In this document: piece after piece, positions 1-64,000 of the stretch
Layout of the letters: every line of letters begins with the position of its first letter
Numbering within the stretch: the stretch's first letter is position 1
Assembly: GCA_019873655.1 (NCBI GenBank)
Contig: JAIOAU010000002.1
Coordinates: 62,001 to 126,000 of the forward strand
Source: Chloroflexota bacterium
GTDB taxonomy: Bacteria; Chloroflexota; Anaerolineae; Anaerolineales; Villigracilaceae
DNA length: 64,000 nt
Reading direction: 5' to 3'
Made by a program: the position numbers and the translations under genes
The notes under the pieces: generated by a model
Told to the model about the DNA's origin: nothing
The model's database searches: none
Seen by the model: only the letters and a program-made list of their open reading frames with translations

Positions 1-888
1 CAGGGCGTATTCGGAGAGGAATTCGATGAAGGGCGAGGCGACCAGCACGGCCAGAATCAGGGCAAAGAAGACGGCCAGGAAGACGATGGCGGCCCGCATG
101 CGCGGATCGTCATTCTGTTCGACCTCGAAAGCGCCGAGGCGCTGGCGCTCTTTCTGATCTTCCTGGAAGACGGGCGAGGCTTCGGGGTGTTTGTCGATTT
201 TGCGGGCGTAGGCGCGCAGGAAGACGGCCAGGATGACGTAGCCCACGACGAAGAGGACGACGCGCGGCAGCGCCCCGGAGAACATCGGCAGGCCGGCCAG
301 TTTCTGCGAGACGCCGATGGTGAAGGGGTTGAAGACCGCCAGCGAAAAGCCGACGTTCGTCGCCAGGATGGACATGCCCAGCCCGGTCAGCGAGTCCCAG
401 CCGAGCGAGAAGGCCAGGGCGATGATGATCGGCACGAGGGGAATGACCTCCTCGAAGATGCCGAAGAAAGCGCCCAGCGCCATGAAGAAGAAGGTGATGA
501 CCAGCAGCAAGGTGTACTTGCGCTGACCGAAGGCGCGGATGATGCGCGAGATGACCGATTTCAGAATGCCGCTCTTGTCCATCACGGCGAAGGCCACGCC
601 GACCAGCAGGATGAACAGGATGATGGCGATGACGGTCAGGTTGCCCGGCGCGGCCAGGACCTCGAAGGGGGCCGTGAACCAGCGCCAGACGGGATAATCC
701 GGCCGCTCGGTGAGGACAAACGAGTCGGGATCGATGACCTCGCGCCCGTCCATCTCGACGCGGGCGTACTGCCCGGCCGGGACGATGCGCGTGAGAATGC
801 CTGCAATGATCATCAAGGCAAAGAGAATAAGAACGGCTTGCAGGAAGGCTTTGGCGCTGATCTGAGCGCCCGCTTTTTTGTCGCTCAT
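1..888 (-). CDS. YfcC-like (DcuC superfamily) membrane carrier, C-terminus beyond window
   Basis: This open frame starts at an ATG at 888 behind an AGGAG site with 7-nt spacing and runs 296 codons off the left edge, so the C-terminal part is missing. The protein begins MSDKKAGAQISAKAF, followed by hydrophobic helices near residues 12-32, 85-105, 120-150 and 155-185. The early IVPAGQY motif and the GREVIDPDSFVL segment are typical of the YfcC family of C4-dicarboxylate/basic amino-acid carriers (DcuC superfamily). A polar loop near residues 240-270 precedes another helix. It would be an inner-membrane transporter; the substrate cannot be told from sequence. No coupled enzyme lies beside it in the window. 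Family assignment is fairly firm, function is inference. Confidence 0.75.
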   Translation of the reverse strand, partial: MSDKKAGAQISAKAFLQAVLILFALMIIAGILTRIVPAGQYARVEMDGREVIDPDSFVLTERPDYPVWRWFTAPFEVLAAPGNLTVIAIILFILLVGVAFAVMDKSGILKSVISRIIRAFGQRKYTLLLVITFFFMALGAFFGIFEEVIPLVPIIIALAFSLGWDSLTGLGMSILATNVGFSLAVFNPFTIGVSQKLAGLPMFSGALPRVVLFVVGYVILAVFLRAYARKIDKHPEASPVFQEDQKERQRLGAFEVEQNDDPRMRAAIVFLAVFFALILAVLVASPFIEFLSEYAL

Positions 889-1002
889 GGGAAGTCTCCT
901 TGCAGGGGTGAGATAGTCAAAGTTTATGCGAGAAACGATTTTCCGTCAACAAACGGCGCCAGTTGCTTCCTGCAGAGAGGGAGAGGCGTCTTTGCCCGCC
1001 CG

Positions 1003-2364
1003 TCATCTCTCCTTGACCGCCGCGGCGAGGATGCCCAGCGCGGCTATTCCGACGGCAGCCAGGAATCCGCTGCGCACGCCGGCGAGGAGTCCGCCGGATG
1101 GATCGGCGGCCAGATGCGAGAGCAGGATGGCCCCCGCCAGGCCGACTCCCAGCACCATGCCGATGTTGCGGGCCGAGGCCAGGATTCCGGCCGCGATGCC
1201 TTGGCGGTGGCGGGGCGCGGACCCCATCAGGGCGCTGTTGTTGGGCGCGATGAAGATGCCCGTCCCCAGTCCGCAGACGGCCATGGCGGCGGCGACCAGG
1301 CCGAAGGGCGTCTCGTCGGTCAGGCGGGAGAGGCCGAAGAGGCCGGCCGCCAGCAGAGTCATGCCGACGATGCCGGGCGTCCGCGAGCCGATGCGGTCGG
1401 AGAGGGCGCCGCTGATGGGAGCGGCAATCGCCATGAGAATCGGCTGGGCGGTCAGCAGGAGGCCGGTCTGGGCCGGGCCGAGGCCGCGTTGTTGAATCAA
1501 GTAGAAGGGCAGCAGGAAAGTGAGGGTGTAGACGCAGATGTAATTCAGGATGGCGTTGACGGTCGAGGCGGTGAAGAGACGGCTGCGGAAGAGACTCAGG
1601 TCCAGCATGGGGGCGGGAGAGCGGGCCTCCAGCCAGACGAACACGGTCAGCAAGAGCGCCGCGCCGGCCAGCAGGAGGAGAATGGGGGCGGAGGTCCAGC
1701 CCCACTCAGCGCCTTTGTTCAGGCCCAGCAGGAGCGCCGTCAGACCGGTCAGGAAGGCGGCCGCGCCGGGCAGGTCGAAGCGGCGTTCGGCCTCGGCGGG
1801 CGGGTCGTCGGGGATGAAGAGCAGGCTGAGGGTCAGGGCGAGGACGCCGATGGGGACGTTGATGTAGAACACGCTGCGCCAGCCGAGGGCGGCGGTCAGC
1901 CAGCCGCCCAGGGAGGGGCCGACCGTCAGGCCGAGATAGGTCATGGTGGCGGCCGTCCCCAGCGCCCGGCCGCGCTCGCTGGCCGGAAAGTTGCCGGTCA
2001 GGATGGCGGGCGAGTTGGAGGCCAGCATGGCCGCTCCGACCGCCTGCAGACTGCGGAAGGCGATCAAAAGGCCGGGCGAGGGAGCCGCGCCGCACAGCGC
2101 CGAACCCAGGACGAAGATTCCGAATCCCCACAAATACACGGCGCGGTGGCCGCGCAGGTCGCCCAGGCGGCCAAAGGTCAACAGGAGTCCGCTCAGGACG
2201 AGAAGATAGGCGGTGACCACCCATTCAATGACGGCGACGTCGCTGCGGAGGGCGTCGCGGATGACGGGCAGGACGGTGTTGACCACGCTGCCGTCCAGAG
2301 CGGCCATGAACGAGCCGCTGCCGACGGCGAGCAGGACCCACCATTTGCGTTGTATGGTGTTCAC
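1003..2364 (-). CDS. MFS multidrug exporter, DHA2 (14-TM, EmrB/QacA) family
   Basis: A 453-residue major facilitator with about 14 hydrophobic helices, the size of the DHA2 drug:H+ antiporter group. The first helix carries the family signature LDGSVVNTVLPVI (the DxTxVNVALP motif), and the loop between helices 2 and 3 has FGRLGDLRGHRAVYLWG (motif A). Helix 5 carries the GPSLGGWL antiporter motif. I chose the GTG at 2364, read MNTIQRKWWVLL, because it has a GAGG site 7 nt upstream; the frame stays open to an ATG at 2418 that would add 18 polar residues without a ribosome site. It probably exports hydrophobic toxic compounds across the inner membrane. It stands alone, followed by the YfcC-like gene on the same strand. 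Confidence 0.85.
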   Translation of the reverse strand: MNTIQRKWWVLLAVGSGSFMAALDGSVVNTVLPVIRDALRSDVAVIEWVVTAYLLVLSGLLLTFGRLGDLRGHRAVYLWGFGIFVLGSALCGAAPSPGLLIAFRSLQAVGAAMLASNSPAILTGNFPASERGRALGTAATMTYLGLTVGPSLGGWLTAALGWRSVFYINVPIGVLALTLSLLFIPDDPPAEAERRFDLPGAAAFLTGLTALLLGLNKGAEWGWTSAPILLLLAGAALLLTVFVWLEARSPAPMLDLSLFRSRLFTASTVNAILNYICVYTLTFLLPFYLIQQRGLGPAQTGLLLTAQPILMAIAAPISGALSDRIGSRTPGIVGMTLLAAGLFGLSRLTDETPFGLVAAAMAVCGLGTGIFIAPNNSALMGSAPRHRQGIAAGILASARNIGMVLGVGLAGAILLSHLAADPSGGLLAGVRSGFLAAVGIAALGILAAAVKER

Positions 2365-2533
2365 GATGCGACCTCGATGTTTTTGTGCAACTATACTCGC
2401 GGCCAAGGGGGGCGTCAATGGGAGGAGGCGCGTTTCTCTGCTCGTCTCTTCGCTTTACAAAATCTTCACAGAACCGGCGGGCGATTTGTTACAATATGAT
2501 TGAAAACCGAGTTCCAACCGTCTTGGAGAGAAG

Positions 2534-3223
2534 ATGCCCAACGCAAAGATTCTGGTCGTAGATGACGAACCCGCCATTCTCAACCTGGTCGTTTCGTACC
2601 TGAAGGCTGAGAATTACGAGGTGTACACGGCCTCCGACGGCGAGGCGGCGCTCAAGGCCGCCCGCGCCTACAAGCCGGACATCATCGTCCTGGACGTGAT
2701 GCTGCCGGGGCTGGACGGTCTGGAAGTGCTGTCGCGCTTGCGGCGCGAGTCGGACGTGTACGTCATCCTGTTGACGGCCCGCACCGAGGAAACGGACAAG
2801 ATCGTCGGCCTGTCGGTCGGGGCAGACGATTACGTCACCAAGCCGTTCAGCCCGCGCGAACTGGTGGCGCGCATCAAGGCCGCCCTGCGCCGTCTGCGGG
2901 CGGGGACGGGGAGCGGGGCCGCGCCGGCGGTCCTGTCGTTTCGTCATGTGCGCATAGACACCGGCGCCCGCCTGGTCAGCGTGGACGAGCAGCCGGTGAC
3001 GCTGACGGCCATCGAGTTCGATTTGCTGCTGGCGCTGGCCGAGAACCGCGGCCGGGTGTTGAGCCGCGAACAGTTGCTCGAAAAGGTCTGGGGCTACGAT
3101 TATTACGGCGACACGCGCGTGGTGGATGTGCATCTGGGACACGTCCGCCAGAAATTGGGGCGGAGCGACCTGATCGCCACCGTGCGCGGGGTCGGCTACC
3201 GCTTCGAGGATGAGCCGCTATGA
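2534..3223 (+). CDS. OmpR/PhoB-family response regulator
   Basis: A 229-residue two-component regulator. The receiver domain (about 4-115) has the acidic pair VVDDE at 8-12, phospho-acceptor D54 in IIVLDVMLPG and K103 in VTKPFSP. The C-terminal winged helix (about 130-227) ends with the typical VRGVGYRFE. The start ATG lies 7-8 nt behind GGAGAG. The stop overlaps the start of the histidine kinase downstream (ATGA at 3220-3223), so the two are co-translated and form a cognate pair. No target operator could be identified. Family certain, regulon unknown. Confidence 0.95.
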   Translation: MPNAKILVVDDEPAILNLVVSYLKAENYEVYTASDGEAALKAARAYKPDIIVLDVMLPGLDGLEVLSRLRRESDVYVILLTARTEETDKIVGLSVGADDYVTKPFSPRELVARIKAALRRLRAGTGSGAAPAVLSFRHVRIDTGARLVSVDEQPVTLTAIEFDLLLALAENRGRVLSREQLLEKVWGYDYYGDTRVVDVHLGHVRQKLGRSDLIATVRGVGYRFEDEPL

Positions 3224-4341
3224 AAATCCGCCATTTGAGTCTGCGGTTGTTTCTGTCGTATCTGGCGGTGATTGCCGTCACGTTGCTGGCGCTGACGCTG
3301 GTGGTGCAGGTCTCGCTGCCGGGCGTGTACGGCCGTCACATGGGGGCGGTGGAGGGCAACGCGCCAGGGATGGGGATGGGGATGGGGCGCGGCGGCGGGA
3401 CGATGTTGTATCAGAATTTCCGCGCTAGTTTCAGCGAGGCGCTCACCTGGGCCGGACTGGCCGCCCTGCTGGTCGCCCTGCTGGTCAGTTGGCTCATTAG
3501 CCGCCGCCTTTCGGCGCCCATCCAGGCGATGACGGTCGCCAGTCAGCGAATCAGCGAGGGGAATTATGATGAACGCGTCCCGGCGGCGGGGGCGGACGAA
3601 ATCGGCTTGTTGGCCGAGAGTTTCAACCGCATGGCGGGCAAACTGGCCCAGACCGAGGCGCTGCGCCGCCAGTTGATCGGCGACGTAGCCCATGAATTGC
3701 GCACCCCGCTGACGGCCATCAAGGGGTCGCTGGAGGGGCTGGCCGACGGCGTCCTGCCCGCCACGGCCGAGACGTTTACGCAATTGGGCGAGGAGGCCGA
3801 CCGCCTGAGCCGGCTGGTGGACGATTTGCAGGAACTGTCGCGGGTCGAGGCGGGGGCCTATCGCCTCGAGCGGGCGGCGGTGAAGATGCAGGATTTGGTC
3901 GAGACGGCCCGGCGGCGTCTGGCGCGTTCGTTCGAGGCCAAGGGCGTGGCGCTGACTGTCGAACTTCCGTCCGAGCCGCTGGTCGTCCTGGCCGACGCCG
4001 ACCGCATCGGGCAGGTGCTGGCGAATCTGCTGGGCAACGCCTTGCAATATACCCCGGCCGGCGGACGGGTGACCGTGCGCCTGGAAGCGGGGGCGGGGGA
4101 GGCGCGTCTCTCGGTGACGGATACGGGAATTGGCATCCCGGCCGAGCATCTGGCGCGCATCTTCGATCGTTTCTATCGGGTGGACAAGTCTCGTTCGCGG
4201 CGGGCCGGCGGCGGGGCGGGAATCGGTCTGACGATTGCCCGCCATCTGGTCGAGGCGCACGGGGGGCGAATCTGGGCCGAGAGCGAGGGGGAGGGCCGGG
4301 GGAGTCGTTTCACCTTCACTTTGCCGCTGGCGGCCGCCTAG
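3220..4341 (+). CDS. Sensor histidine kinase (HAMP-HisKA-HATPase), partner of the preceding regulator
   Basis: A 373-residue inner-membrane kinase. It has TM helices near residues 8-30 and 74-95, a short outer loop of about 45 residues, HAMP at about 95-145, HisKA with H158 in the VAHELRTPL H-box, an N-box (NLLGNALQYTPAG), DTGIGIPAEHL and a G2 box (GGGAGIGLTIARHL). The outer loop contains an odd Met/Gly run (PGMGMGMGRGGG) that could bind a soft metal or be a flexible linker; this is speculation. The family resembles BaeS-like envelope-stress kinases. It overlaps the regulator gene by 4 nt. Confidence 0.93.
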   Translation: MKIRHLSLRLFLSYLAVIAVTLLALTLVVQVSLPGVYGRHMGAVEGNAPGMGMGMGRGGGTMLYQNFRASFSEALTWAGLAALLVALLVSWLISRRLSAPIQAMTVASQRISEGNYDERVPAAGADEIGLLAESFNRMAGKLAQTEALRRQLIGDVAHELRTPLTAIKGSLEGLADGVLPATAETFTQLGEEADRLSRLVDDLQELSRVEAGAYRLERAAVKMQDLVETARRRLARSFEAKGVALTVELPSEPLVVLADADRIGQVLANLLGNALQYTPAGGRVTVRLEAGAGEARLSVTDTGIGIPAEHLARIFDRFYRVDKSRSRRAGGGAGIGLTIARHLVEAHGGRIWAESEGEGRGSRFTFTLPLAAA

Positions 4342-4476
4342 ATCTCCGCGCAGCGGCTGTTTTTGCGCTGGCGGCCAGTTTTGCGCGCCTGCAAGTTTGT
4401 TATGGGCTGGCAATAAACAAATATTCGTCCCCCTGTTATACTTGAAGCGCATCTGTTTCTCGGCGGCAGTCAATCC

Positions 4477-7400
4477 ATGTCTGAAAAATCATCATCTCAC
4501 TCCAGTTTGATTCTGAAAGATGATGCTTTCCGCACGCTGGTGGAGATGACCAGCGCAGCGGTTTTTGCGTTTCATGGCGCCCGTTTGATTTATGTCAATC
4601 CGGCGGCCGAACGCGTGACCGGTTACTCTCGTGAAGAGTTACTGAAGATGAATTTCTACGATTTGGCTCCGGCGGGCGCTCGAAAGTCGCTTCGGACGTG
4701 GGCGCTGGGTTTGCAGCGCGGCGAACAGGTACCCACTCGCGGGGTCATCAAAATTACGACCCGGCAGGGGGAAGAACGATGGCTGGACATGTCGATGGGG
4801 CGGATGATGCTGGAGGGCAAAGCGGTCGGATACGGCACGGCCCTCGATGTCACCGAGCAAAAGCGCGCCGAAGTGCTCCAGGACGCGGTCTATCGGATTG
4901 CGCAGGCAGCCGACCAGACGCGGAATCTGAATGATTTGTACGCCGCCCTGCATCAAATCATCGCCGAGGTGATGCCGGCGAAGAATTTCTATATCGCCCT
5001 GTATGATGCTCAGGAAGGGATGCTTTCCTTCCCATATTATGTTGATGAATATGACCGCCCCGCTTTGCGCGCCAAGGCCGGGAGGGGGCTGACCGAATAC
5101 CTCCTGCGGACGGGCAAATCGCTTTTGTGCGACCTGGCAGTGCACCAGGCGCTCGAAGCGAGCGGGGAGATCGAACTGGTCGGTACGCCCTCGCCCATCT
5201 GGCTGGGAGTGCCGCTTATCGTTAATGATCAAGTCATCGGCGCGATGGTGGTGCAGGACTATCATGATCCTCGCGCCTTTGGGGAACGAGAACAGCGCAT
5301 TCTCGAATTCGTCTCCTCGCAGGTCGCGATGGCGATCCAGCGTAAACGCGCCGAAGACGCCCTGCGGGAAAACGAAGCGAGCGTCCGCCGCCGGGCTGAC
5401 GAACTGGCCGCTTTGTATGAGACCACCCGCGAAATTACCACCACCCAACGCGATATCGAAAGCCTGATGCGCACCATCGTTGACCGGGCCGCCTCGCTGT
5501 TGGGGGCCGCCGGTTGTTGCATTTATCTGTATGATCATGAGAGCAATCAGATGGAGTTGAGGGTGGCGCACGGCTATCAGGGCTGGGTCGGACAACGCCT
5601 GAGAGCCGGGGAGGGATTGGCGGGCCATGTCATGCAGACCTGTAAACCGGTGATCGTGGACGATCTCCGCGCCAGCGGGTATTACAGCCCGAAAGCCGCC
5701 GAAATTCCCATCACCGCCGCCATGGCCGTCCCTATGCTCTACAGCAACGAGTTAATCGGGGCGCTCGTGGTTTATGAAGTCGAGCGCGAGGGTGGCAGCA
5801 CGAATCGCGTCTATGGGCAGGCCGATCTCGATTTGTTGAATTTCTTCGCCGGCGCGGCGGCTGGCGCGGTCCATAACGCCCGTTTGTTCGACGAGACCCG
5901 CCAGCGGTTGATCGAATTGGAGGTTCTCTACCAGGCCAGTTTGGCGGCCGCGCAGATTCACAGCCTCAAGGCCGTCGCCCAGCGCATTGTGGACGCGCTG
6001 GGACAACTGTTGCGCTGGTCGGGTTCGATCTGGGTCAACGACTATGAAAATCAACGGCCGGTGGTTCTGGCCTATTGCAACCTGGGCTTGACGGGCGAGG
6101 CCTGGCGGAAAGAGTTCGCCCGCATCGGCAATCTGATTCAATCTTATGAAGACGGCATCGTCGGCTGGGTGTGCAAACACGGGCAGGCGATTCGAACCGG
6201 CGATGTGCGCACCGTTCCTTATTACGCCGAGTCGAATCCCGCGACCCGTTCCGAACTATGCGTGCCGTTGAAGGTGGGGGGGAAGAATATCGGCTGTATT
6301 AACGTCGAGAGTCCTGAGCCGAATGCGTTCAGCGAACACGATGAACGCTTGTTGATTACGATTGCCAACCAGGCGGCCGTGGCGATCGAGAACGCCCGTT
6401 TGTTTGGCGAGACCCGTCGGCGGGCGATTCGGCAGGCTGCCCTGAACGCCATCATCACGACTTCGGCGCGTCCGGGCGCCAGTCCGGACTCTTTGCTGGA
6501 GATGGCCCTCGACCAGTTGCTCCAAGCCCTGGGCCTGGACAGCGGCGCGGTGTGGCTGGGCTGGTCGCCGTTTACGATTCAGCGCCTGGCGGCGCGCGGC
6601 GTCCCGCCGGATATCCACTTGAGTCTGGAAAGCGCCGCCGCCGAGGGACTTCTGGATCTGAACCATACGATGGTCGTGTCTGATTGGTCCAAGGAACGCG
6701 ACCACCTGGCTCAATTGTTCTCTGCCATCGGCGTGCGCGCCTCGATTTTGCTCCCCCTCCAGACCGGCGAGGCTTGCCTGGGAGGCTTGATGGTCAATTC
6801 AGCGACGCCGCGCGCCTGGACGACCGACGAGGTCGCCTTCGTTCAGGCGGTCGCCCAGGAGATTTGCGCCAGCACCGAGCGTTCGCGTCTGTTCGAGGAG
6901 ACGCGCTCGCGCCTGGCCGAATTGGAGGCGATCAATCGCATTTCTACGGCTTTGCGTCTGGCCAAGTCGCTCGATGAGATGATGCCTCAATTGCTGGATG
7001 AAACCTTGAAGGCTTTGGAGGCCGAAGCCGGAGGCATTTGGCTGTACGATTCTCAGTCGGATCTTCTCAAGCAGGTCATCGGGCGCGGTTGGTGTACGCA
7101 AATCGCCCATCTCGAACTCCGGCGAGGGGAAAGCATTCCCGGCTCAGTCTTCCAGACGGGCGACATTTACTTCTCCAGCAATGTGGCCGCCGATTCGCTG
7201 ACCCCATTTCCTTTGCGCGGCGCGCTGTCATCGCAGTGGGGCGCCGTTTGCGTTCCTATTCGGGCCGAACAAGAGACCATCGGGGCCTTCCTGGTTTCGG
7301 CGCAGGGACGGGAGTTTGAGTCGCAAAATGCGCGCTTACTGGTGACTGTGGCTGAAATCGCCGGCAACACGATCCGGCGCATGCGCCTCTACGAGCAGAC

Positions 7401-8184
7401 CGAACGTCACGCCATCGAACTGGAAGAACGGGTCGCCGAGCGGACCACCGATTTGATCGCGGCGCTTCACAAGGCGCAGGAAGCCGACCGGCTCAAGTCC
7501 GAGTTCATTGCGAATGTCAACCATGAGTTGCGCACTCCTCTGACCAACCTGCTGCTCTATTACCAGATGCTTCGCTCCCAGCCCAATGTGAAGACCGAGG
7601 AGCGCCTGGATGTCATCGGACGCGAGTTGAGCCGCCTGCGCACCTTGATCGAAGACTTGCTCAACCTGTCGCGGCTGGATTTGGGTCAGGTGAAGCCGGT
7701 CTTCAAGCCGCAAGACTTGAATGCGCTGATTCGCACCCTGGTGGAGGATCGCCGCTCTCTGGCCGAGGAGCGTGGTCTGACCATCGAAATGAGTCTGCAG
7801 CCCAATCTGCCCCCGGTCTGGTTGGATGAAGCGATGATGGTGCAGGCGGTATCCAATCTGCTGACCAATGCGCTTAATTACACGTTGAGAGGCGGGCGGG
7901 TGTTTGTCCGCACCGCGGCCGAGACGCGGGAAGATGGGATGTGGGTCTCCTTTTGCGTCGAAGATAACGGTTTGGGAATCAGCGAAGAGGATTTGCCCCA
8001 TTTGTTCGAACGTTTCTACCGCGGCAAGGCCGGCCACAAATCCGGCGCGCCGGGGACAGGGCTGGGGCTGGCCATCGTCAAGCAGGTGGTCGAAATGCAT
8101 CGCGGACGCATCGAGGTCGGCGCGGGGGAGGACGGGCGCGGCGCCCGTTTCACCGTTTCCTTGCCGTTGGCTGCGCAGGGGTGA
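4477..8184 (+). CDS. Large cytoplasmic sensor histidine kinase with PAS and five GAF domains
   Basis: A 1235-residue kinase without membrane segments. Order: PAS (about 18-130, ending in the usual DVTEQKRAE), GAF1 (about 150-295), GAF2 (310-475), GAF3 (490-640), GAF4 (660-805), GAF5 (815-970), a short coiled linker, HisKA with H1016 in NVNHELRTPL, and HATPase_c (about 1110-1230) with NLLTNALNYT, DNGLGISEEDL and GTGLGLAIVKQ. The GAF copies share the tail pattern IANQAAVAIENARLF followed by an ET-R linker, which suggests internal duplication. No receiver domain or response regulator is adjacent, so the partner is elsewhere. The signals bound by the GAF domains are not evident. There is no clear Shine-Dalgarno before the ATG. 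Confidence 0.92.
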   Translation: MSEKSSSHSSLILKDDAFRTLVEMTSAAVFAFHGARLIYVNPAAERVTGYSREELLKMNFYDLAPAGARKSLRTWALGLQRGEQVPTRGVIKITTRQGEERWLDMSMGRMMLEGKAVGYGTALDVTEQKRAEVLQDAVYRIAQAADQTRNLNDLYAALHQIIAEVMPAKNFYIALYDAQEGMLSFPYYVDEYDRPALRAKAGRGLTEYLLRTGKSLLCDLAVHQALEASGEIELVGTPSPIWLGVPLIVNDQVIGAMVVQDYHDPRAFGEREQRILEFVSSQVAMAIQRKRAEDALRENEASVRRRADELAALYETTREITTTQRDIESLMRTIVDRAASLLGAAGCCIYLYDHESNQMELRVAHGYQGWVGQRLRAGEGLAGHVMQTCKPVIVDDLRASGYYSPKAAEIPITAAMAVPMLYSNELIGALVVYEVEREGGSTNRVYGQADLDLLNFFAGAAAGAVHNARLFDETRQRLIELEVLYQASLAAAQIHSLKAVAQRIVDALGQLLRWSGSIWVNDYENQRPVVLAYCNLGLTGEAWRKEFARIGNLIQSYEDGIVGWVCKHGQAIRTGDVRTVPYYAESNPATRSELCVPLKVGGKNIGCINVESPEPNAFSEHDERLLITIANQAAVAIENARLFGETRRRAIRQAALNAIITTSARPGASPDSLLEMALDQLLQALGLDSGAVWLGWSPFTIQRLAARGVPPDIHLSLESAAAEGLLDLNHTMVVSDWSKERDHLAQLFSAIGVRASILLPLQTGEACLGGLMVNSATPRAWTTDEVAFVQAVAQEICASTERSRLFEETRSRLAELEAINRISTALRLAKSLDEMMPQLLDETLKALEAEAGGIWLYDSQSDLLKQVIGRGWCTQIAHLELRRGESIPGSVFQTGDIYFSSNVAADSLTPFPLRGALSSQWGAVCVPIRAEQETIGAFLVSAQGREFESQNARLLVTVAEIAGNTIRRMRLYEQTERHAIELEERVAERTTDLIAALHKAQEADRLKSEFIANVNHELRTPLTNLLLYYQMLRSQPNVKTEERLDVIGRELSRLRTLIEDLLNLSRLDLGQVKPVFKPQDLNALIRTLVEDRRSLAEERGLTIEMSLQPNLPPVWLDEAMMVQAVSNLLTNALNYTLRGGRVFVRTAAETREDGMWVSFCVEDNGLGISEEDLPHLFERFYRGKAGHKSGAPGTGLGLAIVKQVVEMHRGRIEVGAGEDGRGARFTVSLPLAAQG

Positions 8185-8188
8185 CCAC

Positions 8189-8219
8189 AAAAAACTCGCT
8201 CCGGCATGGATGGAGCGAG
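8189..8219 (-). terminator. Rho-independent terminator of tRNA-Arg
   Basis: On the minus strand an 8-bp perfect stem (8195-8202 with 8212-8219, CTCGCTCC/GGAGCGAG) is followed by six T. It lies 13 nt past the 3' end of the tRNA. Confidence 0.85.
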
Positions 8220-8231
8220 CGGGTGGAGCAG

Positions 8232-8305
8232 CGCCCCCGGCGAGGCTCGAACTCGCGACCACTGGATTCGAAGTCCATTACTCTATCCGACTGAGCTACG
8301 GGGGC
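8232..8305 (-). tRNA. tRNA-Arg (anticodon TCG)
   Basis: A 74-nt cloverleaf read on the minus strand. The 7-bp acceptor GCCCCCG pairs with CGGGGGC (8233-8239), the D arm is GCTC/GAGT, the anticodon loop is CTTCGAA with TCG at 34-36, and the T arm contains GTTCGAGCC. The top pair of the anticodon stem is A-G, a mild irregularity. CCA is not encoded. It lies between the GAF kinase and rplS, divergent from rplS. Confidence 0.95.
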
Positions 8306-8315
8306 TGGCGGCGGA

Positions 8316-8321
8316 ATTATA
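8316..8321 (-). promoter_or_regulatory. -10 box of tRNA-Arg
   Basis: A consensus TATAAT on the minus strand, 10 nt before the mature 5' end of the tRNA. No good -35 is visible at 16-18 nt. Confidence 0.6.
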
Positions 8322-8347
8322 CCCGAAAAATGGCGCGCAGCCTGGCC

Positions 8348-8376
8348 TTGCTTCATTCTGGAACGCATGTTATAAT
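8348..8376 (+). promoter_or_regulatory. Promoter of rplS
   Basis: TTGCTT at 8348-8353, a 17-nt spacer, and consensus TATAAT at 8371-8376. It is divergent from the tRNA-Arg -10 box about 50 nt away. Confidence 0.75.
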
Positions 8377-8380
8377 CCCG

Positions 8381-8406
8381 CTCCGCGCCAGTCGGCGGAG
8401 TTTTCT
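8381..8406 (+). promoter_or_regulatory. Hairpin plus T-run in the rplS leader
   Basis: A 6-bp stem CTCCGC/GCGGAG (8381-8386 with 8395-8400) is followed immediately by TTTTCT, between the rplS promoter and its ribosome site. It could be a weak attenuator or a leader element for autogenous control by the ribosomal protein. This is inference from position and shape only. Confidence 0.4.
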
Positions 8407-8424
8407 ATGTAAGGATGATGAGAA

Positions 8425-8772
8425 ATGATCGATCTGAATAAGAATTTTGGCACCGAAATCAATCCGAATATCCCCGAACTGAGGCCGGGGGATACGGTCA
8501 GCGTCCATGTGCGCATTAAAGAAGGTGGGCGCGAGCGCATTCAGGAATTCAAGGGCATGGTGATTCGTTTGCGCAAGGGCGGCAACAACGCCAATTTTAC
8601 CGTTCGCCGCACGGCCAGCAACGGCATCGGCGTCGAGCGCACCTTCCTGATGCATTCGCCGCGCATCGACAAGGTGGTGGTCGAACGCCATGCCCGCGTC
8701 CGCCGGGCGCAGTTGTACTTCCTGCGCGGCCGGACCGGGAAACGGGCCACCCTCAAGCAAAAGTTCGATTGA
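8425..8772 (+). CDS. rplS: 50S ribosomal protein L19
   Basis: A 115-residue protein, the normal length for L19, which sits at the 30S-50S interface. Diagnostic segments are the [15 protein letters not shown] stretch near residue 20, [10 protein letters not shown], the arginine-rich middle and the C-terminal [16 protein letters not shown]. The start ATG follows AAGGATGATGAGAA. It has its own promoter and a strong terminator directly downstream, so it is probably monocistronic, unlike the rpsP-rimM-trmD-rplS operon of many bacteria. Confidence 0.98.
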
Positions 8773-8793
8773 GTTTCGTTTTCGCTGTACAAT

Positions 8794-8829
8794 AAAAGGG
8801 TGCAGAATTCTGCGCCCTTTTCTCTTTTT
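8794..8829 (+). terminator. Rho-independent terminator of rplS
   Basis: A 12-bp stem with one G-T pair (arms 8794-8805 and 8810-8821, loop AATT), followed by CTCTTTTT. It also argues against the upstream GTG at 8800 as the start of the next gene, because that codon lies inside the stem. Confidence 0.85.
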
Positions 8830-8841
8830 GGAGCGACGCCC

Positions 8842-9570
8842 GTGCCCCTTCCCCTGATTGGTCTGACCACCTATAACCAGCAAAACCGATACGGTTACCC
8901 CATCGCCGCCTTGATGCATCAATATATTCGAGCGGTTGCTCAGGCGGGCGGCGCGCCGGTCTTGATTCCGACCGGGCTCGACCGCTCCGGCGTCGAGGCG
9001 CTGGTGGATCGGCTGGACGGTTTTCTCTTCACCGGCGGTGGCGACATCGAGGTCAGTCGCTATGGCGGACAAAACCATCCCCGCCTGATGGACGTCGACG
9101 CCGAGCGGGACGTTCTCGAATTCGAACTGGCGCAGGCGGCGGCTCAGGCGGGCAAGCCTTTCTTGGGGATTTGCCGCGGCTTTCAGGTCATCAATGTTGC
9201 TTTTGGCGGCGCGCTCTACGTGGATATCGCCGATCAAATGCCGGGGGCGATCAAACACGCCTACGACTCGGGCAGTGAACGTACTCTCCTGGCTCACGAA
9301 GTCCGCCTCGAACCGGCCTCGCGCCTGGCCGCCCTGCTCGGCGAGACGCGGCTGCAGGTCAACAGTTTGCACCACCAGGGGGCCAAAGAGATTCCCGCCC
9401 GATTGCGTCCGGTCGGCTTTGCGCCCGATGGCCTGGTGGAGGCGCTCGAAATGGACGGGCATCCTTTCGGAGTGGCCGTCCAGTGGCATCCCGAATGGCT
9501 GACGGACCAGCCAGCCGCCCGGCGGCTGTTTCGGGCGTTCGTCCTGGCGGCCGGCGGGGAGGAACCATGA
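8842..9570 (+). CDS. Class I glutamine amidotransferase-like hydrolase (peptidase C26, PuuD type)
   Basis: A 242-residue enzyme related to gamma-glutamyl-gamma-aminobutyrate hydrolase PuuD. The nucleophile is C111 in GICRGFQVIN, and the catalytic His/Glu lie in the C-terminal VQWHPEW. The N-terminal GLTTY and LFTGGGDIE segments are typical of peptidase C26. I chose the GTG at 8842, with GGAG 8 nt upstream; the earlier in-frame GTG at 8800 falls in the rplS terminator. It is translationally coupled to murI by an ATGA overlap. It may cleave gamma-glutamyl compounds in polyamine or folate metabolism. The exact substrate is unknown. Confidence 0.85.
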   Translation: MPLPLIGLTTYNQQNRYGYPIAALMHQYIRAVAQAGGAPVLIPTGLDRSGVEALVDRLDGFLFTGGGDIEVSRYGGQNHPRLMDVDAERDVLEFELAQAAAQAGKPFLGICRGFQVINVAFGGALYVDIADQMPGAIKHAYDSGSERTLLAHEVRLEPASRLAALLGETRLQVNSLHHQGAKEIPARLRPVGFAPDGLVEALEMDGHPFGVAVQWHPEWLTDQPAARRLFRAFVLAAGGEEP

Positions 9571-10397
9571 GTTCGGATGCTCCCATTGGGGTGTTCGATT
9601 CGGGCGTCGGCGGCTTGTCGGTGCTGCGCGCCCTTCGCGCTCGATTGCCTGCCGAGTCGGTGCTGTACTTTGCCGATCAAGGCCATGTTCCCTATGGGCC
9701 GCGTCCGCTGGAAGAGGTGCGTCTCTTTTCCGATGCCATTACCCGTTTCCTGCTCCGTCAGGGCGCGAAAATGATCGTCGTGGCCTGCAATACGGCCTCG
9801 GCGGCGGCGCTGCATTCTCTGCGCCAGACCTTTCCGGATGTCCCCTTCGTGGGCATGGAGCCGGCGGTCAAACCGGCCGCCGAGACGACCCATACCGGCG
9901 TGGTCGGCGTCCTGGCGACCCCGGCGACTTTTCAGGGCGCGCTGTACGCCTCGGTCGTCGAGCGCTTCGCCAACGGCGTGACGCTTCTGCCGCACACCTG
10001 TCCCGGTTTGGTGGGGCAGATCGAACGCGGCGAATTGGATTCCCCGAAAACGCGCGCCATCCTGGAAGACGCCCTTCTGCCGATGCTGGCTCAGGGGATT
10101 GACACGGTGGTGCTGGGGTGTACGCATTACCCCTTCGTCATTCCCCTCATCGAGCAGATTGTCGGCGATTCGGTGCGGGTCATCGACCCGGCGCCGGCGG
10201 TGGCGCGTCAGGCGGCGCGTCTGCTCGAGGCGACCGGCCGGCAGGCCGATCGTCAGGGGGCGGGGGAGATGCGTTTCTACACCAGCGGCGAGGTCGAGGC
10301 TTTTGCCTCGTTGCTGCCGCGTCTGTTGGGGGAGACGGGGGAGATTCGCCGCGTCTTCTGGAACAGAGCGGGGGAAATCGAACTGGCCGAGGCCTGA
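9567..10397 (+). CDS. murI: Glutamate racemase
   Basis: A 276-residue cytoplasmic enzyme that makes D-glutamate for peptidoglycan. The two catalytic cysteines are visible: C74 in VACNTASAAA and C185 in VLGCTHYPF. The N-terminus has the IGVFDSGVGGLSVL signature. The ATG at 9567 overlaps the stop of the C26 hydrolase and has GGGGAGGAA just upstream. A further upstream start would intrude into the previous gene. The coupling puts two glutamate-related enzymes in one operon. Confidence 0.96.
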   Translation: MSSDAPIGVFDSGVGGLSVLRALRARLPAESVLYFADQGHVPYGPRPLEEVRLFSDAITRFLLRQGAKMIVVACNTASAAALHSLRQTFPDVPFVGMEPAVKPAAETTHTGVVGVLATPATFQGALYASVVERFANGVTLLPHTCPGLVGQIERGELDSPKTRAILEDALLPMLAQGIDTVVLGCTHYPFVIPLIEQIVGDSVRVIDPAPAVARQAARLLEATGRQADRQGAGEMRFYTSGEVEAFASLLPRLLGETGEIRRVFWNRAGEIELAEA

Positions 10398-10412
10398 TCG
10401 CCGCGGCAGGGG

Positions 10413-11024
10413 TTAGTCGGCGGGCGAGACTTCCAGGTCGGCCGGCTCGATTACAAGATGGTCGAAATTGGCAAAGGTCAGGTCGCGGAACTTTAAGCCG
10501 CGGTTTTGGCGCGCTTTCTGGAACAGCGACAGGTAACTGGAGGGGATACGTTTGTCCCAGGCCAGCCCCAGGGCTTCCGCCGTCTGCCGGATCGAATCGG
10601 CGTCCGGGCCTTCGATTTCGACGAACGCGCCGAAGGGCAGTTCGTCGAGCATGACCTCTCTGCCGCCGAATTCGTAGATGGCCCGGTATTTTTCGTAGAG
10701 GACGATCACTTGAAAGCCCAGCGCCTCGAGCAGGGCGCGGGCGGCGGCCTCGTTTTCGACCCCGAACTCGATTTCCTGCCGGACGCGCACGCCGCGGCGC
10801 GTTTCGCCCGGGCCTTTGTAGGTCAGCCGGGGCGGCTCGCCTGTCGTCGTCCGCAGGCGCAGGACGCGGTCGGCCCGGCTGAGACTACCGTCGGGCAGGT
10901 CGAAGCGCAAATTGACCTCGTGGGCGCGTGGGCGCGCCAGGACAGCGCCCAGCCGCTGCAGGCGCTCGGCAATCGGCGGCAGGGCGCGCACGTAGAACTT
11001 GACCTCGATTTCCTCGAAAGCCAT
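10413..11024 (-). CDS. CYTH-domain protein (class IV adenylate cyclase / thiamine-triphosphatase-like)
   Basis: A 203-residue CYTH protein. The N-terminal ExExK metal/triphosphate motif is present as EIEVKFYV at 5-12, followed by RVLRLR and the LTYKGP segment of the tunnel fold. Family members hydrolyse or cyclise triphosphate substrates (cAMP synthesis, ThTP or inorganic triphosphate cleavage). The VMLDELPFGAFVEIEGP stretch is typical of the CyaB-like branch. It starts 1 nt after the biotin carrier gene, so it ends the carboxylase operon, though no functional link is obvious. Substrate unresolved. Confidence 0.85.
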   Translation of the reverse strand: MAFEEIEVKFYVRALPPIAERLQRLGAVLARPRAHEVNLRFDLPDGSLSRADRVLRLRTTTGEPPRLTYKGPGETRRGVRVRQEIEFGVENEAAARALLEALGFQVIVLYEKYRAIYEFGGREVMLDELPFGAFVEIEGPDADSIRQTAEALGLAWDKRIPSSYLSLFQKARQNRGLKFRDLTFANFDHLVIEPADLEVSPAD

Positions 11025-11025
11025 C

Positions 11026-11523
11026 TCAAGCCACGCTGAGCAAAGTTTGTTTTTGTTCGACGCTCTCGCCTGCCCGGACGCGAATCCGCGTCACCTTGCC
11101 GGCGCGCGGCGAGCGCAGTTCGTTCTGCATTTTCATCGACTCGAGAATCGCCAGCACTTGGCCTTTTTTGACCTCCTCGCCCTCCTGGACGGCTACCGAG
11201 ACAATCAGCCCCGGCATGGGCGCTTTCAGGTGAAACTCGCCCGTCTCGACCGCCGCCGCGCCGACCGGTCTGCTCAGACGCTTTTCGCGCTCCTCTTCGA
11301 CCTTGACCTCGTACTGCTGGCCGATCAACAAGACCTGCCAGGCGTCTCCTTCGGGACAAATGTAGGCCTCGTAGGATTTCCCGTCGATGATGAGCGAATA
11401 GACCGGCTGGTTGCCGATGGCGACAAAATCCACTTCCTGCACCGCGCCGTTCAGGCGGATGTGACGCTCGTCGATGACCTCGATGGGATACTCGTTTCCG
11501 TTGATGGTGGCGATATATTTCAT
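11026..11523 (-). CDS. Biotin carrier (BCCP-like) subunit of an acyl-CoA carboxylase
   Basis: A 165-residue protein. The N-terminal half (about 1-85) is a small beta-rich domain seen in stand-alone biotin carriers of propionyl/acetyl-CoA carboxylases. The C-terminal biotinyl domain (about 95-165) has the ILESMKMQNEL motif, in which the Lys of SMKM is biotinylated. The second half-repeat GKVTRIRVRAGESV is complete. It lies between the biotin carboxylase gene (10-nt gap) and CYTH (1-nt gap). The carrier shuttles carboxybiotin between the two catalytic subunits encoded upstream. Confidence 0.92.
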   Translation of the reverse strand: MKYIATINGNEYPIEVIDERHIRLNGAVQEVDFVAIGNQPVYSLIIDGKSYEAYICPEGDAWQVLLIGQQYEVKVEEEREKRLSRPVGAAAVETGEFHLKAPMPGLIVSVAVQEGEEVKKGQVLAILESMKMQNELRSPRAGKVTRIRVRAGESVEQKQTLLSVA

Positions 11524-11533
11524 CCCGACCTCC

Positions 11534-13048
11534 TCAGCCCCGCATCCGCTCCCAGCGCCCGAACCACTTCCAGTTGCTGGTGTCGCGCTCGTTGCGCCGG
11601 ACCACCTGGGCGCGTTTTTCCATTTGCTGATGAGCGACCAGCGTGGCCATGATGGCGGCGATATGGGGGAAGGTTTCCCGATTTTCCGCGGCCTCGTGGA
11701 TGGAATAGCGTTCCTCGACGAAGCGGGTGTCGTACTGCCCGCCCATGAAGCGGTGCGAGTCCATCATGGTTTGATGGAAGGGGATGTTGGTGTGCACGCC
11801 GACGATTTTGTATTCTTCCAGGGCGCGCCGGGTCCGCAGGATGGCCTGGCCGCGCGTCTCGCCCCAGACGATGAGTTTGGCGATCATCGGGTCGTAGTAA
11901 GGGGTGATTTCGAAGCCCGGATAGACGCCGGTGTCGATGCGCACCCCCGGGCCGGTGGGCGAGAGGATGTGGGTGATCACGCCTGTCGAGGGCATGAAGT
12001 TCTCGTAGGGGTTCTCGGCGTTGATGCGGCACTCGATGGCCGCGCCGATGCGCCGGACCTCTTCCTGACGGTAGGAGAGTTGACGGCCGCGGGCGATGCG
12101 CACCTGCTCGGCGACGATGTCGATGCCGGTGACCATCTCGGTGACCGGATGCTCGACTTGCAGGCGGGTGTTCATTTCGAGGAAAAAGAAGTTGCCGTCT
12201 TTGTCCACCAGAAATTCGACCGTGCCGGCGTTGCGATAATCCACGGCGCGCGCCGCCTCGACGGCCATCTTGCCCATCCGGGCGCGCAGGTCCTCGTTGT
12301 CTCCCACGAAGGGGGAGGGGGCCTCTTCGAGCAATTTCTGGTGACGGCGCTGCAGGGAGCATTCGCGCTCGCCCAGGTGAATGACGTTGCCGTGGTGGTC
12401 GGCCAGGATTTGGAATTCAATGTGCCGCGCCCCCTCCACCAGTTTCTCCAAATAGACATTGCCGTCGCCGAAGGAGGATTCGGCCTCGCGGCGGGCCGCC
12501 TGGAGCAGGGCGGGCATTTCCTCCAGGCTGTTGACTTCGCGCATGCCCTTGCCCCCGCCGCCGGCCGCGGCTTTGATGAGCAGCGGGAAGCCGATTTGCG
12601 GGGCCAGGGCGAGCAGTTCTTCGTCGCGCAGGCCGGCGGCCCCCTCTGTGCCGGGGACGACCGGCACGCCGGCGCGGGCGACGGTTTCGCGCGCCCGGGC
12701 TTTGTCGCCCATGGCGGCGATCGACTCCGGCCGCGGCCCGACGAAGACCAGACCGGCATCGGCGCAGGCGGCGGCGAAATCGGCCCGCTCGGCCAGGAAG
12801 CCGTAACCCGGATGGATGGCGGTCGCGCCGCATTTGCGGGCGATGTCGATGATTTTGTCGCCGCGCAGGTACGAGTCGCGCGCCGGGGCCGGGCCGAGCA
12901 GGTAGGCCTCATCGGCGTAGCGGACGTGCAGCGACTGGCGGTCGGCCTCGGAATAGACGGCGACCGTTTCCAGTCCCAGTTCGCGGCAGGCGCGCAGGAT
13001 GCGGACGGCGATCTCGCCGCGGTTGGCGATCAGGATTTTCGTAAACAT
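11534..13048 (-). CDS. accC: Biotin carboxylase subunit of acyl-CoA carboxylase
   Basis: A 504-residue ATP-grasp enzyme that carboxylates biotin with ATP and bicarbonate. Segments seen: FTKILIANRGEIAVRI at the N-terminus, the glycine-rich ATP loop KAAAGGGGKGMREV near residue 160, EMNTRLQVEHPVTE, and RINAENPYENFMPSTG. It is about 50 residues longer than E. coli AccC because of a C-terminal tail. That tail resembles the extra segment of alpha subunits but has no biotin site, which is supplied by the separate carrier. I chose the ATG at 13048, 4 nt after GGAGG. Part of the minus-strand carboxylase operon. Confidence 0.95.
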   Translation of the reverse strand: MFTKILIANRGEIAVRILRACRELGLETVAVYSEADRQSLHVRYADEAYLLGPAPARDSYLRGDKIIDIARKCGATAIHPGYGFLAERADFAAACADAGLVFVGPRPESIAAMGDKARARETVARAGVPVVPGTEGAAGLRDEELLALAPQIGFPLLIKAAAGGGGKGMREVNSLEEMPALLQAARREAESSFGDGNVYLEKLVEGARHIEFQILADHHGNVIHLGERECSLQRRHQKLLEEAPSPFVGDNEDLRARMGKMAVEAARAVDYRNAGTVEFLVDKDGNFFFLEMNTRLQVEHPVTEMVTGIDIVAEQVRIARGRQLSYRQEEVRRIGAAIECRINAENPYENFMPSTGVITHILSPTGPGVRIDTGVYPGFEITPYYDPMIAKLIVWGETRGQAILRTRRALEEYKIVGVHTNIPFHQTMMDSHRFMGGQYDTRFVEERYSIHEAAENRETFPHIAAIMATLVAHQQMEKRAQVVRRNERDTSNWKWFGRWERMRG

Positions 13049-13062
13049 CACGCCTCCGCTGC

Positions 13063-14610
13063 CTAGAGAGGAATGTTGCCGTGTTTGCGCGGCGGGTTGC
13101 TGTCGCGTTTGTTGCTCAGCATTTCGAGCGCGTTGAACAGCCGGGCGCGGGTCTCGCGCGGCTCGATGACGTCGTCCAGGTAGCCGCGCTCGGCGGCCAC
13201 GTAGGGGTTGGCGAACTTTTCGCGGTACTCGGCGACCAGTTCTGCCTTGCGCTGCGCCGGGTCGCTGGCCTGTTCCACCTCCTTGCGCATGACGATGCTG
13301 ACCGCCCCTTCTGGCCCCATGACGGCGATTTCAGCGCTCGGCCAGGCCAGGTTGACGTCGCCGCGGATGTGCTTGCTCGACATGACGATGTACGCGCCGC
13401 CGTAGGCTTTGCGCAGGATGACGGTCAACTTCGGGACGGTGGCCTCGCAGTAGGCGTAGAGCAGTTTAGCGCCCGAGCGGATGATGCCGTTGTGTTCCTG
13501 GTCGGTGCCGGGCATGAAGCCGGGCACGTCCACCAGCGTGACGAGGGGGATGTTGAACGCGTCGCAGAAGCGGACGAAGCGGGCGGCCTTCTCGCTGGCG
13601 TGGATGTCCAGCACGCCCGCCAGGACGGCCGGCTGGTTGGCGACGATGCCGATCGAGTGCCCGCCCAGGCGCGCAAAACCGACGACGATGTTCTGGGCAT
13701 AGGCTTCGTGGATTTCGAAGAACTGGCCGTTGTCCACGATGGCGTGGATGACTTCTTTGACATCGTAGGGCTTGCTTGGGTCGTCGGGGATGATCTCGTC
13801 CAGGATTTCGCTGGCCCGCAGGGGGTCGTCGTTGGTCGGCGTGTAGGGCGGGTCTTCCATGTTGTTCTGCGGCAGGTAACTGAGCAGTTTGCGGATGAGA
13901 AAGAAGGCGTCCTCCTCGCTCTCGGCGGACACGTGGCAGACGCCCGATTTTTCGGCGTGGACTTCGGCGCCGCCCAGCGTTTCGAAGGAGACGTCCTCGC
14001 GGGTCACGGCTTTGACCACATCCGGGCCGGTGACGAACATGTAGGAGATGCCGCCGACCATGAAGACGAAATCGGTCAGGGCGGGGGAGTAGACCGCGCC
14101 GCCGGCGCAAGGTCCCAGGATGGCCGAAATTTGCGGGATGACGCCCGAGGCCAGGGTGTTGCGCAGGAAGATGTTGGCGTAGCCGCCCAGGGAGACCACT
14201 CCCTCCTGGATGCGCGCCCCGCCCGAATCGTTCAGGCCGATCAGCGGCGCGCCGTTCTTGAGCGCCATGTCCATGATTTTGCAGACTTTCTCGGCGTGGA
14301 CCTCGCCCAGGCTGCCGCCCAGGACGGTGAAATCCTGCGAGAAGACGTACACCAGCCGCCCGTCGATGGTCCCCCAGCCGGTGACCACGCTGTCGCAGGG
14401 ATATTTCTGTTTGTCCAGGCCGAAGTCGGTAGTGCGGTGGACGACGAACGCGTCCGTCTCGTGGAAAGAGTTCTTATCGAGCAGCAAGCCGATGCGCTCG
14501 CGGGCGGTCAATTTGCCCTTTTTGTGCTGCGCCTCGATGCGCTCGGCACCCCCGCCGAGGCGGGTTTGGGCCTTGCGGGCGCGCAGTTGTTCGAGTTTTG
14601 TCTGACTCAT
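13063..14610 (-). CDS. Carboxyltransferase subunit of acyl-CoA carboxylase (PccB/MmdA type)
   Basis: A 515-residue double-crotonase-fold protein, the full length of propionyl-CoA carboxylase beta or methylmalonyl-CoA decarboxylase alpha subunits. Typical segments: [77 protein letters not shown] and [14 protein letters not shown]. It transfers the carboxyl group from biotin to an acyl-CoA. Because the carrier and biotin carboxylase are adjacent, the complex probably carboxylates acetyl- and/or propionyl-CoA. I chose the ATG at 14610, with AGAGG 5 nt upstream, over the in-frame GTG two codons earlier. No methylmalonyl-CoA mutase or epimerase lies nearby. Confidence 0.94.
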
Positions 14611-14612
14611 GG

Positions 14613-15071
14613 TCACCTCTGAGACTTGCTTTGGATATATGCTGAGACGTCTGGATCGAACAGGTCAATGTAGAAGACGGCCAGCAGCACGATGACGATT
14701 CCGATCGCAAACGGCCAGCCGGGATGCGGATGTTGTATCACCAGGCGGTCGAACCCGTACCAGAGCGCGTAGAGGGCGGCTGCCGGAGCGGCGATTTTCT
14801 GGGCCCAGGCGGTTCCCCGCCACAATCCCCAGGCGACGACCAGGCTGACCACAAGCCAGAGTCCCCCGCTGAGGGCCGAGTAGAGATATCCGCCGCGGGC
14901 CGCGTAGGCTTGCAAGAGGTCTCGGAAGGCGATGGCCTGTCCCAGGCGGATTCCATTCCACGCTGAGAAGAATAACACGAACCCGGTCAGTGTAGTTACG
15001 GTCGGGGGCCGTTTGATTGGGGCAGGTTGCGTTTCATCCGGAGAGGGGGAAAGGGGAGATTCGTTCTGCAT
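14613..15071 (-). CDS. Four-helix membrane protein, unknown function
   Basis: A 152-residue protein with a polar, Pro-rich N-terminus of about 30 residues and four hydrophobic helices (roughly 33-52, 68-88, 94-112 and 119-140). It matches no family I can name. It is the first gene of the carboxylase operon; its stop lies 2 nt before the carboxyltransferase start. The ATG at 15071 is chosen over an upstream in-frame TTG. An extended -10 promoter lies about 100 nt upstream. A link to acyl-CoA metabolism is only positional. Confidence 0.7.
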
Positions 15072-15169
15072 CTTTCGTGTAGGCAATCCGTGTGTGGAGG
15101 CGGAAACGTCTGCCAGAAAATCTTATCTGGCTCAAGTTCTCAATTCCTATCAAATAGAGACGCGACGGG

Positions 15170-15178
15170 ATTATAGCA
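15170..15178 (-). promoter_or_regulatory. Extended -10 promoter of the carboxylase operon
   Basis: TGCTATAAT on the minus strand, a TGn-extended consensus -10 box, upstream of the membrane protein and carboxylase genes. No convincing -35. The same nonamer occurs on the plus strand at 15275-15283 for the divergent gene. Confidence 0.65.
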
Positions 15179-15274
15179 TGCCGTGGTGATTGTTTTGGGG
15201 CGAGAAAGATGCTGGACTGATTCAATTGGCGCGAAACTTTTTGTAATCGGGAGGCGCACAGGGAAACCCAGGAA

Positions 15275-15283
15275 TGCTATAAT
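15275..15283 (+). promoter_or_regulatory. Extended -10 promoter of the ComEA-like gene
   Basis: TGCTATAAT about 78 nt before the chosen ATG. The region 15072-15360 (289 nt) otherwise holds only the divergent minus-strand promoter and no gene I can support. Confidence 0.6.
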
Positions 15284-15360
15284 CATGCTAGAGCGCATTC
15301 GGTCTGGGCGTTTCTTGCTTGGGCGGTTGGGATGATGCTCTCTTTGGAGAAGCGCAGGAA

Positions 15361-15894
15361 ATGAATTGGAAACCCCTTCTTTATATCGTTCTCGGCATTC
15401 TCATCGGCCTGCTGGCTGCGGGCCTGTTGTACCTGACGGTGCGCGCTCCCGAAGGCCAGCCCGTGACTCTGCTGCCGACGCAGACGGCCAAGCCGCTGGT
15501 GGTCTATGTGACCGGAGCGGTGGCAACTCCGGGGGTGTACATCCTGCCGGCCGGCAGCCGGGTGGTCGACGCGGTCGAGGCGGCTGGCGGCTTCACCGAG
15601 GGCGCGGAACAGGAGCGCATCAATCTGGCCGCGCCGGTTCAGGACGGCGCGCAGATCAACGTGCCAGGCGCGGCGACGACCAGCCGCGTCATCACGCAAC
15701 GGGTCAATATCAACACCGCGACCGCCGACGAACTGGATGATTTGCCCGGCATTGGGCCGACAGCCGCCCAGAGCATCATCGAGTATCGGCTGGTCAACGG
15801 CCCATTTCAGACGATTTGGGATTTGCAAAATGTACCCGGCATCGGCCCGGCCACCTTCGACCGCATCAAAGATTACGTCACAGTGGGGCCTTGA
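15361..15894 (+). CDS. ComEA-like membrane-anchored helix-hairpin-helix DNA-binding protein
   Basis: A 177-residue protein with an N-terminal membrane anchor (about 5-25), an SLBB-type domain (about 45-105, VVYVTGAVATPGVY) and a C-terminal pair of helix-hairpin-helix motifs (about 115-175, with RVNINTATADELDDLPGIG and IWDLQNVPGIGPATF). This is the standard ComEA layout, where the protein binds incoming double-stranded DNA outside the membrane during natural transformation. I start at MNWKPLL (15361) because the open frame upstream encodes nothing membrane-like. No comEC is next to it, so competence is only suggested. A DNA-repair or envelope role is possible. Confidence 0.88.
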   Translation: MNWKPLLYIVLGILIGLLAAGLLYLTVRAPEGQPVTLLPTQTAKPLVVYVTGAVATPGVYILPAGSRVVDAVEAAGGFTEGAEQERINLAAPVQDGAQINVPGAATTSRVITQRVNINTATADELDDLPGIGPTAAQSIIEYRLVNGPFQTIWDLQNVPGIGPATFDRIKDYVTVGP

Positions 15895-15896
15895 GT

Positions 15897-16463
15897 ATGC
15901 CGTTCGACCATTTCGATTTCATCGCCGGACTTTATAATCGCCTGGAAGATTACGTCCCCGGCCCAATGATGATGCGCCTGGCGGCGCTGCCCGTGGCGGG
16001 CCGCCTGCTCGACGCCGGCGGGGGGACGGGGCGGGTGGCGCGCGCCCTGCGCGGCCAGGCTGGTCAGGTGGTCGTCGCCGACCTGTCGGGAGGGATGCTG
16101 CGTCATGCGCGCCGGAAAGGCCTGGCGGCGGTCTGGGCGGCGGTCGAGCGGCTGCCGTTCGAAAGCGGCTCTTTCGAGCGGATTATCATGATGGACGCCT
16201 TCCACCATGTGTTCGATCAGCGCCAGACGGCAGCAGAAATGTTGCGCCTGCTGGCCCCCGGCGGCCGGATCGTCGTCATCGAGCCGGATATTCGCCGTCT
16301 GGCGGTCAAGGTGGTCGCCTTGTTCGAGAAATTGCTGCTGATGCGCAGTCATTTCCTCTCGGCCGAACAAATTGCCGCCCTGTTCGACCGCCCGAACGTT
16401 CGAGCGGTCATTGCTTACGAGGCCTCCTCGGCCTGGGTGGTCATCGAGAAGACGAGAGAATGA
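15897..16463 (+). CDS. Class I SAM-dependent methyltransferase
   Basis: A 188-residue Rossmann methyltransferase. Motif I is LDAGGGTGRVARAL near residue 37, motif II follows at VVVADLSGGML, and DAFHHV with LLAPGGRIVVIEPD marks the later strands. It is shorter than UbiE/MenG (about 230 residues), but the pattern resembles that quinone-methyltransferase group. It starts 2 nt after the ComEA-like gene and overlaps the frame before the small membrane gene, so the three form one transcript. Substrate unknown. Confidence 0.85.
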   Translation: MPFDHFDFIAGLYNRLEDYVPGPMMMRLAALPVAGRLLDAGGGTGRVARALRGQAGQVVVADLSGGMLRHARRKGLAAVWAAVERLPFESGSFERIIMMDAFHHVFDQRQTAAEMLRLLAPGGRIVVIEPDIRRLAVKVVALFEKLLLMRSHFLSAEQIAALFDRPNVRAVIAYEASSAWVVIEKTRE

Positions 16464-16498
16464 CGGCGTTCTCTGACTCTGCTGCGCAGGAGGAAACG

Positions 16499-16732
16499 AT
16501 GGACGACTCAAAGAGGCGGATTCAGCGGATGGCGGTGTGGACGATTACGGTCTTCGCGACCGTGTTCTCGGTCACGATGGCTTTGCTTTGGCTTCTCGTC
16601 GGGCCGCTGGCCGATTCGGCCCTGCAGAGGGTGTGGCTAGTCTTTTCGTTTGGCTGGCCCGTCTTTCTCCTGAGCGGCGGGTTGTGCGCCGCCGCCTTTC
16701 TCATCTACCGCCGCTTTTTCTCGAAGAAGTGA
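16499..16732 (+). CDS. Small two-helix membrane protein, unknown
   Basis: A 77-residue protein starting at an ATG with a strong AGGAGGAAACG site. The charged N-terminus (MDDSKRRIQRM) is followed by helices near 12-35 and 47-70. No family recognised. It ends the ComEA-methyltransferase transcript, just before a convergent terminator. Confidence 0.6.
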   Translation: MDDSKRRIQRMAVWTITVFATVFSVTMALLWLLVGPLADSALQRVWLVFSFGWPVFLLSGGLCAAAFLIYRRFFSKK

Positions 16733-16757
16733 CTCGCTCCCCGGCGGGTCACTTTTG
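16727..16757. terminator. Bidirectional terminator between convergent genes
   Basis: A 7-bp outer stem (AAGTGAC at 16727-16733 with GTCACTT at 16748-16754) and an inner CGC/GCG, followed by TT on the plus strand and by a shorter T-run on the minus strand. It separates the small membrane gene from the DUF2007 gene and overlaps both gene ends. Confidence 0.7.
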
Positions 16758-16979
16758 CTGAAAGTCTTTGAGCAATTCCCGCGCCTCGGCGGCTTTTTCT
16801 TTGGGGACAAAGACCTGCACCAGCCCCAGCCCGTTCACGGTGACCGGGTAGATCGTCCGGCCGACCGCCTCCTGGATGAGTTCGACGTCGATGCCGTGCG
16901 CCTCGAGGTAACTTTCGAGCAGGTCGGCCTCCAGCCGGCCGTAGATTTCGGTCAAGAGTTCCCATTTCAGTTCGTCCAT
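16749..16979 (-). CDS. DUF2007-type small protein
   Basis: A 76-residue protein, MDELKWELLTEIYG, with the DUF2007 pattern: a first strand, an amphipathic helix GRLEADLLESYLEAHGI, a second strand (DVELIQE), a third near VQVFVPKEKAAEARELL and a final helix. The fold is ferredoxin-like and has been described as a putative signal-transducing or PII-like domain; the function is not established. The ATG at 16979 lies 8 nt beyond the DinG stop. An in-frame ATG at 17003 would overlap dinG and looks less likely. Last gene of the plsX-dinG operon. Confidence 0.75.
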   Translation of the reverse strand: MDELKWELLTEIYGRLEADLLESYLEAHGIDVELIQEAVGRTIYPVTVNGLGLVQVFVPKEKAAEARELLKDFQQK

Positions 16980-16987
16980 TGGTTGTC

Positions 16988-19789
16988 TCAACTTTCCAGC
17001 CATTTGGCTGTGCTGCGCGGCAGGTCGGCCAGCGGCCCGACCTTGACGGTGCAGGGCGGCAGGGACTCGATGAACGCCCGGCCGTAGGCCTTGGTCAGCA
17101 CCCGCCGGTCGAGGATGACGACCACGCCGCGGTCATACTGGGTGCGAATCAGCCGTCCGAATCCCTGCCGGAAGCGCAGAATCGCCTCGGGGAGGTGGTA
17201 CTCGTTGAAGGGGTCCTCGAAGGTTTCGGCGCGGGCGGCGACGAGCGGGTCGCTGGGGACGTCGAAGGGCAGTTTGACGATCACCAGCACCGAGAGCGCC
17301 TCGCCGGGGACGTCCACCCCCTCCCAGAAGGAACGCGTTCCCAGCAGGACGGCGCGCTCGGCGCTCCTGAAGGATTCCAGCAGGGCGTTCGGGGATGCGC
17401 CTTCGCCCTGCTCATAGACGGTGATTTGCGCCTGCGCCAGGGGGCCGCCGATGGCGCGGGCGGTGCGTTTCAACTGGGCGTAGGAGGTGAATAGAATCAG
17501 GGCGCGTCCGCCGCTGGCTTTGCAGAGCGCGATCAGCGTTTCTTCGACCTGGCGCTGATAGTCGGCGGTGTGCGGCTCGGCGATGTCGTTGGCGATGTAC
17601 AACAGGGCGGCGTTTTCATAGTCGAAGGGCGAACCGAGGGCGAGTTCGTCGGCCTCGTCGGCGGCCAGGACGTTGCGCAGGTAATCGAACTCGCCGTGCG
17701 TGGTCAGGGTGGCGGAGGTCAGGATGATGCTGGACTTCTCGTGCCACAAGTATTTTTCGATCAGCGGCCCAACGCGCACCGGCGCGGCGTTGAGCGCCAG
17801 TTTCCCATTGCCCGGATTGACCTCCACCCAATAGACCGATTGGGGGCTCGGCTCGAAAATCATGGCATAGACCATGCTTTCGGCTTCCATCAGGCGGCGC
17901 AGCGAGTTGCCCAGGTTGGAGATGACGTCTTCCATTTCCTCCAGCCCGTCGGCGTACAATTCGGCGGCCGCCTTGTGAATCTCGCCCAACAGGCTGATCA
18001 GCAGGTGGAGGGTCTCATTGGCGGCGTCCCAGGTGATTTCGACGCTGTCCCAGCCGGGCAGGGTGCGGGTGGACGGCAGGATGCGCTCCTGCCAGGCGTA
18101 AGGGCCGTTCGCCTGACCTTCGCGGATGAAGGCGACGAATTCGGCCAGGGCGTCGTAGAAACTGCGGGCCTGATTTTCCAGCCGCCAGGCCAGGTCGGTG
18201 GCGCGGGCGATCTTTTGTTCGAGCAAGGCGTAATCGGACGGACGCACCTGATTGTGGGCGGCGCTCAACAGCCGCCCTAAAATCCCCGAAGACGAGCCGC
18301 CGATTTCTTTGATCAGCCGCTCCAGGTCGGCCTGGGTCAGGCGGAAGGACAGGGCGTCGGTGGCAGCGGCCTCCAGGTGGTGGCCCTCGTCGATGATGAG
18401 ATGTTGATACTCCGGCAGGATGCGCTGGCCGAGGGCCACGTCGGTCAGCAGCAGGGCGTGGTTGACGATCAGAATGTGGGCGTTCTGGGCCGCCTGGCGG
18501 GCGCGGAAGAAGGGGCAGGCTCCGCCGGTCCGCTCCAGGCACATCTCGGTGGTGCAGGCGTCGTCTTCGGCCGAGATGTGCAGCCAGACGTCCCGCTCGG
18601 CCGGGCCGGTGAGGTTGATTTCGGCGCGGTCGCCGCTGACGTTGGTCTGCAGCCAGACCAGCAGTTTGGCCAGGACGCGCATCTCGTCGGCGTTGGAGGG
18701 GCCGCGCCGGCGCAGCAAGTCGAAGCGCCGCGGGCAGAAGTAATTGGCCCGCCCCTTGAGCACCGCGGCCCGCAGGTCGAGGCCGAGGGCGGCGCACAGG
18801 TCGGGAATGTCTTTCTTGATCAGTTGGTCTTGAAGGTTGATGGTGTTGGTCGAGACGACCACCCGCGTGTTGTTCTGCAGGGCGAACAGCGCCGCCGGGA
18901 CGAGGTAGGCGAACGACTTGCCGACTCCCGTCCCGGCCTCGACCAGCAGGTGCTGGCTGTTGGAAAGGGCGGCGGCCACGGCGCGCAGCATATCCACCTG
19001 TTCGGGGCGGTATTCGTAGTTCTCGAAGTAACGCGCGAACGGCCCGCCGTATTCGAGCAGGGCGGCGGCTTCGTCGGGGTCGATGGGCTGCGGCTGGTCG
19101 GGGATTTTCAGCGCCGGACCCCGCGCCGGTTTCTCCTCCGCCTCGAAGAGCGGACCCGCAGCCTGTTTCCCGCCGGTCCGCTTGGCCGCGACCCCTTCGC
19201 GCGAGCGCGCCCGCAGGGCCTGGCGAAACGCCCAGGCGCCGTCCCACTCGATCGGTTCGCTGTGGCGGACGATTTCTGCCAGCAGGTCGAGCGGCAGTTC
19301 GGCAGCCATGCGCGCCAGGCGCCGAAAGACGGCCTGGGTCAGGCGGGCGTCGTCGAGGGCGCGGTGGGTGGCGGGCAGGGGAATGCCCAGTTGCTGGCCG
19401 AGCGCCCCCAGGTTGTACCGGCTGGCCGAGGGCAGCAGGACGGCGGCCATTTCGTAGGTGTCAATGCGTTCGTTGCGCCCGAATAATTGATATTTGCGGA
19501 AGAAGGAGAGGTCGAAGGGGATGTTGTGGCCCAGGATGGGCGAGTCGCCGATGAAGGCGGCCAGATCATCAAGGACATCGCGCAGGCGCGGGGCGTTGCG
19601 CACCATCTCGTCGCGGATGCCGGTCAGGCTGGTGATGAATTCGGGGATGTGACGGCCGGGGTTGATGAGGGTGGTCCACTCGTCCTCGATGCGATTGCCT
19701 TCGAAGCGGACAGCGCCGATTTCGATGACGGCGTCCGCCTGCGGGTCCAGGCCGGTGGTTTCGATATCCAGGGCGACGATCGAAGTCAT
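16988..19789 (-). CDS. dinG: DinG-family helicase with N-terminal DnaQ-type exonuclease
   Basis: A 933-residue fusion. Residues about 1-170 form a DEDD 3'-5' exonuclease (ALDIETTGLD at 5-14, HNIPFDLSF, then DDARLT). Residues about 250-930 are an XPD/DinG superfamily 2 helicase: Walker A VEAGTGVGKSF, DEGH in the IIDEGHHLE motif II, and VILTSATLT motif III. Four Cys consistent with the iron-sulfur cluster of DinG are seen between motifs Ia and II (NYFCPRR, then CTTEMCLERTGGAC). It probably unwinds DNA or R-loops with 5'-3' polarity during repair. The exonuclease-helicase architecture is typical of Firmicutes and Chloroflexota DinG. Confidence 0.93.
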   Translation of the reverse strand: MTSIVALDIETTGLDPQADAVIEIGAVRFEGNRIEDEWTTLINPGRHIPEFITSLTGIRDEMVRNAPRLRDVLDDLAAFIGDSPILGHNIPFDLSFFRKYQLFGRNERIDTYEMAAVLLPSASRYNLGALGQQLGIPLPATHRALDDARLTQAVFRRLARMAAELPLDLLAEIVRHSEPIEWDGAWAFRQALRARSREGVAAKRTGGKQAAGPLFEAEEKPARGPALKIPDQPQPIDPDEAAALLEYGGPFARYFENYEYRPEQVDMLRAVAAALSNSQHLLVEAGTGVGKSFAYLVPAALFALQNNTRVVVSTNTINLQDQLIKKDIPDLCAALGLDLRAAVLKGRANYFCPRRFDLLRRRGPSNADEMRVLAKLLVWLQTNVSGDRAEINLTGPAERDVWLHISAEDDACTTEMCLERTGGACPFFRARQAAQNAHILIVNHALLLTDVALGQRILPEYQHLIIDEGHHLEAAATDALSFRLTQADLERLIKEIGGSSSGILGRLLSAAHNQVRPSDYALLEQKIARATDLAWRLENQARSFYDALAEFVAFIREGQANGPYAWQERILPSTRTLPGWDSVEITWDAANETLHLLISLLGEIHKAAAELYADGLEEMEDVISNLGNSLRRLMEAESMVYAMIFEPSPQSVYWVEVNPGNGKLALNAAPVRVGPLIEKYLWHEKSSIILTSATLTTHGEFDYLRNVLAADEADELALGSPFDYENAALLYIANDIAEPHTADYQRQVEETLIALCKASGGRALILFTSYAQLKRTARAIGGPLAQAQITVYEQGEGASPNALLESFRSAERAVLLGTRSFWEGVDVPGEALSVLVIVKLPFDVPSDPLVAARAETFEDPFNEYHLPEAILRFRQGFGRLIRTQYDRGVVVILDRRVLTKAYGRAFIESLPPCTVKVGPLADLPRSTAKWLES

Positions 19790-19798
19790 GCGGGCCGT

Positions 19799-20539
19799 TT
19801 ATTTTGCCGGATGCCGTTCCGCCTCGGGCCGGGGCAGGACGGCGCGAATTCTCTCCAGGGCGTCCGGCGCGATGGGTTTCCCTTTGGCCTGTTCGCGCAG
19901 AAAGTCCTTCAGGCGGCTGGCCTGGACGGCGGGCAGCGGGGCGTCGTCGAGGTGGAGTTCGATTTTGGGGTTCAGGAAGACCATCAAGGCGTTGACGTCG
20001 GGGAGGGAGGTCTCTTCGGGCAGGTTGCGAGCCAGGAAGCGCCGCACCGAACTGGCCTCGGCCTGGGCTTCCAGGTCGGGGCGTCCGAGGCCTTCCTGGC
20101 CAAAGATGCGCAGATAGGTCTGCAGGAAGCCGCCGCCGCGCAGACGCCAGCGCTTTTTCTCGTAGGAGACCTGTCCGGCCTGATGGTAGGGAAGCAGCAC
20201 CCACAGTCCGGCCGGGCCGACGATCAGATGGTAGGCGGGCGTGGTGTAGTGGTAGATGGTGTACTCGCGCCCCAGCCCCTTGAGCGCCCGGTCGATCAAC
20301 TCGTCGGGCCGCGGGCTGCGTCCCCAGCGGTTGCCGTAGTAAGTGCCGATTTGCAGGATGATGAAGCCGATCAGCACGGCCAGCAGGAACAGGTTGAACT
20401 GGGAGACGGTGATCGTCCCGGAGAGGCCGCGGAAGGAAAAGTAGATGCTGACGCCCATCAGCGCCAGGCCGACCAGGTTGAAGATGTTGCCCAGGCGGGC
20501 GTTGCGCTTAATCAAGCGGTGATTGGTGACGATTTGCAT
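19799..20539 (-). CDS. Membrane protein with NERD-like cytoplasmic region, unknown function
   Basis: A 246-residue protein with two N-terminal helices (about 17-37 and 45-65) and a cytoplasmic part of about 180 residues. The segment ELIDRALKGLGREYTIYHY and the following strand LIVGPAGLWVLLP resemble the start of a NERD or restriction-endonuclease-like fold. The remaining catalytic residues are not evident, so nuclease activity is not claimed. It lies between plsX (7-nt gap) and dinG (9-nt gap) in one operon. Confidence 0.6.
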   Translation of the reverse strand: MQIVTNHRLIKRNARLGNIFNLVGLALMGVSIYFSFRGLSGTITVSQFNLFLLAVLIGFIILQIGTYYGNRWGRSPRPDELIDRALKGLGREYTIYHYTTPAYHLIVGPAGLWVLLPYHQAGQVSYEKKRWRLRGGGFLQTYLRIFGQEGLGRPDLEAQAEASSVRRFLARNLPEETSLPDVNALMVFLNPKIELHLDDAPLPAVQASRLKDFLREQAKGKPIAPDALERIRAVLPRPEAERHPAK

Positions 20540-20546
20540 GCCGCAC

Positions 20547-21560
20547 CTATTTCAGAGATTCTTCGATGGCGCTGCGGATAGCGCTCAACACATTGGCCTC
20601 GACGGCGTTCTTAGCCACCCGCACGGCGTTCTTGATGGCGACGGCGTCCGAACGTCCGTGGCCGATGAAAACCAGGCCGTTGACGCCCAGCAGCGGCGCA
20701 GCGCCTTCCTCGGACGGGTCCATCAGTTTCTTGACCGACCCCATCGCCGGTTTGATGAGCAGACCGCCCAGCAGGGCCAGCGGGCCGCCCTGTTTGATGG
20801 CCTCTTTGATTTTGTCCACCAGGAGTTTGGCCACCGCCTCGGACGATTTCAACAGAACGTTGCCGGTAAAGCCGTCGCAGACGGCCACATCCACCGCGCC
20901 GCCGATGACCTCTTTGCCCTCGACGTTGCCGTAGAAATTCAGCCCCGATTTTTCCAGCAGCGGATAGGCGTGTTTGACCAATTCGTTGCCCTTGCCCGGT
21001 TCCTCGCCGTTCGAAATCAGCCCGACCTTGGGGTTGCGGACGCCGCGCACTTTTTCGGCGTAGATGGCGCCCATGATGCCGAACTGGAGCAGGTTTTCGG
21101 GCTTGCAGTCGGGGTTGGCGCCGATGTCGATGACGACGCAGGAGCCGGTTGCGGTCGGGAAGACGGGCGCCAGGCCGGGCCGATCGACCCCGGCGATGGT
21201 CCCCAGCCGGAAGTAGGCCGTCACGGCGGCCGCGCCGGTATTGCCGGCGGTGACAAAGGCGTCGGCCTGGCCGTTCTTGACCAGGTCAATGCCGACCGCC
21301 ATCGAATTCTTTGAGTTGGGGCGGCGGGCCTTGAGCACCAGGGCCATGCCTTTGTCTTCCATGGTCAGCATTTCGGGGGCGTGGACGACCTCGATGGACA
21401 GGCCGTCGGTCTTCTGGGCGGCGAGGACGGGTTGGATTTTGGCCTCGTCGCCGACCAGGATGACGCCGACATTGTATTCTCGGGCGGCCATGACTGCGCC
21501 GATCACATCGGGGACGGGATAGTTGTCGCTCCCCATGGCATCAACGACGATTTTGGTCAT
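20547..21560 (-). CDS. plsX: Phosphate acyltransferase PlsX
   Basis: A 337-residue enzyme that converts acyl-ACP to acyl-phosphate at the start of phospholipid synthesis. The N-terminus KIVVDAMGSDNYP, the middle MAVGIDLVKNGQADAFVTAGNTGA, GSCVVIDIGANPD and the C-terminal GVNGLVFIGHGRSD are all diagnostic. It has AGGAG 7 nt before the ATG. plsX is often followed by fab genes or rnc, but here by a membrane protein and dinG. Confidence 0.96.
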   Translation of the reverse strand: MTKIVVDAMGSDNYPVPDVIGAVMAAREYNVGVILVGDEAKIQPVLAAQKTDGLSIEVVHAPEMLTMEDKGMALVLKARRPNSKNSMAVGIDLVKNGQADAFVTAGNTGAAAVTAYFRLGTIAGVDRPGLAPVFPTATGSCVVIDIGANPDCKPENLLQFGIMGAIYAEKVRGVRNPKVGLISNGEEPGKGNELVKHAYPLLEKSGLNFYGNVEGKEVIGGAVDVAVCDGFTGNVLLKSSEAVAKLLVDKIKEAIKQGGPLALLGGLLIKPAMGSVKKLMDPSEEGAAPLLGVNGLVFIGHGRSDAVAIKNAVRVAKNAVEANVLSAIRSAIEESLK

Positions 21561-21596
21561 AGGAGTCTCCTACAAAAAAGGGTGGCAAACCACTGC

Positions 21597-21624
21597 TTGA
21601 CAGGTTAATGAACCTGATTATAAT
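21597..21624 (+). promoter_or_regulatory. Consensus sigma-70 promoter of tRNA-Leu
   Basis: A perfect TTGACA (21597-21602), a 16-nt spacer and a perfect TATAAT (21619-21624), 11 nt before the tRNA 5' end. Confidence 0.9.
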
Positions 21625-21635
21625 ACGTCCTGCCC

Positions 21636-21717
21636 GCGCTGGTGCTGGAATTGGCAGACAGGCATGGTTGAGGGCCATGTGCCGCAAGGCGTGGGGGTTC
21701 AAGTCCCCCCCAGCGCA
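21636..21717 (+). tRNA. tRNA-Leu (anticodon GAG)
   Basis: An 82-nt class II tRNA. The acceptor GCGCTGG pairs with CCAGCGC (21710-21716), the discriminator is A, and the anticodon arm is CATGG-TTGAGGG-CCATG with GAG at 34-36. A long variable arm and a T arm with GGTTCAAGTCC are present. CCA is not encoded. Confidence 0.95.
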
Positions 21718-21719
21718 CT

Positions 21720-21758
21720 CGCCCCCGCAATCGTTTCGAGAGCGGGGGCGTTCGTTTT
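21720..21758 (+). terminator. Rho-independent terminator of tRNA-Leu
   Basis: A 9-bp GC stem (21720-21728 with 21742-21750) followed by TTCGTTTT, 3 nt past the tRNA. Confidence 0.8.
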
Positions 21759-21782
21759 CGGGGGAAAGACCGGGGCGGCGGA

Positions 21783-22640
21783 TTACTCCTCGATTTTCAT
21801 CTTTCTCTCCAGCCAGCGGACGCCGGCCGAGAGGAGCAGGGTCATCGAGAGATACAGGAAGGCCACCACGTTGAAGGTCTCCAGAACGCGGAAGGTGCTG
21901 GCGCGGCGCAGGCGGCCCAACTGGGTGAGTTCGTCCACCGCCAGAACGGTCGCCAGCGAGGAGTCTTTGAGGCAGGCGATGAAGTCATTGCCGAGCGGCG
22001 GCAGGATGCGGCGGATGGCCTGCGGCAGGATGATGAAGCGCATGGCCTGGAAGTAGGTCATGCCCAGCGAGCGGGCGGCCTCGGTCTGGCCTTTGCTGAT
22101 GGACTGGATGCCGGCCCGGAACACCTCGGCCTCGTACGCCCCGTAGCCGATGCCCAGGGCGATGATGGCGCGTCCCTCCATCGGAATCGAGCGGATGCTG
22201 AAATTGGCCAGCGATTGGAAGAACGCCCCGGGCAGGATGGTCGCTCCCCATGCGCCCAGGCGGTTGGTTAGTTCGACCAGCACCGGCACCAGGGCAAAGG
22301 CGATGTACAGCAGGATGACGACCAGCGGGATGCCGCGCACGGTTTCCACGTATAAAGTTGAAATATTGTAGAGGAAAACGTTCTTAGACACCCGCGCCAG
22401 ACCGGCGAACAATCCCAGGACAGTTGCAAGAATGTAGGAAAAGAGCGTGATTCTCAGGGTGGTGTAAACGCCGCCGGTCAGGTAGATGAAGGTTTCGCGG
22501 TAATTATCCGAGGTGAAGATGATGATGACCAGCGTGATTCCGGTAAGAATGAGGAAGAAAGCCCACCACGGCCAGCGTTTGACCTGCCAGTTGCCGAATA
22601 TGCCCGGCTGGCGGGGAGGGAGCGTTCCAGATGCCTGCAT
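21783..22640 (-). CDS. Amino-acid ABC transporter permease (HisM/GlnP family)
   Basis: A 285-residue polar-amino-acid permease with a first helix near 25-45 and four or five more. The EAA loop is visible as EAARSLGMTYFQAMRFIILPQAIR in parts, and the N-terminal TLRITLFSYILATVLGL segment marks the start of the permease domain. I chose the ATG at 22640, 5 nt after AAGGAGG. It works with the binding protein encoded 90 nt upstream. The ATP-binding subunit is not in the window, so it must be shared or located elsewhere. Substrate probably glutamine, glutamate, histidine or another polar amino acid. Confidence 0.9.
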   Translation of the reverse strand: MQASGTLPPRQPGIFGNWQVKRWPWWAFFLILTGITLVIIIFTSDNYRETFIYLTGGVYTTLRITLFSYILATVLGLFAGLARVSKNVFLYNISTLYVETVRGIPLVVILLYIAFALVPVLVELTNRLGAWGATILPGAFFQSLANFSIRSIPMEGRAIIALGIGYGAYEAEVFRAGIQSISKGQTEAARSLGMTYFQAMRFIILPQAIRRILPPLGNDFIACLKDSSLATVLAVDELTQLGRLRRASTFRVLETFNVVAFLYLSMTLLLSAGVRWLERKMKIEE

Positions 22641-22729
22641 CTCTGCCTCCTTGTGAAGGGTTGGGAGGGGCGGGATGGAGGCCGCGGCCCCCATCCCGCC
22701 TGGTCGTTAGAAACGGCGAGTTTCGAGGG

Positions 22730-23530
22730 TTATTTCAAGCCCCATTTGGTATTGAGGGCATCCAGCGTGCCATCATCGATCATCGACTGCAGGGCCGCGT
22801 TGACCGGCGCGACCAGGTCGCTGCCGGGCGGGAAGACAAAGGCCAGTTGCTCGTCGGAGGTGATCTGCGCCCCGATCTTCATTTCGCCGGGGTTTTCTCC
22901 CATGAAGCCGGAGGCGGTGACGTTGTCCACCACCACGCCGTCAATGTCGCCGGCAATCAGGGCCAGCACAGCCGCCCCGAAGTCCTCGAACGATTGGATG
23001 TCCTTGTCCGGGAAGGTGTCGCGGGCGACGATTTCGTTGGTCGTGCCGATCTGGGTGCCGACGATCAGGTCGGGGTTGTTGATGAAGTCCTGCAGGGTGG
23101 CCGTCTCATCGGCCCGCACCAGCAGCACCTGGCCGATGGTCACGTAAGGGATAGAGAAGTCCACGATTTCGTCGCGCTCGGCGGTGTAGGTGATGCCGTC
23201 GGCGGCCATGTCATATTCGCCGGCCTGCATGGCGGGGAAGAGGCCGTCCCAGGCCGCCTGGCGGAAATCGGGGATGCAGTTGATGCGGTTGCAGATTTCG
23301 CAGACGGTGTCATAGTCCCAGCCCACGCCCTCGCCGGTGGCCTCGTCGATGTTGTTGAACGGGGGATAGGCGTTCTCCACGGCCACGGTGATGGTGCGGC
23401 CGCCCAGGTCGGGCAATCCTTCCATGTGGCCGCCGCCGCACCGCGCCTCAGCCTGTTGCTGTTGCCCGCAGGCGGCCAGCCCCAGGCTGGCCACAATCAG
23501 CAGGCTGACCAATAAGAACAGTTTCTTCAT
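22730..23530 (-). CDS. Amino-acid ABC transporter substrate-binding lipoprotein
   Basis: A 266-residue SBP_bac_3 protein. It has a lipoprotein signal with lipobox LAAC at about 18-21, then [17 protein letters not shown], the [23 protein letters not shown] motif and the DGVVVDN segment typical of polar amino-acid receptors. The mature part carries three further Cys (C31, and C77 and C84 in the [10 protein letters not shown] region), more than usual, perhaps a disulfide. The ATG follows AGGAGAGAGAAG. The 266-nt region upstream (23531-23796) holds a TATAAT at 23700-23705 on the minus strand but no riboswitch I recognise. Confidence 0.9.
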
Positions 23531-23796
23531 CTTCTCTCTCCTTAAAAAGTGGTTTAAAGGTCGCCGTTTCTAAGCGGCCGGAGTTGTCCGGTTTGGACGA
23601 GCCAAGATAAGAGACGATGAGAGACGTTCCGCGTTCAAAAAGGGGTGCCCAGCCAGGGGGCGGCAGAGGAAACGATGAGATGCGCCCGTGAATGGTAAAA
23701 TTATACACTGGATTGTCGAATCGCATGATGACGAATCTCCATCGTCGCGGGGCGGTTCGAGAGCAGGGCACATCACTATTCGTGAAAGGAAGAAAA

Positions 23797-24975
23797 ATGG
23801 AGATCGGTTTCCAGGCTGCTCCGATGCTGGAGCACATGCGCGTCCTGTGCAAGGAATTGCCTCGCCGCGTCCCGTCCGGGCTGGGGGAGCGTCGGGCGGC
23901 GGAATATGTCGCCGACGCGCTGCGCCGCCTGGGCGTCAAGGATGTGACCCTGCACCCGTACAAGGGTATTGCCACGCTCGGCCTGCCGGCGACGATAGCC
24001 GCCCTCATCGGCGTCTTCGGTTTCCTGGTCGGCTGGCTCGGCGGCGGAATCGGCATGTGGCTGGGCGGCGCGCTGCTCCTCCTTTCGGCCTACACGATTC
24101 GCAATTTGCTTCGCACCGTCCCGCCGTTCTTTCAGGGGCTGATTGCGCGCCGCGACGGGCGAAATGTGATCGCCGTTTTGCCGGCCCGCCAGCCGGCCCG
24201 CAAGCGGATTTTTCTCCTGGCGCATCTGGACGCCAACAAACAGCGCTTCACTTTTCCGCCTTCCAATCAGGCGCTCATGAAACCGATGGAAACCGCCTCG
24301 GTGGTGTTCCTGGCGCTGGCCGGTCTCTCCTTTTGGCTCGAACGACTTTTTGGCTGGCCGTTGTTTTGGTTCCAGGCGGCCAGTCTGGCGGTGCTGCTGA
24401 TTGTGTTGATCGGCCTGCTGGCCGACGAGTTCCAGCCGACCGTCGAAGGCGCAAACGACAACGCCTCGGCCATCGTCGTCGCCCTGGCCCTGGCCGAACG
24501 GCTGCAGCGCGAACCCCTGGAGCAATCCGAGGTGACGCTTTTGTTTACCGGCTGCGAAGAAACCGGTCATCAGGGCTTGCAGGCGTATCTCGATGAATAT
24601 CGGCCGCCCAGGGAGAACACCTATTGGATCGACCTGGAGTTGGTCGGCGCGGGGCGGTTGTGCTTTGCCGTCAAACACGGCATCAGTTATTTGACCGAGT
24701 ACGAACCCGGCAAAGAGATTCTGCAATTGGCCCAGGAAACCGCCGAGGCGCATCCCGATTTGAATGTGACCGGGCGGCCGATGCTGATTCTCGAAGAAGT
24801 CTCTACCTTGCGCAATTACGGTTATGAGGCGCTTTGCCTGATGGGGTACAATGAACAGGGCTATCTTCCCAACTGGCATCGCCTCAGCGATACGATGGAA
24901 AACATCGAGCCGGAAATGCTGGAGCGCACCGCAGCCTTTGCCTGGGAATTGCTCAAAACCATCGACCGAAAGTAG
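23797..24975 (+). CDS. Membrane M28-type zinc peptidase
   Basis: A 392-residue protein. The N-terminal region (about 1-60) resembles the lid part of M28 aminopeptidases (RVPSGLGERRAAEYVADAL). TM helices occur near 60-90 and two near 165-205. The catalytic part has metal-site segments HLDAN near 145, EGANDNASA near 225 (Asp bridging the two metals), FTGCEETGHQG near 250 (catalytic and metal Glu) and NWHRLSDT near the end with the last His. I start at the ATG at 23797, which follows AAAGGAAGAAAA; in-frame codons upstream look random. Probably an aminopeptidase at the membrane. Substrate unknown. Confidence 0.82.
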   Translation: MEIGFQAAPMLEHMRVLCKELPRRVPSGLGERRAAEYVADALRRLGVKDVTLHPYKGIATLGLPATIAALIGVFGFLVGWLGGGIGMWLGGALLLLSAYTIRNLLRTVPPFFQGLIARRDGRNVIAVLPARQPARKRIFLLAHLDANKQRFTFPPSNQALMKPMETASVVFLALAGLSFWLERLFGWPLFWFQAASLAVLLIVLIGLLADEFQPTVEGANDNASAIVVALALAERLQREPLEQSEVTLLFTGCEETGHQGLQAYLDEYRPPRENTYWIDLELVGAGRLCFAVKHGISYLTEYEPGKEILQLAQETAEAHPDLNVTGRPMLILEEVSTLRNYGYEALCLMGYNEQGYLPNWHRLSDTMENIEPEMLERTAAFAWELLKTIDRK

Positions 24976-24985
24976 GATGCCTGCC

Positions 24986-26617
24986 ATGAAACTTGTGACC
25001 GTTGCCCAAATGCGCGCTGTCGAACAGGAAGCCGACGCCAGCGGCCTGACCTATGACCTGATGATGCAGAACGCCGGACGCAATCTGGCGGAGGCGGTGA
25101 TGGATCTGCTGCGCGCCGCCGAAGCGGAGGAAGACCTTCAGGCGCTGGGACTGGTCGGCCCCGGCAACAACGGCGGGGATACGCTCGTGGCGCTGGCCTG
25201 GCTGGCGGAAAAGGGCTGGAAGGCGCGTGCCTATCTGGTCAAGCGCAAAGCCGAGAAAGATGCCCTCGTCGCGGCGCTGGAGAAGGCTGGCGGCGAGATC
25301 CATCTGGCCGAGAAGGACGCCGGCTTTCAGCAATTACAATCCTTCGTCGAGGCTGCCGATGTCCTGCTCGACGGCGTCTTGGGGACCGGTTTCAAACTGC
25401 CGCTCAAAGAGGACATTGGGGAGGTATTGGCGGCTGCAAAAAGGATTCTCGCCGAGGCCGAATGGCCGCCGCTGGTGGTGGCGGTGGATTGTCCCTCTGG
25501 CGTGGATTGCGATTCCGGTCAGGCGGCGGCCGAGGTCATCCCGGCCGATGTGACCGTGACGATGGCGGCCGTCAAGCAGGGTTTGCTGAAGAGGCCGGCC
25601 TGCGACCTGGCGGGCGATCTGCGGGTCGTCGGCATTGGCCCGCTCGACGATTTGGCTTCCTGGCAGGCGGTTCGGGACGAGGCGGCCGATGCCCGGATGG
25701 TTGCCGGTCTGCTGCCTCCCCGGCCGAGCGATGCTCACAAAGGCACGTTTGGGACGGCCCTGATTGCGGCCGGTTCGGTCAATTACACCGGCGCGGCGCT
25801 GCTGGCCGGAAAGGCGGCCTATCGCTCCGGCGCGGGGCTGGTGACGCTGGCCGTCCCGGCGCCACTCCATGCCGCCCTGGCCGGGCAATTCCCCGAAGCC
25901 ACCTGGCTGCTCCTGCCGCACGAGGCGGGCGTGATCGCCTCGGACGCGGCCGAGGTCCTCGGCCGTCATCTGGGACGCGCCACGGCGCTCTTGCTCGGAC
26001 CCGGCTTTGGACTGGAGGAAACTACCCGCAACTTCCTCTCCGCTCTGCTGAGGGGGGCGACCAGGAAACCGGCGGCCGGGCGGATCGGTTTCGTCCAGCC
26101 CGCTGGCAGCCCGGACTCCGAGGCGCTGCGCCTGCCGCCGCTGGTCATCGACGCCGACGGGCTGAAACTGCTGGCGCAGATCGACAACTGGGCGGCGCTG
26201 CTGCCCGCTCCGGCTGTCCTGACGCCTCATCCGGGCGAGATGGCCGTCCTGACCGGCCTGACCGTGGACGAAATTCAGCGCTCGCGACTGGAGACGGCCC
26301 GCCGCTTTGCCCAGACCTGGGGACAGGTGGTCGTCTTGAAGGGCGCGTTCACCGTCATCGCCGCGCCCGATGGGCGGACGACCACCATTCCGATTGCGTC
26401 TCCGGCGCTGGCGCGCGCCGGCACCGGCGACGTGCTGGCAGGTTTGATTGTCGGCTTGCGGGCGCAGGGGATGGGAGCCTACGAAGCGGCTGTGGCCGGG
26501 GCGTGGATCCACGCCCGCGCCGGCCTGCTCGCCCTCGATCTGCTGGGCAACCCGGCCTCGGTGCTGGCCGGGGATGTGTTGGAGGCGGTCCCAGACGCCT
26601 TGAATGAGATTACTTGA
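24986..26617 (+). CDS. nnr: Bifunctional NAD(P)HX epimerase / ADP-dependent NAD(P)HX dehydratase
   Basis: A 543-residue Nnr protein that repairs hydrated NADH and NADPH. The N-terminal YjeF/NAXE domain (about 1-230) has the LMMQNAGRNLAEAV helix and VGPGNNGGDTLVALAWL loop. The C-terminal NAXD ribokinase-like domain (about 240-540) has AHKGTFGTALIAAGS, VLTPHPGEMAVLTG and the ARAGTGDVLAGLIVGL ATP motif. I use the ATG at 24986, 10 nt after the M28 peptidase stop. It is co-directional with that gene and followed by a stem-loop. Confidence 0.94.
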   Translation: MKLVTVAQMRAVEQEADASGLTYDLMMQNAGRNLAEAVMDLLRAAEAEEDLQALGLVGPGNNGGDTLVALAWLAEKGWKARAYLVKRKAEKDALVAALEKAGGEIHLAEKDAGFQQLQSFVEAADVLLDGVLGTGFKLPLKEDIGEVLAAAKRILAEAEWPPLVVAVDCPSGVDCDSGQAAAEVIPADVTVTMAAVKQGLLKRPACDLAGDLRVVGIGPLDDLASWQAVRDEAADARMVAGLLPPRPSDAHKGTFGTALIAAGSVNYTGAALLAGKAAYRSGAGLVTLAVPAPLHAALAGQFPEATWLLLPHEAGVIASDAAEVLGRHLGRATALLLGPGFGLEETTRNFLSALLRGATRKPAAGRIGFVQPAGSPDSEALRLPPLVIDADGLKLLAQIDNWAALLPAPAVLTPHPGEMAVLTGLTVDEIQRSRLETARRFAQTWGQVVVLKGAFTVIAAPDGRTTTIPIASPALARAGTGDVLAGLIVGLRAQGMGAYEAAVAGAWIHARAGLLALDLLGNPASVLAGDVLEAVPDALNEIT

Positions 26618-26622
26618 CCGCA

Positions 26623-26652
26623 GAGGGCTGTCCCGAAGATGGGGCAGCCCTC
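26623..26652 (+). terminator. Stem-loop after nnr
   Basis: A 12-bp inverted repeat (26623-26634 with 26641-26652, one G-T pair), directly after the nnr stop. The T-run is poor (TAAAATCTGTTT), so efficiency is uncertain. Confidence 0.55.
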
Positions 26653-26667
26653 TAAAATCTGTTTCTC

Positions 26668-26777
26668 AAACATCAGTTTCAAACATCAGTTTCTTCGGAG
26701 GCTTAGCCCCCGAAGAAACAGGAAAGAGTCCCCGAAGAAACAGGAAGGAGCCCCCGAAACAGAAGCCCTCGAAGAAA
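26668..26777. repeat. Intergenic repeat cluster: 13-bp duplicate, 14-bp inverted repeat, 22-bp tandem repeat
   Basis: Two head-to-tail copies of a 13-mer AAACATCAGTTTC (26668-26680, 26681-26693). The second overlaps a 14-bp inverted repeat (26689-26702 with 26706-26719, one mismatch, loop TTA). From 26712 a 22-bp unit beginning GAAGAAACAGGAA is repeated about 2.5 times (26712, 26734, a shortened copy at 26756). No coding potential stands out. The convergent position between nnr and the SPFH gene is a typical site for such elements. Confidence 0.75.
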
Positions 26778-26821
26778 AGATTGCGGCTCTTTGGGCAGCC
26801 CCCTGCCATGGCCGATGAGAA

Positions 26822-26851
26822 GGGACCCGGTCTCTCGAAGAGGCCGGGTCC
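26822..26851 (-). terminator. Strong stem-loop after the SPFH gene
   Basis: A 9-bp stem GGGACCCGG/CCGGGTCCC with an inner CTCT/AGAG, 12 nt past the SPFH stop. The following minus-strand bases are TTCTC, a short T-run. Confidence 0.6.
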
Positions 26852-26863
26852 CTGGATTTCATT

Positions 26864-27928
26864 TCACCCCTTCAGAAATTCTTCCAACGCGGCTTTGCTG
26901 ATGCGCCAGGCGTTGCCGAGTTTCTTGGCTTTCAGACTGCCGTCGTTGATGGCGGCTATCACATCTTCCTCTGAGACCTTGAGGAAGGAAGCCGCCTCGG
27001 CGGGGGTCATTACGTCGGGCATGGCGCCGCCTGCGGGCGCGCCGCCGCTGGGCTGCTGGGGCTGCTGCTGACCGGCCTGCATGCCGCCCTGGAGCGCCTG
27101 TCCCATCAGGTTGCCGATTCCCATCCCGGCGCCGATTCCGGCCGTCAGGCCCGCGCCGCCGCTGGGGTTCTGGGCGGCGTCGCGCATGGCGTCGGCGGCT
27201 TGCAGTTGCGTGTAGGTCGCCATGTCGAGCATGCCCATCGCCCGCAGTTCCTCGGCGGACTTTTCGGACGGGCGCAGGTTGGCGATGATGAAGCGCTTGA
27301 GGGTCAGGCCGATGGCGTTGAACTCTTCTTCGGCCAGCGACTGGACATAACTACCCAGTTCGATGGTGTTGGCCAACAGTTCGGGGATGGCCATCTTGGC
27401 AGCCCATTCGTTCAGCGTGTCCTGGAGTTTCGACAGCAAGGTGTTGCGCAAGCGGTCTTCGATGGCCTCGATTTTGAACGAGGCTTTTTTGCCGACGATT
27501 TGCAGCACCAGTTGCTGCGGGTCCTTGACCTCGAAGGCGTAGGTGCCGTATCCTACCAGCAGGGCGACGCCGAGGCCCATGCCCGGGTTGCGCACCAGAA
27601 TCGGGTTGGGCGTGCCCCACTTGCGGTCGGCAAATTCCTTCATCGAGACGAAGTACACTTCGGCCGGGAAGATCGTCTTGCCGGCGGTCAGCAAATCCTG
27701 GATTTTCTCGGTCAGCAGCGGGATGTTGGCGGTGGCGATGATGTGACGCCCAGGGCCGAAGGTGTCCAGCGCCAGGCCGTCGCGGAAGAAGACGGCAGCC
27801 TGTTTGCTGCGCACGATGATGTTCGAGCCCAGGCGGTATTCTCCAGCCGTTGTGTCGTCCGGAAAACGATGGACGAGTTCGTTTTCCATCTCGTTTGGAT
27901 ATTCGATGACATCAAAAATACGGGCCAT
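26864..27928 (-). CDS. SPFH-domain protein with C-terminal excisionase-like HTH
   Basis: A 354-residue protein. Residues about 25-240 form an SPFH/Band-7 domain of the bacterial YdjI/virion-core-like branch (start NELVHRFPDDTTAGEYRLGSN, then KEFADRKWGTPNPILVRNPG). Residues about 245-300 are Gly/Gln/Pro-rich. The last 50 residues (TPAEAASFLKVSEEDVIAAI through LGNAWRISKAALEEFL) are a MerR/excisionase-type helix-turn-helix. Members of this branch usually end in zinc ribbons or a short tail. The HTH suggests DNA binding or use of the module as a protein-docking domain. It has its own promoter and stands alone. Confidence 0.82.
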   Translation of the reverse strand: MARIFDVIEYPNEMENELVHRFPDDTTAGEYRLGSNIIVRSKQAAVFFRDGLALDTFGPGRHIIATANIPLLTEKIQDLLTAGKTIFPAEVYFVSMKEFADRKWGTPNPILVRNPGMGLGVALLVGYGTYAFEVKDPQQLVLQIVGKKASFKIEAIEDRLRNTLLSKLQDTLNEWAAKMAIPELLANTIELGSYVQSLAEEEFNAIGLTLKRFIIANLRPSEKSAEELRAMGMLDMATYTQLQAADAMRDAAQNPSGGAGLTAGIGAGMGIGNLMGQALQGGMQAGQQQPQQPSGGAPAGGAMPDVMTPAEAASFLKVSEEDVIAAINDGSLKAKKLGNAWRISKAALEEFLKG

Positions 27929-27968
27929 AATTCTCTCCTTTTGAGGGTGGCGCCTGAAAGTTGAATGG

Positions 27969-27997
27969 ATTATAGTCCAGGCGAATGTTTGTCACAA
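27969..27997 (-). promoter_or_regulatory. Promoter of the SPFH gene
   Basis: On the minus strand, TTGTGA (27992-27997), a 17-nt spacer and TATAAT (27969-27974), about 40 nt before the ATG at 27928. Confidence 0.7.
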
Positions 27998-28050
27998 GGC
28001 ATATTTCAGGTTAATATACGCCGATTGCGGCGAAAAGTTTTGCCGGCCGC

Positions 28051-28464
28051 TCAGGCAAAATGGCCGATGACCGAGACCATCACTGAGGCGGTCAGACACA
28101 TGGTGATCGCGGCCAGGATGGTAGTCGCCAGGCCGGCCGCTTTCGAGCGAATCCAACCGGCCAAGCCGATGCCGGCTTCCAGCACGAAAACAGCGAGCAG
28201 TGCGATCAACAATCCGTAGGTGCCCAAATTGCTCAGCGTCTCCGGGATGGCGTTCAATTCCAGAACCGCCGAGAAGGTCAGGATGAACATCAGCAGGGCC
28301 AACAGAAACATCAGGGTGGCAAGGGAGAAGACCAGGATGGTAGCGGTGACCACCTTCCCCCGGCGCTCCATCGAGAGCAGTTGAATGACGGCGGTGAACC
28401 CAAAGCCGCCCAACAGGCCAGCGAGCGTGGCGAGTTGATTGAGTTCTTGGAGGACGTTTTCCAT
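28051..28464 (-). CDS. Four-helix membrane protein, unknown
   Basis: A 137-residue protein beginning MENVLQELNQLATLAGLL, with helices near 12-32, 38-68, 78-100 and 108-135. The open frame continues far upstream, antisense-like over XdhC, but the ATG at 28464 is the sensible start because coding before it would overlap xdhC in another frame. It lies 17 nt after XdhC on the same strand, so it is probably co-transcribed. No family recognised. Confidence 0.65.
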   Translation of the reverse strand: MENVLQELNQLATLAGLLGGFGFTAVIQLLSMERRGKVVTATILVFSLATLMFLLALLMFILTFSAVLELNAIPETLSNLGTYGLLIALLAVFVLEAGIGLAGWIRSKAAGLATTILAAITMCLTASVMVSVIGHFA

Positions 28465-28481
28465 AGGCTGGCTTTCTCCGC

Positions 28482-29279
28482 TTACTTGGGTTCTTTCATC
28501 GGCCGCCCCGACCCGCCACCGCGCAACATGAGAATCTCGGCCAGGATGCTGACGGCGATTTCTTCGGGCGTCTCGGCTCCGATGCCTAGGCCCATCGGCG
28601 AGTGGACGCGCCGGAGGGCCTCGTCGCTGACGCCCTGCTGATTGAGCTGCTTGCAGGTCTCGGCCCAGCGTCGCCGCGAGCCGATGATGCCGATGTAGGC
28701 GGCGGGCGTCTCCAGCAGGGCCGGCAGGCCGGCGACGTCCACCTGCGAGCCGCGCGTCGTCAGGACCAGGTAAGTCTGCGGGGTGATGGTCAGATGCAGG
28801 GGCAGTTCGGCCAGCGGGCAGGGGTAGAATTCGTCGGCGTCGGGGTTGGCTTCGGGGGTGCAGAATTCGGGCCGGTCGTCCGAGACGGCGACGCGGAAGC
28901 CGAGCCATTTGGCCAGGTGCGCCACGGCCTTGCCCACGTGTCCGCCGCCGACGACTACGATCATGGGGGGCGGCAAAATCGGTTCCACAAAGACCTCCAC
29001 CTGACCGCCGCACACGCCCACGTCGCCGCGGGAGGGGTCGGTCATGTTGTACGAAAGCAGGCGCGGCCGCCCGTCCTGGAGCGAGGCGAGCGCCTCCTGG
29101 CGGACGCGGTTCTCCAGTTCCCCGCCGCCGACCGTGCCGAGGATGCGGCCGTCGGGATAGACGAGCATTTTGCTGGTCGCGTGGCGGGGCGTCGAGCCGC
29201 TCGTCTTGACCACCGTGCAGAGGGCGGCGGCCTGATGGGTGCTTTCGAGTTCGGCAAGGGCCTGGTAAATAGTTTTCAT
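28482..29279 (-). CDS. XdhC/CoxI-family molybdenum-cofactor maturation protein
   Basis: A 265-residue protein. The N-terminal XdhC_CoxI domain (about 10-75) has AALCTVVKTSGSTPRHATSK. The C-terminal Rossmann domain (about 100-250) has VVGGGHVGKAVAHLAKWLGF and the final GLGIGAETPEEIAVSILAEI typical of XdhC. These chaperones sulfurate and insert the molybdenum cofactor into xanthine dehydrogenase-type enzymes. The likely client is the molybdenum hydroxylase encoded at 32.0-37.6 kb on the same strand, separated by the AbiE pair and the pyrophosphatase gene. Confidence 0.9.
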   Translation of the reverse strand: MKTIYQALAELESTHQAAALCTVVKTSGSTPRHATSKMLVYPDGRILGTVGGGELENRVRQEALASLQDGRPRLLSYNMTDPSRGDVGVCGGQVEVFVEPILPPPMIVVVGGGHVGKAVAHLAKWLGFRVAVSDDRPEFCTPEANPDADEFYPCPLAELPLHLTITPQTYLVLTTRGSQVDVAGLPALLETPAAYIGIIGSRRRWAETCKQLNQQGVSDEALRRVHSPMGLGIGAETPEEIAVSILAEILMLRGGGSGRPMKEPK

Positions 29280-29280
29280 G

Positions 29281-30009
29281 TCAGGTCTTAAGGAGCAAAA
29301 GACTTTCTCCGAGTCGAGTCAATTGACTCAGATAAGTTTCGACCGGCGGGGCGTCAATCCAGCGTACGGCTTCCCAGTCGGCGCGGCTGGCCGAGCAAAG
29401 AATGCGCGCCAAATCGGCCGGAAAAACGCCGGCGGCTTTGCTCTGCGCGCCTGTGATGGCTTCCCGAATGGACAAGTTCATGATACAGCAAAAGCCCCAT
29501 ATATCTGCCAGGTCTTTGGGTTCTTCGCGGTCGAGCAGAGCGGTGATTTTGTTGCTCAGGATGTTCTCGGCGCTGTCCAGTCTCCCAAGCAGAGGATGGT
29601 CGCGGATTACCCCTGTATGAGCCGGTACATCGTTGACCATTTCGATTTTGAGCGAAAGTTCCCCTTCCTGAAGGCTTAGCCGAACAAAGCGTTCTTCTTT
29701 CAAGTTTACGGTTATCTTTCCTGCTCTCGCCTGTTCCAAGGCATAGATGACCCGTTCCGCCCAGAGAGAAAATTCGCTTTTGTCGTTGACGAACAGGTCA
29801 AGGTCATCGGAGAAGCGGTGGTTTAAGTAGCCACGCGAAGCGGCCGTGCCGCCGGTGAGATAGAAGCCTGTATCAACAGCGCGGACGATTTGCAGAATCC
29901 GATCCTGATAGGGGTATAACTTATCGAAGTAGAAAGCGGAGTCGCAGGATTGCTTGGAAAAAGTCATCATGATGGCAAATTCACAATGGCGGAATGAACT
30001 CCGCCTCAC
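29281..30009 (-). CDS. Nucleotidyltransferase of AbiEii type
   Basis: A protein of up to 242 residues with the AbiEii motif FYLTGGTAASRGYL followed by RFSDDLDLFV, the GG and DxD signature of this nucleotidyltransferase group. The start could be the GTG at 30009, which overlaps the upstream stop (GTGA), or the ATG at 29970; neither has a good ribosome site, so coupling to the upstream gene is likely. AbiEii proteins serve in toxin-antitoxin and phage-defence pairs, where they modify tRNA acceptors. The pairing here with a DUF6922 protein is common. Toxicity is not shown by sequence. Confidence 0.8.
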   Translation of the reverse strand: MRRSSFRHCEFAIMMTFSKQSCDSAFYFDKLYPYQDRILQIVRAVDTGFYLTGGTAASRGYLNHRFSDDLDLFVNDKSEFSLWAERVIYALEQARAGKITVNLKEERFVRLSLQEGELSLKIEMVNDVPAHTGVIRDHPLLGRLDSAENILSNKITALLDREEPKDLADIWGFCCIMNLSIREAITGAQSKAAGVFPADLARILCSASRADWEAVRWIDAPPVETYLSQLTRLGESLLLLKT

Positions 30010-30296
30010 GGTTCACGGCATAGTTCCGGGTGCTTTTCGGTCAGCCATTGGGTGAGAAAGTCGAGGCCGCGCTTGCGGCTCAAAGAGCGGATACCCTTGC
30101 GCCAGCGCGGCCAATTGGCCACGAGGGCAGGAAAGCCAATCAGCCGCACGATGTCTTCATAGGGCGCGTATTCGAGCAGACGGCGCGCCGCCCAGTCCCG
30201 GTTGAGCCGCCCGATGGCCTGGCGGCCCTCCAGGATGGCGCGGAATTGGGCTTCGTCGAGGTCGTAATCCCAAACGTAAGGAAGATTGGCGGACAT
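30006..30296 (-). CDS. DUF6922-type partner of the AbiEii nucleotidyltransferase
   Basis: A 96-residue protein starting MSANLPYVWDYDLDEAQF, which contains the YVWDYDxDEAQF signature seen in small proteins encoded just before AbiEii-like nucleotidyltransferases. The Arg/Trp-rich middle (LIGFPALVANWPRWRKGI) is also conserved. Probably the antitoxin-like or regulatory half of the pair. A TATAAT sits 6 nt before the ATG, so the mRNA should be leaderless. GTGA overlap with the toxin-like gene. Confidence 0.75.
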   Translation of the reverse strand: MSANLPYVWDYDLDEAQFRAILEGRQAIGRLNRDWAARRLLEYAPYEDIVRLIGFPALVANWPRWRKGIRSLSRKRGLDFLTQWLTEKHPELCREP

Positions 30297-30302
30297 GAGG
30301 CA

Positions 30303-30308
30303 ATTATA
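30303..30308 (-). promoter_or_regulatory. -10 box of the AbiE-like pair, leaderless
   Basis: TATAAT on the minus strand separated by only 6 nt from the start codon, so transcription should begin at or near the A of the ATG. No clear -35 at 17 nt. Confidence 0.6.
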
Positions 30309-30317
30309 CTTGAGCGG

Positions 30318-31664
30318 CTATCTTTCCAGCAGACCCAGCACCACCGGCAGCAACTGCTTCTTGCGGCTGACCACGCCCTCGGCCAGGCGCGTGCCATCGG
30401 GCTGGGGCGGGTAGGGCAGGTCGCTCAGTTCGGGCGGCTCATTGGTGAGAATCAGGCGGCTGGCGCCGCGCACCACGTCGGTCACCATCAGCATGGCGAA
30501 GTCGAGGGCGCGCTGGTCGCGCAGGGCGGTCAGGGCGGCCTGAAGTTTCTCGCGCGTTTCGGTCAACTGCACCAGGTCGGTGACCTCGGCCTGGGCGATG
30601 GCGAAGCGGTAGCCGCCGGCCTCGTACTGCTTCAAGTCGGTGCTGACGATTTCCTCCGGCTCACGCGCCGAGAGACCGGCCGAGGCGGCCAGCACCTGCT
30701 GGCCGTAGGACTGAATCGTCTCGCCGGCCAGCGGCCCGGTGCGGACAAAGGCCCAGCGCGCCAGCCGCTCGGCGGCCTTCTTGTCGCGCTCGGTGGTGGT
30801 GGGCGAGGTCAGGATGAGCGTATCCGACAGAAGCCCCGCCAGCAGGAGGCCGGCGATGGGCGGCGGGGCGGCCAGCCCGGCGTCCTCGATTTGCTCCGAG
30901 ACGAGCGTGCTGGTGCTGCCGACGATGTCCACCGTGAACTTGATGGGGACGTGGGTGGACGGGTTGCCCAGGCGGTGATGGTCGAGGATTTCGAGCAGTT
31001 CGGCCTCTTCGAGGTTGGCGATGGCCTGGCGCGGCTCGTTGTGGTCCACCAGAATCACGCGCAGGCGCGGCGGGTTGAGCAGGTCGCGCTGGCGGCAGAC
31101 CCCGGCGTAGCAGCCCTTGTCGTCCACCACGAAGAAGTCGTCGCTCTCCTCGCGCAGGATGCGGTTGAGCGAGTCGCGGATGCGCCCGTTGGCGGGGAAT
31201 TTGGGGATGGAGGTGTCGCAGGCTTCGCGACAGGGGGTGTCGAGGATTTCGGTCAGGCGGATGTCGCGCCGCTGTGGGTTCGGACCGACCAGGCTGCTGA
31301 CCAGCCCGAAGAGGCTCTTGCCGGTCACCAGGCCGAAGGGCGCGCCGTCCTCGCTGACGATCGGGGCTGTCCCCCAAGTGCGCGAGGCGATCGCCCAGGC
31401 CTCCCGCAGCGGGTCGTCGGGGCGGGCGGTGTCCAGCCGGATGGAGACGGCCTCGAAGCGCGGCGAGGCGTCGTTGAGGAGGAGCGGCGCTTCCAGGCCG
31501 AGTTTCTTCAGCACCCAGGCCGTCTGCGGGTTGACCGCGCCGGCGCGGGCGGGGACGGTGTCGGCCAGGTCGCGCTCGTGCAGCAGCCAGGCGTAGCCCA
31601 CCGCCGCGGCGATCGTGTCGGTATCCGGGTTGACGTGTCCGATGACGTAGATGGGGTTGCTCAT
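30318..31664 (-). CDS. ppaC: Manganese-dependent (family II) inorganic pyrophosphatase with CBS insert
   Basis: A 448-residue DHH phosphoesterase. The N-terminal DHH part has YVIGHVNPDTDTIAAAV; the CBS pair is inserted at about 70-195 (TAPIVSEDGAPFGLVTGKSL and DDFFVVDDKGCYAGVCR); then come VILVDHNE and LEILDHHRLGNPS with the catalytic DHH residues, and the DHHA2 domain ends with the RKKQLLPVV substrate loop. The CBS type is allosterically controlled by adenine nucleotides. It drains pyrophosphate in the cytoplasm. The ATG at 31664 lies 6 nt from a -10 box. Confidence 0.93.
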   Translation of the reverse strand: MSNPIYVIGHVNPDTDTIAAAVGYAWLLHERDLADTVPARAGAVNPQTAWVLKKLGLEAPLLLNDASPRFEAVSIRLDTARPDDPLREAWAIASRTWGTAPIVSEDGAPFGLVTGKSLFGLVSSLVGPNPQRRDIRLTEILDTPCREACDTSIPKFPANGRIRDSLNRILREESDDFFVVDDKGCYAGVCRQRDLLNPPRLRVILVDHNEPRQAIANLEEAELLEILDHHRLGNPSTHVPIKFTVDIVGSTSTLVSEQIEDAGLAAPPPIAGLLLAGLLSDTLILTSPTTTERDKKAAERLARWAFVRTGPLAGETIQSYGQQVLAASAGLSAREPEEIVSTDLKQYEAGGYRFAIAQAEVTDLVQLTETREKLQAALTALRDQRALDFAMLMVTDVVRGASRLILTNEPPELSDLPYPPQPDGTRLAEGVVSRKKQLLPVVLGLLER

Positions 31665-31670
31665 GGCTCT

Positions 31671-31699
31671 ATTTTAGCCGAGGGGAGGGAGGAGGACAA
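31671..31699 (-). promoter_or_regulatory. Promoter of the pyrophosphatase gene, leaderless
   Basis: TTGTCC (31694-31699), a 17-nt spacer and TAAAAT (31671-31676) on the minus strand. The start codon follows 6 nt after the -10 box. Confidence 0.6.
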
Positions 31700-31709
31700 G
31701 TCTGTCTGT

Positions 31710-31755
31710 GCAGGTCAGAGACCTGCGCCACGTGGGACAGGCTTTTAGCCTGTCC
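31710..31755. repeat. Two adjacent perfect hairpins
   Basis: GCAGGTC-AGA-GACCTGC (31710-31726) and GGACAGGC-TTTTA-GCCTGTCC (31735-31755), both perfect inverted repeats, at the start of a 327-nt gene-free stretch (31677-32003). The rest of that stretch holds the direct repeat pair listed next and no gene. Confidence 0.8.
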
Positions 31756-31770
31756 GAGCAGGTCGGAGAC

Positions 31771-31840
31771 CGACAACCTCGGGTTCCTTCAGCAGTTGTA
31801 CTGCTGAACGGCTCGCAGTTCAACTGCTCGCGAACCTTGA
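31771..31840. repeat. Copy 1 of a 66-70 nt direct repeat
   Basis: A 70-nt unit starting CGACAACCTCG and ending CGAACCTTGA. It contains the hairpin CAGCAG-TTGTA-CTGCTG and the palindrome GCAGTTCAACTGC. The second copy is at 31932-31997. Confidence 0.85.
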
Positions 31841-31931
31841 TCTATAGCACGCAGGGCAGACTCACCGCCCGCCCTGTGCACCGATGACTAAATACGGAAC
31901 ACCGCTGCACCTTTGCTCTCTTGCCTTTAAA

Positions 31932-31997
31932 CGACAACCTCGTGTTCCTTCAGCAGTTGTACTGCTGAACGGCTGTTCAACTGCTCGCGAACCTTGA
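31932..31997. repeat. Copy 2 of the direct repeat
   Basis: It is the same as copy 1 except for one G-to-T change and a 4-nt deletion (CGCA) that removes half of the second palindrome. It ends 7 nt before the stop of the molybdenum hydroxylase gene. Confidence 0.85.
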
Positions 31998-32003
31998 ATT
32001 CGA

Positions 32004-35000
32004 CTACCGACTCGCGCGCAGCCCCCTCCACACCTTCTCCGGCGTGACCGGATTGTCGTCCACGTTCACGCCCACCGCGTCCAGCACGGCGTTGCCCACC
32101 GCCGGGGCGACCCCGTCCATCGGGATTTCGGCCACCGCCTTAACCCCGAAGGGATGGGTCGGCTCGTAGGTCTCGACGAAGATGACCCCCAGTTCGGGCA
32201 TTTCATCGGCGCGGAAGATGTGGTAGCGGTCGAAGTCGCGCTGACGGATGCGGCCGGTCTCGTCCCAGGTCATCTCCTCGCAGACGGCGTAGCCGAGCGC
32301 CTGCGTCATGCCGCCCTCGATTTGGCCGGAGGCCGTCAGCGGGTTGACGATGACGCCGCCATCCACTGCCATGACCAGTTTGTCCACCGTGACCTGGCCG
32401 GTTTCGGTGTCCACGGTCACCTCGGCGAACTGCGCCGCAAACGGCGGCGGCGAGGACGGGGAGACGTGAGACGCCGCGCCCATGATTTGCTCCTGCTCGT
32501 TGCGATGGAGCGCGTCCAGCGCAATTTCGGTCAGCGAAACCGACCTGCCATCGGGCGCAATTGCCATTCTATTTGCCAGCCGTATCTCCTCCGCCTTTAC
32601 CTGTGTACCTGTTCCCTGTGTACCTGTGGACTTGTCTGCCTGGCTATTCAACATCTTTGCCGCCCGAATCTTGATTCTCTCGGCGCATTGCTGGGCTGCC
32701 TTGACGACCGCCGCGCCGGAGATGTACGTCGTCGAAGACGCGTACGCGCCCTTGTCGAACGGCGTGAAGTCGGTGTCGGACGAATAGACCAGGATGTCCT
32801 CGACCGGCACGCCTAGCACCTCGGCGGCCATCTGCGCCAGGACCGTATCCGAGCCGGTGCCGAGGTCGGTCGCGCCGACTTGCAGGTTGAAGGAGCCGTC
32901 GTCGTTCATCTTGATCCACGCCCCGCCCATGTCCAGGTACGGGATGGCTGTGCCTTGCATGACGAGGGCGACGCCGATTCCCTTGCGTTTTCCAGTGTCA
33001 CGTTGCCCGGTGTCACGTGACACTGGAGCACTTGACACTGGAACACTTGACACTGGAACACGTGACACGGAAGCATGCCACGCCTCATTCCCAAACTTCT
33101 CATCCCACCCAATCGCCGCCTTGCCCTGGCGCACGCACTCCTCCAGCCCGACGGTGTGGATGATCTCCGGGCGCGGCTCGCGGCCCTCGTTCCAGGCGGT
33201 GCTGAAGGGGTGGAATTCGCCCGGGCGCAGGGCGTTCTTCAGGCGGAATTCGAGCGGGTCGAGGCCGAGGGCGCGGGCGATCTTCTCCATGTGACGCTCG
33301 ACGGCCCAGAAGCCCTGCGGCACGCCGTAGCCGCGGTACGCTCCGGCCGGCGGCGTGTTGGTGTACACGATGTCCGCGTAGAAGCGGATGTTGGGCGATT
33401 TGCGGTACTCGCCGTCGCCGACGTAGAGCGCCATGGCCTTGTGGCCGGTGTTGCCGGTCACGGTCAGAGCGTGACAGCCGTACGCGCCCGTGTCCGAAAG
33501 GACGCGCATCTCGTTGGCGGTCATCGTCCCGTCGCGCTTGACGCCGGTCTTCAGCCAGATTTTCATCGGGTGGCGCGAGCGGGCGGCGGTGAACTCCTCC
33601 TCGCGGGTGTACTCGTACAGGACGGGCCGCCCGGTGGCAATCGTCAGGTGGGCGGGGACGTCCTCCATCAGCACTTCCTGTTTGCCGCCGAATCCGCCGC
33701 CGATGCGCGGCTTGATGACCCGAATCCGTTTGACGGGCAGTCCCAGCACTGGGGCGAGTTGCCGCCGCACGTGGAACGGGACCTGCGTGCTGGTGCGGAT
33801 GACCAGGCGGTCGTCCTCGTCCCAGTAGGTCAGGGCGACGTGCGGCTCGATGTGCGCCTGCTGGACTTTCGGCACCTCGTACACGCCCTCGAAGATTTCG
33901 TCCGCCTCGGCGAATCCCTTTTCGACATCGCCGATGTCGATGCGGATTTCGGCGGCGAGATTCCGCTGCGGGTCGCAGACGGCGAAGGGGACGTATTCCG
34001 GCTCATCGTGGATGACCGGCGCGCCGGGCTTCATCGCCTCTTCCTTGTCCAGCACGGCGGGCAGCGGTTCGTACTCGACCTCGATGAGGCGCAGCGCGGC
34101 CTCGGCGATTTCCGGCGTCTCGGCGGCGACGAAGGCTACCCGGTCGCCCACGAAGCGGACTTTGTTGTCGAGCGAGAACGTATCCAGCGGGCCGGGGATG
34201 GGGTCAGATTGCCCGGCGGTCGAATAGACGACGCGCGGGATGTCCTGCCAGGTGAGCACCGCCGCCACGCCTGGCAGGGCCTTGGCCTTGCTGGCGTCGA
34301 TGCGCTTGATGCGGGCGTGGGCGTGGGGCGAGCGCAGGACTTTGGCGTAGAGCAGGCCGCGCTTTTTATTATCCCCGTAGGGGACGAAGTCGGCGGCGAA
34401 GGCCGGCTTTCCCTGCGCCAGTTTGACCGCGTCCACCTTGGCCTCCGGCTTGCCGACCACCTGCCAGCCGTCCGTTTGCGGGGCGACGACCATCTTCGGC
34501 ATCGTCCGCGTCTGCGTCAACGTCCCGCCCTCGTCCACAGGCGTCTCCGGCAATTCTTCTGTCTCGCTCCGCCCTGCTGCCTGCTCACTGAACACTGACG
34601 ACTGACCACTGAACACTGTTTCCCCGCGCATCACCGCCGCCGCTTTCAACACTGCCTGCACCGGCTTCACATAGCCCGTGCAGCGGCACAGCACGCCGGA
34701 AATGGCCTCGCGCACCTCGGCCTCGGTCGGGTTCGGGTTGCGGTCGAGCAGGGCTTTGGCGGCGAGAATCTGCGCCGGGGTGCAGTAGCCGCACTGAATG
34801 GCCCCGATCTCGATGAAGGCTTGTTGCAAGGGATGAAGCCCGGCGGTCTGCTTCCAGCCCTGTTCCGGGTGTTCGCCGATGGCCTCCAGCGTGGCAATCT
34901 GGTGGCCTTCGGCCTGGGCGGCCAGCATCACCGCCGCGTTGACCGGCCGCCCGTCGAGCAGGACGGTATCCGCGCCGGTCAGCCCGTGTTCGTCGCCGAA

Positions 35001-35105
35001 CTTGACCGAGTGGAATCCCAGCCGCCGCACGGCGGAGAGCAGGGTCTCGGAGGGAGTGGTTTCGAGTTCGCAGGAAATGCCGTTGATTTGAAGAGTCAGG
35101 TTCAT
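32004..35105 (-). CDS. Xanthine dehydrogenase-family enzyme: fused FeS and molybdopterin subunits
   Basis: A 1033-residue fusion. Residues 1-75 have the plant-ferredoxin fold, but the four Cys expected at 38, 43, 46 and 58 are Asp, Thr, Asp and Ala. Residues 76-160 keep the second [2Fe-2S] site (C105, C108, C140, C142 in QCGYC and LCRCTGY). After a linker, residues about 200-1030 form the Mo-binding subunit (VVGKPEAKVDAVKLAQGKPAF, IGGGFGGKQEV, RGYGVPQGFWAVER, and a C-terminal AEIPMDGVAPAVGNAVLDA). Low-complexity inserts interrupt the protein at three places. Start ATG 35105 has AAGGAG 7 nt upstream. It hydroxylates an unknown N-heterocycle or aldehyde; last gene of its operon. Confidence 0.92.
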   Translation of the reverse strand: MNLTLQINGISCELETTPSETLLSAVRRLGFHSVKFGDEHGLTGADTVLLDGRPVNAAVMLAAQAEGHQIATLEAIGEHPEQGWKQTAGLHPLQQAFIEIGAIQCGYCTPAQILAAKALLDRNPNPTEAEVREAISGVLCRCTGYVKPVQAVLKAAAVMRGETVFSGQSSVFSEQAAGRSETEELPETPVDEGGTLTQTRTMPKMVVAPQTDGWQVVGKPEAKVDAVKLAQGKPAFAADFVPYGDNKKRGLLYAKVLRSPHAHARIKRIDASKAKALPGVAAVLTWQDIPRVVYSTAGQSDPIPGPLDTFSLDNKVRFVGDRVAFVAAETPEIAEAALRLIEVEYEPLPAVLDKEEAMKPGAPVIHDEPEYVPFAVCDPQRNLAAEIRIDIGDVEKGFAEADEIFEGVYEVPKVQQAHIEPHVALTYWDEDDRLVIRTSTQVPFHVRRQLAPVLGLPVKRIRVIKPRIGGGFGGKQEVLMEDVPAHLTIATGRPVLYEYTREEEFTAARSRHPMKIWLKTGVKRDGTMTANEMRVLSDTGAYGCHALTVTGNTGHKAMALYVGDGEYRKSPNIRFYADIVYTNTPPAGAYRGYGVPQGFWAVERHMEKIARALGLDPLEFRLKNALRPGEFHPFSTAWNEGREPRPEIIHTVGLEECVRQGKAAIGWDEKFGNEAWHASVSRVPVSSVPVSSAPVSRDTGQRDTGKRKGIGVALVMQGTAIPYLDMGGAWIKMNDDGSFNLQVGATDLGTGSDTVLAQMAAEVLGVPVEDILVYSSDTDFTPFDKGAYASSTTYISGAAVVKAAQQCAERIKIRAAKMLNSQADKSTGTQGTGTQVKAEEIRLANRMAIAPDGRSVSLTEIALDALHRNEQEQIMGAASHVSPSSPPPFAAQFAEVTVDTETGQVTVDKLVMAVDGGVIVNPLTASGQIEGGMTQALGYAVCEEMTWDETGRIRQRDFDRYHIFRADEMPELGVIFVETYEPTHPFGVKAVAEIPMDGVAPAVGNAVLDAVGVNVDDNPVTPEKVWRGLRASR
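32597..32635. repeat. In-frame short repeat in the Mo-subunit gene (copy group 1)
   Basis: CTGTGTACCTGT-type units repeat about three times and encode the run STGTQGTGTQVK. The segment is polar and looks inserted into a loop of the Mo domain. Confidence 0.75.
32990..33070. repeat. In-frame 15-bp tandem repeat in the Mo-subunit gene (copy group 2)
   Basis: Units at 33017, 33032 and 33047 (about TTGACACTGGAACAC) plus a partial at 33062, flanked by GTGTCAC in the other orientation. It encodes SVSRVPVSSVPVSSAPVSRD. Confidence 0.85.
34586..34618. repeat. In-frame ACTG-rich repeat in the linker of the fused gene (copy group 3)
   Basis: CACTGAACACTG occurs twice, separated by ACGACTGAC. It encodes part of the linker FSGQSSVFSEQ between the FeS and Mo portions. 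Confidence 0.8.
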
Positions 35106-35117
35106 AAAGGACTCCTT

Positions 35118-35190
35118 CAACACAAAGGTCACAAAGGACACACAAAGGAGGACTTTGTGTTACTTCGCGTCTCTTTGTGTCCTTTGTGTT
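35118..35190. repeat. ACAAAGG-type repeat at the gene boundary
   Basis: ACACAAAGG(T/A)CACAAAGG units appear in one orientation and then in the other (CTTTGTGTCCTTTGTG), forming a long imperfect inverted repeat between the phosphatase and Mo-subunit genes. The last ten codons and stop of the phosphatase (KTQRTQRDAK) lie within it. Confidence 0.8.
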
Positions 35191-36833
35191 TTAACGATTT
35201 TCGCGGTCAGCGCGCTCACGCCCACCAGCGCCAGCCCCAGGACGGCCACGAACAGCCATTGGGCGATGCTCAAGAAGCCCAGATACAACACGGTAAACTC
35301 CGGCAGCGTCCACGTGACGGTCGCGCCGTTGACGGCGAAACTGAGCAGGATGGGCAGCGCCAGCAGGTAGAGGACGAACCAGACGAACCCCAGCGCGGAC
35401 CCGGCGGCCTGCCGCCGCGTCCCGCGCCAGGCGCGCAGCCCGGACATCGCCGTCAGCCAGCCGGCGAGCAGGGCGAGGGTCGAAGTGACGGCGATGTAGA
35501 GGGCAAAGTCTGTCACCCCGGTGATCCAACTGAGGCCGAAGGTGTTGTGGTCGAGGAGCAGATAGCGCCCAAAGAAGACGGCAAAATAAACCGCCGCCCC
35601 GGCCAGCATCCACAGCGCCTTTTTTTCGCGGCGCAGGATGAGCAGGTAGCCGGGCAGGACAGCCAAAAAGACGGCCAGCACGTTGCGCCAGACGCGTTCC
35701 TGCCCCAGGCGGGTCAGGCGCGCCCGCGCCAGCGCCGCCTGTCCCTGCTCAACCGTCAGCGGGCCTTCGGGCAAGACGACCGGCGCGCCGATGGCCTCCC
35801 CGTAGGCCCGGACGAGAGTCCGCTGCTGCTCGCTGACGGCCTGCCGGAGGGCGGCCTCGCGCTCGGGCGGCAGGACGAGCAGTTCGGTCAGCGGGCGGCC
35901 CTGGGCCGAGGCGGGGAGGTTCGTCCCCAGCAGGGCGGCCAGGGTGGGGGCCACGTCTGCCATCTGGATGTCGCCGTACTCACCGGGACGGACGCCCGCG
36001 CCAACCATCACAAACGGCTCGACCAGCGTGACCGGCTCCGCGCCGCCGTGTCCGCCCTGGTCAATCTGCCCGTGGTCGGAGACGACGATGAGCGTGTCCC
36101 GCTCCGGGTCGAGGGCGGCGGCGATTTGAGCCAGGAGCGCGTCGGCGCGGGAGGCGGCCGCGGCCCAGTTCGGACTCTGTGGCCCGCCCTCGTGATGCCC
36201 GGCGTAATCAATCTGGTCGAGGTGAATGAGAACGAGTTGGTAGTCGCCCTCCAGCCAGGGCAGGGCGGCGGCGACCACGGCTGTATCGTCCACGCCCTCC
36301 TCGCCGGAGGTGTAGAAGCCGGCGTCCACGCCGCTGGTCGCGAGCATTCCCTCGAACCACGTGTAGCCGGAGACGGCCGTCCGCAGTCCGGCGCGGTCGG
36401 CGGCGGCGAAGAGGTTGTCCTGGGTGAAGGGGCGGACGTGCGTCTCGTCCGGCGGGTTCATCGGCTGGCTGTCGTTCAGGTCGGGCCAGGCGCCGGTCAG
36501 GAGCGTCGTCCAGCCGGGGGCGGAGAAGGACGGCGGGCGGGAATGCATCACTGCCGAAGCGCCGCGGGCGCGCAGTTCGTTCAGGGCCGGCATGACGGCG
36601 GCGTCGGTGGAGGTGTCGTAGCGCAGGGCGTCCATCAGCACCAGGACGACGCGGCGGGTGAGCGGCGCGCCGAGCGGCTGGCCGGGCGTGGGCGGATTCC
36701 CGGCGAGCGGCGAGCGGTAGTTCTCGACCGAGGCCAGGACGCCGGTCGCCCAAAAGTACGCGCCGACGGCGGTCAGCGGCAGGAGGAGCAGGCCGAGCAG
36801 GAACCAGTTGACGGGACGGCGGGAGCGTCGCAT
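35160..36833 (-). CDS. Membrane-bound alkaline-phosphatase-superfamily hydrolase
   Basis: A 557-residue protein. It has an N-terminal anchor (about 8-32), a type I phosphodiesterase/sulfatase-like catalytic domain (about 60-345) and five or six C-terminal TM helices (about 365-545). Metal sites: VLVLMDALRYD near 65, the nucleophile region SAPGWTTLLTG near 108, HLDQIDYAGHH near 205 and VVSDHGQIDQGGHGG near 250. The layout recalls GPI-ethanolamine-phosphate transferases. It lies inside the molybdenum hydroxylase operon, which is unusual. It may cleave an extracellular phosphate ester or nucleotide. Function inferred from fold only. Confidence 0.8.
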   Translation of the reverse strand: MRRSRRPVNWFLLGLLLLPLTAVGAYFWATGVLASVENYRSPLAGNPPTPGQPLGAPLTRRVVLVLMDALRYDTSTDAAVMPALNELRARGASAVMHSRPPSFSAPGWTTLLTGAWPDLNDSQPMNPPDETHVRPFTQDNLFAAADRAGLRTAVSGYTWFEGMLATSGVDAGFYTSGEEGVDDTAVVAAALPWLEGDYQLVLIHLDQIDYAGHHEGGPQSPNWAAAASRADALLAQIAAALDPERDTLIVVSDHGQIDQGGHGGAEPVTLVEPFVMVGAGVRPGEYGDIQMADVAPTLAALLGTNLPASAQGRPLTELLVLPPEREAALRQAVSEQQRTLVRAYGEAIGAPVVLPEGPLTVEQGQAALARARLTRLGQERVWRNVLAVFLAVLPGYLLILRREKKALWMLAGAAVYFAVFFGRYLLLDHNTFGLSWITGVTDFALYIAVTSTLALLAGWLTAMSGLRAWRGTRRQAAGSALGFVWFVLYLLALPILLSFAVNGATVTWTLPEFTVLYLGFLSIAQWLFVAVLGLALVGVSALTAKIVKTQRTQRDAK

Positions 36834-36848
36834 TTTTTATCCTTGATG

Positions 36849-36885
36849 TGATGTGACAGTCATCTTGGAGATGACTGTCACATCA
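36849..36885. repeat. Perfect 17-bp inverted repeat between two operon genes
   Basis: Arms 36849-36865 and 36869-36885 (TGATGTGACAGTCATCT and its complement) with a TGG loop. It overlaps the last codons of the FAD-subunit gene and lies 16 nt before the phosphatase ATG. It could stabilise mRNA, be a regulator site or be a mobile short repeat. Confidence 0.9.
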
Positions 36886-37630
36886 TCAAAGCCTCCAGGC
36901 ATCTCTTTGCCAACACCACCGCCACCTCGCGGCGGTATTCGGCGGAGGCGAATTCATCGGCGGCGTCGTGGGCAGCGTTGCGGGCGGCGGGTTCGAGGCC
37001 GGTCGCGTCGCGGCCGTCCATCGCCACAGCGGGCGAACTGCCCCAGCCGCCGACGACCAGCCGCGTCCGGCCGGAGGTCCACTGCGCCAACGCCGCGCAG
37101 AGAATGGGCCGGTCGGCGGGCGTGCGGGCGACGTACTCGAAGGCCAGTTTCGCGTTCAACGGGATTTCGATTTGGGTGATGAGTTTGCCGCGCAACTGCT
37201 CGTCGCGCAGCGGCAGCAGGTCGCCCAAACTGATCACTAATGACTGTTTACTGATCACTGTCATTTTCGCGTCCAGCGCCAGCATGACCGCCGCGAAGGG
37301 CGAGCGCCCGTCGCAGGACACCAGCGCCCCGGCGACCGTGCCGGTGTTGCGCAGATTGAGCGGCGCTTCGAGTTTCAGCGCGGCCCGGAGCGCCTCGGGC
37401 GCGTGCGGCGATTCGAGCAGCGCCTGGAGCGTGACGGTCGCGCCGATTTCGAGTTTCTCGCCGGCTTTGTGGATTTTGTTCAGGCCGAGGGCCTGCAGGT
37501 CAACGACCTCGAAGTCGGCCTGGCGCTGCTGGTTGAGGATGGTCCCGCCGCCGAGGGGACGGGCGTCCGGGCGGGCCAGCAACTCGAGGGCCTCTTCGAG
37601 CGTTCGAGGGCGATGGTAGGCTCTAATCAT
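36878..37630 (-). CDS. FAD-binding subunit of the molybdenum hydroxylase (CoxM/XdhB type)
   Basis: A 250-residue flavoprotein that passes electrons from the FeS clusters to an acceptor. It starts MIRAYHRPRTLEEALELL and has the FAD loop RPLGGGTILN near 28-37, then NLRNTGTVAGALVSCDGRSP near 90-110, and the C-terminal CO-dehydrogenase flavoprotein domain. I chose the ATG at 37630, 5 nt after GGGAG; upstream in-frame codons lie beyond the predicted transcription start. First gene of the operon with the phosphatase and the fused FeS-Mo subunit. Confidence 0.9.
   Translation of the reverse strand: MIRAYHRPRTLEEALELLARPDARPLGGGTILNQQRQADFEVVDLQALGLNKIHKAGEKLEIGATVTLQALLESPHAPEALRAALKLEAPLNLRNTGTVAGALVSCDGRSPFAAVMLALDAKMTVISKQSLVISLGDLLPLRDEQLRGKLITQIEIPLNAKLAFEYVARTPADRPILCAALAQWTSGRTRLVVGGWGSSPAVAMDGRDATGLEPAARNAAHDAADEFASAEYRREVAVVLAKRCLEALMM
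37230..37265. repeat. ACTGATCACT repeat inside the FAD-subunit gene
   Basis: ACTGATCACT occurs twice in 36 nt, separated by AATGACTGTTT, and encodes MTVISKQSLVIS. It has the same flavour as the ACTG-rich repeat in the Mo-subunit gene. Confidence 0.7.
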
Positions 37631-37676
37631 AGACGCTCCCACACTTTCTGTCGCGGTTTTGTTGTCAGACATTTTT

Positions 37677-37685
37677 ATTATAGCA
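37677..37685 (-). promoter_or_regulatory. Extended -10 promoter of the molybdenum hydroxylase operon
   Basis: TGCTATAAT on the minus strand, 46 nt before the FAD-subunit ATG. It is identical to the nonamers at 15170 and 15275. Confidence 0.65.
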
Positions 37686-37792
37686 GAAATAGAAGTCGCC
37701 GGATATTGCCCGGAATGTCCCAGGGCTGCAAGTTGGATGGGCTGCCGACCGGCGCGTTCTCGCGCCTTTCGCGCCGCAAAATGGGCGTGCAT

Positions 37793-37798
37793 TATAAT
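37793..37798 (+). promoter_or_regulatory. -10 box of pheA
   Basis: Consensus TATAAT, 39 nt before the pheA ATG. No strong -35; divergent from the molybdenum hydroxylase promoter. Confidence 0.55.
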
Positions 37799-37837
37799 GG
37801 GCAGGATTCAGTCGCCGCCGGGCGAGTCGGAGGAAAA

Positions 37838-38653
37838 ATGAGGGTTGCATTTCAAGGGGAACCGGGAGCATTTTCGGAACAGGCGATCTGCGAATACTTC
37901 GGCCAGGTGCAGACGCTCCCGTGCGAGACGTTCGAGGCGGTGTTTGCGGCCGTCGCCGCGCGGCAGGCCGAGGCCGGGCTGATTCCCATCGAGAATTCGC
38001 TGGCTGGCAGCATTCACCAGAATTACGATTTGCTGTTGAAATATAACCTGTTCATTGTGGGAGAATACTTCCTGCGGGTGCGGTTGTGTTTGATCGCTTT
38101 TCCCGGCGTGAAAATCGAGCAGATTCAGAAAGTGATCAGCCATCCGCAGGCGCTGGGACAATCGGCCGGTTACTTGCAGCGATTGGGGGTGAAGACCGAA
38201 CCGGTCTATGATACGGCGGGCAGTGTGAAGTTGCTCCGCGAAAGGGGAGAGCGCACGCTGGCGGCGATTGCTTCCCGCCGGGCGGCTGAAATCCATGCCA
38301 TGCAGGTTTTGGCGGAGGGAATCGAAGACGACGACCAGAACTACACCCGCTTCCTGGCCATCCGTCCCGAAGCGGCCAGCCCGCGCGGGAAGGCTAAGAC
38401 CTCGATCGTGTTTACTCTCAACAACCGTCCCGGGGCGTTGTTCGAGGCTTTGAGCGTCTTTGCACTGCGCACCATAGACTTGACCAAGATCGAGTCGCGT
38501 CCCATCCCCGGCAGGCCGTGGGAATACCTGTTCTATGTGGACCTGGCCGGCTCGACGAGGGACGAACCCGTCCAGCGCGCCTTGGAACATTTGAAGGAAT
38601 ACGCGCTCATGCTGCGGGTATTCGGTTCGTACCGGCGGGCGGCTTTGAAGTGA
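37838..38653 (+). CDS. pheA: Prephenate dehydratase with ACT domain
   Basis: A 271-residue monofunctional enzyme that makes phenylpyruvate from prephenate. The catalytic domain (about 1-180) begins VAFQGEPGAFSEQA and has the IPIENSLAGSIHQNYD motif, then AAIASRRAAEIHAMQVLAEGI; the ACT domain (about 190-270) has the LFEALSVFALRTIDLTKIESRP pattern, which binds phenylalanine for feedback inhibition. ATG 37838 follows GGAGG by 4 nt. It is just upstream of the aro operon but separated from it by a new promoter and attenuator, so it can be expressed independently. Confidence 0.96.
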   Translation: MRVAFQGEPGAFSEQAICEYFGQVQTLPCETFEAVFAAVAARQAEAGLIPIENSLAGSIHQNYDLLLKYNLFIVGEYFLRVRLCLIAFPGVKIEQIQKVISHPQALGQSAGYLQRLGVKTEPVYDTAGSVKLLRERGERTLAAIASRRAAEIHAMQVLAEGIEDDDQNYTRFLAIRPEAASPRGKAKTSIVFTLNNRPGALFEALSVFALRTIDLTKIESRPIPGRPWEYLFYVDLAGSTRDEPVQRALEHLKEYALMLRVFGSYRRAALK

Positions 38654-38672
38654 AAAAGGGGCGCGAAAAATA

Positions 38673-38701
38673 TTGACATTCTGCCTGGGCGCGAGTAGAA
38701 T
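38673..38701 (+). promoter_or_regulatory. Promoter of the aro operon
   Basis: A perfect TTGACA (38673-38678), a 17-nt spacer and TAGAAT (38696-38701). The start site should fall at about 38708. Confidence 0.88.
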
Positions 38702-38710
38702 GCGCCCAAT

Positions 38711-38800
38711 ATGAGCGCCGGTCAAAACGTCTACACAATGCGGTTTGGTTTTTATTTTTATTACGGCTTCCGAATCCCGGTTGCCGTTGGCGGCGCTTAA
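38711..38800 (+). CDS. Phe/Tyr-rich leader peptide of the aro operon
   Basis: A 29-codon frame, too short for normal gene calling, with the core [10 protein letters not shown]: codons 12-20 contain four Phe and three Tyr. It ends with TAA at 38800, 30 nt before the terminator stem. The ATG at 38711 lies about 3 nt from the predicted transcription start, so translation would be leaderless. An internal ATG at 38738 could also serve. No Shine-Dalgarno is present for either. Scarcity of charged tRNA-Phe or tRNA-Tyr would stall the ribosome at 38744-38770. No protein function is expected beyond sensing. Confidence 0.8.
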
Positions 38801-38866
38801 GCAGACGAACCCCCTCACCAGTCTGTACCTCAGGAGCGAGCCCAACGGGCTCGCTCCTGACTTTTT
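38786..38866 (+). terminator. Attenuator: terminator and possible antiterminator of the aro operon
   Basis: A perfect 13-bp stem (38831-38843 with 38847-38859, loop AAC) is followed by ACTTTTT, directly before the GGAGG of aroH. The 5' arm plus loop (38835-38846) can instead pair with the end of the leader frame, GTTGG at 38786-38790 and CGCTT at 38794-38798, around a small internal loop. A ribosome stalled on the Phe/Tyr codons leaves this partner free (antitermination); one that reaches the stop codon covers it (termination). The terminator is certain, the alternative pairing is my inference. Confidence 0.82.
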
Positions 38867-38875
38867 GGAGGTCCT

Positions 38876-39274
38876 GTGAACATTCGAGGGATTCGCGGCG
38901 CAATCACCATCGAGGCCGATCGGCCCGAACATGTGACGGCGGCTACGCTGGAACTCTTGCAGGCTATTCAGGCGGCCAACCCGACCCTTTCGGCGGCGGC
39001 GTTGGCTTGTGTGTTGTTTACAACGACGGACGACATCGTTTCGGCCTACCCGGCGCAGGCGGCGCGGCAGATGGGGTGGGAGGATGTCCCCCTGTTGTGC
39101 GCGCGGGAGATTCCCGTCGTCGGAGGGTTGCCGTTGTGCATTCGCGTTTTGCTCCTTTGGAATACAGAACTTCCCCAGGATCAAGTTCGGCATGTCTATT
39201 TGCGCCAGGCGGCGCGTCTGCGCCCCGATTGGGCGGCGGACGAATCGACGAGCGACAGGAGGCAAGAGAGATGA
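38876..39274 (+). CDS. aroH: Chorismate mutase, AroH class
   Basis: A 132-residue monofunctional mutase that turns chorismate into prephenate. It matches the B. subtilis AroH fold: [13 protein letters not shown] at the N-terminus, [32 protein letters not shown] and the closing [16 protein letters not shown]. It starts with GTG 4 nt after GGAGG, which lies immediately behind the attenuator. It overlaps the DAHP synthase gene (ATGA). First structural gene of the operon. Confidence 0.93.
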
Positions 39275-40332
39275 TCATTCTCATGAAACCCGGAGCGACC
39301 CCTCTCGAAGTGGAACGCGTCCTCGGCTATGCGCGGGCGGCCGGGCTGACTCCCCACCTGGCCGTAGAAGATGGCCGGATGGTGATCGGCGCGGTGGGAG
39401 ACTCTTCCGCGGCCTCTGCTGGTCTCTTCGAGCCATTGGAGGGGGTGGAGGCCGTGAAATGTATTGCTCATCCCTATCCCCTGGCCTCCCGCCACTTCCA
39501 CCCGGCCGATTCGATTTTTCCCCTCGACGGCTTCACGGTAGGCGGGCGGGAGATCGCCATCATCGCCGGCCCCTGCTCGGTCGAATCGCGTCAGCAACTG
39601 CTCGATACGGCGCGCGCTGTCCGCCAGGCCGGGGCCAATGCTTTGCGCGGCGGGGTCTTCAAGCCGAGGACCTCGCCGTATGCTTTTCAAGGGCTGGGGG
39701 AGGAGGGGCTGGAATATCTGGCCGAGGCGCGCGCCCTGACCGGCATGCCCATCGTGACCGAGGTCCTGTCCATCGAGCAGATGGAGATCGCGCTGCGTTA
39801 TGTGGATGTCTTGCAGATTGGCGCTCGCAACATGCAAAACTTTCCCTTGTTGCGCGCCGCAGGCGAGACTCGCACGCCAGTGCTGCTCAAACGCGGCCTG
39901 TCGGCCTCCATCGAGGAACTTCTCATGGCGGCCGAGTACATTCTGGCGAGCGGCAACTCGCGGGTGATCTTGTGCGAGCGGGGAATCCGCACCTTCGAGA
40001 CCGCCACACGCAACACCACGGACATCAACGCGATTCCGGTTTTGAAGTCGCTCACCCACCTGCCAGTTTTCCTGGACCCGTCGCACGCGACCGGACATCG
40101 GGCGTACGTGGCCGCGGTGGCCAGGGCGGCGGTCGCGGCCGGGGCCGACGGCCTTCTCATCGAGGTCCACCCGCAGCCAGAGCGGGCGCTTTCCGACGGC
40201 CCCCAGTCGCTCACGCCCGAAGAGTTCGCCGCGCTCGTCCATCAGGTGCGGGCGGTGGCCGGGGCGGTGGGGCGCTGTCTGGTTTCCAGTCTCGCGCCGG
40301 CGGCGCAATGGAGCGAGGCGCTGCATGTTTGA
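39271..40332 (+). CDS. aroF: DAHP synthase, type I-beta with N-terminal regulatory domain
   Basis: A 353-residue 3-deoxy-D-arabino-heptulosonate 7-phosphate synthase, the first step of the shikimate pathway. The ferredoxin-like domain (about 1-70, [18 protein letters not shown]) is the tyrosine-binding feedback domain of the Thermotoga-type enzyme. The barrel has [43 protein letters not shown] and [11 protein letters not shown]. Overlaps aroH and tyrA at its ends. Confidence 0.96.
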
Positions 40333-41218
40333 CGAAGATGGCTTTTCCCTGCAGGAGGCGACGGTGGCCATCGTAGGATTGGGCTTGATGGGCGGATCGC
40401 TGGCCTGCGACTTACGCGGCCATTGCCGGGAGATTGTGGGCGTCAGCCGCAGTCCCGCCACGCTGCGTTACGCCCGGCAGCGCGGTTGGATTGACCGCGC
40501 CGCGTCCTTCGAGACCGCCCTGGACAGCGATCTCCTGATTCTGGCCGCGCCGGTGCGCGCCATCCTGTCTCAGTTGCGGCAAATGCAACGTCGCAAAGCG
40601 ATCCGCCGCCGCTCGACGGTCGTCCTCGACCTGGGTTCGACCAAAGTGGAAATCACGCGCCTCATGGAGACTCTGCCAGCCCGGTTCGACCCTCTCGGCG
40701 GGCATCCGATGTGCGGCAAGGAGAAGTCCGGCATTCGAAACGCCGAGGCTGGCCTGTATCGCGGCCGGGTTTTCGTTCTCACGCCGCTGGCGCGCACATC
40801 TCCCCGGGCTTTGCGCCTGGGGCGCGAGTTGATCGCCGTCCTTGGGGCGCGTCCTCTCGTCCTGGCCGCCGAGCGGCACGACGCCCTGGTTGCTCTCACG
40901 AGCCATCTTCCCTATCTGTTGGCCTGCGCTCTGATGCGCGCCGTCCTGGCCAGAGAACCTCGAGACGCCTGGCAGGTGGCGGCTTCTGGCTTTCGGGACG
41001 CCTCCCGCCTGGCCGCCAGCGATTTGACGATGATGATCGATGTGTTGTTGACCAACCGCTGGCCCGTGATCGCGGCGCTCGAACAATACGCCCTCGAACT
41101 GGACGGCCTCCTTTCGCTGCTCCGGGCCGAAGACGAGGCCGGCCTGCGCGCCGCCCTGAAGCCGGCCAAGGAGCAGCGCGAAATTTTGTTCAACCCCTTA
41201 TCCACGCATGGACTTTAA
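40325..41218 (+). CDS. tyrA: Prephenate dehydrogenase
   Basis: A 297-residue NAD-dependent enzyme that makes 4-hydroxyphenylpyruvate, the tyrosine precursor. The Rossmann motif [14 protein letters not shown] is at about 13-26, then [21 protein letters not shown] (substrate His and Lys region) and [14 protein letters not shown]. There is no C-terminal ACT domain, so feedback control must act on AroF or through the attenuator. It overlaps aroF by 8 nt. A decayed copy of its codons for MQRRKAIRR lies at 46624. Confidence 0.95.
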
Positions 41219-41224
41219 CCGGTC

Positions 41225-42529
41225 ATGGAAACGTCCGCTTCTCTCGAGATTCAGCCTATTTCTCATCCTTTGCGCGCGGTCGTGCGCGTGCCGGGGTCGA
41301 AGTCTCTCACCAACCGCGCCCTGTTGATGGCCGCCCTGGCCGAGGGGACGACCTGTCTGACGAATGCCTTGTTCTCGGACGACACCCTCTATTTCGCCGA
41401 TTCTCTCCAGCGGCTGGGGTTTTGCGTTCATTTGGACAAGGCCTCCCGGAAGATTGCCGTCTATGGGCAGGGAGGGGACATCCCGGCCCGGCGCGCCGCC
41501 CTCTTCGTCGGCAACGCCGGCACCGCTGCCCGCTTTCTGACCGCCTTCCTGACCCTGGGCCAGGGGGAGTTTGTCCTGGACGGCGACGCCCGCCTGCGCG
41601 AGCGGCCGATAGGCGATTTGATCGCCGCCCTGAGCCAATGGGGGGCGACGATCTCGGCGGCGGATTCTGCGGCGGAGGGGACGCGGCCGTCTCGCCTGCC
41701 TGTGCGGATCGCTGCGTCCGGCCTGGCCGGCGGCCGGGCGTTGGTGTCGGGAGATGTGTCCAGCCAGTTTCTTTCGGCTTTGTTGATGACCGCGCCGTAT
41801 GCGCGCGCCCCGGTCGAGATTCTCCTGACCACGCCGTTGAGTTCCAGGCCCTATGTAACGATGACTCTGAAGATGATGGCCGACTTTGGGGTGAACGTGG
41901 ACCAGCAGGACGAGCGGCGCTTCCGGGTCGAACCGGGACGTTACCGCTCCCTGTCGGAATACCTCATCGAGGCAGACGCCTCCGCCGCCTCGTATTTCTT
42001 CGCCGCGCCCTTGCTCTTGGGCGGTTCGCTGCGGGTGGAGGGAATCAACCGCTCTTCGATCCAGGGCGACATCGCTTTCCTGGACATTCTCCAGGAGATG
42101 GGCGGGAGGGTGATCGCCGGGCCGGATTTCATCGAGACGCGCCGCGGCCCATTTTTGCGCGGCGTGGACGTCGATCTGCGTCATCTGCCCGATACGGCCC
42201 CGACCCTGGCCGTCCTCGCTCCCTTTGCCTCGACCCCGACGCGCATCCGCGGCATCGCTTCGGCGCGCCTGAAAGAGTGCGACCGCATTGCAGCCGTTTG
42301 CGCTGAGTTGACGCGCTTGGGCGTCCGGGCAGAGCCGCGCGAGGACGGCATGACCATCTGGCCGTGCGCTTCGTTCCGGCCGGCTTGTGTGCAGACGTAC
42401 AACGACCATCGCATGGCGATGGCTTTTGCCCTGCTCGGCTTGCGCGTGGGCGGAATCCGCATCGAAAACCCCGGCTGCGTTTCGAAGACGTTTCCAGATT
42501 ATTTTGCCGTCCTGGAGGCTTTACGATGA
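41225..42529 (+). CDS. aroA: 3-phosphoshikimate 1-carboxyvinyltransferase (EPSP synthase)
   Basis: A 434-residue enzyme of the sixth shikimate step. Motifs: VPGSKSLTNRALLMAALAEG near 22-41, the PEP loop GNAGTAARFLTAF near 96 (with Ala in place of the usual Met/Thr after GTA), SSQFLSALLM, RLKECDRIAA and YNDHRMAMAFALLG. The GNAGTA loop and the unusual following Ala are relevant to inhibitor sensitivity class but not decisive. Ends in an ATGA overlap with aroE. Confidence 0.96.
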   Translation: METSASLEIQPISHPLRAVVRVPGSKSLTNRALLMAALAEGTTCLTNALFSDDTLYFADSLQRLGFCVHLDKASRKIAVYGQGGDIPARRAALFVGNAGTAARFLTAFLTLGQGEFVLDGDARLRERPIGDLIAALSQWGATISAADSAAEGTRPSRLPVRIAASGLAGGRALVSGDVSSQFLSALLMTAPYARAPVEILLTTPLSSRPYVTMTLKMMADFGVNVDQQDERRFRVEPGRYRSLSEYLIEADASAASYFFAAPLLLGGSLRVEGINRSSIQGDIAFLDILQEMGGRVIAGPDFIETRRGPFLRGVDVDLRHLPDTAPTLAVLAPFASTPTRIRGIASARLKECDRIAAVCAELTRLGVRAEPREDGMTIWPCASFRPACVQTYNDHRMAMAFALLGLRVGGIRIENPGCVSKTFPDYFAVLEALR

Positions 42530-43383
42530 TTCGTTTGGGATTGACCGGCTATCCGCTGGCGCACAGCCTTTCTCCCCGCCTGCACATGGCCGCCCTGACG
42601 GCCTGCGGCTTGGAAGGCGAATACCGGCTCTATCCGGTTGCGCCGGACGACAAGCAGGCATTGCAGGCGCTGACCGCCCGCCTGCGTTCCGGCGAGTTGA
42701 CCGGGCTGAACGTCACCCTGCCTCACAAGCAGAACGTGCTGCCCTTTTTGGATGAGTTGACCCCCGAAGCGCGGGCGATCGGGGCGGTCAATACCCTGTA
42801 TCTTCGGAAGGGACGCTTGATCGGACACAATACCGACGCGGCAGGCTTTCGGGCGGATATGGGGCGTCTGTTCGTCTGCCCGCCGCCCGAAAAGCGGGCG
42901 CTCGTCATCGGTTCGGGGGGCGGGGCGCGGGCGGTGGTGTATGTCCTGCTTCGAGACGGCTGGGAGGTGACGGTGGCGGCTCTGTTGCTCGATCAGGCCG
43001 AGGCGTTGGCCGAGTCGTTGGGCCGGGCGGCAGGCGGCGGGTCCGTGCGGGTCATCCCGGCGGAGACCGGGGCGATTCGGGCGGCCGCCTCCTCCCTGGC
43101 GTTGATCGTCAACGCCTCGCCGGTGGGCATGACGCCTCATCACCAGGCCATGCCCTGGCCGGAGGAAGCGCCGTTCCCGCCGGGCGCGGCGGTTTACGAC
43201 TTGGTCTATCATCCCCGCGAGACGCGTTTGGCGCGCGCCGCCCGCCGGGCCGGTTTGAAAGCCCTCACGGGGCTGGGCATGCTGGTGGAACAGGCCGCCC
43301 TGGCTTTCGAATGCTGGACGGGAACGAGCGCGCCGCGCGCCGCGATGTTTGCTTCGGTGGAGGAAATATGTTGCGTTACCTGA
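42526..43383 (+). CDS. aroE: Shikimate dehydrogenase
   Basis: A 285-residue NADP enzyme reducing 3-dehydroshikimate. It has the substrate SxS site HSLSPRLHMAA at 14-24, NVTLPHKQNV with catalytic Lys near 67, GAVNTLY, NTDAAGF and the NADP loop GSGGGARAVVYVL near 127. The C-terminal GLGMLVEQAALAFECWTG is canonical. Its end overlaps aroC by 16 nt. Confidence 0.96.
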   Translation: MIRLGLTGYPLAHSLSPRLHMAALTACGLEGEYRLYPVAPDDKQALQALTARLRSGELTGLNVTLPHKQNVLPFLDELTPEARAIGAVNTLYLRKGRLIGHNTDAAGFRADMGRLFVCPPPEKRALVIGSGGGARAVVYVLLRDGWEVTVAALLLDQAEALAESLGRAAGGGSVRVIPAETGAIRAAASSLALIVNASPVGMTPHHQAMPWPEEAPFPPGAAVYDLVYHPRETRLARAARRAGLKALTGLGMLVEQAALAFECWTGTSAPRAAMFASVEEICCVT

Positions 43384-44540
43384 CCGCTGGCGAATCGCAC
43401 GGCGAGGCGCTGACGGCCATCCTGGACGGAATGCCCGCCGGCCTGCCGCTGGACCCCGCCGTGATCGAGCGCGACCTGGCCCGCCGCCGGCGGGGGTACG
43501 GCGCGGGGGCGCGCATGGGGATCGAGGACGATCGCGTGCGCATCCTGGGCGGGGTGATGGGCGGCCAGACGACCGGCGCGCCGATTGCCTTGCTGGCGAC
43601 CAACGCCGATCACGCCAACTGGAAAGGCCGCGCCGTCGCGCCGCTGACCGTTCCCCGCCCCGGCCACGCCGACCTGACCGGCGCGCTGAAATACGGCTAC
43701 CGCGATCTGCGTCCGGCCCTGGAGCGCGCCTCGGCGCGCGAAACGGCCATGCGGGTGGCGGTCGGCGCGATCTGCAAGCAGTTCCTGGCTCAATTTGGCC
43801 TGCGCGTGGGCGGGTACGTCTGTGCCATCGGCGGCGAAGAAGCAGATCTGACGGGCATGCCTTATTTTGAGCGATTCGAACGCGCCGAGGCCAGCGAGGT
43901 GCGCTGCCCCGATGAGCAGGCCGGACGGCGCATGAAGGCCAGAATCGCGGCGGCCATCGAACAGGGCGACACGCTGGGCGGCGTGATCGAGGTTGTGGTT
44001 TTGGGCGCGCCAGCCGGCCTGGGCGCTTACGCTCAATGGGATCGCCGCCTGGACGCCCGCCTGGGAGCGGCGGTCTTGAGCGTGCCGGCGGTCAAGGGCG
44101 TGGAACTGGGCCAGGCGTGGGAAAACGCTCGCCTGTCGGGGACGCAGGCGCAGGACGCCATCCGCTTCGAGGGGCAGACCATCGTCCGGCCGACCAATCG
44201 GGCCGGCGGCCTGGAGGGCGGGATCACGAACGGACAGCCGCTGGTCGTCCGGGCGGCGATGAAGCCGATCGCCAGCACCCGTCAGCCCCAGCCGACGGTG
44301 GACCTGGCGGCAGGGGAGGAGACGTCGAGCCGCTACGAACGCTCGGACGACTGCCCGCTGCCGCGCGCCGTGCCGGTCGTGGAGGCAATGGCGGCCTATG
44401 TGCTGGCCGAGGCGTTGATCGAAAAACTGGGCGGCGACTCGCTGGAGGAAATGAAAGCGCGCTTCGCCGCTCTGCGCAGGCCGCGGCGGGACGACCTTCC
44501 GATGGACAACACGCCGCACATCTGGTGGGAGGCGGGATGA
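43368..44540 (+). CDS. aroC: Chorismate synthase
   Basis: A 390-residue enzyme making chorismate from EPSP with reduced FMN. The N-terminal YLTAGESHGEAL, the RRRRGYGAGARM-like segment near 42, RPGHADLTGALKYGYRDLRP near 105, ERASARETA and the C-terminal RYERSDDCPLPRAVPVVEAM are present. ATG 43368 has GGAGGAAAT upstream. Overlaps aroE and the aroKB fusion. Confidence 0.97.
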   Translation: MLRYLTAGESHGEALTAILDGMPAGLPLDPAVIERDLARRRRGYGAGARMGIEDDRVRILGGVMGGQTTGAPIALLATNADHANWKGRAVAPLTVPRPGHADLTGALKYGYRDLRPALERASARETAMRVAVGAICKQFLAQFGLRVGGYVCAIGGEEADLTGMPYFERFERAEASEVRCPDEQAGRRMKARIAAAIEQGDTLGGVIEVVVLGAPAGLGAYAQWDRRLDARLGAAVLSVPAVKGVELGQAWENARLSGTQAQDAIRFEGQTIVRPTNRAGGLEGGITNGQPLVVRAAMKPIASTRQPQPTVDLAAGEETSSRYERSDDCPLPRAVPVVEAMAAYVLAEALIEKLGGDSLEEMKARFAALRRPRRDDLPMDNTPHIWWEAG

Positions 44541-46087
44541 TGCACATTTTTCTCTATGGGCCGCCGGGGGCAGGCAAATCCACGGTCGGGCGCAGGCTGG
44601 CGGCGGCGTTGGACTTGCCCTTCGTCGATTTGGACGCCGAAATCGAGCAGGCCGCCGGGCGGACGATAGCCGCCGTCATGGCCGCGGAGGGAGAGGCAGC
44701 CTTCCGCGACCTGGAATCGGCCGCGCTCGCGAGGGCCGCTGCCGGGCCGGCGAGCGTCGTGGCCTTGGGGGGCGGCGCTTTGTTGCGGGAGGCCAATCGG
44801 CGGCTGGCGGAGACGAGCGGACAGGTGGTCTTTTTGCAGGCCGAGGAGACGGAACTGGTGGCGCGGCTGCGCGCTGCGCCGGAGGAGCGCCCGCTCCTGG
44901 CTGGGGATGCCGCGCGCCAGATGGCCTCTCTGCTGGAGCGCCGCCGTGAGCATTACGCCTCTTTCGCTCTGCGCGTCGCCAGTCGAGACGACCCCGAAAC
45001 CGTCGCCTGGGACATTCAGAGGCAATTGGGGCGCTTTTGCCTGCGCGCCGCCGGCGCTCGATGCGACTTGCTCGTCCAGCCGGGCGGACTTGCCGACGCC
45101 GGGAGACTGCTGGCCGAAAGGGGGCTGCGGGGGCCGGTTGCCCTGGTCAGCGACGCCCGTGTTGCGGCCTTGTACGCCGGGAGGGCGGCGGCCTCTCTGG
45201 AGGAATCCGGCTATTCCACTTGCTTGTTGACCTTTCCGCCGGGCGAGGAGAACAAGACCGTCGCTGCGCTGCTGGATTTGTGGAACGGTTTTCTGGCTGC
45301 CGGCCTCGACCGGCGCAGCGTGGTCGTCGCCCTGGGGGGCGGCGTGACCAGCGACCTGGCCGGTTTTGCCGCCGCGACGTACCTGCGCGGCTGCGCCTGG
45401 GTCGTTCTCCCCACCTCGCTGCTGGCCATGGCCGACGCCGCCATAGGCGGGAAGACGGCCTGCGACTTGCCTCAGGGAAAGAATCTGGTGGGAGCCTTCC
45501 ATTTGCCGAGGCTGGTTTTGGCCGATCCGGAGGTCCTGGCCACCTTGCCGGAGGAGGAAATCCGCTGCGGCCTGGCCGAGGTGGTGAAGGCGGGCGTGAT
45601 TGCCGACCCTGGCCTGTTGGCCCTTTGCGGCGCGGGCTACGAGGAAGTGAAGAGCAGGCTGGGGGAGGTCGTGCGGCGGGCGGCGGCCGTCAAAGTGAGG
45701 ATCGTCGCCGCCGATTTCTTCGAGCGGGGAGGGCGCGAGGCGCTGAATGTAGGGCATACCGTCGGGCATGCGCTGGAGGCGGCGAGCGGCTACCGCCTGA
45801 GGCACGGCCAGGCTGTGGCCATCGGGTTGGTCGTCGAGGCCAGGCTGGCGGAGCGGCTGGGACTGGCGGAGAAGGGGCTGGCGGAGCAAATCGCGGCGAT
45901 TCTTCTGGGGCTGGGGCTGCCGGTCAAGATTCCAGACGGTCTTCCGCGCTCGCGTCTTTTGCAGGCCATGGAATTCGACAAGAAGAAATCGGGCGGCGTG
46001 CTGCGTTTCGCGCTGCCCATCCGGCTGGGCGAGGTGCAGCCCGGCGTAACGGTGGAGAATCTGGCGACATTCTTCGAGGAGGTGTGA
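44537..46087 (+). CDS. aroKB: Fused shikimate kinase / 3-dehydroquinate synthase
   Basis: A 516-residue bifunctional protein. AroK occupies about 1-165 (Walker A LYGPPGAGKSTVGRRLA, substrate site FVDLDAEIEQ, GGGALL, and the lid RAAPEERPLL). AroB occupies about 175-516 (VVALGGGVTSDLAGFAAATY, VLPTSLLAMADAAIGGKTA, GKNLVGAFH, NVGHTVGHALEA). Two separate steps, five and two of the shikimate pathway, are thus on one chain. The ATG at 44537 overlaps the aroC stop; an ATG one codon later is equally possible. The longer open frame upstream is an antiparallel or out-of-frame read of aroC. Confidence 0.95.
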   Translation: MMHIFLYGPPGAGKSTVGRRLAAALDLPFVDLDAEIEQAAGRTIAAVMAAEGEAAFRDLESAALARAAAGPASVVALGGGALLREANRRLAETSGQVVFLQAEETELVARLRAAPEERPLLAGDAARQMASLLERRREHYASFALRVASRDDPETVAWDIQRQLGRFCLRAAGARCDLLVQPGGLADAGRLLAERGLRGPVALVSDARVAALYAGRAAASLEESGYSTCLLTFPPGEENKTVAALLDLWNGFLAAGLDRRSVVVALGGGVTSDLAGFAAATYLRGCAWVVLPTSLLAMADAAIGGKTACDLPQGKNLVGAFHLPRLVLADPEVLATLPEEEIRCGLAEVVKAGVIADPGLLALCGAGYEEVKSRLGEVVRRAAAVKVRIVAADFFERGGREALNVGHTVGHALEAASGYRLRHGQAVAIGLVVEARLAERLGLAEKGLAEQIAAILLGLGLPVKIPDGLPRSRLLQAMEFDKKKSGGVLRFALPIRLGEVQPGVTVENLATFFEEV

Positions 46088-46088
46088 G

Positions 46089-46535
46089 GTGACTGCGATC
46101 TTGGTTTTGCACGGGCCCAATCTCGATTTGCTCGGCGAGCGGGAGCCAGAGGTCTATGGGAGGCTGACGTTGGAAGAAATCAATGCACGGCTGACGGCGT
46201 TGGGTCAGGAACTGGGGGTCGAGGTGCGGTGCGCGCAATCGAATCATGAGGGCGTTCTGATCGAGGCGTTGCACGACGCCCGCGCCTGGGCGGCGGGCGT
46301 CGTGTTCAATCCGGGCGGGTACACCCACACGTCCGTAGCCTTGCGGGATGCAGTGGCTGCTATTGGCCTCCCGGTCGTGGAGGTGCATCTTTCGAATATC
46401 GAGGGGCGCGAGGAATTCCGACGCGTTTCGCTTCTGGCGCCCGTCTGCCGGGGCAAGGTCGCCGGCTTCGGATGGCGGTCATACGAGTTGGGGCTCCGGG
46501 CGCTTGCGGCGATCGCCGCCGAGTCCGGTTCTTGA
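46089..46535 (+). CDS. aroQ: Type II 3-dehydroquinate dehydratase
   Basis: A 148-residue dodecameric dehydroquinase. The signature LVLHGPNLDLLGEREPEVYG at 4-23 contains the catalytic Tyr, then SNHEGVLIEALHDA, NPGGYTHTSVALRDA and VEVHLSNIEGREEFRR. It starts with GTG one nt after the aroKB stop. Last gene of the operon, followed by a palindromic terminator-like stem. Confidence 0.97.
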   Translation: MTAILVLHGPNLDLLGEREPEVYGRLTLEEINARLTALGQELGVEVRCAQSNHEGVLIEALHDARAWAAGVVFNPGGYTHTSVALRDAVAAIGLPVVEVHLSNIEGREEFRRVSLLAPVCRGKVAGFGWRSYELGLRALAAIAAESGS

Positions 46536-46567
46536 TTCTCAGACAAGCGCCGCCCGAAAAAAGCGCG

Positions 46568-46590
46568 CGAACCGGCCGGTTCGTTTGCTG
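46568..46590 (+). terminator. Possible terminator after the aro operon
   Basis: A perfect 16-nt palindrome CGAACCGG-CCGGTTCG (46568-46583) followed by TTTGCTG. The zero-length loop would open by a few bases. The weak T-run makes this moderate. Confidence 0.5.
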
Positions 46591-46623
46591 TTATACTACA
46601 GTTTTTGAAATCAGCCCACCACA

Positions 46624-46680
46624 GATGCAGCGGCGTAAAACGATCCGCCGCCCGACGGTCGTCATAGACCTGGGTTCATT
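46624..46680 (+). pseudogene. Remnant of a tyrA copy
   Basis: About 57 nt reading MQRRKTIRRPTVVIDLGS match codons of the intact tyrA ([19 protein letters not shown], at 40588-40644) with one codon missing and a few changes, mostly third-position. Similarity stops abruptly on both sides. It lies between the end of the aro operon and the lipoprotein gene on the other strand. It looks like a left-over of a duplication or recombination. Confidence 0.7.
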
Positions 46681-46700
46681 GGAATGGCTTGGGAAGGTTG

Positions 46701-48173
46701 TCAGGGCTGCCAGTGGAATTCCAGCCGATCAAGCGCGTGCCAGGATGCGGTTTCCATCCCCGGGAATTGGGAAAGGTCGTATTCGGCGATGATTTCCTGC
46801 CCGCTTTGCAGGGAACGGATGCGTAGGCGCATGATGGGCGGCTGGTAGGTCGGGGTAGGGGTCGACTGCCGGGTGCCCTGGGGCGTCGGCGTGTTCCCTT
46901 CGATTGGCGGGAACGTGGCACTGGGAGCCAGAGTCAGGGTCGGGCGAATCGTCCCAGCCAGGGTGGGGGTTGGGGTGCGGATCGAGCCGACCTCCAGGGT
47001 GACAATGGTCATGTACCAGGCTTGGTCCGGGGAGACCGTCAGCAGCCGTTCGTTGTTGAGGTTGGACCGGCCGATCGTGACCGGAAGCGATGTGACATCT
47101 GCCAGGATGGTGTAGGCGCTTTGTTCGGTTTGATTGTTGTAAGAGACGAATCCGGACAGCAGTACCCGGTCGTCGAGGAAGATTACCCTGGTATCCCGCT
47201 GGCCGAAGGCAGCTGTGTTCAGTTGCGGGTCCAACTGCGCTAGGACCACCCGGTTGGCGAGCAAGGCTTGCAGATCCCATGTCTCCAGGTCCGTCGGATG
47301 GGCTGGCAGGGGAGCCATGTTCAGTTGCTTGGGGTAGTAGATGTCCTGGCCGGTCAGGAAGAACAGCATCCCATCGTCGATCCAAGCCTTGTAGAGCAGA
47401 TAGACGTCCAAGGGTGTTTCGCTGCCCGTGTCGAGGTCGATCGCCGCCCGCCGGCCGAAGTTGACCAGCGTATGCGTTCCGGGGATCCAGGTGGTCGGGC
47501 CTTCGACTCCCGCGACGGTTGTTTCCGTCCTGTCGACCATCTTGACGACGTAGGCCTCCTGGTCCAAGCTGCTGTAGAAGGTCTGATAGTAGACGTACTG
47601 ACCATCGTCCGACCAGCGGACTTCGGTGAGGAAATTATCGACCAGGCCCGAGGCGCGATAGTCGGTGTGGATAATAATGCCCGCATACGGGCTGACCTCG
47701 GTGAATGCCTGTAGGTGGGTCTGCCCCTGGATTGAGGAGAGTGCATGGATGCTCAGCAGGGTCGTTTCTCCAGAGTTAACATCCAGGCGGCGGAGCTGCA
47801 GGTAGCCGTTTGCCGCCTCCGAGTAGAGGATCGACGAGCCGTCGGGAGACCAGTAGAAGGATGTGTGTTCCTCTGACTGGAGCGGCGTCTGCGAGATGAT
47901 CTGGGCGCGGAAGAAATCGCCAATGACCAGGCAGGTGGGGGTGCCAGTCGAGCAGCCGCTGGTTGCGACGAAAGCTACCAGGAGCGTGCCGCCCCCCATC
48001 GGCGTGGGAGTCGGCGTCAGCGTGACGGTGGAGGTGGGCGTCAGGGTGGGAGTCCCCCTTGCCAAACCGGTAGGGGTGGATGCGAGCGCCGTGGTCGGTT
48101 GGGGCGTCGCAGGAACCTGCTGGCAGGAAGCCAGCAAAATCAGGATGAACAAGAACAAAACGATTCTCTTCAT
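46701..48173 (-). CDS. Secreted lipoprotein with probable beta-propeller domain
   Basis: A 490-residue lipoprotein. The signal MKRIVLFLFILILLASC ends in lipobox LLASC, followed by a Thr/Pro linker (about 20-60). The body has propeller-like segments such as SFYWSPDGSSILYSEAANGY and VRWSDDGQYVYYQTF, recalling TolB/WD40-like blades. A second Thr/Pro linker near 410-455 precedes a short end domain. I start at the ATG at 48173, which has GAGG 5 nt upstream. Probably outside the cell, anchored to the membrane; function unknown. Confidence 0.75.
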   Translation of the reverse strand: MKRIVLFLFILILLASCQQVPATPQPTTALASTPTGLARGTPTLTPTSTVTLTPTPTPMGGGTLLVAFVATSGCSTGTPTCLVIGDFFRAQIISQTPLQSEEHTSFYWSPDGSSILYSEAANGYLQLRRLDVNSGETTLLSIHALSSIQGQTHLQAFTEVSPYAGIIIHTDYRASGLVDNFLTEVRWSDDGQYVYYQTFYSSLDQEAYVVKMVDRTETTVAGVEGPTTWIPGTHTLVNFGRRAAIDLDTGSETPLDVYLLYKAWIDDGMLFFLTGQDIYYPKQLNMAPLPAHPTDLETWDLQALLANRVVLAQLDPQLNTAAFGQRDTRVIFLDDRVLLSGFVSYNNQTEQSAYTILADVTSLPVTIGRSNLNNERLLTVSPDQAWYMTIVTLEVGSIRTPTPTLAGTIRPTLTLAPSATFPPIEGNTPTPQGTRQSTPTPTYQPPIMRLRIRSLQSGQEIIAEYDLSQFPGMETASWHALDRLEFHWQP

Positions 48174-48304
48174 AGTTTCCTCGATCAAGGCCAGGGCGGC
48201 AGGCCCCGGACGCGGATCTGACTGGGTAGGAAATAGGAATACTTATGTAAAAGTATGATTGTTTCTGTGAAAATTGCGTTTACAGTCCTCCCTTCCACGT
48301 AATC

Positions 48305-48451
48305 TTATCGAACAACGGGCGTCCAGTCGTCGCCAGCAAACTTGCATTCTAACTGGACGGCAAAGAAGTCCACTTTACCATGTTCCAGATTGGAGCGTAT
48401 GCGCAAGGCATTTTCGCCATCGGGCAGACGTCGGAACTCCACGATTCGCAT
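48305..48451 (-). pseudogene. Truncated DUF7718-like protein remnant
   Basis: A 48-codon frame too short for usual calling: MRIVEFRRLPDGENALRIRS at the start and ending WTPVVR then TAA. The pattern ExxxLxxGKVxxFxVQxE and WxPVVR resembles a small family in which PVVR is followed by YDTAHG and a His/Asp tail. Here a stop codon replaces the Tyr. No good ribosome site. The 440-nt stretch 48174-48628 holds this remnant, the terminator at 48575, and nothing else I can support. Confidence 0.45.
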
Positions 48452-48574
48452 GAAGCCATTCCCGTTCTACTTCCAAGCACAATTCGACCGCCGCGAGTGA
48501 CGTTAAATTTTTGGGTCATGGACCCATCTTTTGATGTCTCAATTATGCACCAAATGAATCTATGTGACAAGCAC

Positions 48575-48606
48575 AAAAAGGGCGGCAAGCCGGAAGCCCG
48601 CCGCCC
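48575..48606 (-). terminator. Terminator of the glyA-gcvT gene
   Basis: On the minus strand a 7-bp GGGCGGC/GCCGCCC stem is followed by TTTTTG, 22 nt past the stop at 48629. Confidence 0.85.
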
Positions 48607-48628
48607 ACTTTTCTCTGCTCTCTATTCC

Positions 48629-51600
48629 CTATAACTTCGGGAACCTGCTCACCACCACCGCCTCGGTCGGCAGGATGGTCTTGTCGCCGAGTTTCATCTC
48701 GGCCGGGGCTTTGCCGGTCTCCGCCGGGGCGGACTGATAGATGTAAATCGGCGTCCCTTCGACGGCGTATTTGAGTTCGAGGTAGGCCTGGCCGGTCAGC
48801 GTGCCGTCCATGTCGGCGGCGCAGGAGGTGACCCAGCCGATGACGCGCCCGCGCTTGTCGAGGACCGGGTCGCCGTTGTGGGCCATGCGCACGCCCTTCT
48901 CGGGGAAGCGGAAGCGGGCGACCACGCCCTTGCGGGCGGCTTCTCGGGCGATGTAGGCCTCGCGGCCGATGAACCAGGGCTTGTAGACCTTGACGTAGGA
49001 GCCGAAGCCGGATTCGCCCACGCCCAGGTCGCGTTCTCCGCCCTTGCCCGAGCCGACGCCCATCTCGTGGCCGTAGAGCGGCAGGCCAGCCTCGGTGCGG
49101 AGCGAGTCGCGCGCCCCCAGGCCGACCGGCTTGACGCCGAATTTCTCGCCTGCCTTGAGCACCGCCGTCCACAAGTCCACGGCTTTCTCCGGGTGGACGA
49201 ACAGTTCGAAGGCCATCTTCTCGCCGGTGTAGCCGGTGCGGGCCACGATCAAATCCAGGCCGCCGACTTTGGCCCGGCACAGTTCGGTGCGCTTGAGGGC
49301 CATGATGCGGCGTCGGTCCTCAGCGCTGACGCCCATCGCCAGCAGGATGTCGCGGCTCTTGGGCCCCTGCAGGGCGATGTCGACGCGCATGTCCTCGCCC
49401 GATTTCGGGTCGCGCAGGTTGCGAATCTCGGCGTTGTAGCCGTAGCAGCGCGCCCAGGGACGGGCGTTGTCGACCTTGACCTTGCCGTCCCGCACGGCGG
49501 TCAGCCAGGCGCGGTCCTTGTCGTCGTTGGAGGCGTTGACCACGACCATGAATTTGTCCCAGGCGAGGCGATAGACGAAGTTGTCGTCGATGACGTCGGC
49601 GTCGGGGGTCAGGAAGTGCGAGTAGAGCGCCTCGCCCGGGCGCAGGTTGCCGCAGTCGTTGGCGCAGACGCTGTCCAGGAAGGCGGCCGCGTCCTCGCCC
49701 TCGATTTGATAGACGCCCATGTGCGAGACGTCGAACAGACCGGCGGCCTGGCGGGTGGCCAGGTGTTCTTCCAGCACCGAGGTGTACCAGACGGGCATCT
49801 CCCAGCCGGCGAAGGGGATGATCTTGGCCCCCATCGCTTTGTGCGTCTCGAAGAGCGGGGTGCGGCGCAGCGCGCCTTCCTTTTCTTCCCAGCGGAAGTC
49901 GGGCATCGCTTGACCGCCGCCCTTCTCCGCGCCGATGAACCAGGGCTTCTCGGAGCAGCATTCGCCGCATTCTTTGACCTCGACCTGCGCGGCTTTGGAG
50001 TCGGCGGCCATGACGATGAAGGGGCCGGGGATGCGCCGCGGGGTCGGGTCGGGCTGGCCGTCCAGGTTGAGGGACACGTAGCCGTCCGAGAGGTCGCGCA
50101 GCCAGGCGGCGGCCAGGCCGGCCTGTTCCACCGGCACGGCGATCTGGTAGTGATCCCAGGCCAGACAGGTCAACGTCCCCTTGATGGCGCCCTTGGGGGT
50201 GTGCATGCAGAAGGGGGCGCTCTCGCCGGTTTTCAGGGCCGAGAGGTCGGCGCAGACGGTGTAATCGAGCATCTGGCGGACGCGCTCGCCGGTCAGGTCG
50301 AAGACGCCGCTGGTGTAGTGGTCGTCAATGTAGTAGAAATGCGGATAGCCATGCCGGGTCGGCTCGAAGTCGATGCCCGCCGATTCGGCCAGAGCGCGGA
50401 CCTTGCACTTGGCCTCCTCCAGAAGGTTGAAGTCCACTTTGGCGCGGCGGATGCGGCCCTGGCGCGGGGTGTCCACCGAGTGGGGCGCGCAGGCCAGCAG
50501 GAGGTCGGCGATGATGTCGGCCAGTTGGCGGGATTTCTCCTCGTCGAAGCCGCGCTGGGTGATCCAGGGCGTGCCGAGGCGGATGCCGGAGGGGTCGCGG
50601 GCGTCCTTGTCGCCAGGGATGGTGTTGCGGTTGACGACGATGCCGGCGATGTCGAGGATGCGGGCGGCCTGGTCGCCGCTCAGGGCGGTCCCGTCCGGAC
50701 CCTTGACGCTGGTGCAGTCCACGTTCAGGAGGTGCGAGTTGGTCCCGCCGAAGGGGACGCGCAGACCGCGCTCCTTGAAGCGCTCTGACATGGCCAGGGC
50801 GTTCTTGAGCGTCTGGCGCTGGAGTTTTTCGAATTGCTTGGTGCGGGCCAGTTTGAAGGTCAGGGCCAGGGCGGCGAAGATGTGGACGTGCGGCCCGCCC
50901 TGTTCGCCGGGGAAGACGGCCCGGTCGATCTTCTTGGCCAGGGCCGGGTCGGTGGTCAGGATGATGGCGCCGCGCGGTCCGTCGAGCGATTTGTGGGTGG
51001 TGGAGGTGATGACGTGGGCGTAGCCGATCGGCGAGGGGACGACGCCGGCGGCGACCAACCCGCCGATGTGGGAGATATCGGCCAGCAGGATGGCTTCGAC
51101 GGCGTCGGCGATCTGGCGGAATTTCTTCCAGTCAGGAATCCAGGGATAGGAGGAGGCCCCGGCGATGATCATCTTGGGTTTGTGTTCTTTGGCCAGCGCC
51201 ATGAGGTCATCGTAGTTGATTTGTTCGTTGTGCGGGTCGATGCCGTAGTGGACGATTTTGTAGAATTTGCCCGAGCGGTTGACGGAGGAGCCGTGCGAGA
51301 GATGGCCGCCGTGGAGCAGGTTCATGCCCATCACCACCGAGCCGGGTTCGACCAGGGCGTGATAGACGGCGTTGTTGGCCGGGCCGCCCGAAAGGGCCTG
51401 GACGTTGACGTAAATTTGTTCGGGCTTGACGTTGTTGGCGGCAAAGGCCTCGGCGCAGCGGCGGCGGGCCAGGGCTTCGATGATGTCGGCGTATTCGGTG
51501 CCTTTGTAGTAGCGCGGATCCGAGTAGCGGCGAAAGTGAGCCAGCCGGCGCGGGTAGTCGAGGATTTCGGCCTCGGTCATGAAGCGGGTTTCCTCGTCGG

Positions 51601-51784
51601 GGTAGCCTTCGGCGTAGATGTTCTGGAAGGCCGATCCCATGGCCTCCCGCACCGCCAGGGGCGCCTGGCTTTCGGAGGGGATGAGGATGAGTTTGCGCGC
51701 TTGACGCTCGGCCTCGATCTGGCAGAGTTCATAGACTTCGGGGTCGAGGTCGGCCAGGCTGCCGCGAAAGAGGTAATCGGACAT
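48629..51784 (-). CDS. Fusion of serine hydroxymethyltransferase and glycine cleavage T-protein
   Basis: A 1051-residue protein. Residues about 1-440 are GlyA with the PLP lysine in STTHKSLDGPRGA, NVQALSGGPANNAVY and the C-terminal RLGTPWITQRGF. Residues about 640-1051 are GcvT (aminomethyltransferase) with LFDVSHMGVYQIEGED, DIALQGPKSRDIL, LARTGYTGEKMAFEL-like segment and GLGARDSLRTEAGLPLYGHEM. Between them (about 440-640) is a domain containing VFDLTGERVRQMLDYTVCADL and the Cys-rich VKECGECCSEKPW, perhaps a degenerate T-protein half. Both enzymes act on 5,10-methylene-THF and glycine, so a fusion would channel one-carbon units. ATG 51784 has GGAG 6 nt away. Confidence 0.93.
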   Translation of the reverse strand: MSDYLFRGSLADLDPEVYELCQIEAERQARKLILIPSESQAPLAVREAMGSAFQNIYAEGYPDEETRFMTEAEILDYPRRLAHFRRYSDPRYYKGTEYADIIEALARRRCAEAFAANNVKPEQIYVNVQALSGGPANNAVYHALVEPGSVVMGMNLLHGGHLSHGSSVNRSGKFYKIVHYGIDPHNEQINYDDLMALAKEHKPKMIIAGASSYPWIPDWKKFRQIADAVEAILLADISHIGGLVAAGVVPSPIGYAHVITSTTHKSLDGPRGAIILTTDPALAKKIDRAVFPGEQGGPHVHIFAALALTFKLARTKQFEKLQRQTLKNALAMSERFKERGLRVPFGGTNSHLLNVDCTSVKGPDGTALSGDQAARILDIAGIVVNRNTIPGDKDARDPSGIRLGTPWITQRGFDEEKSRQLADIIADLLLACAPHSVDTPRQGRIRRAKVDFNLLEEAKCKVRALAESAGIDFEPTRHGYPHFYYIDDHYTSGVFDLTGERVRQMLDYTVCADLSALKTGESAPFCMHTPKGAIKGTLTCLAWDHYQIAVPVEQAGLAAAWLRDLSDGYVSLNLDGQPDPTPRRIPGPFIVMAADSKAAQVEVKECGECCSEKPWFIGAEKGGGQAMPDFRWEEKEGALRRTPLFETHKAMGAKIIPFAGWEMPVWYTSVLEEHLATRQAAGLFDVSHMGVYQIEGEDAAAFLDSVCANDCGNLRPGEALYSHFLTPDADVIDDNFVYRLAWDKFMVVVNASNDDKDRAWLTAVRDGKVKVDNARPWARCYGYNAEIRNLRDPKSGEDMRVDIALQGPKSRDILLAMGVSAEDRRRIMALKRTELCRAKVGGLDLIVARTGYTGEKMAFELFVHPEKAVDLWTAVLKAGEKFGVKPVGLGARDSLRTEAGLPLYGHEMGVGSGKGGERDLGVGESGFGSYVKVYKPWFIGREAYIAREAARKGVVARFRFPEKGVRMAHNGDPVLDKRGRVIGWVTSCAADMDGTLTGQAYLELKYAVEGTPIYIYQSAPAETGKAPAEMKLGDKTILPTEAVVVSRFPKL

Positions 51785-51795
51785 GGGCATCTCCT

Positions 51796-51823
51796 TTAGT
51801 CGGTAGTCGTTAGTCGTTGGTCT
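51796..51823. repeat. TAGTCGT-type short tandem repeat upstream of glyA-gcvT
   Basis: GTCGGTAGTCGTTAGTCGTTGGTC consists of about four 7-nt units. It lies just behind the ribosome site and resembles the ACTG-rich repeats at 34.6 and 37.2 kb. Confidence 0.65.
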
Positions 51824-51968
51824 TGGTGGTAAGCAACAGGCCGGTCATCATTGTATTCTCTGGCGGGGAAGGGGTCAAGTGAAAAAATACATGTCTGACA
51901 GCAGGGCGTTCATTATGGGAGGCAGAGAAGGGGAACAACTCTTCTTTGCTCTCCAACGCAGGATTGAA

Positions 51969-51991
51969 TTCCCCGGCCTCGGGCCGGGGAA
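51969..51991. repeat. Perfect GC hairpin between the two minus-strand genes
   Basis: A 10-bp stem with arms 51969-51978 and 51982-51991 (CCCCGGCC core, loop TCG) is 25 nt past the stop of the DhaL-like gene. It has no T-run on the minus strand, so it may be an mRNA stabiliser or an imperfect terminator. The 232-nt region 51785-52016 holds no gene. Confidence 0.6.
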
Positions 51992-52016
51992 AAGAGAGCG
52001 GTTTGTCAGGATGCGC

Positions 52017-52742
52017 TTATTTTCTCGACATGGCGCTGATTGCCTGGAGCAGGGCGTTGACCACCAGCGCGCCGGACTGCGAGCGATGGGCGGCCGAGCC
52101 GCCTATGACGCTGCTCTGGACGAGGGCGTTGATGGCGGCCTCGAGGTTGCTGCCGCCGCGCGCTTTGGTGCTGAGGAAGGCCGCGCCGGCGTTGAGCAGG
52201 TCGTCCATTCCGATGCCGTCCGATCCCTGGGGCTGACCGGCCGGGGCCTGGGTCTGGGTCGCCGCGCCGAGCAGCGCGCCGAGCAGATCGCCCGCCCCGC
52301 TCTGTTGCTGGGCAGGCTGAGGTTGTCCGGCGGCTCCCAGCAGAGCGGAGAGGAGGTCGCCTGCGCCGCCCTGTTGCGTTTGCGCGGGCGGTTGGTCCGC
52401 GCCTAGCAGCGCCTGGACCAGCATCATGGCGTTGTCAGGCGTCACCTGGGATTGGCCCTTGAACTTGTCGGCGGCTTTGGCCAGTCCCTGGGCGTATAGT
52501 TTCGCCGAGCCGCTCTTCTGCTGGGCGAGGACTTTGCTGGCATGCGAGAGTTGCGCGGCCGGGGCCGCGCCTTTCTTCTGCTGCAAGGCCTGAGTGATGG
52601 TCTGGAAGGCCTGCACCATGTTGTCGCCGTGATCGTGGTTGTACGTGTCGGCTTGGTTCAGGCTCTGGCGGTTGCTGTCCAGGGTTTGGGTCACGGCCTG
52701 GAACAGATTGATAAGGTCGAGGGCGGTTTGCGCTTTGGACAT
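52017..52742 (-). CDS. Protein with DhaL (DAK2)-like core, function unknown
   Basis: A 241-residue cytoplasmic protein without membrane segments. Near residue 30 it reads LNQADTYNHDHGDNMVQAF, which resembles the Mg-ADP-binding loop of DhaL/DAK2 domains (GDGDHGxNM), including the His-Asp and Gly-Asp-Asn-Met. A C-terminal half rich in Gln/Gly/Ala contains two similar segments (GGAGDLLSALLGAA and SGAGDLLGALLGAA). The resemblance is suggestive but other DAK2 hallmarks are not clear. ATG follows AGGAGAAGAAA. Substrate unknown. Confidence 0.55.
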   Translation of the reverse strand: MSKAQTALDLINLFQAVTQTLDSNRQSLNQADTYNHDHGDNMVQAFQTITQALQQKKGAAPAAQLSHASKVLAQQKSGSAKLYAQGLAKAADKFKGQSQVTPDNAMMLVQALLGADQPPAQTQQGGAGDLLSALLGAAGQPQPAQQQSGAGDLLGALLGAATQTQAPAGQPQGSDGIGMDDLLNAGAAFLSTKARGGSNLEAAINALVQSSVIGGSAAHRSQSGALVVNALLQAISAMSRK

Positions 52743-52778
52743 TTTCTTCTCCTTATATGAAAATACCGGACCAGGAGA

Positions 52779-52852
52779 TGGGCGGAACAGGACTCGAACC
52801 TGCGGCCTTCTCTGTGTAAGAGAGACGCTCTGACCAACTGAGCTATCCGCCC
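52779..52852 (-). tRNA. tRNA-Val (anticodon TAC)
   Basis: A 74-nt cloverleaf on the minus strand. Acceptor GGGCGGA pairs with TCCGCCC, D arm GCTC/GAGC, anticodon arm CTCTC-TTACACA-GAGAA with TAC at 34-36, T arm with GGTTCGAGTCC, discriminator A. CCA not encoded. Confidence 0.95.
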
Positions 52853-52861
52853 GCGGTTGCT

Positions 52862-52867
52862 ATTATA
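52862..52867 (-). promoter_or_regulatory. -10 box of tRNA-Val
   Basis: TATAAT on the minus strand, 9 nt before the tRNA 5' end. No strong -35. Confidence 0.6.
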
Positions 52868-52906
52868 CTGTAAATGCAAGGCGTTTTCTCTCTGCGGAAA
52901 TTTCTA

Positions 52907-52935
52907 TTGCCATTCTGGTTAGAGAGGATTACACT
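52907..52935 (+). promoter_or_regulatory. Promoter of the FAH-family gene
   Basis: TTGCCA (52907-52912), a 17-nt spacer and TACACT (52930-52935), about 30 nt before the ATG. Confidence 0.6.
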
Positions 52936-52965
52936 TGCGTCGCGATTTTTATTGCAGGAGGTCCT

Positions 52966-53730
52966 ATGCGCGTCGTTCGTTATCAGGTCGGCGGCGAGCC
53001 GCCGCGTTATGGCTGGGTGCTGGAAAACAGAGTCGGCCCCATCGAGGGCGATCCATTCGGCGAATACCGCCGGCTGGAGGCAAATTTGCCCCTCGACTCG
53101 GTGCGCTTGCTGGCCCCGGTGAAACCGAGCAAGATCATCTGTCTGGGGCGCAATTATGCGGAACATGCGAGAGAACACAACGCCGAGGTGCCAAAGGTGC
53201 CGCTCATTTTTCTCAAGCCGCCCTCGGCGGTGCTCGATCCGGGAGGAAGCATCGTCCTGCCGCCGCAATCGCAGCAGGTGGAGCATGAGGCCGAACTGGT
53301 GGCCGTCATCGGCCGCCGCGGCCGCAACATTCTGGCCGAGGAGGCCCAGCAATATATCTTTGGGTACACATGCGGCAACGACGTCACCGCCCGCGACTTG
53401 CAGCGTTCGGACGGCCAATGGACGCGCGCCAAGGGCTTCGATACGTTCTGTCCCTTTGGCCCCTGGATCGACACCGACTTCGATCCCTCCGATGCGGTCA
53501 TCACCTGCCGCGTCAACGGTCAGCCGCGTCAGATGGCCTCGACCCATGACATGGTATTCAGCGTCGCCAACCTGGTTGTTTTCATCTCCTCGGTCATGAC
53601 TCTGGAGCCGGGCGACCTGATCTTTACCGGCACGCCGGCCGGGGTTTCGCCGCTCAAGGCCGGGGACGTGGTCGAGGTGGAGATCGAGGGGCTGGGGAAA
53701 CTCAGCAATCCGGTCGTGGCGGCCAGTTGA
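52966..53730 (+). CDS. Fumarylacetoacetate hydrolase (FAH) family protein
   Basis: A 254-residue FAH enzyme. The N-terminal cap (about 1-45) is followed by the catalytic core: KIICLGRNYAEHARE near 48, PLIFLKPPSAVL, VEHEAELVAVIGRRG (metal Glu pair), GYTCGNDVTARDLQ and GDLIFTGTPAGVSPLKAGD near the end. The type acts on acylpyruvates or hydroxy-heptadienedioates, often as a ureidoglycolate-lyase-like or acylpyruvase. ATG 52966 follows AGGAGGTCCT. Substrate unknown. Confidence 0.9.
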   Translation: MRVVRYQVGGEPPRYGWVLENRVGPIEGDPFGEYRRLEANLPLDSVRLLAPVKPSKIICLGRNYAEHAREHNAEVPKVPLIFLKPPSAVLDPGGSIVLPPQSQQVEHEAELVAVIGRRGRNILAEEAQQYIFGYTCGNDVTARDLQRSDGQWTRAKGFDTFCPFGPWIDTDFDPSDAVITCRVNGQPRQMASTHDMVFSVANLVVFISSVMTLEPGDLIFTGTPAGVSPLKAGDVVEVEIEGLGKLSNPVVAAS

Positions 53731-53743
53731 GCGGGGCAAACGC

Positions 53744-53777
53744 AACGGCCCTGACGGCGCGCCGCCAGGGCCGTTTT
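53744..53777. terminator. Terminator between convergent genes
   Basis: A 10-bp stem (AACGGCCCTG at 53744-53753 with CAGGGCCGTT at 53766-53775) ends in TTTT on the plus strand. It serves the FAH gene and perhaps the surface-protein gene on the other strand. Confidence 0.85.
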
Positions 53778-53795
53778 CGATTCAGAGGGGTGTCG

Positions 53796-55670
53796 TCAAG
53801 GATAGACCTCGATGGCGTCCACGTCGCAGCCGTCGCCGGCGCCGCCGACGGGGGAGGTGATGCGGATGTAGTAATAAGAGCCGGAGGCGACGATGGCGTC
53901 CACGTCGATGCCGACGCCGGTCCCGCCGATGAGCGTCACCGAAGGGCAGGCGGCGGGGATGTCGGTGTTGTCGGCCTGCGGGCAGGGGGCGATGAGCGAG
54001 TTCCAGTACAAGCCGCCGCCGTAGGCGAAGATGGTGATCCAGGAACCGGGGCTGCCGTCCACGCTGATTTCGATGGTGACGAAGTCCATCAGGATGCCCG
54101 AGCCGGCGGCGCGCTCGTAATAGACCAGATCCCAGCCGCTGTTGCCGTGCGGGCGGATCGGCGTCGTCAGGCCGAGGACCAGCGACCCGCCGTCGGGGAT
54201 GGTGGACCAGTCATAGTCGCCGGGGCCGATTTCGACGTTGGGGTAAGGGTTGGCGCTGTTGAGGAAGGTGCAGGCGACCGTTTCGCCGCCATCCAGGTCG
54301 ATGGTGGCGGTGCGGCTGCTCAGGTTGACCGAGGTGCCGCCGTCGGGGTCGGTGCAGGCCAGGCCGGTCAGAGTCCAGTTGGCGAGGGCGCTTTCGGTCA
54401 CCGCGTAGGTCCCGGCCAGTTGATTGGCGAAAGTGGTGGAAGCCGTCCCGCCGACGGTGGCCAGGTTGAACGACCCCAGGCCGCCGGTAAAGGAGAAGGT
54501 GCTGTTGCCGCCGACGGTGTTCTTGATGATGACAATCGCGCCGCGGTTGGCGTTGGTGAAGGTGCAGGTGACCGTCTCGCCGGGGTCAAGGTCGATGGCG
54601 GCGGTGCGCGTCGCGAGGTTGACGGAGGAGCCGCCGTCCGGGTCGGCGCAGACCAGGCCGGTCAGAGTCCAACCGGAGGCGGCCGCCTCGGTGACGGTGT
54701 ACGCGCCCGGCGTCTGGTTGGCGAACGTCTGGGAGGCGGTGGCCCCGACGGTGGTCAGGTTGAAATTGCCCAGGCTGCCGCTGAATCCGAAGGTGGCGTC
54801 GTCGCCGCTGGTGTTCTTGACGATCACGATTGTCCCGCGCTGGGTGTTGGTGAAGGTGCAGGTGATGGCCTCGCCGGGATCGAGGTCGATGACGGCGGTG
54901 CGCGTGCCGAGGTTCACCGAGGAGCCGTTATCCGGGTCGAGACAGACCAGGCCGGTCAGGTCCCAGCCGGCGAGGGCCGCCTCGGTGACGGTGTAGTTGC
55001 CCGCAACCAGATTCGTGAAGAGCGCGCTGTTGGGCAGGGTCGGGTCGGCGTCGTCGTCCAGCGTAAACGCGCCCAGACTGCCGCCGAAGGCGAAGTCCTG
55101 GGGATGGTCGGGCAGGCTGTCTTTGACGATGGTGATCGAACCGGGCGGCGGCGTGGGGGTTGGCGTGTTGGTGGCGGTGGAAGTGGCGGTTGGCGTCGCA
55201 GTCGGCGTCGCGGTCGACGGGGGCGGGGTGTAGGGGGTGACTGTGGGCGGCGGAGGAATGTAGGGGGTCGCCGTGGCGGTCGGCGTGGCGGTTGGAGTAC
55301 CCGTGCTGGTCGGCGTGTTGGCAGGCGTGGAGGTGACCGTCGCCGTTGTCGTTGCCGTTGGGGTAGGGAGAGGAGCCGTGGGCGAGGGCAAGATGACCGG
55401 CTCTTGACCGTAAGGGGTCGGGGTCCAATAAATGCTTTGCCAGGCGGGCGGCGTCAGGATTTCCTGGCGCACGGAAGAATAAATTTCTGCGCCGACCGGC
55501 TGGCTGGCGTACGTGGCGTCCGGGTCGATATTCGACCCCATGTCGGCTTCTGCCTGCCAGGACGGAACCAGGCGAATCGCCATTTGTCCGGCGATGAGCG
55601 TGAACAGGATGCCCAGCAACAATAAGATGCCGAGCAGGCCCCATTCATACACATCCCGGTTGCTGATCAT
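53796..55670 (-). CDS. Membrane-anchored surface protein with three prealbumin-like repeats
   Basis: A 624-residue secreted protein. One N-terminal TM helix (about 10-33), a Thr/Pro linker (about 80-175, many TPT and TAT units), three tandem repeats of about 80 residues (starting GSITIVKDS, GTIVIVKNT and GAIVIIKNT, each with a VTEAALAGWDLTGLVC-type segment and a CTFTN end), and a C-terminal beta-rich domain (about 420-624, DYDWSTIPDGGSLVLG). The repeats resemble SpaA/prealbumin-like adhesin modules. Two Cys per repeat may form disulfides or isopeptide-like crosslinks. Its start overlaps the kinase stop by 4 nt. Confidence 0.78.
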   Translation of the reverse strand: MISNRDVYEWGLLGILLLLGILFTLIAGQMAIRLVPSWQAEADMGSNIDPDATYASQPVGAEIYSSVRQEILTPPAWQSIYWTPTPYGQEPVILPSPTAPLPTPTATTTATVTSTPANTPTSTGTPTATPTATATPYIPPPPTVTPYTPPPSTATPTATPTATSTATNTPTPTPPPGSITIVKDSLPDHPQDFAFGGSLGAFTLDDDADPTLPNSALFTNLVAGNYTVTEAALAGWDLTGLVCLDPDNGSSVNLGTRTAVIDLDPGEAITCTFTNTQRGTIVIVKNTSGDDATFGFSGSLGNFNLTTVGATASQTFANQTPGAYTVTEAAASGWTLTGLVCADPDGGSSVNLATRTAAIDLDPGETVTCTFTNANRGAIVIIKNTVGGNSTFSFTGGLGSFNLATVGGTASTTFANQLAGTYAVTESALANWTLTGLACTDPDGGTSVNLSSRTATIDLDGGETVACTFLNSANPYPNVEIGPGDYDWSTIPDGGSLVLGLTTPIRPHGNSGWDLVYYERAAGSGILMDFVTIEISVDGSPGSWITIFAYGGGLYWNSLIAPCPQADNTDIPAACPSVTLIGGTGVGIDVDAIVASGSYYYIRITSPVGGAGDGCDVDAIEVYP

Positions 55671-57550
55671 CGTTTGCGCACTCCATCCAGCGGCAGGCGG
55701 ACGAAGAATTTGCTGCCCGGACAGGCGACCTCATCGTAGCCGGGACTCTCGACCCAGATGCGGCCCTGGTGGGCGTTGACGATGCCGCGGGCGATGGCCA
55801 AGCCGAGGCCGGGGCCGCCGCCTTTGAATTTTGTCTTCCCCGACGAGTGAAACAGCACTTCGCCGGTCTGGAAGAACTTTTCGAAGATGGCTTCCTGGTG
55901 TTCCTTGGCGACCCCGATGCCGGTGTCCTCGACGACGATTTCCATCTCCGGCGTCTGGGCGTTGCCGCGCACTACCCGCCCGCGCACGTAGATGTGGCCT
56001 CCATCGGGGGTGTACTTGATCGCGTTCATCACGAGGTGGTAGAAGACCTTGTACATCAGGTCGGGGTCCACGTAGATGGGCGGCAGGTCGCCCAGTCCCT
56101 CGGTGTCCAGGGTGATGTTGCGTTCCTGGAGGCCCTTTTGGAAGGTTTTTTCGACCCGCATCAGGATGGATTTGATTTGGACGCGGTCGGGGACCAGTTC
56201 CAGCACGTTGCTGTCGATGCGGGTGACGTCGAGCATGTTGTTGACGATTTCGGTCATCCGATCGACGCCGTCGAGCAGATTCGCCGTCAGGGTTTGCATT
56301 TCGGGGTCGTCGCGGGTTTTCATTTCGATCAACTGGGCGTACCCCTTGACGGAGGTCAGCGGCGAGCGCAATTCGTGGGCCGAGACGTCGATGAAACTGG
56401 CCTTGGTGCGGTCCATCTGTTCGAGGATGTGGTAGGTGCGTTCCAGTTCGGCGGTGCGTTCCTGGAGGCGAGCGGTCATCTCATCGAAGGTGGAGGCCAG
56501 GGTGCCGATTTCGTCCTTGCCGCGGATACCGCTGCGCTGACTCAGGTCGCCTTTGCTGATGGCCTGGGAAGTGCGCACCAGCGAGAACAGTGGGTTGGTG
56601 ATGCGGCGCGAGACGAGATAACCGATGATGATCACCGCAATCATGGCGACGGTGAAGATGACGACGTACAGGTTGCGGCTGGCCGCGCCCGGCTGGAGGA
56701 CGTACTCGGCCGGCAGGACGACGGCATAGACGGCCACCTCGCCTCCGCCCACCCGCAACGGACCGCGCGCCAGGCTGTACCAGCGCCCTCCGGCCTGGAA
56801 GTTTTCCCCCTCGACCAGACGGGTGGCCTGGGCGGCCCGCCTGTATTCTTCGGGCGTCAAGTTCAACGATTGCAGGAATTCGGGATTCTGCGCTTGGGCT
56901 GCCATGCTGGTCGCGATGGCCCGACCGCTTTCGTCGTAGAAGATGACGTCGGCCAGCGAGGTGCTTTTGAGGTAGGGCAGGAGGGTGTCCAGCGAGGTGC
57001 CGACGATCACCACCCCGATCACCCGTTCCTGCCAGATGATTGGCACGGCGGTGTAATAGTAGTATCGGCCGTCGAAGGGCTGCAGGGCGATGCCGCGGCC
57101 GGGCGGCTGTTGAGGGTCTGGATTGGACAGGATGCTTTGGACGAAATCGAGACGACTCAGACCGCTGGGCGTTTGGAAGACCTGGCTGCTGCCATCGCTT
57201 TGCGTCAGCATTTGGAATAATTCGCGTCCGGCGCTGTCCACGATGAGCACGTTTTCGGCGGCCAGTTCGAAGGCCAGCGGGCGGACGACGCCCTCCAGCG
57301 CCTCCCGGTCTTCGGCCAGGATGGCTTCGGCCACGCCATTCGTGTAGGCAATCAGCCGCCCCACATTGACGTGGCGCAATTCCTGACGGACCATGGCATC
57401 GGAGGCAACCCGGCCGGCTTCGATCAGTTGATTGTTCAGGCGCTCGCTCAGCGTGTTCGACACCAGACGCGTGACGACATATACCCCCAGAATGGCGACC
57501 AAGGCGGTCAACAACAGATAGGGTAGAATGACTCGAAAGCGGATGCTCAC
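55667..57550 (-). CDS. Sensor histidine kinase with extracytoplasmic Cache-like domain
   Basis: A 627-residue kinase with TM helices near 8-30 and 297-318. Between them is an extracytoplasmic Cache-like domain (about 35-290; the PFDGRYYYYTAVPIIWQ segment is typical of small-molecule sensors). HAMP is at about 320-372, HisKA with H392 in SAHELRSPLTS, and HATPase_c (about 500-620) has NAIKYTPDGG, DTGIGVAKEH and GGGPGLGLAIARG. No response regulator is adjacent. The ATGA overlap with the surface-protein gene suggests that the kinase and adhesin are co-expressed. Confidence 0.9.
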   Translation of the reverse strand: MSIRFRVILPYLLLTALVAILGVYVVTRLVSNTLSERLNNQLIEAGRVASDAMVRQELRHVNVGRLIAYTNGVAEAILAEDREALEGVVRPLAFELAAENVLIVDSAGRELFQMLTQSDGSSQVFQTPSGLSRLDFVQSILSNPDPQQPPGRGIALQPFDGRYYYYTAVPIIWQERVIGVVIVGTSLDTLLPYLKSTSLADVIFYDESGRAIATSMAAQAQNPEFLQSLNLTPEEYRRAAQATRLVEGENFQAGGRWYSLARGPLRVGGGEVAVYAVVLPAEYVLQPGAASRNLYVVIFTVAMIAVIIIGYLVSRRITNPLFSLVRTSQAISKGDLSQRSGIRGKDEIGTLASTFDEMTARLQERTAELERTYHILEQMDRTKASFIDVSAHELRSPLTSVKGYAQLIEMKTRDDPEMQTLTANLLDGVDRMTEIVNNMLDVTRIDSNVLELVPDRVQIKSILMRVEKTFQKGLQERNITLDTEGLGDLPPIYVDPDLMYKVFYHLVMNAIKYTPDGGHIYVRGRVVRGNAQTPEMEIVVEDTGIGVAKEHQEAIFEKFFQTGEVLFHSSGKTKFKGGGPGLGLAIARGIVNAHQGRIWVESPGYDEVACPGSKFFVRLPLDGVRKR

Positions 57551-57645
57551 TAGGTTGATCTTGTTGGCGAGAAGGTAAAAGTGAAGATTTTCTCTATCAT
57601 TTTACTAGTACAATAGGATTAGCACAATAGGCTGTTGTATCTATT

Positions 57646-57655
57646 CCAATATTGG
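57646..57655. promoter_or_regulatory. Perfect 10-bp palindrome before the activase gene
   Basis: CCAATATTGG lies 8 nt before the activase ATG; two ACAATAGG copies (57610, 57624) lie upstream. These could be an operator for the hypD operon. Inference from symmetry and location only. Confidence 0.35.
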
Positions 57656-57662
57656 TCCGAGC

Positions 57663-58574
57663 ATGACAGACATTACCGGTATCGTTTTCGACCTCCGCCG
57701 TTATTCCATCCATGACGGCCCCGGCATCCGCACGGCAGTCTTCCTCAAGGGCTGTCCGCTGGCCTGCCGCTGGTGTCACAACCCGGAGGGCCGCGCCTAT
57801 GGGCCGGAACTCCTCTTCCGGCCGGGGCGCTGCATCCTGTGCGACGACTGTCTGAGCGTTTGTCCGAATGCGGCCATCAGCCGCAGCGGCGACGAAATCC
57901 GCATCGCCCGCGATCGCTGCCGGGTCAGCGGGGCCTGCGCGGCCGTCTGCCCGACCCAGGCGCTGGAAATCGTCGGCCGCGAGATGACCGTCGCCCAAGT
58001 CCTGGAAGACATCGAACGCGACCGGCCCTTCTACGAACAATCCGGCGGCGGCGTGACCTTCACCGGCGGCGAGCCGCTCGCCCAGCCGGACTTTCTGCGC
58101 GCCCTGCTGCAAGCCTGCCGGACCCGCGGCCTGCACACCGCCCTGGACACCTGCGGCTACGCCCCCTGGGCCGTCCTAGACGAAATCCGCCCGCTCGTGG
58201 ACCTCTTCCTCTACGACCTGAAACTGATGGACGACGCCTGCCACCAGGAGTGGACCGGCGTCTCGAACGCGGAGGTTCTCGCCAACCTGCGGCGGCTCTC
58301 GGAGGCCGGGCAGGAGGTTTTTGTCCGCCTCCCGCTCGTTCCCGGCGTCAATGACGGCGAGGAGAATCTCCGGCAAACCGGCGCGTTCCTGGCCTCGTTG
58401 CCGACCGTCCCCGCGGTCGAACTGCTCGCCTATCACCACATTGCCGAGGCGAAATATGCCGGCCTGGGACGGGAATATGGATTGAACATCCGTCCGCCGG
58501 ACGCGGAACACATGAGACGGTGCGCCGCCATGCTGGACGAATATGGAATTCGGGTGGTGAATGCCAACCGATGA
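57663..58574 (+). CDS. Glycyl-radical-enzyme activase (PflA-like radical SAM protein)
   Basis: A 303-residue radical SAM enzyme. The CxxxCxxC cluster is [14 protein letters not shown] near 30-43. A ferredoxin-like insert with two [4Fe-4S] motifs follows ([13 protein letters not shown] and [13 protein letters not shown]). Then come [17 protein letters not shown] and [10 protein letters not shown]. It abstracts hydrogen to create the glycyl radical of its partner, which is the adjacent hypD gene 43 nt downstream. The two-cluster insert is shared by activases of HypD, glycerol dehydratase and similar enzymes. Confidence 0.93.
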
Positions 58575-58617
58575 GAGGTACAATATCCGCAAGAAAGAAC
58601 GACGTTTGGAGACGCCT

Positions 58618-60972
58618 ATGCCCATGACCGATCGCGTCCGCAAATTGCGCCAGCAATCCCTCGATGCCGAGGAGACCCTCTCCGCCGAGCGCGCCCTCCT
58701 GTTGACCGAATTCTATCGGCAGGACTTGGGCCTTCTGTCCGTTCCCGTGCGGCGGGCGATGGCCTTTGCCTATCTGATGGAACACAAGACGGTCGTCATC
58801 AACGAGGGCGAACTGATCGTCGGCGAGAAGGGACCTGCCCCCAAACACGCCCCCACCTACCCGGAACTGTGCTGCCACACCCTCGAGGACCTCGACATCC
58901 TGAACTCGCGCCCGAAGACCTCGTTCAAGGTCGGCCCGGAGACGCGCCGCGCCTACGAGGAACAGGTCATCCCCTTCTGGCAGGGCAAATCCATGCGCGA
59001 TCTCATCTTCGCCGAGATGACGCCGGAGTGGAAGGCGGCCTACGAGGCCGGAATCTTCACCGAATTCATGGAGCAGCGCGCCCCCGGCCACACCGTCCTG
59101 GACGACAAAATCTACCGCAAGGGCATGCTCGACTTCATCGCCGACATCGACGCCCGTCTGGCGTCGCTCGATTACTTGCATGACCCCGAAGCCTACGCCA
59201 AGCAGGAAGAACTGAAGGCCATGCGCATCTGCGCCCGGGCGCTGATTCGCTTCGGGGAGCGATACGCCGAGGAGGCGCGGCGGCAGGCGCGAGCGGAGTC
59301 CGATCCGCAGCGCCGCGCCGAACTGGAGAGAATCGCCGAGGTCTGCACCCGCGTCCCGGCCCACGCGCCGCGCGATTTCTGGGAGGCGCTGCAATACTAC
59401 TGGTTCGTCCACCTGGGCGTGACCACCGAACTCAACACCTGGGACTCGTTCTGCCCCGGCCACCTCGACCGCCACCTGCTGCCGTTCTATGACCTGGCTG
59501 CTCACCCGCGCGAGTATTACGAGGAATTGCTCCAGTGCTTCTGGATCAAGTTCAACAATCAGCCCGCCCCGCCCAAGGTCGGAGTGACGGCGGCCGAGAG
59601 CGGCACCTACACCGACTTCGCCCAGATCAACCTCGGCGGCCTCCTGACCGACGGCTCGGACGGCGTCAACGAGGTCACCTACCTGCTGCTCGATGTGATC
59701 GAGGAAATGCGCCTCTTGCAGCCGTCCTCCTCCATCCAGGTCAGCGAACAGAACCCGGACGAATTCATCAAGCGCGCCGCCAGAATCATTCGCACCGGCT
59801 TCGGCCAGCCGTCGGTCTTCAATGCCGACCTGGTGGTGCAGGAGATGGTGCGGGTGGGCAAGTCGCTCGAGGACGCCCGCAACGGCGGCACGAGCGGCTG
59901 TGTGGAGACCGGCGCGTTCGGCAAGGAAGCCTACATCCTGACCGGTTACTTCAACATTCCCAAGATTCTCGAACTGACCCTGCACGACGGCTTCGACCCG
60001 CGCACGAAGAAGCAACTCGGCCCCCACACCGGCGACCCGCGCACCTTCGCCTCCTTCGACGACCTCTTCGCGGCTTTCGAGAAGCAGATGCTGCATTTCA
60101 TCGACATCAAAGTCCGGGGCAATAACGTCATCGAGCGCCTCTACGCCGCCTACCTGCCGGCGCCCTTCCTGTCCCTCCTGATCGACGACTGCATTCAGAA
60201 GGGCAGGGACTATCACGACGGCGGGCCGCGCTACAACACCTCCTACATCCAGGGCGTCGGCATGGGGACGATCACCGATTGCCTGGCGGCGCTCAAATAT
60301 CACGTCTTCGACCATCGGACCTGGACGATGGACGCCTTCCTGCGCATGCTGGAAGCGGACTTTGCAGGGTATGAGCGCGAGCGCCAGATTCTGCTCAACA
60401 AGACTCCCCGCTACGGAAACGACGACGACTATGCCGACGACCTGCTGAAGCGCGTCTTCGAGGCCTATTACAACGCCATCGAGGGCCGCCGGAACACGCG
60501 CGGCGGCGAGTATCACATCGATCTGCTGCCGACCACCTGCCACATCTACTTCGGTTCGGTGACCGGGGCGACGCCGGACGGACGCCGCGCCTGGTCGCCG
60601 TTATCGGAGGGCATCTCCCCCGTCCAGGGCGCGGACCGGCGCGGCCCGACCGCTGTGCTCCGTTCGGCGGCCAAGATGGATCACGTCCGCACCGGCGGCA
60701 CGCTGCTCAACCAAAAATTCACGCCCTCTCTGCTCGCCGACGAGACCGGCCTGGACGCGCTGGTCGGCCTCGTCCGCGCCTATTTCAAGTTGGGCGGGCA
60801 TCACATCCAGTTCAACGTGGTGGACGCCGAGACGCTGCGCCGGGCGCAGCAGCACCCCGAAGAATACCGCGACCTGATCGTGCGCGTCGCCGGTTACTCG
60901 GACTACTTCTGCGACCTGAGCGAGGCCTTGCAAAACGAAATCATCGCCCGCACCGAGCACCAGTCGTTCTAA
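58618..60972 (+). CDS. hypD: trans-4-hydroxy-L-proline dehydratase (glycyl radical enzyme)
   Basis: A 784-residue glycyl radical enzyme. Active-site Cys is C428 in GGTSGCVETGAFGKEAY with E430 as base; the radical site is G759 in VRVAGYSDYF. The spacing of 331 residues equals that of C. difficile HypD as I recall it. Long stretches also look like that protein, such as AAYEAGIFTEFMEQRAPGHT and FNNQPAPPKVGVT. It removes water from 4-hydroxyproline to give pyrroline-5-carboxylate under anoxic conditions. The usual partner reductase gene proC is not adjacent. The ATG at 58618 follows GGAG by 6 nt; an upstream in-frame start would overlap the activase gene. Confidence 0.9.
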   Translation: MPMTDRVRKLRQQSLDAEETLSAERALLLTEFYRQDLGLLSVPVRRAMAFAYLMEHKTVVINEGELIVGEKGPAPKHAPTYPELCCHTLEDLDILNSRPKTSFKVGPETRRAYEEQVIPFWQGKSMRDLIFAEMTPEWKAAYEAGIFTEFMEQRAPGHTVLDDKIYRKGMLDFIADIDARLASLDYLHDPEAYAKQEELKAMRICARALIRFGERYAEEARRQARAESDPQRRAELERIAEVCTRVPAHAPRDFWEALQYYWFVHLGVTTELNTWDSFCPGHLDRHLLPFYDLAAHPREYYEELLQCFWIKFNNQPAPPKVGVTAAESGTYTDFAQINLGGLLTDGSDGVNEVTYLLLDVIEEMRLLQPSSSIQVSEQNPDEFIKRAARIIRTGFGQPSVFNADLVVQEMVRVGKSLEDARNGGTSGCVETGAFGKEAYILTGYFNIPKILELTLHDGFDPRTKKQLGPHTGDPRTFASFDDLFAAFEKQMLHFIDIKVRGNNVIERLYAAYLPAPFLSLLIDDCIQKGRDYHDGGPRYNTSYIQGVGMGTITDCLAALKYHVFDHRTWTMDAFLRMLEADFAGYERERQILLNKTPRYGNDDDYADDLLKRVFEAYYNAIEGRRNTRGGEYHIDLLPTTCHIYFGSVTGATPDGRRAWSPLSEGISPVQGADRRGPTAVLRSAAKMDHVRTGGTLLNQKFTPSLLADETGLDALVGLVRAYFKLGGHHIQFNVVDAETLRRAQQHPEEYRDLIVRVAGYSDYFCDLSEALQNEIIARTEHQSF

Positions 60973-60984
60973 AAGGAGACGAAC

Positions 60985-61785
60985 ATGAAGAAGATTTTGC
61001 CCCTGCTCGGGCTTTTTCTGACCATGCTGGCCTGCAGCATTCCCCAGACGGTCACCCCTCCGCCGGTGACGACCGAACCGCCGTCCCCCGCACCACCTAC
61101 CGAAGAGACCGTCCAGGTCAATGCGACCTGCAACGAGTTATCTTTCTACCTCGACCCTGCTCTGGCTGCTTCGTACACTTGCGAGACCGTCCCGGCCTCG
61201 AATGTGGAATTCGAGATTTATCCTCAGTACACCAACGTTGTCTTGCAAGGGTACCCTCTGTCGGGTACGACTTTCACGCCCCACATTTCTGTCTTTCCCG
61301 TCGCCGCCTACAACGCCTTGCGCCCCGATTATGTCCCCGGCCGGCTGGTGGAATTGCAAGCCCTGACGGCCGGAGGCGCGCCCGGGACAGACGCCTTGCC
61401 CTTCCTGCCGCTTTTCAACGCCGCCCAGACCTTCCATGCCCAGTACCGGGTGGTTCCTTTTCAAAATGGCAGCGGCATCCGCTTCCTGACCCTCTACGCC
61501 CAGTATTTTGCCCCGGTCAACAACCAAGACGTGTTCTACACCTATCAGGCCCTCACCGCCGATGGTCAATACTGGGTCTCGGCGATTCTGCCGGTCAATC
61601 ACGCCATGCTGCCGCCCAACGCCGATAACCCGCCCGGCGGCCAGACCTGGGAGCAGTTCGGCAACAATTATGAACCTTATATCACCGACATGGTCAATCA
61701 GTTGAACGCCCAGCCGCCGGAGAGTTTTCTCCCCTCGCTGACGCTCCTCGACGCCCTGGCGCAGAGCATCATCATCCAGCCGTAA
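60985..61785 (+). CDS. Secreted lipoprotein, unknown function
   Basis: A 266-residue protein with signal peptide MKKILPLLGLFLTMLACS (lipobox MLAC), a Pro/Thr linker (about 20-45), then an alpha/beta body with no motif I recognise (NELSFYLDPALAASYTCE near 50). ATG follows AAAAGGAGACGAAC. It is 12 nt after hypD, so probably co-transcribed with it and perhaps linked to use of collagen-derived peptides; that link is speculative. Confidence 0.65.
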   Translation: MKKILPLLGLFLTMLACSIPQTVTPPPVTTEPPSPAPPTEETVQVNATCNELSFYLDPALAASYTCETVPASNVEFEIYPQYTNVVLQGYPLSGTTFTPHISVFPVAAYNALRPDYVPGRLVELQALTAGGAPGTDALPFLPLFNAAQTFHAQYRVVPFQNGSGIRFLTLYAQYFAPVNNQDVFYTYQALTADGQYWVSAILPVNHAMLPPNADNPPGGQTWEQFGNNYEPYITDMVNQLNAQPPESFLPSLTLLDALAQSIIIQP

Positions 61786-61787
61786 AT

Positions 61788-61822
61788 AAGAACCCGCTCC
61801 TTTCAGGGGAGCGGTTCTTTCT
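61788..61822. terminator. Terminator between the lipoprotein and MFS genes
   Basis: A 12-bp stem with one bulge (AAGAACCCGCTCC at 61788-61800 with GGAGCGGTTCTT at 61808-61819), TTCTTT-rich on the plus side and TTCTTATTT on the minus side. It overlaps the MFS stop codon. Confidence 0.8.
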
Positions 61823-63011
61823 CGCTTGGGTCTTTTTTGGCCGGGATGCGGATTCGGCTGGCGGCGAGGAAATTCAGGACGGCGATCACAACGCCCGCCA
61901 GGAAAACATACTGGAAACCGAACCGATTCCAGATGACGCCGCCAATCAGGGCGATGCTGATCGAAAAAATGTGGTCGATGGTCACCCCGGCGGTCAGCGC
62001 CGGTTGGACGTCGGCGTCCTCTTTGGCGATCTTTTTCATGTACATCGAGCGCGCCATCCCGACCGAAAATAACATTTGGTCGAGCAGAAAACAGGCGAAG
62101 ATAAGGACCAGCGCCGTCTGTTCGGCCAGAATGGATTTGGCAAATCCATAACCGAGGCAGACGAACACCAAAAGGACCGCCTCTGCCTGCAGAATCTTCT
62201 TCTCGCCGAAGCGGTCGATGGCCCGCCCCAGAAAGGGCTGGAACAGGATGCCGATGACGCCGCCGATGGTGAACAGCGTCGCCAGCGTCTCGGTCGGCTG
62301 GTTGAAAATGGTGACGATGACCCAGGGGGCGAAGGTGATGAAAATCTGCTTGCGCGAACCGGAAAGGACATTCAGGAGATAGAACAGGCAGTATTCGCGG
62401 TGCAGCCGCAGGAACGTGCGGGGCGGCCTGACCTCGTCCCGCTTCATTGCCAGCATCAGCGCCGCGGCCGCGCCCAGTCCGAGCGCCGCCAAAGCGAACG
62501 AATGCTCGAAGCGGAAGCCCAGAAAGCGGAAGCCCAAAACGACCAGGAAACTGCCCAGGATGGCGGCGAAATTGCGGATGGCGTTCAACTGACCCAGCCG
62601 CCGCCCGGTCTGGCCCTCGCGCGCCAGTTCCATGCCGATCGTCGAGGCCAGCGGCATCATCAGGTGCTGTCCCATGCTGTAGATGAATAGGAACAACACC
62701 ATAATTCCGTAACTCGCCGAGGCAAAACCGATCAAGAGCGCCCCCGCGGCGCTCATCAGCAGAGAGGCGGCGCTCAGTCGGCGGCTGCACAGAAACCACA
62801 ACGCCGCCGAGACGAACACCACTAGAAAGCCGGGCAACTCGCGCGGAAATTCCAGGAACGAACGCTGGAAGCCGGTCAAGTCGAAGCGGAAGTCGAGAAA
62901 GTTGTTGAAGGTGGAATCGTAGATGCTGTACGCCATCCCCATCATCAACGACGCGGCGGCGAACAGTTTCAACTCGCGGGGAATGCTTCCCCAACGGGCA
63001 ACAGGGTTCAT
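61803..63011 (-). CDS. MFS transporter (12 helices), unknown substrate
   Basis: A 402-residue major facilitator with about 12 hydrophobic helices. Near residue 20 it has MMGMAYSIYDSTFNNFL; a loop near 130 reads GREGQTGRRLGQLNAIRNF in place of motif A, and RAIDRFGEKKILQAEAVLL is the second-half motif. It ends in a basic tail (IPAKKDPSEKE). It precedes neither the mevalonate kinase nor another obvious partner; the two minus-strand genes are 10 nt apart and probably co-transcribed. Substrate unknown. Confidence 0.8.
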   Translation of the reverse strand: MNPVARWGSIPRELKLFAAASLMMGMAYSIYDSTFNNFLDFRFDLTGFQRSFLEFPRELPGFLVVFVSAALWFLCSRRLSAASLLMSAAGALLIGFASASYGIMVLFLFIYSMGQHLMMPLASTIGMELAREGQTGRRLGQLNAIRNFAAILGSFLVVLGFRFLGFRFEHSFALAALGLGAAAALMLAMKRDEVRPPRTFLRLHREYCLFYLLNVLSGSRKQIFITFAPWVIVTIFNQPTETLATLFTIGGVIGILFQPFLGRAIDRFGEKKILQAEAVLLVFVCLGYGFAKSILAEQTALVLIFACFLLDQMLFSVGMARSMYMKKIAKEDADVQPALTAGVTIDHIFSISIALIGGVIWNRFGFQYVFLAGVVIAVLNFLAASRIRIPAKKDPSEKEPLP

Positions 63012-63021
63012 CGATGGCCTC

Positions 63022-63948
63022 TCATGAGAGTGTGGTGATGATGGTCTGACGGGCCCCGGCGGACTGCAGGGCGGCGGCGACCGCCCCGGCGTTTTGCGGC
63101 TCGACCAGCGCGACCATGTTCCCCCCGCGCCCTCCGCCGCTCATCTTCGCCCCCAGCGCCCCGGACCCGCGGGCGGCGTCCACCAACCGGTCCAGTTCGG
63201 CGCTGGAGACGGTCAACTCTTGCAGGAGCGTGTGATTATCGTCCATCAGCGCGCCCAGCAGACGCCAGTCGCCCCGCTCGAGGGCGCTGCGCGCCGCCCG
63301 GACAATTTCCCCGATCTGGTCGAAGACCCGCTCCCAGCGCTGCGGATCGGCCTCCCAAAGCCTGCGGACGTCCGCGACCGATTCTTTTGTCGGCGCTGCA
63401 ACGCCCGTGTCGCCGATGACCAGCGTAAACGGCATTCCTACCTTTAGCCGCTCGATGGGCTGTCCCCGAACAAAGTACACCGCCTGGCCGTAGGTGATGA
63501 CCGTGTTGTCGATGCCCGAAGGCGTGCCGTGGTGCAATTTCTCGGCCTCGAAGGCCAGGGCGTTGACCTGTTCATCGGTCAGCGGCTGGCCCAGAAAGGC
63601 CGAAAGCGCCCGGATGACGGCCACGCTCACCGCCGCGCCGGAACCCAGGCCGGAGGCGACCGGAATGGTGGACCGAACGTGAACCGTGCAGTCGGGCGGG
63701 CGGGAGACGCCCAGGGCGGAGAACACGCTCCGGATGACGGCCGCCAGCGGCTGGTCGGGGGCGAGATCGGCCAGCGGGGCCGAGAGACCGACGTCCGGCG
63801 CTTTCACCCAGACCCCGCCGCGGGCGTCCGCGCCGACCGTCGCTGTCGCCTGCACCTGAGTCACCGGCGCGGCCAGGGCCGGGCGTCCGTAAACGACGGC
63901 GTGTTCGCCGAACAGGATGATCTTGCCGGGCGCGGAAGCAGTTGCCAT
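63022..63948 (-). CDS. mvk: Mevalonate kinase
   Basis: A 308-residue GHMP kinase. It begins with ASAPGKIILFGEHAVVYGRPA, has the ATP loop PVASGLGSGAAVSVAVI near 100 and ends with KMSGGGRGGNMVALV near 275. Glu/Asp residues for the substrate lie in KLHHGTPSGIDNTV near 150. It phosphorylates mevalonate in isoprenoid synthesis, so this organism should have a mevalonate pathway, as is known for many Chloroflexota, in place of or beside the MEP pathway. The next minus-strand gene upstream is a membrane protein; the rest of the pathway is not in the window. Confidence 0.93.
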   Translation of the reverse strand: MATASAPGKIILFGEHAVVYGRPALAAPVTQVQATATVGADARGGVWVKAPDVGLSAPLADLAPDQPLAAVIRSVFSALGVSRPPDCTVHVRSTIPVASGLGSGAAVSVAVIRALSAFLGQPLTDEQVNALAFEAEKLHHGTPSGIDNTVITYGQAVYFVRGQPIERLKVGMPFTLVIGDTGVAAPTKESVADVRRLWEADPQRWERVFDQIGEIVRAARSALERGDWRLLGALMDDNHTLLQELTVSSAELDRLVDAARGSGALGAKMSGGGRGGNMVALVEPQNAGAVAAALQSAGARQTIITTLS

Positions 63949-63951
63949 GGA

Positions 63952-64000
63952 TTAGACGAAATAGAACACAGCCAGGACGGTCAATCCCCACAGGATGAGA
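63952..64000 (-). CDS. C-terminus of a membrane protein, gene extends beyond the window
   Basis: About 15 codons on the minus strand reading LILWGLTVLAVFYFV followed by TAA, 3 nt before the mevalonate kinase ATG. The hydrophobic run looks like the last TM helix of a membrane protein in the same operon. Nothing more can be said. Confidence 0.5.
   Translation of the reverse strand, partial: LILWGLTVLAVFYFV

Follow-up and report, generated by a model that had tools for sequence, protein, structure and literature searches.

Predicted loss of [2Fe-2S] clusters recurs among XdhD-like molybdenum hydroxylases

A molybdenum hydroxylase encoded in a 64,000-nucleotide stretch of Chloroflexota DNA (the window, by which we mean the whole stretch analysed) lacks the four cysteine ligands of one of its two [2Fe-2S] clusters. 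Alignments indicate that the loss is wider than this single protein and would be a recurrent feature of an XdhD-like subfamily, E. coli XdhD included. Every station of the electron relay appears liable to loss in this subfamily, with the FAD mostly retained in the state represented by the window (cluster II lost, cluster I kept), and the molybdenum (Mo) site is, as far as aligned residues tell, intact across the subfamily despite the cluster losses.

Results

The gene (positions 32004..35105 of the window, minus strand) encodes a 1033-aa XdhD-like fusion of an FeS and a molybdopterin subunit, translated here from the ATG at 35105; its best NCBIfam match is TIGR03313. Cluster II, the plant-type cluster that adjoins the FAD in known structures, belongs to the N-terminal plant-type ferredoxin-like subdomain (residues 1-76; 34878..35105, minus strand). 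The preliminary description of this DNA had stated that all four plant-type ligands are lost, and the translation and ligand alignment bear this out: the four positions hold D38, T43, D46 and A58, and the codons of this emptied site run from 34994 down to 34932 (34932..34994, minus strand), precisely where they had been placed. The second cluster (I) is complete, as also described, with C105, C108, C140 and C142 present in the Fer2_2 domain (residues 84-152; 34650..34856, minus strand). The only cysteines of the protein are at positions 12, 105, 108, 140, 142, 377, 544, 657, 807 and 942, which leaves C12, off the loop, as the sole cysteine of the cluster II subdomain. The Pfam search found Fer2_2 at 97 bits and gave no Fer2 match at E<=0.001, while Fer2 was matched at 33 bits in L066, a relative with four cysteines. 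The molybdopterin-binding domains (residues 215-1033; 32007..34463, minus strand) matched MoCoBD_1 (268 bits), MoCoBD_2 (236 bits) and Ald_Xan_dh_C (94 bits), and contain E993 (the catalytic Glu), Q476, Q415, R591 and E640.

An AlphaFold2 model, built with 46 relatives, gave a mean pLDDT of 84.5 and a pTM of 0.88. It retains the N-terminal ferredoxin-like beta-grasp fold with confidence (block-mean pLDDT 90-95, residues 31-60). In structural comparison, the top row was the alpha subunit of 4-hydroxybenzoyl-CoA reductase (1RM6; Z 40.3, rmsd 1.9, 727 residues), and the model matched Desulfovibrio gigas (D. gigas) aldehyde oxidoreductase (1SIJ) over its full length (Z 38.7, rmsd 2.5, 869 residues). 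Short tandem repeats lie inside the Mo gene at 32598-32628, 33014-33072 and 34586-34618 (periods 8, 15 and 7); the second and third coincide in part with linkers modelled at low confidence (residues 681-702 and 168-196), and the repeats look as if small repeats had gone into tolerant spots. An inverted pair of the ACAAAGG-CACAAAG type (35122-35187) is located just upstream of the gene start, one arm within the end of the neighboring phosphodiesterase gene; the window holds two matches, with none expected by chance.

The TIGR03313 (XdhD) score was 701.7 bits, below the cutoff of 1101.9. Scores for TIGR03194 (4-hydroxybenzoyl-CoA reductase; 549.2 bits, cutoff 994.55) and TIGR03311 (the selenium-dependent molybdenum hydroxylase comparison; 437, cutoff 830.45) also fell below. 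Taken together, the matches assign the protein to the XdhD branch within the xanthine oxidase family. Its XdhD-like identity has good support, with a score short of TIGR03313 membership. Molybdopterin domains, overall fold and catalytic Glu are those of the xanthine oxidase family, and of the pair of [2Fe-2S] clusters that also defines it, the ligands of cluster II are absent and those of cluster I present. Judged by its sequence, the protein is thus a family homologue that breaks the two-cluster definition. Equatorial Mo=S (or Se) is a further trait of the family; the window has an XdhC-like maturation gene (below).

The clade of the window protein comprises 33 rows including the window; a 34th, L068, which has lost both clusters, was omitted from the table. 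All 33 rows carry the ligand change in the form D-(S/T)-D-(G/A): D38 and D46 are invariant, as are the flanking F36 and E39, position 43 is Ser in 22 and Thr in 11, and position 58 is Gly in 30 and Ala in 3. Within the clade, the emptied loop (residues 33-60) had a mean pairwise identity of 0.816, against 0.716 in the cluster II subdomain and 0.384 in the linker; the cluster I and Mo domains reached 0.860 and 0.844. The order of regional identity was similar, at lower values, in two comparison groups that have four cysteines; by this measure an emptied site and a filled one are about equally constrained in relation to the protein around them. A shifted set of cluster II ligands was rejected, since C12 is alone in the subdomain and H40 is variable (His in 13 of 33). 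The FeS domain was matched at E<=0.001 in 59 of 61 genomes (its own and 60 relatives), paralogues included.

Sequencing error, which the preliminary description had itself named as able to overturn its claim, is excluded as the source of the change by its presence throughout the clade. A decaying gene fares no better: the open frames are long, the Mo site is intact, and the N-terminal DNA of E. coli xdhD, whose product has no cysteine in residues 1-160, is found in 5130 of 5426 complete E. coli genomes, with at least 95% identity in 5128. Error or decay as the explanation of the missing cysteines therefore has next to no probability.

In a class-wide search, 218 of 396 genomes matched at E<=1e-220. 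A second scan yielded 589 related stretches, of which the best 80 were used, mostly from Chloroflexi or Anaerolineae metagenome assemblies; removal of six partial rows (L238, L262, L263, L264, L273, L280) and 15 repeats left 59. These were joined to 120 rows, including the window and E. coli, to give a sample of 179 with four outgroup rows. Left out of the 120 rows were L085 (the window's own sequence), L033, L034, L035, L041 and L171 (FeS domain absent or unaligned), and the second xanthine dehydrogenase (XDH) Mo subunits of L069 and L070. Among the 179 rows (59 from the best 80 of 589), both clusters were kept in 95, cluster II was lost in 54, cluster I in 6 and both in 24; cluster II is thus gone in 78 rows and cluster I in 30.

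The replacement residues at the cluster II ligand positions are mostly D-(S/T)-D-(G/A/V/N) in the window clade and its kin, with DSDS in L154 and L278 and DSDG in L166 and L288. Rows that have lost both sets of ligands combine DSDG at site II with CESD at site I (L157-L159), DTDQ with SNDE (L162, L267), STA(D/E) with S(S/A)(D/C)E (L279, L285 and others), or DSDG with GYSA (L068 and L248, 89% identical to each other). E. coli XdhD has DADS at site II and SNSD at site I, with a one-residue insertion in the loop; its RefSeq name is Mo/Fe-S-binding subunit in 4 of 5 rows among the matches listed. The converse state, with cluster II present, shows S(E/D)SE at site I in L144, L147, L149, L150 and L153, and SNVD in L070. 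Two rows labelled Acidimicrobiales/Acidimicrobiia (L285, L289) carry the both-lost form STAE/SSDE beside an intact-looking FAD gene, which represents either transfer or mis-binned contigs.

Parsimony on a FastTree phylogeny of the Mo domain (179 rows, 59 from the best 80 of 589) gave 12 changes for cluster II and 8 for cluster I, an IQ-TREE phylogeny of 52 chosen rows with E. coli omitted gave 8 and 7, and an FeS-domain tree of 120 rows without the ligand columns gave 5 and 6. Approximately unbiased (AU) tests on the 52 chosen rows (LG+G4, quick tree) rejected a single origin of all cluster II losses (p 3e-8) and of all cluster I losses (p 2e-62), as well as one origin joining the window clade with L154/L278/L157 (p 1e-8) or with L166 (p 7e-8). 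Two joinings were not rejected, that of the window clade with L065 (p 0.52) and that of L166 with L162/L268/L269 (p 0.11), and the window clade and L061/L064/L237 already sit together in the best tree, unsupported (60). Because some joinings survive, 12 changes is an upper-end count for cluster II. A cautious figure, from a conservative merge by hand rather than a formal test, is some six to seven independent losses of cluster II. Transfer of FeS domains between lineages may contribute, as the FeS-domain tree needs fewer changes for both clusters.

The emptied sites are stereotyped. Loss at site II is all-or-none, none of the 78 lost sites retaining any cysteine (179 rows, 59 from the best 80 of 589); at site I, 24 of the 30 lost sites have no cysteine and 6 have one (the same 59 rows included). 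Two acids occupy the emptied site in 64 of 78 rows for cluster II and 24 of 30 for cluster I, counted as rows, not independent events, and again including the best 80 of 589. A change from Cys to Asp or Glu takes two or three base changes in the genetic code, so drift explains the acids poorly; we infer that they make up for the net charge of the cluster, a putative role. The acid-free GYSA at site I of L068 and L248 would fit a recent loss that has yet to be re-optimised. The emptied site might instead hold another metal or cofactor through D38, E39, S/T43 and D46, serving electron transfer or structure. The invariance of D38, E39 and D46 in all 33 clade rows and the emergence of a similar D..S/T..D motif in further lineages would agree with such a ligand set. 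Its hard oxygen donors, however, are of the Mg, Ca or Mn type and atypical for electron carriers, position 58 is Gly or Ala in 33 of 33, and E39 is replaced by Gly in L154, all of which makes an alternative metal quite doubtful.

In the Mo domain, Q476 and E640 are found in all 175 non-outgroup rows, E993, which we take to be the equivalent of bovine E1261, in 174 of 175 (L239 has a gap there), and R591 in 174 of 175, with Gln in E. coli; the best 80 of 589 are included in each count. E640 aligns with E606 of E. coli XdhD, and is equally Glu in 3 of the 4 outgroup rows, so it is non-diagnostic. For E606, PMC12507026 proposes a role in orienting urate.

The same paper reports that E. coli XdhD-YgfM with urate and NADH produces yanthine, names SsnA as a marker of the anaerobic urate pathway and records a luciferase-like gene in Chloroflexota (PMC12507026). 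Of 38 genomes that carry the gene, 35 have an SsnA score above the cutoff, compared with 12 of 21 genomes drawn from those listed as unmatched in the class-wide search (E<=1e-220) or in the FeS-domain search (Fisher p 0.002); SsnA is thus common in genomes lacking a strong match, too. In 11 of the 38, SsnA and the gene share a contig and are at most 23 kb apart. In the window's own genome, one of the 35, it is on a different contig (C13:41731-43053), and the function is accordingly drawn from relatives. Two genomes with both clusters lost, G637 and G735, have a YgeW-like carbamoyltransferase, a YqeA-like kinase and SsnA in the adjoining stretch; Pfam also detected a luciferase-like protein, an F420-dependent NADP oxidoreductase family protein and a PALP enzyme in G637, and like frames occur in G735. 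The likely reaction is urate to 2,8-dioxopurine (yanthine), as in E. coli XdhD-YgfM, and the window enzyme probably reduces urate. The genome of the window also encodes another XDH (L291, G000:C21:12000-30000), which has Fer2, Fer2_2 and FAD domains and lies next to YqeB- and YqeC-like genes; YqeB and YqeC are published markers of selenium-dependent molybdenum hydroxylases. Genome G049 has, besides a four-Cys orthologue, a second XdhD-like open frame of 1152 aa adjoining SsnA (L292:12197-15652).

A gene for a YgfM-like FAD-binding partner subunit of 250 aa (36878..37630, minus strand; TIGR03312, FAD_binding_5) is located 1.8 kb upstream of the Mo gene, with its GGGT and TVAG motifs intact. Its best NCBIfam match, TIGR03312, reached 77.3 bits against a cutoff of 241.5, and E. 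coli YgfM scored 55 bits. Between the FAD and Mo genes lies a phosphodiesterase/metalloenzyme-type protein (35160..36833, minus strand; Pfam), which is probably irrelevant to the enzyme and has homologues in 5 of 40 relative loci. On the other side are two more frequent neighbors: an XdhC/YqeB-type Mo-cofactor maturation protein (28482..29279, minus strand; Pfam XdhC_C and XdhC_CoxI; 173 bits against E. coli YqeB; homologues in 15 of 40 loci) and a recurrent homologue of Mn-dependent inorganic pyrophosphatase with CBS (30318..31664, minus strand; NCBIfam and Pfam; 17 of 40).

An FAD partner was found near the Mo gene in 14 of 21 loci (L045-L065). Among 14 further clade genomes searched whole, which overlap partly with the seven loci missing the partner nearby, 13 have an orthologue of 58-67% identity near the gene or elsewhere. 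The best FAD-subunit match in G030 reached only 32%, and orthologues of 61% and 55% occur in G024 (both clusters lost) and G047 (cluster I lost). The notion that an absent FAD caused the loss was therefore discarded for the window clade. Judged by a simple pattern, 37 of the 39 rows that have lost cluster II and kept I have intact FAD motifs, compared with 9 of 16 where both are lost, 5 of 5 where I is lost and 39 of 52 where both are kept; some of these rows represent the best match in the genome rather than a neighbor, and one gene (L166/L198) is counted twice. A clean correlation between FAD decay and cluster loss was likewise rejected, as 13 of the 52 rows that keep both clusters are degenerate too by this pattern. 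In L120, L124-L126, L241, L245, L246 and L265, both clusters are intact and the second motif of the FAD protein is altered (LSLSN type); here the FAD, not the clusters, may be what went.

Discussion

We tentatively favor, with a probability of about 0.45, an XdhD-type purine dehydroxylase that operates with one long electron hop from FAD to cluster I. Electrons would come in at the FAD subunit and cross the empty site in a single hop of ~18-20 angstroms to cluster I, and then pass to Mo. The two carboxylates would compensate for the charge that went with cluster II and hold the loop in its fold, and with it the FAD-docking surface. The rate of such a hop would be enough for a slow catabolic dehydroxylase, which would remove the selection for cluster II. 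The distance follows from those in xanthine oxidase. For 18-20 angstroms and zero driving force, the Moser-Dutton ruler formula would give ~150 to 10 per second, and for 25 angstroms or more 0.01 per second or less. By this estimate, loss of cluster II alone would be tolerable; loss of both clusters would not, unless Mo is served by a donor along another route or the reaction is redox-neutral.

The preliminary description had suggested that the loss of the cluster nearest the FAD leaves a gap in the relay, such that another acceptor or a different path might be needed. The loss itself is well supported, as is its sharing by a whole clade. A fatal gap is harder to maintain, because the FAD partner is kept and the hop would proceed at ~10-150 per second; moreover, the enzyme probably works in the reductive direction, in which case one should ask about the electron donor, not the acceptor.

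A different donor is nevertheless conceivable. A soluble carrier, e.g., a ferredoxin, a flavodoxin or an F420-linked protein, could dock near cluster I or Mo, with the FAD subunit turning accessory. Where both clusters are lost, the FAD motifs are degenerate in 7 of 16 rows with the Mo site intact, which leaves little of the classic relay, and F420-related genes stand beside the pathway in G637 and G735. D. gigas aldehyde oxidoreductase is described as an enzyme without FAD in which flavodoxin is involved in electron transfer (PMC10223205). In the state of the window, by contrast, 37 of 39 rows still have an FAD gene whose motifs are intact, and we consider such a carrier unlikely there, although a serious candidate.

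The members that have lost both clusters fall outside the long-hop explanation yet keep the same Mo site, and a mechanism that ignores the relay would cover them all. The subfamily could be relay-free, the Mo passing hydroxyls between two purines or taking a direct donor, with clusters and FAD as vestiges; stations would then be lost repeatedly and in many combinations around an unchanged Mo site. As a general account this strikes us as improbable. Its redox-neutral version, to which we attach a similarly low likelihood, is a transhydroxylation in which the hydroxylation of one purine would reduce the Mo and the dehydroxylation of a second would reoxidise it, leaving the relay unneeded and letting clusters and FAD drift off; the net conversion would be xanthine to yanthine, with urate as an intermediate. 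Clusters I and II and the FAD motifs are indeed lost in several combinations, while the catalytic Glu is never another residue. The E. coli assay, in the part of the report available, used 10 uM enzyme and leaves the rate and an NADH-free control undescribed, but NADH was supplied and is credited by the authors as the reductant (PMC12507026). Most lineages also retain the FAD protein, and a literature search for a xanthine reaction of such a kind with molybdenum gave nothing.

Family members are described in PMC9370002 as having minimally a pair of [2Fe-2S] clusters, a minimum that the XdhD subfamily appears to contradict. A search by title or abstract opening, mostly outside subscription papers, found no report of cluster-ligand loss, and the missing cysteines go unmentioned in the accessible portions of PMC12507026, PMC12990295, PMC2997495, PMC2276186, PMC3958847, PMC9370002 and PMC10223205. 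A textbook feature of the family thus seems dispensable, and nature would have provided, in this subfamily, both single and double knock-outs of a classic wire of biology. One of the double knock-outs is in E. coli K-12, in a protein that is annotated as Fe-S-binding and serves as urate reductase in the anaerobic urate pathway described recently. It becomes directly testable whether electrons get to Mo in the absence of clusters, and by what means.

By sequence, the closest solved Mo subunit is that of 4-hydroxybenzoyl-CoA reductase (1RM6, alpha; 345 bits), in which, unlike in the window protein, the FeS subunit is separate (gamma chain). That enzyme dehydroxylates its substrate and carries both clusters. 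D. gigas aldehyde oxidoreductase (1SIJ) shares the FeS-Mo fusion and the full-length fold with the window protein and differs in having both clusters and no FAD (PMC10223205). The nearest characterised relative is XdhD. E. coli XdhD-YgfM resembles the window system in the FeS-Mo fusion, the separate small FAD subunit and the best NCBIfam match of both subunits, and XdhD further shares Asp at ligands 1 and 3 of site II, the catalytic Glu, the E606 equivalent and the link to SsnA. The two proteins are 41% identical, with Gln in E. coli at the position of R591 and the window protein below the family cutoff. The principal difference is in the clusters: the cysteines of both are gone from E. coli XdhD, whereas the window protein retains cluster I.
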